In this document: positions 1 to 35,716 of the stretch, one piece after another
How the letters are laid out: each line of letters opens with the position of its first letter
Numbering within the stretch: the first letter of the stretch is position 1
Assembly: GCA_025201365.1 (NCBI GenBank)
Contig: JAIXMF010000123.1
Location: forward strand, 1 to 35,716
Direction: 5' to 3'
Source of the DNA: Syncephalis plumigaleata
Lineage: Eukaryota > Zoopagomycota > Zoopagomycetes > Zoopagales > Piptocephalidaceae
DNA: 35,716 nucleotides
Notes under the pieces: generated by a model
Databases searched by the model: none
Told to the model about the DNA's origin: nothing
Seen by the model: only the letters and a program-made list of their open reading frames with translations
Position numbers and translations under genes: made by a program

Positions 1-1
1 C

Positions 2-682
2 TATGATGTATTAGGAAGTGAAGCAGGTGGTCACAGTGCTAAACACAGCGCGTCTACCCTATGCCTATTGCCAGAAGTTATTGATGCCATAGATAATCTT
101 GCTATCCCTGTTTTAGCAGCAGGTGGTATCGCTGATGGACGTGGTCTCGCGGCAGTATTGGTGATGGGTGCCGCAGCAGCCGTGATAGGTTCCAGGTGAG
201 TGAAACAGTATTATTACAGCATGTGCTCATCAACATCCATACTATGATAGATTTGTAATTAGCAAGGAATGTCCAACTAGTGATGCTGTCAAACAAGCAA
301 TCATCAATACTAAAGATGGCGGGTAAGCATGAGGGAACACTAAGTGTTATTCGGCAACATTGATTTATGATATCATGCTGTGTCTCATTGATGAAACAGG
401 ATAACTACCACAAAGCTGGATGTCTTTGACAAACTACGTGGATTCGGATGGCCGGAAGAATACGCCATTCGTACGATGCGCAATAGGATTACAGATGCCT
501 ACGAGCAAGACAACACCATGCCAACTACCGAGGAGTTCAGCGATGCAATTCGTCGAGGTGATACAACAGTGGCAATGGTTACCACTAGTCAAGCAGTAGG
601 CCTGCTCAATCAATTACAATCAGCGGCAGAGATTGTCGAGCAGATTCATGCTCAAGCACAGAAACTGCTTTCACGACACTAG
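2..682 (+). CDS. Nitronate monooxygenase-like flavoprotein, 3' part
   Basis: This is the C-terminal 182 residues of a 2-nitropropane dioxygenase/nitronate monooxygenase family protein, an FMN-dependent TIM-barrel enzyme that oxidises alkyl nitronates. The 5' part lies left of the window. The exons are 2-195, 251-322 and 400-682, with GT-AG introns and matching phases. The first exon encodes GSEAGGHSA, the family's conserved segment with the catalytic-type His, followed by PVLAAGGIADGRG and a Gly/Ala stretch ending VIGSR, which is the FMN phosphate-binding part of the barrel. The last exon (TTTKLDVFDKLRGFGWPEEY and onward) is the usual C-terminal extension, and it ends in TAG at 680-682. The family match is firm. 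The exact substrate is not shown, because many fungal members are uncharacterised. Confidence 0.88.
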
Positions 683-1213
683 AAAAGGCCTATGAGAGAG
701 TTGATTGCTACAGAAAAATTACTTGATCCATAGTTGCATTAAACCTCTAACCATATTTATCCAGTTCAAGATATTGACCATATCATCATGTTGCTGCTTG
801 CTATTGATCATTGATCATTGATCATTATGAGCTTGTATACATAACGTGTACCATTGAGTGTGATCAGTAGACATCTATTATTATTATTATTAGCTTATTT
901 ACTATCCTTAATCCTAATACTCGTAATTGGCCTAATGTTTCGAATTCACGGGCGAAACCAGGAATTGTAACCTATCCACATGAGATAATTTCCAAATAAG
1001 TAGTTAGGAAACAATTATGGCTACACATGGTTATGTTTCGAATTTACTCAAATATACTAGAATTAATTAGTGTCTACATACTGAATACTATTGCATGGAT
1101 AACTATAAAAGAACGCTTGATCTTTTGGTTTGTATTCGAACAATATCAACATTCCGCTTACAACTTCTCTTAAACTTCATACAATATCATACTCGCGAAC
1201 TACCATCAGCATT
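683..1213. other. Intergenic stretch between two + strand genes
   Basis: It contains AT-rich sequence, three tandem copies of ATTGATC at about 803-824, a TTATTATTATTATTA run near 878-892, and a TATA-like box at 1104-1110. No coding signal is seen apart from the leader of the next gene. Confidence 0.6.
1104..1110 (+). promoter_or_regulatory. TATA-like box upstream of the kinase-like gene
   Basis: TATAAAA lies about 105 bases before the ATG at 1214. The position is plausible for a core promoter with a leader of about 70-80 nt. It was assigned by sequence only. Confidence 0.45.
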
Positions 1214-2489
1214 ATGCGAAAACACAACGCTTTTATTTTAACAGCTATCTGCATGTTATTAACGACGCTTTGCGCCACAGAAACACACGCTGTCGGTGCT
1301 GATGACCCTAATGGTAATTTCTATCGAATATTATAGCAGTATCTTGTACACTAATCTATAATTACACGTACAACAGTTAAGCAAGCAAAAGTGACGCTCC
1401 CTAAAGTCATTAGTTACAAAGGAAAAGATGGAGTGGCAAGACAACTGACTGATATCAATGTATTCAGTAGCCCGATTGACGAAGACACTGGGAAAAACGA
1501 ATTGACCATGTCGTACGCACTGCTAGGAGGCACACCTGTTGTGTTAAAGTGCGGAACTCAAAAAGTGTTTGCAAGAGAAATGGACGCAGTTCAGGTAATG
1601 CATATATAAATTCTACATCAAGCAATTGCTAACAAGATATTAGATGCTGGACATGGCCAATGCTGCTCCCGGTCCAGCGATTGGTAAAGCTAATATTGCT
1701 TTACCGCTGGATTACTTTAAAATGCCTGGCACTACATTGAGCGTCTTCAAACAGCAGCCGGACTGCGTTGTATATGAGCTCATTCCAGGCAAGAACCTGA
1801 AAGATTATGCAACACAAACAAATTTGGTAACAATAGCGAAAATACTACCTGGTGTCATTAAAGACGTGCTTCAAGGCAAGTATCTCCGTATTGTTTCTAC
1901 ATCTATAGCACGTATTGACCAAATAATCAGGCGCACATTACATGTATCAAGCCAATATTGCGCATAATGATCTTAGAACTCCGAGTAAGTCATGAAAACT
2001 ATTCCATTTTAGCAAGAACTAATTCATTGATATTACTATTCAGATGTTATGATATATTCGGACACACGTACAAATAGAGTAGCAGCAAAGATTATCGACT
2101 ATGATCGTGTCGTGTTACTCGTTCCAACTGTGCAAGATGTTAAGAAGACCAATAGATTCACAAACCTCGATAATATTTTAGTGGATAAGAGAGAGGAATG
2201 CTGGCGTACCAATAGTCAAGTTGGCAACGTAATTCGTGACCTCATTTTCAAGGGAGCGGATCCCAAGGAAAATGAAATCGACGTATTTCTGGATCGAATC
2301 CTAGCTGATACGACAAGGAATCCTTATCCAAAGGAATCACCAACGATTAAGAAGATACTCAAGGATATGTTGATGATCCGTAATGAATTAATGCAAGGAT
2401 ACGTAGGAGTGGCACCGAAGGGCAGGCAAAATTTCTGTAAAGTACCACTAATGATCCTTAACAAATACGCAGCTATTTTAAATAAATAA
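1214..2489 (+). CDS. Secreted or ER-lumenal protein-kinase-like protein
   Basis: Five exons (1214-1313, 1377-1594, 1644-1875, 1931-1984, 2044-2489) join into 349 residues. The intron at 1876-1930 uses a GC-AG donor (GCAAGT); the others are GT-AG. I chose the ATG at 1214 because it starts a clear signal peptide: MRKHN, then a hydrophobic core FILTAICMLLTTLC, then a likely cut after ATETHA (residue 26). The rest has the order of a protein-kinase/aminoglycoside-phosphotransferase fold: a VVLK lysine (K91), a following Glu-containing helix, a hinge-like VVYELIPGKNLKDY, a catalytic loop HNDLRTPN (D197, N202) and DYD in place of DFG (D220). The catalytic residues are therefore present, so it may be active. 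A glycine-rich loop is not obvious. No named family was recognised. An export signal on a kinase fold is unusual and suggests an ER/Golgi or secreted role, which is inferred. Confidence 0.78.
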
Positions 2490-2655
2490 CCATTGTTATT
2501 CATGCTATAATCTTCTTGTAGATTGAGTATAAGTCATGACTACAATGTATATATAGCTTTACTATTCTGCTGCTTCTTATGCAAATACATTTTATTAGAT
2601 ACTGCTTTATTTCGTTTAGCATACGTTTATATGATGCAATAACTAGGGAACTCGC

Positions 2656-3061
2656 TTATTTGCCCTTCTTCTTATTCGAGTCTTTCTTGCTTTTATCCAT
2701 TGCTTTACGCATAATCGTCAGCTTGCCAACTGCTCCTGCACGTGTAGCCATTTGTGTCTCAATATTTCTATTGATGTTGGCCGACAATTTCTATATTCCT
2801 ACTATTAGTCGATTGATTCGTATATTCATTTGCCAACTATATCGTTACCTTTTTAAGTATCTTTTGCTTAATTAAAGTCGAGTTTTTTGGTGCAATAACT
2901 CGAGCTATTCAGCATTACGCTAGTCATTAGTCGAGATTCATTCGAATACTACCGCACATCAACTTTAGTTACTTACCACCCTTCTTGGTGCTTCCTGGCT
3001 TTTTACTCTGCGATTGCTTCGCCTTACTAGCATTCGTCTTCTTGATAAGTCCTTGTACCAT
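2656..3061 (-). CDS. UPF0390 / L10K-like small basic protein
   Basis: Three exons on the minus strand (3061-2977, 2904-2849, 2790-2656) join in phase into a 91-residue Lys-rich protein. It starts MVQGLIKKTN, continues SKKPGSTKKGARVIAPK across the first junction, then KLSANINRNIETQMATRAG, and ends in a KKDSNKKKGK tail. This is the pattern of the UPF0390 family (relatives of human C19orf53/Leydig cell tumour 10 kDa protein), which consists of small basic, probably nuclear or nucleolar proteins. That family assignment is from memory of its motifs, and the function is not established. Both introns are short GT-AG introns (72 and 58 nt). An open frame on the opposite strand (2579-2875) looks like a membrane protein but is only its shadow. 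It faces the kinase-like gene tail to tail; the TIR element begins about 145 bases upstream of its ATG. Confidence 0.82.
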
Positions 3062-3207
3062 AGTAATAAATACGTATGAGTGTATATATGAGTGCCTAAT
3101 CGCAATAGCAAGAACAAAAAAGTGTAAAAAGAAAAATAAATGGATTAGATTGTTATCCAATCATCATTTTCTTCATGAATAACATTATGCTAAGTAAATC
3201 ACCACTA

Positions 3208-3236
3208 CAGGCTTTTTCCATCCAATTTGCGCAGTT
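3208..3236 (+). repeat. Left terminal inverted repeat, copy 1
   Basis: It begins CAGGC next to TA and shares TTTTTCCATCCAATTTGCGC with the inverted right end at 5163-5191. The first mismatches are at the fourth and fifth bases after the flanking TA. Confidence 0.72.
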
Positions 3237-3337
3237 AGCCATTTGTCTTTACGAATAAATAATAGTTATGCTAACACTTACAATTACCCTGTATTTTGGG
3301 GTGTAGATAGCGATAACTATCACGGATGAATTGTTAT

Positions 3338-3626
3338 TCATTGTTTGGTTCCCTCTTGATCTTGCTCATCATTTATTAAACGTTTAGAAGCAACGACACT
3401 TGGATGAAGGTGTGTTGGAACATCAGTTCCACTACGAAGGCAGTTGGTGATTTGAATGAAATCCAGACGAGCAACCATAACCCCGATTCCACAAACGATA
3501 CTCGTATCCTTTAACTTGCATGTCCTCTTAATCATTGTTTCGATGTGTGCATCTAATAGAATAATGGATTAGTATACTGTAATAAATATCAAAGTGTAAT
3601 GAAGTATACTTACCGTAAGGGATCAT
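3338..3626 (-). CDS. 75-aa protein of unknown function inside the TIR element
   Basis: Two exons (3626-3614 and 3552-3338) are joined across a 61-nt GT-AG intron (GTAAGT donor, TATTAG acceptor). The first exon holds only MIPY plus one base; the spliced protein continues DAHIETMIKRTCKLKD and includes CLRSGTDVPTHLHPSVVASK near residues 42-61. I do not recognise the family. It is supported as a real gene because a diverged copy at 13750-13957 keeps LRxGxxVPTxLHxSVxxSK, with many differences at third codon positions, and because a TATAAAAA motif (3778-3785, minus) lies about 150 bases upstream. It is read toward the left TIR. It has no obvious membrane segment or zinc site. An extra upstream exon cannot be ruled out. 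Confidence 0.6.
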
Positions 3627-3777
3627 GACAAGTAGTAGGACACTTTCTCATTGATAGTGTGGGAGCTATGGTTGCTCGATTTGCTCAAGCACAATGTGTA
3701 GGCGATATACAATAAGGTAGTGTGAGTAGAGTGTAATAGGGACGATTGAACTGGAAGATGAAGATAATAGATGCGTC

Positions 3778-3785
3778 TTTTTATA
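3778..3785 (-). promoter_or_regulatory. TATA-like box for the 75-aa gene
   Basis: TATAAAAA on the minus strand, about 150 bases before the ATG at 3626. Assigned by sequence and position only. Confidence 0.4.
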
Positions 3786-4017
3786 ATTGTGGCATGTTAG
3801 TAGCGCTAACTGCAGGGATCTATTGTGCAAGAGTGAAGACGCTCATTCAGATACATACAGGAAGGATGAATCTATTGTGACAAGCAGTGTCATTGACAAC
3901 ACAATGCAGTAAGATTCGTGTCATCTAATGTCATTGTAGCAAAGTTACAATGGTGCAATGCCGCTTAGAACACAACAATCAATAAGAGCAAATAAATACT
4001 AATACTAATTGACATGT

Positions 4018-4385
4018 TTGTTATTCGTGCCTACTGCATTTCCCTTCCCTTTCCTTTACTTCTTTACCAATGCTGCCTTCTTAGTGCCAATTACATTCCA
4101 CTTGTCATTTAAACAATACACATATTCTTAGCCTTGACTACGTTCCACTTGACGTTGACTTCTTTCACATACTGTCTTATTCGTGCCAACCTCGTTTCCC
4201 TGTCATTTTCCTTACCAATAAATAGTAAGTGCCTTCTTTGTGTCAACTACATTCCACTTGTCAGTAAACAACACACGTCTACTTCCTCTTAACTATATGC
4301 TAGTTATTCCTCTTTCTTCTATTTACTTGTTTACTTTCTCAGTAATACGCGTCTTCTTCGTGTCATTCGTATTCCACTTACTTCC
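4018..4385. repeat. Degenerate C/T-rich tandem repeats within TIR element copy 1
   Basis: Units built on CTTCTTxGTGyCAAyTACATTCC-ACTTGTCA recur at about 4074-4110, 4231-4265 and 4350-4380, with partial units near 4020-4045, 4134-4160 and 4176-4200. Several are followed by AACAAyACAC. The strand is strongly pyrimidine-rich until about 4830, which creates long hydrophobic but non-genic open frames. Nothing coding is seen from 3790 to 5160. Confidence 0.55.
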
Positions 4386-5162
4386 TCTTTCACTTTAACA
4401 TACACATTCCCAATAGCAGCTATTCTGCCATACTATCTCTATGCCGTTTATTTATCTCTTTGTTTTCCTCTTGCTCTAAACTATCTACATGCTCACTTGT
4501 CGTTATTATTACTATACCTATAAGCATTGTTTATTGTTCGTTCTAGTCCTTTGTTTTCTATCACTGTCCTGCTTATTTATCGATGTTTAAGCGTTTACTG
4601 TTCTCGTTGTAATATGTACCTTTTACTTTTACCACTCTTTTCCGTCATCTGTTTGTATGCCACCATTACGTCATGCTTTTATTTGTATTTTATTTGTTTA
4701 CTGCCATCTCCATACTCTATTCACATACAAGCATACATTGCTTCTTCAAATAAACTGGCATACGTGTTCATGCACCCTTCCTTGTTCATTCCTTGCTCGT
4801 TCGTGACAAGTCAGTCATTCTACTAACTACTACTTGTTTATTATATTGTTTATCGTGTATTCTATTTGTTCACTCGTTGCTCTCTATGCACTCAATTGTA
4901 AGTACTATCATCATAACTTATCTATCATACTAGTTTATTGTTACTTGTAAGTACATGACATGGCAATATCCAACTATACTAGTACACTTGTATCGTTTAC
5001 CTTATAGAATTGATGATGATAGTTATCGCTATCAATAAAGGATCCATTACTAATACTGAATTGTTATTATTATCATGCTGTGTCAATTGGCATTTCTATG
5101 GTGATAATGGTGTTAACAATTGTGTTAATCTATTTGTTAATAAACTGCAAAAGTGAAAGGAT

Positions 5163-5191
5163 AAATGCGCAAATTGGATGGAAAAACACTG
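5163..5191 (-). repeat. Right terminal inverted repeat, copy 1
   Basis: This is the inverted counterpart of 3208-3236, ending CACTG next to TA (5192-5193). The adjoining subterminal sequence (5113-5147, TTAACAATTGTGTTAATC and TTTGTTAATAAAC) is also found at the right end of copy 2. Confidence 0.72.
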
Positions 5192-5343
5192 TAGTTGATA
5201 ACATTAAAAACACGCGACATGATCAAGGCGATACACGCCCACATTATCCTAACCACTTTAACTATTTCTAGTCTTCCTTTCTACATTACAATCAGTTCTG
5301 AATTCCTATTTACCTGTAAACCTGGTGTTTTCCCTATTAAACA

Positions 5344-6499
5344 ATGCAACAGACAAGGGAAGGTGATAGTGCACACAAAGTAAGCCAGTCATCAAGTGAA
5401 AGTACCGTGATGCCGAGTTCTACTAGTTCGCAAGTAACCCTTAGCAGTACGTCTGCCTCTGTACAGCAACGACCAATTCAAACAACGGTAGATCCAGCTC
5501 ATCCTCATCACGCTCATTTGACTCAACATCCAACAACTGCAACGACTAAACCTGTGGAATTCACCTCAAATATATCGTTAAATACCGACAACAATGCTGC
5601 AGACCAATGGCCTGTGCTCAGTGATGGATTTCTAGATGGAGAACATTCCCCGCAGAATGTAGCATTTTATAGCTTTTGTTTAGGTGCCTTGTTTATGATG
5701 TTTATAGGATTTATCGTTTGTTCCATACTTCCTAGACAGCTCAGTGTTTATTTGGCCACACTAATGCTCTTTCACTTTATGGAATATTTCGCCACCGCAC
5801 TATGGAATACATCCAAGGTTAATCTCGATTGTAAGTCGCTTCTATACTGACATATCACTAGGAGATATCTGCTTATCAATGGCTAATGATATATACGTGT
5901 ATAGCATTCCTCATTGATCATAGTACGGCGTATCATGTTGCCAATGGTGCAGGAATACTAGAATTTGTCATAGAATGGCTGTTGACACCGGAATGGAAAC
6001 ATATCGGTTGGTGGACGATAGCAGGTAGGTATACAGCAGCATAGCAGATACTAATATAGCTAGTTAACACGACGATCAATAGGATTTCTACTAGTAGTTA
6101 TCGGACAAGTGGCACGTACACTCGCCATGGCTACAGCGGGTAGATCGTTTAATCATCAGGTTCAGTCTCGACGTCGATTAGATCATCAACTTATTACCTG
6201 GGGTATTTATAGGTACAGTTATAAATGATATACCAATCTATATAGCAGTAATACTAAACTACGCGACATACAGTTGGATGCGTCATCCATCATATTTCGG
6301 TTTCTACTTTTGGGCTTTAGGCACTCAGTTGATGCTGGCTAATCCATTTTCATTTGTAGCATTTCTATTCGTACTACATCGATTCTTCGCTGATCGAATT
6401 GCCTTTGAGGAGCGAGCATTACTACGATTCTTTGGACAAGACTATTACGAGTATAAGCAACGAGTTGGCACAATGATACCATTTATTTATGGTTGCTAA
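5344..6499 (+). CDS. Protein-S-isoprenylcysteine O-methyltransferase (STE14/ICMT)
   Basis: Four exons (5344-5830, 5905-6024, 6083-6212, 6274-6499) join in phase into 320 residues. The enzyme methylates the C-terminal prenylated cysteine of CaaX proteins such as Ras and Rho at the ER membrane. The first roughly 100 residues are a Ser/Thr/His-rich, probably disordered cytosolic extension. Hydrophobic segments follow (FCLGALFMMFIGFIVCSIL; LATLMLFHFMEYFATAL; WWTIAGFLLVVIGQVAR). The C-terminal half carries the family signature GIYSWMRHPSYFGFYFWALG, a hydrophobic hairpin, and DRIAFEERALLRFFGQDYYEYKQRV ending at PFIYGC. RHPxYxG and the EE pair are the S-adenosylmethionine and substrate site residues of the family. 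The start is the first ATG in frame, about 150 bases after TIR element copy 1. The long N-terminal tail is longer than in yeast Ste14. Confidence 0.92.
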
Positions 6500-6752
6500 T
6501 GAGGTTGATTTTATTAATGCTTACCTAACAGTATATATCTATATAGATTATTATTTACTTTCTATTCCCTTTCTCTCTAATGAATATTAGCTGATATTTT
6601 ATTATAATAAATTGATTACTTTTTACTATTTGATTGATCGATCATTAGGCAATGAATGTATACAAATGTCGAAATACTCGTTTATTATTAATAGTCATAT
6701 CCTTTTTGTTATATCATTTCAGTCATTACAATCAAAGTTGATCGGGTACGCA

Positions 6753-7952
6753 TTATACTTGTTGATGTTTTTGTTGGAATGCCTTCATAAAACTAGCCAA
6801 TGCTTCCACCGCCTCGAATGGAAGTGAATTGTAAAGGGAGGCACGTATACCACCCACCGAACGATGTCCCTTGAGTTGTACCATATGAGCAGCATCGGCT
6901 TCCTTTAGGAAAGCCGTTTCAAGCTCGTCATTTGCCAGTCGGAATGTGATATTCATACGTGATCGATCGGCATCCACGGTACCTTGATAGAATCCTTGAG
7001 AGGCATCGATCAACTCGTAGATAATACGTGATTTCTTGATGGCCTGCTCCTCCATCTTGTCAACACCACCTTGCTCTAGTATATAGTCCGTGGTCAATGC
7101 CGTGATATACGTCGAGAACATGGGCGGTGTATTGTAGAGCGAGCCATGCTTAGCGGCGAGTGCCCAGTCAAGCATAAGTGGAATGGTGTGAGGAGCAGGG
7201 AATCCCGTATTACTGGCGGGGATGGGTGCACGTACAAGTAGATCATCACGAATGATGATTACAGTCAGACCGGAGGCACCAATGTTCTTTTGCGCACCGG
7301 CATAAATGACACCGTAACGAGAGACATCGACTGCACGCGACATAATGTTGGAACTCATATCGCACACTATTGGCACACTAGATGGTAGATCAGTTGGTGG
7401 CTCGTCCACTTCAATGCCGTGTACCGTCTCATTGGCACAATAGTAGAAGTAGGCGGCATTCGGACCGCTTAGTTGCCAGGTGTCGCGTGGAGGTACACGA
7501 CGATACTTGCCGTCACTCGATGATTGACGACCATCGGCTACGATATTTACTCGCATGCCCAGATCACTCGCTTCTTTGGCGGCTTTCTCTGACCACGAGC
7601 CGGTGATTAGATAGTCGGCCACTGGTGTTACGCCTTCACTATTGCTATTAGGATGACGAGCATGATAGGCTGCCATTAAATTGTAGACTATCGCGGAAAA
7701 CTGAAGTGAACCACCACCTTGCATAAAGAGCACCTTGTAATTATCGGGTACATTCATTAAACGACGTACATTAGACTCTAGTCGATCCTGCAACTCTTGG
7801 AACACCTTGGTACGATGAGATATCTCTAGGATAGACATGCCAGTACCGGCATAGTTGAGCATTTCCGCTTGAGCTCGTTCTAACACAGAGCGTGGCAATA
7901 CTGACGGACCAGCTCCGAAATTCCATACATGTGGTGCATTTGACTGAGCCAT
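6753..7952 (-). CDS. SER1: Phosphoserine aminotransferase
   Basis: A single uninterrupted exon of 399 residues. The PLP enzyme converts 3-phosphohydroxypyruvate and glutamate to phosphoserine and 2-oxoglutarate, the second step of serine synthesis in the cytosol. The N-terminal NFGAGPSVLP, GMSILEISHRTK, LFMQGGGSLQFSA, TGSWSEKAAKEA, CDMSSNIMSR and AGAQKNIGASG are the family's motifs; the PLP-binding lysine is K222 in AQKN. HRSVGGIRASLYNSLPFE near the C-terminus is the family's closing motif. Length equals that of yeast and human enzymes. It is one of few intron-free genes in the window. It is transcribed away from muskelin and tail to tail with the STE14-like gene. Confidence 0.97.
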   Translation of the reverse strand: MAQSNAPHVWNFGAGPSVLPRSVLERAQAEMLNYAGTGMSILEISHRTKVFQELQDRLESNVRRLMNVPDNYKVLFMQGGGSLQFSAIVYNLMAAYHARHPNSNSEGVTPVADYLITGSWSEKAAKEASDLGMRVNIVADGRQSSSDGKYRRVPPRDTWQLSGPNAAYFYYCANETVHGIEVDEPPTDLPSSVPIVCDMSSNIMSRAVDVSRYGVIYAGAQKNIGASGLTVIIIRDDLLVRAPIPASNTGFPAPHTIPLMLDWALAAKHGSLYNTPPMFSTYITALTTDYILEQGGVDKMEEQAIKKSRIIYELIDASQGFYQGTVDADRSRMNITFRLANDELETAFLKEADAAHMVQLKGHRSVGGIRASLYNSLPFEAVEALASFMKAFQQKHQQV

Positions 7953-8753
7953 AATAATAAGTAGTTTGTAGCAGGAGATAAACTGGTCAATATACTATTA
8001 GAATTGAACAACTATTGATATAGAAAGAAAGTAAGCAAGAAACAATGAAGAAAAGAAAACAAGAAGACGAGACGAGACGAGACAAGACGAGAAAGTGTTT
8101 CTCACTAGACTGACTGACTGAAGCACAGTCATCTTGCCATTGATGAACGACGACTACGACGACGACAACTAGCAATCTCGGATAAGATGTTGACGATAAT
8201 CAATCAATGAGCGAGATGACGAATCATCATCACCATTTGATGATTTATTAACTAAATTTGACTCAAATCATATTGACTCGTTCCTTATCATCCTTTCATC
8301 AATTATTGACTAATTGATACACACGTGTTTACCACCTGAACGACCATCATCATCATAATATTCAGTAATAATATTGATCTCAATAATCATCCTACACTCA
8401 TTCGGATGATGACGACAACAATAGGGTGAGTCTGTAATAAACTGATTAGATATCACATTTGCCACCCTGTGAACGCGTATTGTTCCTCTAACTTGTTCTC
8501 TATTCACCTTGTAACCAATTACTTACTTATTTGCTACTGCTACTGTTACTGTTACTGTACACCTTGTGTAGGCTATCCGTTTATTGATTCTGTTCCCATT
8601 CCTATTGCTACATAGAACATACAACGTGAAACGTTTATTATCCATATTGTACTTGTTAGTTAAAGCGTTACTATTCATTCTAGCGAGTATAAATGTCTAG
8701 CTAGGTGAGACAATCTACGAATAGCTTGTATCACTTGTTAGGAAATAGCCAAC
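7953..8753. other. Divergent promoter region between SER1 (-) and muskelin (+)
   Basis: About 800 bases without a gene. It holds a GACGA-type pentamer run at about 8066-8090, several CATCAT/GATGAT runs, a (CTACTG/TTACTG) hexamer run at about 8534-8557 and a TATA-like box at 8688-8694. The open frames here are low-complexity and unsupported. Confidence 0.6.
8688..8694 (+). promoter_or_regulatory. TATA-like box upstream of muskelin
   Basis: TATAAAT, about 60 bases before the ATG at 8754. Assigned by position and sequence only. Confidence 0.45.
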
Positions 8754-11700
8754 ATGGTCGAGAAACGTCCGTGGTCGTTGGCTCATCGCTTACCGCAACT
8801 GCCGTCAACGTCATTGGTACGCTTACCCTACAGTATCGATGATGTATCCGATTACTCGCTAGAGCATAGACCTGAGAATATCATGCTAAACGATACGAAC
8901 AATGAAGCATCTCGTTGGTCGACTTTTGCACCTAGACAACGAATGCACAGTCAACCATGTCCCGATATAAATGATCGATCTACGAGACATGTATCCAGTG
9001 GCTCAATTAGTTATCGTCGTAATAGTCCTCCTATACAACATGATATTGATACAACAGGATCGACCATAATGTCGTCTTCCTCTAGTGAAGATGAAGATGA
9101 TCATATTACTAGTCATACTGTAGAATCAGAATCACTCTTACCTGCTACAATAGCATCATCTACTGCTACAGGTTCAATAGCCAACGGTGTTACACCCATC
9201 AACGATGAACACGACAAGATACCAAATATCAATCTACTTCAAAGTGTTTCAGAGAACCAGCAATATATTACACTACGCTTGAATCGACCAGCTATAGTCT
9301 GTATCCTTTATTCTATCATCATCATCGATCTATCGATGTACTAGATATTACATTTGAATAGTAATAGCAGTAATAGTAGCAGGGTTACAACCTTAATTAT
9401 TCCCATTTATAGGTTCAATTACATTTGGCAAATATAAAAAAGGTAATCTGCTAAATTGACTCTTGTCTATTGTACACTAACCATGAACAAGCCACTCTTT
9501 CCTCTTCTAATAATAATCATCATTCCTCTACTACACCATCTGCCATTCCATTATCGAATCATGCTAATGAATCATTCCTCGATCTATCTAATGATTCTAA
9601 TGATTTTACAATATACAACTCGAATGACTACGATGACTCGGATGATGCACCCGATGAATCTATTAATATGCCAATGTCACCTAATACAACAACACCATTA
9701 CAAAATCTACTTCGATCACTACGTGTACTCAACTCTACCACCAATCTTGTGCCTATAATCAACTCGTTAAACAACTCGCTAACAAATCAACCGAATCGTC
9801 GACAACAACGTCAACAACAACGTCGACGTCTACGACACCGACAAACTAACGCGCAACATCGACGTGATAATCGACGAAATGGCTTCATATTGGCGGGCAA
9901 CAATGTTCCTGCAAATATTGACACGGATCTTGATGCCATTTGGCGTATATCCACTAACACTAATACTACTAACAATAACAATAACAACACCACTACTACT
10001 ATAACATCATCGGATACTGATACTGATACACTGGATCCTATTGACTATCTAATGCCACCTATAACTAATCATGTATTACAATCACCTTTTGATTTCTCTT
10101 CTCCATCACATAATATCTCGTCACCTGCATCATCAATGCCATCGGATACTACCTCGCCTATATCGTCACCTAAATTAGAACATGTGTGTAATATGCGGGA
10201 ATTTCGTGTTTACGGTGGACCTACTCGTGACTATATGCCATTACTATTACATGATGGTAAGTATAATTGTTATGTAATCATTACTTTTATACTTATCACA
10301 TACACTCGTTAGGTTTACGTAATGATACTACACCGGAAACGTTTAGACTCCGTTATCGTATTCGTGTAGGACGAGATAATAGTCATGATGATGATAATGG
10401 TGATGGTGGTGGTGATCTATTGAATGAGTCAGCTGCTGCCTATCTACTACCATGCGAGTATATTCGTATTGAACCTGCATCGGCATGGGGTCAAAGTGCC
10501 AATATAAGCATTTGGTATGTGGAGTTGCATGGTATTGATGATCCGGAATATATACAATCAGCTCGTTATCTTTATAAACAGGTTAGTCATTGTGTCTATT
10601 TTCATCTAGTATGAATAGATTGTGAATCTAAACAACATTGTAGGCATGTGAAGAGGAGGCTACTCGTATTTGTTTGAGATATTTACAGAAACGTGGATTT
10701 AAACGATCATTCGATACGTTAATGGCGGAATCTACCATTGCCATAGGTGAACCTGATTTTTCGGAATTCTATAAGACAATGGTGAATAACAAAAGGACAT
10801 TGACATGTTGAAATGACATTCATTAAGCTTACTAATGGTCAATATAACTATAGGTGAATCAAGGTGACTGGTTAAAAGCCGAGACTATACTAAACGATCT
10901 ATTGGCAAAGCAACAATCCAAACAATTACCGGTTGCTTATCACGCAGAATGGACGTGTCTCTACGAGGATCAAACAGGTAAATATCGGCATATCTACATA
11001 TATACGTACATGTGTAATTGAGCAATGTAATGCTGGTAATAGATAGCAAAATACCATGTGCTCGAGGTGGACATCAAATGTGTATTGATGCTAAAGTAAG
11101 CAGCTTGTTATTTTTATTAATATATTAATACATCTATTAACATATACACGATGTAATATAAAAGCGTCGATTGATCTATTTATTTGGAGGTTGGAATGGC
11201 ACAGAGAATCTTAATGATCTATGGTATTATAACATAGAAGTTGGTGAATGGACGCTCATCCATCGACACACGTCAGAGTAAGTTACTATTTCGTGATAAT
11301 ATCATTATAGTCGAGTAGCATACTAATAGATGACATATATATATATACAGCTATAATGGACCTCCTCCTTCATCATGTCATCAAATGTCCTATGATACGA
11401 TAGAAGAAGAGTTGTACGTATTTGGACGATTTGTCGAACGGAAACCGCCAATCACTGAATCAGATGTTCGACCCGTACTCTATGCATTCAATACACGATC
11501 AGGCTTGTGGCGTCGTGTTCAAAGGGATACACAGGTAATGAATATGTACAAATGAGTCATTAGTGAATGAGTACACTAATAGTATGAATGTGTAGGCAGC
11601 AGGTGGACCTCCATTGCTTTATGACCATCAAATGATTATTGATTCCGATGCTCGTATGCTCTACATATCTGGTGGTCGTATTATACGTGCTCCAACTAGT

Positions 11701-13204
11701 AGTAAGCTGCCGATGTACGCCGGTCTATACGCGTATGATATTCAACACGATCAATGGCAACTGCTATGGTGAGTAGTGGACATGTTGGCAATTATATATA
11801 TATATATATATATAGTATACTTATGCCCTTATTACTATAGCGATGATCTACCCAATAAAGAGACCAGGCATGGTGATTGGTTTAACGCACGATCTGCTCA
11901 TTCCATGACACTGGACACTCGAGAGAAGATGCTCTATTTATTTTGTGGACAACGACATGGAACACCCTTGATGTAAGTGCGAATGTGAACAAGTGTAATT
12001 TTAGCTATCTAATAGCCAACTATGTTGTTATTTTATTAGTGAATCCATTCAAGTATACGATATTCGAAAGAAAACAATGATCGACTTGAGTGATTGCTTA
12101 AGTAAATCGCTATGGCCACTCGATAATGCAGCACAACGTAGCACTATGGATATTGAACATGGACTCATTCACTTTATCACCGGACTTACCTGGGATCGAC
12201 GTGAACTAGCACCAAAGACATCCACTATAGGAAGTAATCTACGATCAGGATGCGATCAATGTCAAAGTCAATCACTACTACAGCAACGTCATCGTCGTGG
12301 TGCATCTTCTAACGGCAACAATATCGATGTGGATTTCCCTTACAACGAGATATGGGTATTCGATATAGTTACGGGTAAATGGACACCGGTCCAGGTAACT
12401 AGTACATCCAGTGAAGCATCCTTTGCAAGAACACCGGTAGCACGATATGCCTTTCAGACCGTATACGATCCCGTAGATGAGGTAATTATCCCTAATAGTA
12501 GCACACGTATGCTATGTTATCTCTAATGACATTCCCATTTACTATAGATGATCTATACGTTTGGCGGTAATCCAAAGGATCAACAGGATGAAACACGACG
12601 ACTGAATGATTTATGGAGATTGAAGATACAAAGGTAAATAATAGTAATGTGAATAGTTAAGAGCTTAGTCTAATTATCTTTTATGTATATAGTCAGTCAT
12701 CTCATTTAACAATGATGCAACAAGCACAATTCCTACTAAGACGACAATGGTAATTACTTTATCTCTCTATCTATCTATCTATACATATATTCTAATTAGT
12801 GTTATACAATCATACGATCATTTTTGCATAGTTTCATTGAAATGTGTCGACAAGGCGATAAAGCAATGGCACTCAACTATTTGCAAACTAAAGTCTACGC
12901 GGTCACTAATCATATGTTGCCCGCAAGCGAGGAAAGTTATCGATCATTGGCAGCATTACTATTTCAGCCACCTGTTATCGCTAGTCCATCGGTAGATACT
13001 GATACTGGTAGTGGATCAGGCAAGTATTACTCTAGAATACAAACCAGCATGTTATTAATATACTTATTTACTTATGATGTACTATTAGATGACACTCGTT
13101 TAACACAGGAGCGTACCAGAGTCTATGAAATGATTCTAAAACTGATAACAGGACCACAATCTACACCCAATGATGATCTAACTCATTTAGTGCCATTATG
13201 TTGA
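8754..13204 (+). CDS. Muskelin (discoidin-like, LisH/CTLH, kelch)
   Basis: Sixteen exons join in phase to about 1,138 residues: 8754-9300, 9413-9442, 9492-10256, 10313-10581, 10644-10781, 10854-10977, 11043-11095, 11165-11277, 11351-11534, 11596-11768, 11841-11972, 12040-12481, 12548-12633, 12693-12749, 12832-13019 and 13089-13204. Muskelin is a kelch-repeat subunit of the CTLH/GID ubiquitin ligase. The N-terminal discoidin-like domain shows ASRWS, CSITFGKYKK, HVCNMREFRVYGG, LRNDTTPETFRLR and WGQSANISIWYVELHGIDDPEY. A LisH motif (EEEATRICLRYLQKRGF) and a CTLH-like helix region follow, then kelch repeats (RGGHQMCIDAKKRRLIYLFG onward; GPPPSSCHQM; LLYDHQMIID; RSAHSMTLD; RYAFQTVYD). The last exons match the muskelin C-terminal helical tail, ending LTHLVPLC. 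It is longer than human muskelin (735 aa) because of Ser/Asn-rich N-terminal sequence, including a 230-residue insertion inside the discoidin domain (residues 193-422). Confidence 0.92.
11793..11814. repeat. (AT)n microsatellite in a muskelin intron
   Basis: About 11 AT dinucleotides lie inside the 72-nt intron at 11769-11840, between donor and acceptor. Confidence 0.8.
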
Positions 13205-13329
13205 AGCGTGTGATATGTTGTTTTTATTTTGATTTGGTTAATAAATCGTGAATATACGATCTATTCGTTTATAATTGATGACAATTTCAGTTAATAGGAA
13301 TGCATTCAATGTGTTATTTGCTATTTATA

Positions 13330-13639
13330 TGAGGTACGGGTTGGTTGACTCGTGTCATGGGGAGTGGAGTCTCTCCGGTCCCGGATGTATTATTCTGGGT
13401 AGTGCTCGACATAGCTTCGCTCACGTATAGTATCTCGCTGTTGAACTCTCAACAACCTCTTGCACTCGCAATAACACTAGACAATAAAACGATATGATAA
13501 CTCGAACGATGATTCTTTTATTCATAATAATGTGTACTGGTATTTATACTAAAGCCTAAGTAGCGGAGCGCTACAAGCTTATCAACTTTTACCCAGGTAT
13601 TTATCTATATTCCAGCGGCGACCGGGTTATAGTCCCACA
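13330..13639. mobile_element. Probable solo LTR
   Basis: A 310-base segment starts TGAGGTACGGG and ends GGTTATAGTCCCACA, so it has TG...CA termini. It is flanked on both sides by TATA (13326-13329 and 13640-13643), which could be a 4-bp target duplication. It is visibly richer in G and C than its surroundings (GGAGTGGAGTCTCTCCGG, CAGCGGCGACCGGG) and contains an AATAAA at about 13483. No retrotransposon coding sequence adjoins it, hence a solo LTR. The TATA flank in AT-rich DNA is weak evidence. The 3' end of muskelin, with an AATAAA at 13240, lies just before it. Confidence 0.45.
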
Positions 13640-13749
13640 TATATACTAATGAATACTACATGACTCTTCCATCCAATTTGGGCAGTTAGACTGTTATTTT
13701 TATGAATAAATAATAAAACTTACGTATTTAGATGTAGAAGCGTTAACCA

Positions 13750-13957
13750 TCACGGATAAGCTGTTTCTTGTTGTCCATCATTTCTTGAACATTTAGAAGT
13801 AATGACACTTTGATGTAGTTGCGTTGGAACACCATTTCCATTGCGAAGACTGAGAATAATCTGAATAACATTCAGACATGCTGCCATATCCCGATTCCAT
13901 ACACGCTACTCGAATCCTTTACCATTCATGTCATCTTTACAATTCTGATGTGTGCAT
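13750..13957 (-). pseudogene. Decayed copy of the 75-aa element gene
   Basis: This aligns with exon 2 of the 75-aa gene at 3338-3552. It keeps the intron acceptor (TATTAG before 13957), GATTCGAGT and TATGGAATCGGG, and then, in a shifted frame, SLRNGNGVPTQLHQSVITSK. A one-base length difference between these blocks (about 13870-13890) breaks the frame, an in-frame stop occurs near the start, and the upstream donor site and first exon are not intact. The retained protein similarity shows that the ancestral element carried this gene. Confidence 0.6.
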
Positions 13958-14169
13958 CTAATAGAATAATGAATTAGTATATTGTTATAGATTGTACTCA
14001 TATTAAGAAGGCATGACAAGTGACAGTAGGATATCTCGTCAATTAGAAAGACTTGAACACCATGCTTCATTGTTATCCACACTTGTGTATGATTTATTTG
14101 TGTATTCTTGATTAAAATAACGTCATCGTATTTCTCTACTCCATATCGTCTTTCTTATTCCATTCCACT

Positions 14170-15795
14170 ATGTCTACTACTACTGCGGCTACTACTGAAA
14201 TATCGAGTAATCCCAACTCGTCTTGTAGATTACTTGATTGTCTGAATAGTCTTCCATGTCATGACCAGCATGTCTTCCGTAGTCAACTTGACCATATCGA
14301 ATTATTGCGTTTATCAGCATGTTGTCGCTCGTTAAGAAGCAGTATTCGAAATGATAGAGTATTATGGCATGAACTATACCATAGGGATTTCCTATCAGGA
14401 GCGTATTATGCTAAAGAAATGGATTTTGTATTATGGTGTATACGCACGGATGTCAACAATCCATGTACATCGGATAAACGAGCCGATCTACTAGAGAATG
14501 TGGACTGGTACAACACATATCGTCGACGAGTGAGCACCGAGAATAATTGGCGATATGGACGATGCAAGACCACGCGTATCGATATGAAGGCTGACAAGGG
14601 TGGATCATGTCATAGCACAGAAGCTGAGGATAATAGTTCAGATATCATAGAAGAAAATTGCTCAGACGAAACACCAAATTTTACTTTAGAATATTTGCCA
14701 CATTCAAATCTTAGATCAGGCAACAATATTGTACATAGCAGCACATTCTTTACATCGCCAAATATTCTTCTGCTTGATGCTGGTAATGAAGATGAGGATG
14801 ATTATGTCTGGGGTGACCATTACATAGCTGTAATTCCTAGTGCAATCAAGAGCGATATCAACTCTAATGTAAAAATACTCTCTCGCAAATATGGTGGCGT
14901 TATCACTACATTTGATGTTCCAGTACCATATGAAGTCAAGGCAATCAAAGGGAAATGGGTATTATTAGTAAACAAATCACTAGGGTCATTCAGGAATTTG
15001 CGAGTTTGTAAGTGTGATAATTGTACAATGATGCAATATAACTAGTACTAATAATCAATACATTCAGCCGATATAATGGTATTTGATATAGATAATAGTA
15101 TCATGTGTCCAGGAAGCATCGATGATACATGGCATGCGACATGTTTCTATAAAACAACCAATAATACAGCAATAGTATACACGGCAAGACTAGTCGATGA
15201 TGATGATGTGGGTCGTATTGAATGGGCATTATACCAGTTCTCAAGCAATAATCCTGTTGTACAATTGCGAAGCGGTTGGTTTCAAGTACCTGAAGGGATA
15301 CCAGAAATATCAATATATCTTGCTCACAACCCATACGATTCGTATATGATAATTGAGTTATATAGTCATCCTAGTTATGATCCATACATAATTCATAGTG
15401 TAGAATCCAGTGGTCAAAGTCATACTCCACGTAATTGCTCCATTATGACTGACCTACATATACCTATCCCATTATTAAGGACTGGATGCGATTATTCAAT
15501 ACTTGGTCCCCGACCAACAAAAATATGGACAGACTTATCCTACAATGACGATCAAGTATTACAAATACCGGGTACAACTTTCATTAGAAATCTTATTGGA
15601 GATCTTTATATATTTACTACGTATTGTGATTATATGAAAAGGCGATTACTTGTAGACATCAATACAAAGAAAGTAATACGCAGATTGAAAGCACCAGCTA
15701 GGGACGAACAACTGGATGATTATGCAATGGTTGGTACGATACGTAGTCTTGATGAAAAACGTACGCTAGTAATACAAGAATACGGTGAATTATAA
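14170..15795 (+). CDS. F-box-like protein carried in TIR element copy 2
   Basis: Two exons (14170-15007 and 15068-15795) joined across a 60-nt GT-AG intron give 521 residues. Residues of about 18-75 fit an F-box: CRLLDCLNSLP, HVFRSQLDHIELLRLSACC, RSLRSSIRNDRVLWHELYHRDF, with the usual leucines and the LW pair. F-box proteins link substrates to SKP1-cullin-1 ubiquitin ligases. The remainder has no recognised repeats; it has an acidic patch (EDNSSDIIEENCSDETPN, GNEDEDDYVWGDHY) and many beta-type segments such as HNPYDSYMIIELYSH, so a propeller-like C-terminal half is possible but unproven. It is intact, with a normal intron. Lying between the TIRs, it is probably cargo or a captured host gene rather than a transposition gene. 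The F-box call rests on pattern only. Confidence 0.66.
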
Positions 15796-16298
15796 CAAAT
15801 AGCAATAAATCATACTATACTAGTAGATAAGCAGTGTTTATACATCATTAAACCATAACACATGCTAATGCTTTCTATGAACTGGATGATTAATCGAATA
15901 AATCAACTATAGTAGCAATTGAGACATCAAGCTGTACAAACTGATGAATGCTTCTCAATGCATAGAGGATGTTGCTCGGTAGCACATGTACTACGTCATC
16001 ATTTCATTCTGCTTGATTGAAGATTGCTATCTGAATACTCTCGAATGCCATTATAACAATGCACTGAATAAAACAAACATCCATGTTGTCCTTTACTAAA
16101 TGTTCCTGTCAATTTATCATAGCTTGTTAAAACTATTGTAATATATGATATCGCGATCATTAACATCTCTCTCAACTGCTAGGATCATAACAACTACTCA
16201 ATAATAATAGCAATGCGATAATAGTGTTAACAATTGTGCAAATCTATTTATTAATAAACACAAACATTTAACAGTGTTAATCGGTTGGAAAAACACTG
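15796..16298. other. Right arm of TIR element copy 2, no gene seen
   Basis: About 500 bases of AT-rich sequence. The last 100 bases match the right end of copy 1. No open frame here looks genic. Confidence 0.6.
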
Positions 16299-16390
16299 TA
16301 GCAAACAGTGACGTTTTTCTCGTCTTTTCCCGTTTATTGTTTGTTTGCTTGTTTTAACATTTAACACTTACTCTACTACCAGTTGTGACT

Positions 16391-18025
16391 ATGCGGTTAA
16401 TTAGCAAACATATTGAAAAGGACCGTTCTGGTCGAGTGACACTCTATCCAGAGGAGCAAGAGGATATGTGGCATATTTACAACCTTATCCTACCAGGAGA
16501 TCTTGTTAAAGCCACCGCATTTCGGTAATACTCAATAGCTAATCTATCCAGTACAGGCACTAAGTTGTCGCTAACACACACTGTATCATGCTATGTAGAC
16601 GTGTTCAGAATGTGACAGAGACCGGTTCGACGACAAGTCAAAGGGTTCGCACCACACTGACGATTAAGGTGGAGCGAACGGAATTTGACGCGCAAGAGTG
16701 TGTACTTAGTATTAATGGACCGAATGTAGCAGAGAATCAGTATGTAAAGGTATTTATTAGCAAGTGCGAGGTATACATATGACATAAACGAGTAAACAGA
16801 CGTGTATATATATGATAATAGCTAGGTCAATATCATACATTGGACTTGGAGTTGCATCGTAATTTCTCCATCACCAAACCTGAATGGGACTCGATGGCAT
16901 TCGATCGAATTGCCGAGGCATGCGATATTAATCAAAAGTCTGATTTGGCAGCCGTGGTACTTCAAGATGGTAGGGGTCGTTTATTCACGTAGAGAGGGAG
17001 AGAGCATGACACTAGATTGATAACACGCGATTCATTCTATTAATTTAGGATTAGCGAACATTTGTCTAGTAACATCGAGTATGACCATTGTTCGACAACG
17101 TATTGAAACAGGTGTACCGCGAAAGCGTAAAGGATTCGCTACAGCGCATGAACAGGTAAGCGAGTAATGATTAGTATCATTGAATCATGCCATGTTACTG
17201 AACAATGATCATTGAACAACTAGGGATTGAAACGATTCTACGAGCAAGTACTACAAGGTATACTTACGCATATTCAACTAAATCGTGTCAAGGCCGTACT
17301 TTTAGCTAGTCCGGGATTTGTTAAGGTAACTAAGATGTGATATTGCATAGATATACGATTAGATGTGATAATGATCAATGCACACTTGTTAGGACAATCT
17401 ATTCCAATATCTAATGGAACAAGCAGAGGTAAATGATCCACCTATATATATATATATATATATATCTGTATCCTGACATGGTGTATTTCTATTAGCGTCG
17501 CGATATTAAAATAATACTGGATAACAAGGCGAAATTCGTTTTGGCCCATTGCTCGAGTGGACACAAACACGCATTAGAGGAGGTGTTGAGACAACCTGGC
17601 ATGCAATCACATCTAGCGGATACCAAGGCTGCCTCCGAGGTAAAGGCACTCGAACGCTTTTACGAGGCATTAGGCAAGGATGAAGGACGTGCATTCTACG
17701 GTTGGGATCACGTCAATAAGGCGAATGAACGCGGTGCCATTGAAACACTTTTAATAGCCGATAATCTATTTAGGTGAGACTAGTTGTGTGTATTTATTAT
17801 TGATTCAACATGATTAACATCGTAAACTGTACACTTGCTCCATCTAGATCATTCGACATACCAACACGAAAGAAATACGTTCGATTAGTCGAGTCGGTAC
17901 GTGCATCGGGTGGCAAGGCATTTGTTCTATCGACACAACATGTAACGGGCGAGCAATTGGCTCAATTGACCGGACTAGCCGCCATTCTTCATTATCCAGC
18001 ACCTGATATAGAAGATGAAGATTAG
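16391..18025 (+). CDS. DOM34: Pelota/Dom34 ribosome-rescue factor
   Basis: Eight exons (16391-16524, 16599-16749, 16822-16969, 17049-17155, 17224-17325, 17393-17428, 17496-17773, 17848-18025) join in phase to 377 residues, close to the family's usual 385. The protein pairs with Hbs1 to recognise stalled ribosomes in no-go and nonstop decay and to split them with Rli1/ABCE1. Domain 1 ([43 protein letters not shown]) is the Sm-like N-terminal fold. The middle domain has [47 protein letters not shown] and ASPGFVKD. The C-terminal L7Ae-like domain has [44 protein letters not shown] and [30 protein letters not shown]. It lacks the GGQ of eRF1, as expected. Its ATG lies about 90 bases after TIR element copy 2. 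Confidence 0.96.
17443..17465. repeat. (TA)n microsatellite in a DOM34 intron
   Basis: About 11 TA dinucleotides inside the intron at 17429-17495. Confidence 0.8.
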
Positions 18026-18360
18026 GCATAATGACGTAATAACAATAACAATACTACAAGTAGTAGTGGAATGACAACGATGATGATGTTTAGATTACCA
18101 TTATATCTGTTACGATATCAATTCCATCGTACAATTATATTACATTATACAATAAAATAGGTTATAGTAAATAAGGATGATAAAGATCATCAGTTTATTT
18201 AGTTTACGTATGTATATATATAAAGAATATCATAATAATGTATAAATAATAATGGTTAACAATACAAAATACGAAATAAAGAATACAAAATATGAGAAAG
18301 AGAAAGAAATAGAAATAGAAAAAACGTCATTAATAAATGTAATACTGACTAACTAAAGAG
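18026..18360. other. Convergent 3' region between DOM34 and the RIM15-like gene
   Basis: About 335 bases, very AT-rich, with AATAAAATA near 18151 on the + strand for DOM34 polyadenylation. No coding signal is seen. Confidence 0.6.
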
Positions 18361-21300
18361 TTAAGATGCCGCCATTTCTGCTGCTACATTACGACGAAGT
18401 TGACAGAAATAGCGTAGACGATGCTGTAGTGTTGCCTTATCCACCGGCTTCACTAGTACTTCATCGAATACACGCGCTAAATGAATAGGATGCTCGTAAG
18501 CGGTTACCGCAATAATGGGTGTTTGACGATTAGCGTTATTGGTCGATTTGATCATACGTGCTGCTGCTTCACCATCAACAATTGGCATCACGACATCCAT
18601 GAAGATGATATCGAATACAACCTTGCCCATAGCACAACGAATAGCCTCGGCACCATTACGTACAACGACACAACGACAATTGAGCTTGCCAAGTACAGTT
18701 TCTAGAATCTTACACGCCACCGGATTATCATCGGCAATGAGTACATCCCATGGTCCATTGTAATTCTTGGTAGATTTCTTTGATGATGTTGTGTTCACTA
18801 GTGATCTACTTGTAATGGACGTGGTAGTCGGTGCTGTCATACCATCTGAGGATGTTGATGCTGCAATAGCTACAGGCATTGTATTGCTATGACAACTAGT
18901 ACTACTTGGTGAGTAAGATGGCACTGGTTGAGATGGTGAATCTGCACCACTACCACTACCACCGGTGACACTACCCGTACGAATTCGTAATGGTTGCACG
19001 CGTGCCGGTAATGAGACACGCGATCGAGGTTGACCACCACGGAGAGCATCTACCGTTGATATGGGTAGATTCAAGTAGTTGTCAGGAGTAGTACCCGCTG
19101 CTACCATATCTGATGTATCTTCATTTTGAGATACATTGTTATTAGCGGTAGTTGTACTCATGGAAGCACCACGGGCTAACGGTGATGATACGAGTGGTGT
19201 GGGCAATTCTGATACTGAAATATTACGTGAACGACGATGTGAACGTGAACTCGTACGACGTAATGAAATGTCGGCCAATCCAGCATTGGGACTAGGACTA
19301 GGCGTGGAGGTGGTATTAGGCGTGCCACCCGCTCCACTCGATGATGGAATTGACGGGAATGGCACAGAAGACTCGGCCAGTTGTTCCGATTTCAACTTGC
19401 GTATAACATCTTCATTCGCCTTTCCTAATGCCTCTAGATTCTTGTAAACAAATGTACCGAAATCTGCTGCATCTTCCTCGGCCGGTGTTGTCATCTCCTC
19501 TAGACTTAATCCTTCACCCATAGGTTCATTGCTGGCAGTGGCTGTAGTAATGGTATTCGTTGCTGTCAATGGCGAATCTGATCCTCCTGTCAATGGTAGT
19601 GCTACACTGGAAGGAGTAGTCGTCGTCGAACCACATACACCTCCTGACAATGACTGTGATGGTTGTGCCGATACAGGTGTCGTTATAGCGTCATCCTCGG
19701 TTACTTCACCGGGTGCAGGCATTGTCACGCCACGACCATCAAAGTAATCCGTGTCTTCCATTGATTCGGTTTGAGGCACAAACGAGGGTGTATCCGTACA
19801 AATGGTTTGCCAATTGATCTCCTTAAAGAAAGGATGTGCCTTCACTTGTTCCGCTCCTTCACAGCCTAGACGTCGTCGTGGATCAATACACAGCAATTGT
19901 TCCATAAAATCTCGTGCTTCCGGTGACAATTCTATCTCATCTTCATGCCAGTTGATCTGTCGCGTTAGAATCCTTTCAAACACTTTATCGGGTGTTTCGG
20001 CATGGAATGGTGGAATACCGTAAATGAACTCGTAACAAATAACACCTAGAGCCCACTATATCATAATCATAATTATTAGTATCAACATTGCCAGTATTTG
20101 TAGAGATGCTTACCCAATCTACCATGGTATCCTGTCCTGTACCTAGAATTGATTCAGGTGCCAAATAGTCCGGAGTACCCACGAACTTTTTATCAGTAGC
20201 CGGTTTATCATCGATAGACGCTGATGCAGCAGCAGCCATTGGCAATAGTAACGATGTCGTTGATGAAGGTGGTGGTGGTGGCACTGGTGACATTGACGAT
20301 GTATCATCCATGAATTGATGAGCAATAGGTGTACCTGGAGTGGCGGGTGTATTAGAACCGGTAGTTAACGAGCTACTCATCGTTGACACACTACTACCCA
20401 ATGATCCTCGTCGTTCTTGATCCATTAATAGATTGAAATACGATTGAGGATAGGGCAATGAAGAGGATATTCCCGTAGCTGAATGAGCGGCATGTGTGTC
20501 ATTCAATGTCGTATTAGAGGGTGATGACAATGAGGAGGTCTGACCACCACCACCACCACCACCATCTAATGGGCCATCTCGTGTTGACAATGAGGCAGAT
20601 CGACTGAATGGAGGTCCTCCACCACCAATGCCCGTCGATGAACTCATTTGCGATTCACCTTGAGCACGTCGACCTAGAAATCCCATACGTGATAATCCGA
20701 AATCCGTTAATTTAACATGTCCATCCTGATCAATCAGTAGATTATCAGGTTTTAAATCACTACAAAATAAACAATAGCCTATTAGTAAATAGATAATCGT
20801 AAATAAACATCATTACAATGCTAATCTTACCGATGAATAATGCCTAATGAATGAAGATACTCTAGACCGAGGGTTACCTCCGCCAAATAACTACGAGCCC
20901 AATCCTCGGATAGACCACCGAGGGTTTTAATTAGGGCAGCGCAATCACCGCCATTCAGATACTCCATCACCAAGTAGAGATAATCCTTACTTTGGAACGA
21001 GTAGAATAGTCGTACCACATAAGGTGAATCGCGTTGCATCATTAGAATCATACGTTCTGCCTTGACATTCGTTACTTGATTCTTGGCAATCATATCCGAT
21101 TTACGTAGCACTTTGATGGCGTAATAATCACCGGTGGCGTGTTTCTTCGCTAAATAGACTGAGCCAAACGCACCCTTACTAATAGGTTTGATGATCTCGT
21201 AATCTTTGATGCTAGGTGCGGTGGATCGACCTGGTAACATGGACATACCAGCTGACAGAGGAGTAGAAGCACTGACAGTGGATAACGATACGGTTGACGC

Positions 21301-24300
21301 TGAGGATGGCAGTACAGGTGATGTTGCCTCATCCTTACAAGTTGCCGCGGACATGCTTGGTATACCCAAATGATGACTACTCGTATTATTGTTGAGTGTA
21401 CTGGCGGTCAATGTGGATGTACTACTATTATTCGGTACAGCAGCAGATGTAGAGGAAGGTGATGTTGCTGTTGCGGCTGTTGTCGCCGTCGGTGCTTGTC
21501 CCCAGAATCGTGTCAATTGATGTGGCGAATGAAGCGGTGACTTGATGACCTCCATTTCAGCAAATCGTTTAGGAATCGTAACGGTTACTGAAGCTGGTTT
21601 ACGTCGAGATGAAGATGAAGTGGAAGATGGCGGCGAAGATGGCGAAGATGGTGATGCCAGCTTATTACTACTAGTAGACTCGATTGGTAATGATGCAGAG
21701 TCATGCGATGGCTGTCTATCAAGTGACGTCATAGACAATGGTGGCATGCTCGTTGTAGTGCTGGGCGGACTCGACACCTTAATGGTGGGGGAACTCGATA
21801 ATGCCGTTGTTATATTGGACGATGTTGGACGATGAATGGCAATGGCATTAGATAATGGCAGTATTGATGTACTGGCTGATTTAGCATCTTGTCGATGTAG
21901 ACCTAATCGCCATGTTGGTGATACACTACTCGTTGCCGGTGTAGGTGGTGTCGATGGTAGTTCGATTACATCTGCCGCTGTAGTAGTAGTAGTAGTAGTA
22001 GTAGGCTGATTCATAGACCATGCTACAGTGGAAGGTAATGACTGCTGTTGTTGAACTTGTTGCTGCTGCTGCTGCTGTTCAACTAGACGTGAATCCCATT
22101 CAATACGTGCTTGTTCCGCCCTTTCCATCACTTGAATCATCGATTCTACTGCTTGTGCTTTAGCTACCACATACTGCTGTACATCACCGGCAATACGTTC
22201 GAGAATTGGATCAAAGGTCGGTGGTTTCTTCCAATTCATTAATTCGATTAACGATTTACGTATTGACTCGTGTCGCTTAGTGATCGATGCCATCATATCC
22301 ACTATACCCTCGTCGTTATCCAACGGTGGTGACATCCATAATGTATTGATATCGGGCATGGGAAGAGCGATCGCTGCCTCTAATGTAGCAATAAAGTAAT
22401 TGATGACCGTTTCCTTTTGTCGATTAGCTTGCTCTTCCAATTGCCGTTGTTGCTCGGCACGTCGTTCTGCCATTAACTCGGCGGCAATCTCGTCGCCTAC
22501 ACGCATCGATGTGCTACGTCCGTGTCGTCGAAGTAAGCGTGCATTCCTAGCTGCAACATCAAGATTACTCGATCCACTACCGGTACCGCCACTAATAATG
22601 GCTGAACCATCTCGATTCACTGCCGATCCCATGGCAGGTAAATGAGAGATACCGACCATCGGTTGAGAAGGAGTACGCGAGAATGATAGTTGCGGTGGTC
22701 TTAGTTGACTTGTACCAGTACCACTAATCGATCCATCTGGTCTACTAATTGGAGATGGTAATGGTGATGTAGGTGCTGCCGGATGTTTCGACTTGTCCTC
22801 CTTTAACAATCCAATAAGTCGATGCCACACCTTCTTTTGTTTACCGATTTGAGCTCGAATACCCCGAGCAGCTGGGAATAACGAGGCTTGTAGACTGCCC
22901 ATACGACCACGTTGATGCGGTTGATGCGTCGAATGATTACTACCAATGCTACTTGTCGAGGAACGACGTGATAGTGATGCACCACCACCATTACTATTAG
23001 CAGGACTAGGAGTGTTCAAATCGCTTGTAGTTAATGAAGGTGTCGTTGTAGTAGCAATGGCAGTAGTACTATTAGTAGTAGTAGCAGTAGCTGCATTACC
23101 ACTATTGATGGCAGAAGCACTTGGTGTTTCTTGATAGAATTCCTTGATTTGCTTCTTTAATTCGCGTAGCGTATCATTCACCAGCTGCACCTCCATTTCC
23201 GATCGATGCACTTCAACACATAATGCTGAATGTTGCTCGAATATAATAGGCGATACGTGTTGTTCACAGACACGACATAGTACAGGAGGTGGCACCACTA
23301 TTTCAGGCATCGACTCTCGTGCCATAGATGGACTGTTGAAGGAGTCAACAGTATAATCGCTATCCTCCATACCATCTGTTTCCATGTCACCGCTCATACC
23401 ACGATCGACCTCATCGTCTAGACCCTCATCTTCAAGATCGTATTCATTGGGTGTACCACCGTGAATGGGTTCCATCGTCGAGCCTGCTTCATGAGGACGT
23501 ATAACCCAAAGAGTATGACTGGGTAGGCCTTGTGCATCGTACATTAACATGCCTTGTCCTTCCATTTCACGATCTAGTCGTGTAGATGATGCCAATGATG
23601 TATCCATTCCTGTATTTTCATTAACATCATTCGTTTCACATAATAAATGGAATTGCACTTCAATGGTCTGCGAATCATCTTGTAATAATCGCTCTGTTGC
23701 TTCATCAAATACATTATGATCCATCGAGGCTAACCATTGACTGATAGGTGTACCCATGACTTCATCAGGATCGGATCTAATGAATCATTATTAGTATCAT
23801 CACAATTGTTATTACTAAGTTCACTTACCCTAATACTTGTTCCCAACTAGGACTAACATACTGCATCGTGAGATCATCAAGTGTCAACTCCATAAGAATA
23901 TTCGTGTATTGCGCCTCCTCTGCCTTGGCTCGTAATGCCATTAGATCCTCCTTATTAGCCACCGGTGGTGATAATGGTGTACGATGTGATGAGGTACCGG
24001 TAGGCATTGTTGCACTACGAGGTACACGACGACGTGGTGTACGACGTGTTTTAACACGAACAGCAACAGATGGACGACGTTGTCGACGGAAATTCATAGG
24101 CATACTCGAATTGTTACTACTACTATTATTATGCATCATAGAAGGAGATGATAATGCAGTACCAGCACCCATGGAAGTAGGTGTACCTAATACAGGTGTT
24201 GCTGTACCCGAACTACTAGGTGACCCGTAACTACCGGCTATAGTATAATTAGCAAATGATAATGGCATAGCAGGTAGATGAGGTGAAGCAATAGATGGGA

Positions 24301-27300
24301 TCATCATAGAAGGATGATGACTGCCACTACCGCTACCGCCATTACTACTACTAATACTGGATCCCGAGCCTGCCCTAGAACGATCACGTCGATGACGACC
24401 TCGTTTCGAGGTTGACTTGGCCATAGCCATGGATAGTCCACTTGGTCCATGATAGCCACCATTATTGCTATTACTATTGCTATGAACACCGCCAGTGAAT
24501 GTGGACATGGCATGAGGTGGTGATTGCGTACCACTTAACGGCATGATATAGTCACGAGCCCATGCGGATGTGGTAGCAACGGCAGGTTGACGTTCAGCAT
24601 CCCATACCTCGACTACTCGACAGAATGTTGCCACCACCATTAGAGCGCGTAGTAACAAGTCACGACCAGGCCAGTCGGGATTAGCCTGCCATCCATCAAC
24701 GAGGCATTGCAAACGTTCTACGTAATGAGCACACGAACGAGCTGCCTCTTCTGCATTGGCAGATATCACTTGTTGTGCCACTTCAATGAGATCCTGTAGA
24801 TTTTGAATGAATGGTGATCGCTGTGCCGAAGGTGGAGGTGGAGGTGGATGTAAAGGTGACGTTGAACTAGAAGGAGATATACCCGCTGTATTGATGGCTA
24901 GACTACGCGATTGACGCAATGGCGAGGGTAATAAACGCGTACGCGATAATCCAACCGGTGACGATGGTTGTGATGATTTAGCAGATTTCGATGTATTTGG
25001 TGTAGTAGTACCACTAGCACTAGTATTGATGGTTAAACCTGACACTGCCCTAGTAGGAGGACTAGTACTATTAATATCATTACTGCCACTACTACTAGCA
25101 ATGACTTGTTGTTGTTGCTGTTCAGCATGGAATTGTGCCAATTGCTCTGCTAATAATCGACCAGGTGCACTTGGTCGTCGTCCACTCGCTGCACGTAGTT
25201 GTTGATGTGTTAAATGAATAGGTGACGGTGGTAGATAGGTGGGTATGGTAATTGCAGCAGAAGGATTATTGCTACTGGCACTGGTACTCACTTCATTAGT
25301 ATGATCTGGTGTATCCAATACTAATGAAGATTTACTCGAATTAGATGACTTTTTACGACTTGAACGTTTCTTCTTCTTATTCTTTGAAGTGGGAGGAGAT
25401 GGTGTAACAATGGCTCCTCTTACGATAGAAGCTGCTGTTGCTGCTGTAGCGGCTAGTGAGGATGATTCATCTACTGGACTTGCTGATCTAACATCGACAG
25501 ATGCATCGAATGCATTTAATTCCGTTGTTGGAGTTGTTGTAGATCCAGATGCTGTTGCTTTAGGTAATGCAAATGGTTCTAATACCAAATGTTCCATCTC
25601 GGTGACCAATGATGATTTATCACGACTTTGTCGTTTACCATTCTCCTCCTCCTCCTCTAGCACTTGCTCTAATGATAACAGCGGATTCTTATGACAAGAT
25701 GATGACGACGATGCTGGTACTAGAATAGATGCATCATTGTCGTGTTTACTATGTCGATCCTTCTCCTGTGTAGATTCATCATTGTTGATAGTTGACGAGT
25801 CATCTAAGGCTGCCGCTAATGCTGTCGACGATGACATAATCTCAGGTGACGATATGATCGCGGTAGAGCTGGCTAATCTCAACTCTCGATCTAAATGTCG
25901 ATTCAATCCATCGATAATCCAGGCTAGTTCATAGTCGCAGGTACGTTTCGCCTTTTCAACATGTCGCCATAACTTTTCCTTACGTCCTTGTTTACGCTGC
26001 CAATTGCTACTAGGTGGCAGTTCAAATGTGGCAGCATCAGGATAATTAGGACCGGGTATAGGAGTAGTCTGAGTGCGTTGTGTTGCAATAGCGCGCGATG
26101 CAAGCATCCTAGATAACTCTTCCGCCAATCCACTAAATAAATATATTAGTAAATATTCATAATTACATGGACGTGTCTATTACCTTTGTTGTAGGGAAGT
26201 TGCATTTGATTTTACTATATTCATGGAGGAGGATAAGCTTTGCTTTAGTACTTTACGCCACCATTCTGGCAGATCAACTCCTAAACGATCACGTAGCTTC
26301 TTCTTAGTTAGCGCGTCTACTTCATCGTCCAACCAATTGGGCCATGGTATACGAGTCAATTCCGCTTTAATCGTTTTGGCGGATAGTGCTGCACGCTGCT
26401 TCCTCGCTTTATCGCCCTTAACCGAGCGGATAGTGGTAGGCCAATGGTGTAGTTTACCCAAACGAGATGAGCGTAGAATGGACGCGTAACGTTCAGTGTC
26501 AAGATGAGTGTCTACGGATACTGGCACGTATGAAACGGATGGACGACGATTACGTTCATCACGTCGTTGTAGCTTGTTTAATGCTTCTAAAAGAGCATCT
26601 GCCGGAATACAAGCATCATGCTCGGAAAGAATGGCATGAATCGATGGTGTTGCCGCGTTAGTGCCAGTAGTATTACTCGTAGCAGTACTCGTACCACCAG
26701 TAGATGATAACATCGAGGGATTACCTCTACTATTGGCACGACTTCTACCTCCAGTGCTACTTCTACTCATTTTACTTGTTGTAAAAGTAGTGGGTGTTGC
26801 ACTAGTAGCTACACCACCACCACCACCACTACTACTTGTGAATCGTTCATTCATTACCGCATCATCGGTTGAACCACGTTCCATAGACCAACCACGCGAT
26901 CTACGTGGTAATTGACCATGATTGAATAAGGATGATGATGATGACGATGTCGATAAATGGGATGTAATTGATTGATTTCTATGACGTGGACTCATTGGCG
27001 CAGATAAATCGGCTGTCGAATGATAGTGATGATGATGATGATGCGAGCTAGGAATAGGCATCGATGGCATACGTCGATGTCCTCCACCACTGCTAGGACG
27101 AGTAAGGGTGGAGGCTAGTCTAGCGGCATTATTATGACTATTACCGAGATTACTTGGATAAATGGCTGCTGTTCCTCCTGCTCCTCCTGCTCCTCCTATT
27201 CCCGCACCAAAACCTTGATGTAACTGACCAATAGTGGAGTGTCTACGCGAACGAGGTGATTTCAGCGGTGATGACATGGTCGATGACGATAATGGCGGGC

Positions 27301-30300
27301 TATGCGGTGAAGAAGAATGAAAGGTCGATTGAGTTACCCATTCACTGTTACTTGTCGTGTCAACTGATAGATTCAATGGTCTACTATGATGTGGTGGAGA
27401 TACTGATGGTGATGGGGGAGTACCAACAACTACTATTTGATTATTGCCACTATTACTACTATTGAGCATATCCAATTGAGATCGTCTACGTGGATTACCC
27501 GATAATGGACTCGATGAACGAGGTGTATTAGCCAGCTTATTTACATTTCTATGAATGACCGTAGGAGTAGTCATGTTATTACTAGTAGCAATACTAGCAC
27601 TAGTAGTAGCAGTAGCAGTAGTAGCAGTAGGATTTGCTATTTGCGCAGCCGGTGTATAGATGGGTGGATCGGTAGCTGATCGGTGTGGACGCTGTCGGAA
27701 TAGTGCACTCGATTCATGAGATCTTTCACTTGATGGTGACTCTGCTGGAATTGAAGATGATCCCGATGGACTGGAGGACATGGTCCATAATGATAATGAC
27801 GTCGGACTAGTAGCAGTGTTTGCCCTAATTGGCGGTGATCTTAATGAAGTAGATACAGATAAATGACGAGGATTCATACGTTCATTATGATGTTGCTGCT
27901 GTTGAACTGAATCATTGGTTGTTGTGGCATCTTGCGACGTGAACGAGTAGGACAATGGTGATGGTCTCGTTAATGCTGACACGTCCATACTCTTTGGCCG
28001 TGATGCTGCTCGTCTAGGTACAGGCGATGATGACGACGATGATAGTGACAACGATGGTGACGGTGACGGTGAAGGCGATGAGGATAGTGCAGGTGATCCG
28101 GCAGATTCACGTAGACGACTACCTCTCACTGCAATAGCTGCTACTTCATCATTAAGGTCGCTAGAGTATCGACTAGACATGGATAGATCGGTAGTATTCG
28201 TAGTTGCCATTTGTTGATTACGAGACAATGATGATGTCGTAGTAATTGTATCATTGTTGTTGTTGCTAGTTGCTGACATTGTTTCTTTGCTAGATTTCTG
28301 TTCTGCAAGAGCTGAATTCAATGACTGAGACGATGAAGGCGATGTCGATAAAATGGAATCAAACATTATGGGCGATGTTCGTAATTTTACCGACAAGTCT
28401 TTTGACGTATTAATCGGTATAGCATTCAAATTATCAACATGTAATGTATTGGCAGACAATGATTGTTCCGCATCAGTAATGGCTGTGTCTTTATCCATGT
28501 TCATCTCACTTGTGTCCTTTAATGTAGGGTCTAGTAAGCCATGTGGTTTAACACCAGTCACCGGTGCGCTAGTAGTTGTAGGTGAAGTGGGTAGAATAGG
28601 TAATACACGTTGAGCCATGGCTGAACGTGGTGTTGGAGCCACCATAGTTAAAGTGGATGTGGATGATGATGATGACGAGGTTGCCGCTGTTGGTGCTGTG
28701 TTAGCCTCAAACTTGGCACTGTCGTCATTATCATCGGTCAACGATGATGATAGTGAACTGGTTAATCTAGCTGAATCTTCCGCTAAAATAGCACTTAAAC
28801 TAGATACCGCTGCTGCTGCCGATAATAACTGTGCCGATGGTTGTGGTGAGGGACAACCTCGATTTGATCCAATGGTAGAGTCCTGATTACTAGAATGCAC
28901 GACAGTTAGGAAATCGGTCTGACTGTCAGACGTGTTACGCCTCGACTTGCGTTGTTGCAACTCTTGATAGGCAAGCTGTTGTTCGATAGCACGATCGCGT
29001 GACTTTTCACGTATACTATGCTCTGATGAAACACTGCCACGTCTACTCTTACGTCCACGCCTAGATCCACTATTAAGGCTTGGACTGGATATGCCGGCCG
29101 AACTCGAGGGGCTAGCGTTTAGCGTAGTGTCCGTGTTATGCCTGCGTATAACTGCATCAATGACCGCTGGATCTAGAACAGGCGGTGGTTCAGCAAGTCC
29201 CTCCCAATCACCTGAGGCCGAGGTTAATACGGACATGGCACGTGGTGTGGTGGCTCGTTTTAGCGACACGCTACGCCGTGACATTGGAGGTGCTGGTAGT
29301 ACACCGCCGCTAAGGCTACCACCCACACCTGAAACCATATCGATAACAGGGAAACTACTGGTGGTAGGCGTGGTGGTGGCTGATGTCGCCAACGAGGAAC
29401 GTCGTCGTTGCATTACAGGTGGTGGCAACGAGGAGAAACTATTAAGATCGGCTGCCGATCCATTAGCCGAACTATTAGTGTAGAATGGACCTGATAATGG
29501 CGACTCGCTACCAGCACCGCCAGTACCACCACCACGAGATGAAGTCGATGTACGTCTAGAATTACTCGGATGAAACCGACGAGATGGTGATCGTACATGA
29601 CTATTATTTATAATACTGCCGGTAGCAGATGCAATAGTAGACGTAGAGGCTGCCAGTAATAATTCGGCATCTGAATCCGTTGATGAAACTGATGCTCGAC
29701 TACGCGGACGTACGAGTAATGGTTCCGGTATTGGAACAGACCTTAAACGTGGACTAGCTGAAACGGGTGAGTTGTAGCCGGATCCACTACCGCCACCTGT
29801 TGCATTACTCATAATGGCATTGACCGATAGACTGGATAGCATGGAAACATTCGATGAGTTGCGTCGATGAGCAGTGTCAATGGGTCGTATTGATCGATGA
29901 GATGGCAGTTGACTCGATGACGCTGGAGCCGATGACGCTGAAGCTGAGGCCGATATAGGCTGTGGAGATAGAGGAGTAAGCGATCGTTGTGATGTATCGC
30001 CGCCAGTCATCGAGCTATTCTGACTATTAGCTGGCGATGTCTTCACCGTTAATGACGGATGTGTTCGATGATGCGACGATGTGATCGCTGAATTGGGACT
30101 GGATCCACCAGCTAAGAGATGTCGTTGTAACATAGACGATGACACGCTTGCATGATAATCCGTATCTTCAGCAGTTGTAGTTGTCGCAGCGACCGGTGAT
30201 TGATCATGTGTATTCACCGGCACAGCCGGCGTAGATAAATGACGACTATCCGTTGTAGTCGACGTTGTCGATGTAGTTTTCGAGTTAACCTTGGATGATG

Positions 30301-30481
30301 GTAAACTAGAACTACGCGTATTACTACTAGTATTATTACTATTATTACTGCTACTGCTGTTACTGTTGCTACCCGATGCTAATGATGACTGCTCATTTTC
30401 CTGCTGTTGTTGTTGCTGTTGCTGCTGTTGCTGCTTAGCTGCTCGTTTCTCAGCAGCCTTTTTCTCTCTCCTTTTTAACAT
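18361..30481 (-). CDS. RIM15-like giant kinase: PAS, zinc finger, AGC-like kinase, response regulator
   Basis: Five coding exons on the minus strand (30481-26184, 26132-23829, 23776-20831, 20759-20114, 20055-18361) join in phase to about 3,962 residues, over twice yeast Rim15 (1,770). Rim15/Ppk18/Cek1 kinases promote quiescence through endosulfine and PP2A inhibition, downstream of TOR, PKA and Pho85. Most of the first 2,100 residues are Ser/Thr/Pro/Gln-rich, with conserved blocks near 1290-1430 (LGKLHHWPTTIRSVKGDKAR, IPWPNWLDDEVDALTKKKLR). A PAS-like domain spans about 2160-2260 (YVSPSWEQVLGSDPDEVMG). A C2HC finger follows (C2368, C2371, H2383, C2387). The kinase runs from 3059: GAFGSVYLAKK, K3089, HRDLKPDN (D3184), DFG (D3202), GTPDYLAPES (3377). 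About 165 Ser/Gly-rich residues separate DFG from GTP. A receiver domain (3833-3950) ends the protein with D3840/D3841, phospho-acceptor D3885 in FMDVVMP, T3916 and K3934 all present. The ATG is the first after an in-frame TAG. Confidence 0.93.
30388..30434 (-). repeat. CAG/CAA run coding polyglutamine
   Basis: Eleven consecutive Gln codons (mixed CAG and CAA) near residues 17-27 of the RIM15-like protein. Other CAG/CAA runs lie at about 22046-22080 and 25108-25122 in the same gene. The mix of codons suggests slow rather than runaway expansion. Confidence 0.75.
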
Positions 30482-30499
30482 AGTCCAGCGTTTCTTTGT

Positions 30500-30576
30500 C
30501 TAGTTCAGGTACAAATAATCAATGGGTCAGTCATAGCTGTATTGATTTCGCCATTATAACGCGTATTAATGCTTAC
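30500..30576 (-). other. Probable 5'-UTR intron of the RIM15-like gene
   Basis: On the minus strand a GTAAGC donor (30576) and a CTAG acceptor (30500) bracket 77 bases, 18 bases before the ATG at 30481. Joining the flanks gives in-frame stops upstream (TAA before CAGTACAAG) and no earlier ATG, so the intron would be in the leader and the start codon unchanged. Confidence 0.45.
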
Positions 30577-31493
30577 CTTGTACTGATATTAGAATTATTG
30601 ATGAGTAGGCACTACAGAAGGTAAAGATTGTTGAAGGTTGCACACGAAAGTCACAACCATTCAAACTTCGCAAAAGAACCGAATGCGAGGAGAAAGGAAA
30701 GGAAAAGGCGATGTTAGTGCCCCATGCACCACTTGTAAACGATATCAATATATAAATAGATATATATCGATATATACGCTTGAGTAAATAAAGAGAAAGA
30801 GAGAAAGCGAGAGAGGACACACACTAAATAAACAAGATATTGATGGTTAGCACGAGTTGTTATAGATAAAAAGAAATAGATAATATAATAGGTTCATCGA
30901 AAAGGTACAGGCGGGAGAATAGCCAAGTAAGTAAGTAAGTAAGCACGAGCGCGCGCGCACTATTCAACTTTTAGCGAATCGCCTTGTCCATTCCCGTCTT
31001 CATTGACCAATTCACCTATTTCTTAATATAAATAATAATAGCTTACCTAGTGAACTACTAATACAATACAGTGTGTATTCACTGCAGGAATAAACTATTT
31101 CGGCAAACAGACGATGCGTTCGAGGTATGTATGTATGAAGTGTGTGTGTGTGTGGTATGCCAGATTCAGACTACTATTCAATGGCAGTATACTTGCTAAA
31201 GGCAACAAGTACCAATAGATGTATCCAATAAACGCGATGCACTCGAATAAAGATCGTTCTTATTGGTTTGCCACTGCTAAAATACGCAATGAGTAATAGG
31301 AGAGTGTGCTAATGCACAACAAGTAGAGTGCGATGAAGGATGCGATGAAAGGTAAGGGTAAGTGATAGTGTAGTGTTGACGCACACGCATATACACGCAT
31401 GCCACGGAGAGAAGCGAAATAAAGAGTTAAAGAGAGAGTTAAAGGGTGGATGAACGCATGAATCGGTGCGTGTGTGTGAAAAGTCATTTGGTC

Positions 31494-31495
<2 letters not shown>

Positions 31496-31524
<29 letters not shown>
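31496..31524. repeat. (TG)n microsatellite
   Basis: About 14 uninterrupted TG dinucleotides in the region between the RIM15-like gene and lipin. Confidence 0.88.
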
Positions 31525-31525
<1 letters not shown>

Positions 31526-31967
31526 GATTCCACCTAAATGCATGATGTTTTCTTTTTTGATCTCAGTTCTTTATTGTCATTGAAATATCATTTAATATAC
31601 AGTTAACTAATCCCTTAGTATGAATAATTGTAGGCTATGAAATGATATACAATGTATATACCTAAATTCTGCTACATTGTGTCACTTGAGATGTCAAGTC
31701 AAGTATCCGTTATTGCTTTGACTCATCACACAAATATTATGTATTAAATTAACAAAAAAACGCAAGTTCCTCTGACTACCATTCTATTAATTGTACACAT
31801 TAGTGAATAATAACTACATCTAATAACATGGTTACTAATTATCCAGTTTTACTAATGATTTATTACAATATAAGTAAAGAAGCTATAGTAAGTAGTAATA
31901 ATAGCTCACAATAGAAGTTATTAGATAATTCAAAATAAACTTGATAGTAATGCGTATCATTTTTATA

Positions 31968-34900
31968 TCATGAGTATTGACGTTGATATTGTAGATTAGT
32001 ATGGAATGCGGATAAATCAATATTAGTAGGCACACTATCATTGATCTCCTCTTCCTCTTCCTCCTCCTCTTCTGATGGTTCAATATCTCATTATGCTGAC
32101 TGTTTGTGTCAATCTGTCCTGTCTACGCATTTTGTATTTCTCCTTGAGTGAGGCTTGATTAGATTTAGATCGTGTGGTCAATGTATCAATGTCATCCTCT
32201 CCATCTTCATCATCTCCATCTTCATTCTCTGACCAATCAAGCGGTGCTTGGTGTTGATGATCATCAATGGCCTCGGAAATGCTGTGCTGATCATAAGAGG
32301 TGTGATGTGGCATTAGTTCATCCACTATTAATTTATCGGACGGGTCGATAGCAGTATTAGATGCACTAGTAGTCTTATAATTGGATGCATTCTCTTCGTT
32401 ATCCGACTCGGGTTTGGGCTCTTCCTCACGAATCTGTCGTCGACTACGCATGCGTACAAGGCTGCCAATGACACCGAGACGAGAACTGCCGCTTTTACGC
32501 TTTGAATTGCTACTAACAGGCAATGATGATGCTTTCATACTTTCTCGATTAATGGTATCCGATAATTCCTTGTCATTAATGGCATTGGCAGATTTTACAC
32601 TGGACGGTAATGATGTAGATGGTTTAGTAAGTGCAGCGAGTTCAATGTCTGGCAAGGGTGCCTTCCAGAAGTTATAGTCGTTATACTCGTCCTCTAATTT
32701 AGTGGTCACCGGTGGGAATATTTGATCGACAATATCATTGAGTGACACATAACTAGACAAAGAAAGAAAGCAAAGTAAGCAATAATGTATCATCTAGTTA
32801 TACTAGTACACCTACGAAGATCTGAATCCAGGCAATAGTTCACGTCTTAAATCACCATTATAATCGATGGTAAAGATACGTGAGGCGGGTACATCCACAC
32901 TACGATACGAAAGTGCATCCGTAATACGATTACCGAAACCAGCGTAGAATGGATTCTCACCATTAAATAGTCGTTTAATATCTCGTAAGCATGCCATCTT
33001 GAACACCTCTGGTTTACGTAATATCACCTCACTATAGAATGGTAATTAGTAATATTTCCTATGATGATCATGCTACATTGCTCTATTTACCGATGGAAAG
33101 ATGTGAATAGTCTATCGGGTGACATCACCACAGGTCCATCTGGAAGTTGATACTGGCCTTGCTCAACACTGCGTAGATAGTCGCGTGTGGAATCAGCCTA
33201 ATCAATCAATGTGGCATAAATATATATATATATAATATTATGTCATGTAACACAAATAAATCGATCACTTACTTGTCCAATAGCACGCGATGTAAGATAC
33301 ATGATATGATAACCATTACGTACAATATCCGTGTACAACTTGGCCACACCAGGATGCGTCCAATCTTTGCCTACCATTGTGAATAAATGACCCAAAGCAT
33401 CTGATCTAATAGTGTATAATGCATGCAATAAAACGTCAATCATCATGTTACATTCTATTGTATCGCATACTTACTTTGTAATCGTGCCATCGATATCTGA
33501 CACTATCAGTTGATGTTATGCTTCCATAGGAATATCTTGGCTGCACAAATAGCATTGCCGGTTGCCACTTTAAACGTTATCGTGTTGGTGCCAGGTTTCA
33601 AATCCAATTGAGTCTATGGATGCATGTATTAAACAAGTAAGTTATTTAGTAAATGACATAGATGTCATCATTAATGACTGCTTACAAGTTGATCCGAGGT
33701 CAATCGTAATGTTTTAGCATAGGATACAGGTGATCGTTTCTAATAGTACAATTACAAATGATTAGCAAATTCCTCATTGACATGTCATGCAATTCTACTC
33801 ACTTTAACACGTCTATTAGGTGTGGGATAGGCCAATGGAGCAGCAGCAGCACCACCAGTAGAAGTAGCACCAGTAGAAGTAGCAGAATCTGGAAATACCG
33901 TCGATGATGACGATGATGGTTGTGGTGGCGGTGAAGTCGTTCTACTCCACCATGTTCGCCATCCACCCGATCCTTCCACTTGTGGCTTCTGTTGCTGTTG
34001 TCGTTGTGCCTGCATTTGCATCTGTTGTCGATGCTGCTGTTCTAGCAATGCAGGCGGCAATAGATCACCATTAGCGAATGCCACAATGGTCTCCTCGGGC
34101 AATGCACGTTGAAACACCAATAGTGACATAATGACAGGAGCAGCTGTCATCCAGCTGTAGTAGCGACCATTATAACGTACTACCATACGATGATCGTAGA
34201 GCAAGGCTGGATGTTGTTCAAATGTTCGATAATCGATAATATGTCGATTAAATAGTTGCTCATTATAGTGCTAAATAGAATGAGATAATTAACAACTAAT
34301 AGATATAATAAAGCCTTACGCTTACTTACCTCATCCTCATTTAATTCACCAATATCACATAGTGACAACTCAAATGTATGCTGTACACCATCGACTGTAA
34401 ATGAATGAGGCGTATAGATAACTGACTTTGATACCTCTGGCTCATCATTCCATTCATCATTGCCGGTCTTTTCTGGTAACTGACCCCAATTCCAATGCCA
34501 TTGATCTTCTCCTGTCGATGTATGATCACGATACTAAATAGACAAGTCAGCATGGATAGTATAATATATATAATAGCGATTATATGATACATTACCTCGA
34601 TTTCCGTATCACTTAATGGACTTGTAGATCGTTGATATGGCAATATACTAAAATAGCATATTAATATAAATATATATAATTAAATATAGCATAGTGTTAC
34701 TAATTACCCTTTGTGCGCTGATGATTCATGCAATTCTAGTTCCGTATCCGAGGTTGGTTCCTTTATTCGAGTTTCTACTAGTTCATGAATACAATTAGTA
34801 ATCAATTTCTACATAAACTATGAGATATATATATATGTCTACCTGATTCATTCTTCTTTAGATTCATTTCAGATAAATGTCTAAACTGACTTGAAGCAGG

Positions 34901-35649
34901 TTTCTGCATTACTCTTTCGTTAAACACATCATTCGATGGTGATAGTGCTTCTTCTTCTTCTTCTTCTTCCTTATCCATAGATGGCACTTGTTGCTCTTCC
35001 AATTGACGTGGTGAAGTATACGATTCGTAAGTAGTTAGTGCACGACGAGTCTGAGCATCTAGCATTGGCCATTCGTGTTTCTTCACTTCCTTATTGTGAT
35101 ATCCTTTAGTGTCGAGTATTAAATCACCATCTGTAACAATATTACATATTAATTATTTGTAAACTAAAGGAAAGCCATCAATTTACCTGTAGCATGTAAA
35201 TGTGGATCATTCTCCACATGTGTTGATGCATCCACGTCCACTATTGCTAAGTAAATATTAATGAGTAACTATTCATTTATATGGAATATTCTATAACTTA
35301 CTATGTTCATCATTCTGATTGAATGGTGCCTCCAATGCTGTTGCTGATGTTGTCTCTGATGATGTCACTGGTTTGAACGTATCTCCTGTCTATAATCATT
35401 ATTATAATATTATAGTAATAATCATGTATAAGTATATCATTATAATCATTTGTTACTATTGCTATTATTGTATAAATCCTTTATACATTACCGGTGTAGT
35501 ATTGTCTGATTTAGACAAGTTGATTCGTACCTCTGTTTCTTGTGTCTTCTTGTGGAATAGACCACCTGCTTTGGTAGTGAATACAGTTGTTTCTACCGTC
35601 ATAGGTTCTAGATCAGATTCCTGAGCACTATGTGCACTAACATAGCCAT
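31968..35649 (-). CDS. Lipin, Mg-dependent phosphatidate phosphatase (Pah1/Ned1), 5'-partial, frame broken
   Basis: Lipins dephosphorylate phosphatidate to diacylglycerol at ER/nuclear membranes. Fifteen exons were traced on the minus strand: 35649-35492, 35389-35302, 35246-35187, 35130-34843, 34777-34708, 34647-34596, 34533-34330, 34270-33803, 33739-33686, 33613-33475, 33405-33273, 33197-33091, 33031-32816, 32752-32127 and 32086-31968. The N-LIP end lies beyond the window. Seen in order: DGYVSAHSAQES; DGDLILDTKGY; LSDTEIE; WHWNWGQLP; YAKTLRLTSDQL; LDLKPGTNTITFKVATGNA; IFLWKHN; SDIDGTITKSDALGH with the DxDGT nucleophile (33483-33497); GKDWTHPGVAKLY; YLTSRAIGQADSTRDYLRS; FHREVILRKPEVFK; GFGNRITDALSYRSVDVP; RSSYVSLNDIVDQIFPP. 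Two problems: one base appears missing at about 33508, just before DIDGT, and the acidic C-terminal tail needs a 40-nt intron (32087-32126) or a frameshift; otherwise the frame stops at 32080. It may be a functional gene with sequence errors or a recent pseudogene. Confidence 0.88.
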
Positions 35650-35716
35650 CTATCATGATATAGCAACCATTCATTATTAGTAATTTAGTAATTATTACTA
35701 TCTATTCTATCTATCT

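Follow-up and report, generated by a model that had tools for sequence, protein, structure and literature searches.

Two kinds of mobile element bear on the locus described here: those encoding Fanzor proteins, which are eukaryotic RNA-guided nucleases of the TnpB type, and Pack elements, which mostly carry fragments of genes. Fanzor loci produce a guide RNA from the end region and, in the accessible part of the source, the ghost Spu-1 elements of Spizellomyces punctatus are reported to have Fanzor inverted repeats without a Fanzor reading frame, to outnumber the Fanzor loci, and to hold about 550 nt with a conserved omegaRNA; at 11 Fanzor loci in Spizellomyces the repeats are reported to enclose other genes as well, Gypsy/Ty3 among them (Saito et al., 2023; PMC10432273). 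Elements with Fanzor1 only are described, in the section available, as bounded by mariner-type terminal inverted repeats (TIRs) and located at TA target sites (Bao and Jurka, 2013; PMC3627910). The Syncephalis plumigaleata element analysed here resembles the latter in its mariner-type TIRs and TA target sites, but it has F-box cargo, and none was found in the available text of that paper, where the word 'cargo' has no occurrences. Likewise, a related element (E1) and short elements in this genome resemble the Fanzor-less inverted-repeat ghosts; unlike ghost Spu-1, however, the element described here has a mostly open F-box gene, and its end is its least conserved part. No mention of an F-box was found in the accessible part of the Spizellomyces paper (PMC10432273).

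Non-autonomous TIR elements with host coding DNA have been described as Pack-MULE and Pack-TYPE elements (Gisby and Catoni, 2022; PMC8903248, available part). The present element is likewise a non-autonomous TIR element with coding DNA, for which a host origin is suggested by a similar gene and spacer elsewhere in the genome (locus L042, below); it differs in that one gene is present in at least 139 matches, with exon-1 frames mostly open. In the Caenorhabditis F-box A2 genes, as far as the accessible text goes, an F-box gene acquired the HTH domain of a transposase (Almeida et al., 2025; PMC12062965); there also an F-box family is tied to Tc1/mariner, whereas in the present case it is the transposon that has a complete F-box gene as cargo. 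The wtf drivers of Schizosaccharomyces, according to the portion available, are a gene family diversified by non-allelic gene conversion (PMC9562144), a likeness to the family described here, although the protein is different, the units here are bounded by TIRs, and drive is a feature of wtf. Neither a fungal transposon with an F-box gene nor a Fanzor with an F-box was found among the titles and abstracts listed in a survey of the open literature.

The window, that is, the whole stretch of 35,716 nucleotides that was analysed (GenBank assembly GCA_025201365.1, contig JAIXMF010000123.1; C28 here), was reported in the initial annotation to contain two loci with common inverted ends beside TA. 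Both are indeed flanked by TA: E1 (3208-5191) and the F-box element, for which the limits first given, 13659-16298 (2,640 bp), can be read directly from the sequence with TA on both sides. The features are as follows.

3208..5191, no strand assigned: E1, a ghost-like Fanzor element with an internal deletion, belonging to the TIR family of the F-box element
3367..3584, minus strand: frame-broken Fanzor C-terminal remnant in E1
13657..13658, no strand: left TA target-site copy (read from the sequence)
13659..13691, plus strand: 5′ terminal inverted repeat and subterminal sequence (sequence comparison and end-motif scores)
13776..13989, minus strand: Fanzor remnant from the C-terminal end of the coding sequence (zinc ribbon, second half; WNRDMAACLN motif)
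14170..15007, plus strand: F-box gene exon 1 (F-box near residues 34-71)
15008..15067, plus strand: intron (GTAAGT...CAG)
15068..15795, plus strand: F-box gene exon 2 (variable C-terminal part, ending EYGEL)
15803..16095, plus strand: segment homologous to sequence after and before the L042 F-box genes
16217..16259, plus strand: 3′ subterminal sequence, 91% match to E1 (sequence comparison)
16272..16298, minus strand: 3′ terminal inverted repeat (end scores and motif search)
16299..16300, no strand: right TA target-site copy (read from the sequence)

At its 5′ end the F-box element reads TA (13657-13658) followed by CATGACTCTTCCATCCAATTTG from 13659, and at its 3′ end TTAATCGGTTGGAAAAACACTG up to 16298, followed by TA (16299-16300). 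Similarly, E1 begins, after TA, with CAGGCTTTTTCCATCCAATTTGCGC from 3208 and finishes with GCGCAAATTGGATGGAAAAACACTG before TA, its last base being 5191. The core end motif, with up to three mismatches, has four sites in the window, at 3214 and 13665 on the plus strand and at 5167 and 16274 on the minus strand, against an expectation of 0.05; none of 100 shuffles reached four. Three stretches are shared between E1 and the F-box element: 3197-3264 with 13648-13715 (79%), 3542-3587 with 13947-13992 (91%), and 5103-5145 with 16217-16259 (91%). The inverted ends are therefore common to both elements, as had been proposed, but the interiors are not wholly different, since about 218 bp near the left TIR, including the minus-strand Fanzor C-terminal remnant, are homologous at 78%.

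Paired ends recur across the genome. The assembly searched comprises 32.6 Mb in 383 contigs; the full element as DNA query gave 937 candidates, of which the best 40 were scored and all taken with their flanks, an end being called at a score of 14 or more, with each both-ended copy above the best of 60 shuffles. Both ends are present in 21 of the 40 copies, one end in eight, and neither in 11, and TA is found on both sides in 18 of the 21 both-ended copies (18/40 overall). In the aligned 5′ ends, homology begins at the TIR (typically CAGGACTTTTCCAACC) beside TA, and the flanks outside differ. The F-box element is thus a member of a multicopy family and not a single capture event. Had two unrelated repeats come to flank a host F-box gene by chance, copies without recognisable ends, such as these 11, could be expected; both ends in the same arrangement in 21/40, together with a Fanzor remnant and a 3′ segment that travel with the gene, refute this explanation, to which next to no probability is assigned. 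The Tc1/mariner-like, non-autonomous type first suggested also fits, given the TA target sites, the CAG ends, and the presence in the genome of a DDE_3 element with similar ends.

With the F-box exon 1 protein as query, the whole assembly gave at least 139 matches (scored, of 313 candidates, haplotypes included), of which 15 have in-frame stops and 124 have none. The end motif itself (up to three mismatches) occurs genome-wide at 571 forward and 583 reverse sites, compared with none in either direction for a reversed-pattern control, and many of these wider-family ends match with no mismatches. Among the matches listed, neighbouring motifs are often about 0.2, 0.6 or 1.1 kb apart, therefore short members appear to be common in the TIR family.

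The ancestry of this family is indicated by the sequence beside the left TIR, where the C-terminal end of a Fanzor gene is kept on the minus strand in both E1 and the F-box element. The remnant in the F-box element reads toward the 5′ TIR and has an in-frame TAG near 13906 in the window copy, whereas the frame is open in 35 of 44 motif matches among the loci taken; a typical reading is RCTHQNCKDDMNGKGFEYRVWNRDMAACLN. When searched against the PDB, the unmodified remnant of L041 matched SpuFz1 (8gkh, E 0.0053) and PpFz1 (9cf0, E 0.012) and nothing else, and that of L045 matched PpFz1 (9cf0) alone (E 0.036). A profile of 13 remnant readings gave Fanzors at E 0.011 and 0.039, followed by a ribosomal protein (0.1); the L008 reading gave 0.083 and 0.43; and for L043 an antibody chain came first at 0.1, the two Fanzors following at 0.14-0.15. 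A hand-made composite reached E 7e-6. Although each of these scores is weak by itself, the searches repeatedly return the same pair of Fanzor 1 entries, with alignments close to the C-terminus of those proteins. A search of the genome with the PF07282 profile found nothing, and a Pfam scan of the 13 remnant readings gave nothing relevant.

Further evidence comes from elsewhere in the genome. In an E1-type element on contig C1, a reading frame matches Parasitella parasitica Fanzor 1 (PDB 9cf0; E 4.7e-7), and this N-terminal Fanzor piece has 43 matches in the genome, 27 of them in open frames of 614-724 aa. Among the best 40 candidates scored, 12 loci have segments of the E1 right half immediately upstream of where Fanzor starts, and at 11 of these 12 the segments extend to the end of E1, and among the matches listed, ends with no mismatches are found within 4 kb of Fanzor matches on C4, C23, C2, and C1. 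For the left end of E1, none of the top 40 matches is at any of the 43 N-terminal Fanzor match loci. Because its right half adjoins Fanzor starts, E1 is best read as an internally deleted Fanzor element, akin to the ghost elements of Spizellomyces, through a link assembled from pieces. Of Fanzor, the F-box element keeps only the C-terminal end beside the 5′ TIR, and the F-box gene replaces the rest. A small Fanzor-tail protein under selection was also considered, and was dropped because, despite the open frames in 35/44, the remnant has no codon-position bias across 40 copies.

The gene within the element encodes a product of 521 aa in two exons (14170-15007 and 15068-15795), as had been predicted, and its F-box-like nature is supported by the HMM search then proposed, although the match of the window protein to Pfam F-box-like (E 4e-5) has 23.7 bits, 0.6 under the curated cut-off of 24.3. 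A match from the whole-genome scan has 26.4 bits, which is over the cut-off, and 11 of the 12 copies scanned match at E≤0.01. As F-box scores these are weak. PDB searches with exon profiles gave no match at E≤1 for exon 1 and nothing convincing for exon 2 (best 0.23). Based on the F-box, the products are most likely substrate adaptors of SCF ubiquitin ligases. The place and orientation of the gene, opposite to the Fanzor remnant, are the same in the scored copies, and across copies both the remnant and the 3′ segment travel with it.

A plausible source of this cargo is L042 (contig C85, with matching places on C1), where two F-box genes lie head to tail, with 58% and 50% protein identity to the window copy. 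No recognisable paired TIRs are present at L042, the best 5′ end scoring 12.0 against a background of 11.0, while a forward 3′-end match of 12.0 versus 9.5 falls near position 4540, inside the second gene; neither is there any match to the Fanzor remnant region. The segment at 15803-16095 of the window is 88.6% identical over 236 bp to the sequence after the first L042 gene and 73.6% identical over 197 bp to the sequence just before it (E 5e-31 for the comparison), the latter match extending to about a dozen bp before the ATG. The simplest reading is that one F-box gene, together with the spacer to the next, was captured from a tandem array, probably one such as L042, although the direction is itself deduced from these similarities. 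That an element with the shared ends carries a whole F-box gene holds in many copies; the capture that the initial annotation had envisaged is an interpretation, for which L042 now provides a plausible source.

The frame of the F-box gene is open more often than would be expected under neutrality. Splicing and translation gave frames of 521-530 aa ending in EYGEL or EYGGL in 24 of the 40 copies, with a script that picked the sites giving the longest frame, GTAAGT being used in only 10 of the 24. A splice-independent check found both exons open in 26/40 copies, three of them without the intron stretch. These 26/40 and the 124/139 stop-free exon-1 matches are the relevant counts, the 24 intact copies being preselected, so that the absence of stops in them is no evidence. 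In a neutral simulation at the observed divergence, copies acquired 8.3 stops on average and none of 1,000 frames stayed intact, and at half that divergence 1.2% did, with the simulated divergence taken from intact copies and the copies themselves made non-independent by mosaic sharing. Amino acid replacement, in comparison, is hardly limited: the mean NG86 dN/dS over 276 pairs is 0.62, omega calibrated on the non-coding mutation spectrum is 0.74 and is lowest, at 0.64, in the F-box end, and variation is almost equal at the three codon positions (0.141/0.121/0.132). The reading frame therefore tends to be protected, with amino acid change barely restrained and near neutral.

It is conceivable that the gene is a passive passenger, useless to element and host alike, and that the open frames reflect recent amplification. 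The near-neutral ratio of missense to silent change (omega 0.74), the similar variation at all codon positions, and the existence of broken copies (stops in 15/139 exon-1 matches, and failure of 14/40 in the both-exons check) would all agree with this; yet a neutral frame would carry about eight stops, was intact in 0/1,000 simulations (1.2% at half the divergence), and is nonetheless open in 26/40, a contrast to be read with the non-independence of the copies and the use of intact copies for the divergence in mind. The passenger explanation is therefore considered unlikely. Protection of the frame with diversification of a recognition domain, or with weak constraint, fits the pattern, mosaicism precluding a formal test for positive selection.

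This mosaicism is most apparent between alleles. Eight allelic pairs, with flanks matching on both sides and taken as haplotypes, were recognised among the 40 copies. Pooled over the pairs, the flanks differ at 335 of 16,237 sites (2.1%) and the interiors at 1,945 of 20,108 (9.7%). The interior excess is significant in seven of the eight pairs (p<1e-12); the pair L027/L033 shows no significant excess (p 0.064), and the next smallest in percentage points is in L004/L005 (3.2% versus 0.3%). The divergence sets in close to the TIRs and is arranged in blocks, where identity can drop to 60-80%. When 288 windows of 150 bp were compared with the 40 loci of the family, 117 were closer to another locus than to their own allele by more than 2 points, a comparison biased by taking the best of many loci against one allele; the match to the own allele is below 85% in 86/288, and in 36 of those 86 another locus matches at 85% or more. 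Likewise, when the 24 intact copies are compared pair by pair, distances over the first two segments of the coding sequence show no correlation with distances over the final three (|r| no higher than 0.17, a value depressed by the little variation of the first two); r is 0.06-0.37 between middle and last segments and up to 0.72 between adjacent ones. The TIR is the part of the 5′ region that is least conserved: among the 26 copies in which a 5′ end is present, the frequency of the minor allele drops from 0.21 there to 0.03-0.04 near the ATG, as is expected if conversion tracts have to end inside the element. In addition, L018 is intact and its second-haplotype copy (C351:614239) has three stops, so a live and a dead copy can be alleles of a single site.

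Such mosaics could instead be artefacts of assembly or polishing in a high-copy repeat, since in 7/8 pairs one allele is on a contig shorter than 50 kb and the repeat is abundant and 80-93% identical. However, the L004/L005 alleles are on contigs of 506 kb and 976 kb, although their interior excess is the second smallest (3.2% versus 0.3%); contigs of up to 3 Mb in the 383-contig assembly suggest long reads; and both alleles keep frames of 521-530 aa in 5/8 pairs. An artefact is therefore thought improbable. Alleles of the same insertion site have different F-box mosaics, and the interior excess and the uncorrelated coding distances point to ectopic gene conversion bounded by the TIRs as the probable cause, the pattern being directly seen and the enzymology deduced from it.

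For the spread of the elements, a transposase acting in trans would be required. The genome has 31 DDE_3 matches, among which five copies have equal scores, and the three of these that were read have 2.2 kb in common at 100%. The copy on C39 is in a 4.5-kb element (C39:1855-6375) with TIRs perfect over 80 nt that start CAGGGTTTTTCCAACCAGTTGGC beside TA and a 383-aa frame that matches DDE_3 at E 1.5e-28. This Tc1-type element is the best candidate helper for the F-box elements, although it may be the wrong transposase, because the similarity of its TIR to the E1 end, measured over 47 nt, is only 77%. Searches for DDE_1 and HTH_Tnp_Tc5 gave no matches, and the controls were equally silent.

Several other candidates are not supported. 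Another DDE_3 group (C1:572852) lies inside an E1-type element, and its own ends look different by eye. Two E1-type elements considered as autonomous copies proved to have a copia-type frame, named by eye (C2:215483-220958), and a LINE-type frame (C1:1009562-1013746) inside. Outward-facing F-box pairs about 10 kb apart (C356, C101, and C201) were considered as the possible frame of a large composite, autonomous element, and no transposase was recognised in the gaps on C356 and C101. By eye, the C101 gap has frames for a ribosomal protein and a 7TM protein, and the C356 gap one 367-aa frame of unknown kind (these gaps were read at L041 and L043).

Joined flanks of eight loci revealed no true empty site, and these loci therefore give no support for recent mobility. 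For L008, L018, L021, and L040 the second-haplotype flanks are 2.2-2.6 kb apart, as if occupied, and among the matches listed there is an F-box match at the second-haplotype place for L018 and L040; L016 and L022 have no second place, and L010 is ambiguous. The counterpart of L013 on C10, a candidate empty site, was rejected, because its sequence is the scar of a deletion: the final 21 nt of the 3′ TIR are still present, and 60 nt of the left flank are gone. This scar fits a break within or beside the element, although a simple deletion would look alike.

The lack of a clean empty site in these eight loci, and the minor-allele frequency that makes the TIR the least conserved part of the 5′ region (0.21, against 0.03-0.04 near the ATG, in 26 copies), would be in keeping with a host gene family in which the elements are now relics that no longer move, the F-box genes being retained by the host and diversified through gene conversion. 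The eight allelic pairs carry no weight here, being shared insertions by selection. Against it, the copies are dispersed, single and bounded by TIRs and TA, and many ends in the wider family still have no mismatches. This explanation is a real, if doubtful, possibility.

The reading preferred with reasonable confidence is that window positions 13659-16298 are a copy of a Fanzor-derived, Tc1/mariner-type family with a captured F-box cargo diversified by conversion. A Fanzor-carrying transposon would have lost most of its Fanzor gene, and an F-box gene would have filled the interior, opposite to the Fanzor remnant, along with the spacer that separated it from the following gene of what was probably a host tandem array. 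Copies would then have spread as TIR elements by means of a Tc1-type transposase supplied in trans, the C39:1855-6375 family being the candidate, and their interiors would have been overwritten in place from other copies by ectopic gene conversion or gap repair. Selection would keep the frame open and would allow or favour change in the C-terminal, presumably substrate-binding, part.

The retained Fanzor tail and TIR could in principle supply a guide RNA. In a bolder reading, which we regard as a long shot, Fanzor in trans, guided by RNA from the tail and TIR, would cut sites of the F-box element, repair from other copies would drive both shuffling and homing, and the variable products would serve the element. 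A fold of the end of one copy, that in the window, in which an omegaRNA was sought, was no better than shuffles (z 0.9), and this, with the TIR end being the least conserved, is why a guide-RNA role is kept as a bold reading only. If true, an RNA-guided transposon nuclease would drive the shuffling of a family of ubiquitin-ligase adaptors, and the F-box products would benefit the element, for instance by eliminating silencing factors or by acting as antidotes in drive.

On the preferred reading, this family represents a route to a dispersed F-box gene family, in which a gene within a short TIR element would have been multiplied to a hundred or more places and the copies then reshuffled by conversion between the TIRs, with the frame mostly kept. 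It makes testable whether breaks made by Fanzor or by a transposase drive the conversion, and it would extend the idea of ghost Fanzor elements to elements with a gene as cargo.

Comparison of two loci extracted from the genome, L053 (C10:500-780) and L013, shows that L053 is the second haplotype of the L013 site and carries a deletion scar, in which 21 nt of the 3′ TIR remain and the left flank is short by 60 nt. Left of the F-box element in the window, by eye, there is a solo-LTR-like insertion of approximately 310 bp (13330-13639), starting with TG, ending with CA, and with TATA on each side; the allelic contig (C112, locus L002) lacks it and is uninterrupted there.

Among the scored exon-1 matches (139 of 313 candidates), five of the 139 F-box copies have an exon-1 frame that extends to 530-555 aa. 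In L038-L040, the intron-containing stretch is absent.

Variant F-box copies and other elements, by contig coordinates.
C54:7334, C351:758475, C318:266679, C321:14889, C157:26849: F-box copies, extended exon-1 frame
C2:215450-221000 (L044): E1-type element, interior copia-type reading frame, named by eye
C1:1009530-1013780 (L045): E1-type element, interior LINE-type reading frame, named by eye
C39:1855-6375 (L046, L049 and L050 combined): Tc1-type element, 4.5 kb, perfect 80-nt TIRs

At L045 3916-4104, the reading of the Fanzor tail, a C-terminal coding remnant of this RNA-guided nuclease, is open. The Tc1-type element on C39 encodes a 383-aa DDE_3 frame, with a second reading frame, HTH-like by eye, near the opposite end; three copies are 100 % identical over 2.2 kb.

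Exon 1 of a neighbouring F-box gene (C1:579099-579911 and L042, a locus on C85 with two head-to-tail F-box genes) is only 54 % identical to that of the window copy. This gene is possibly an old host paralogue.
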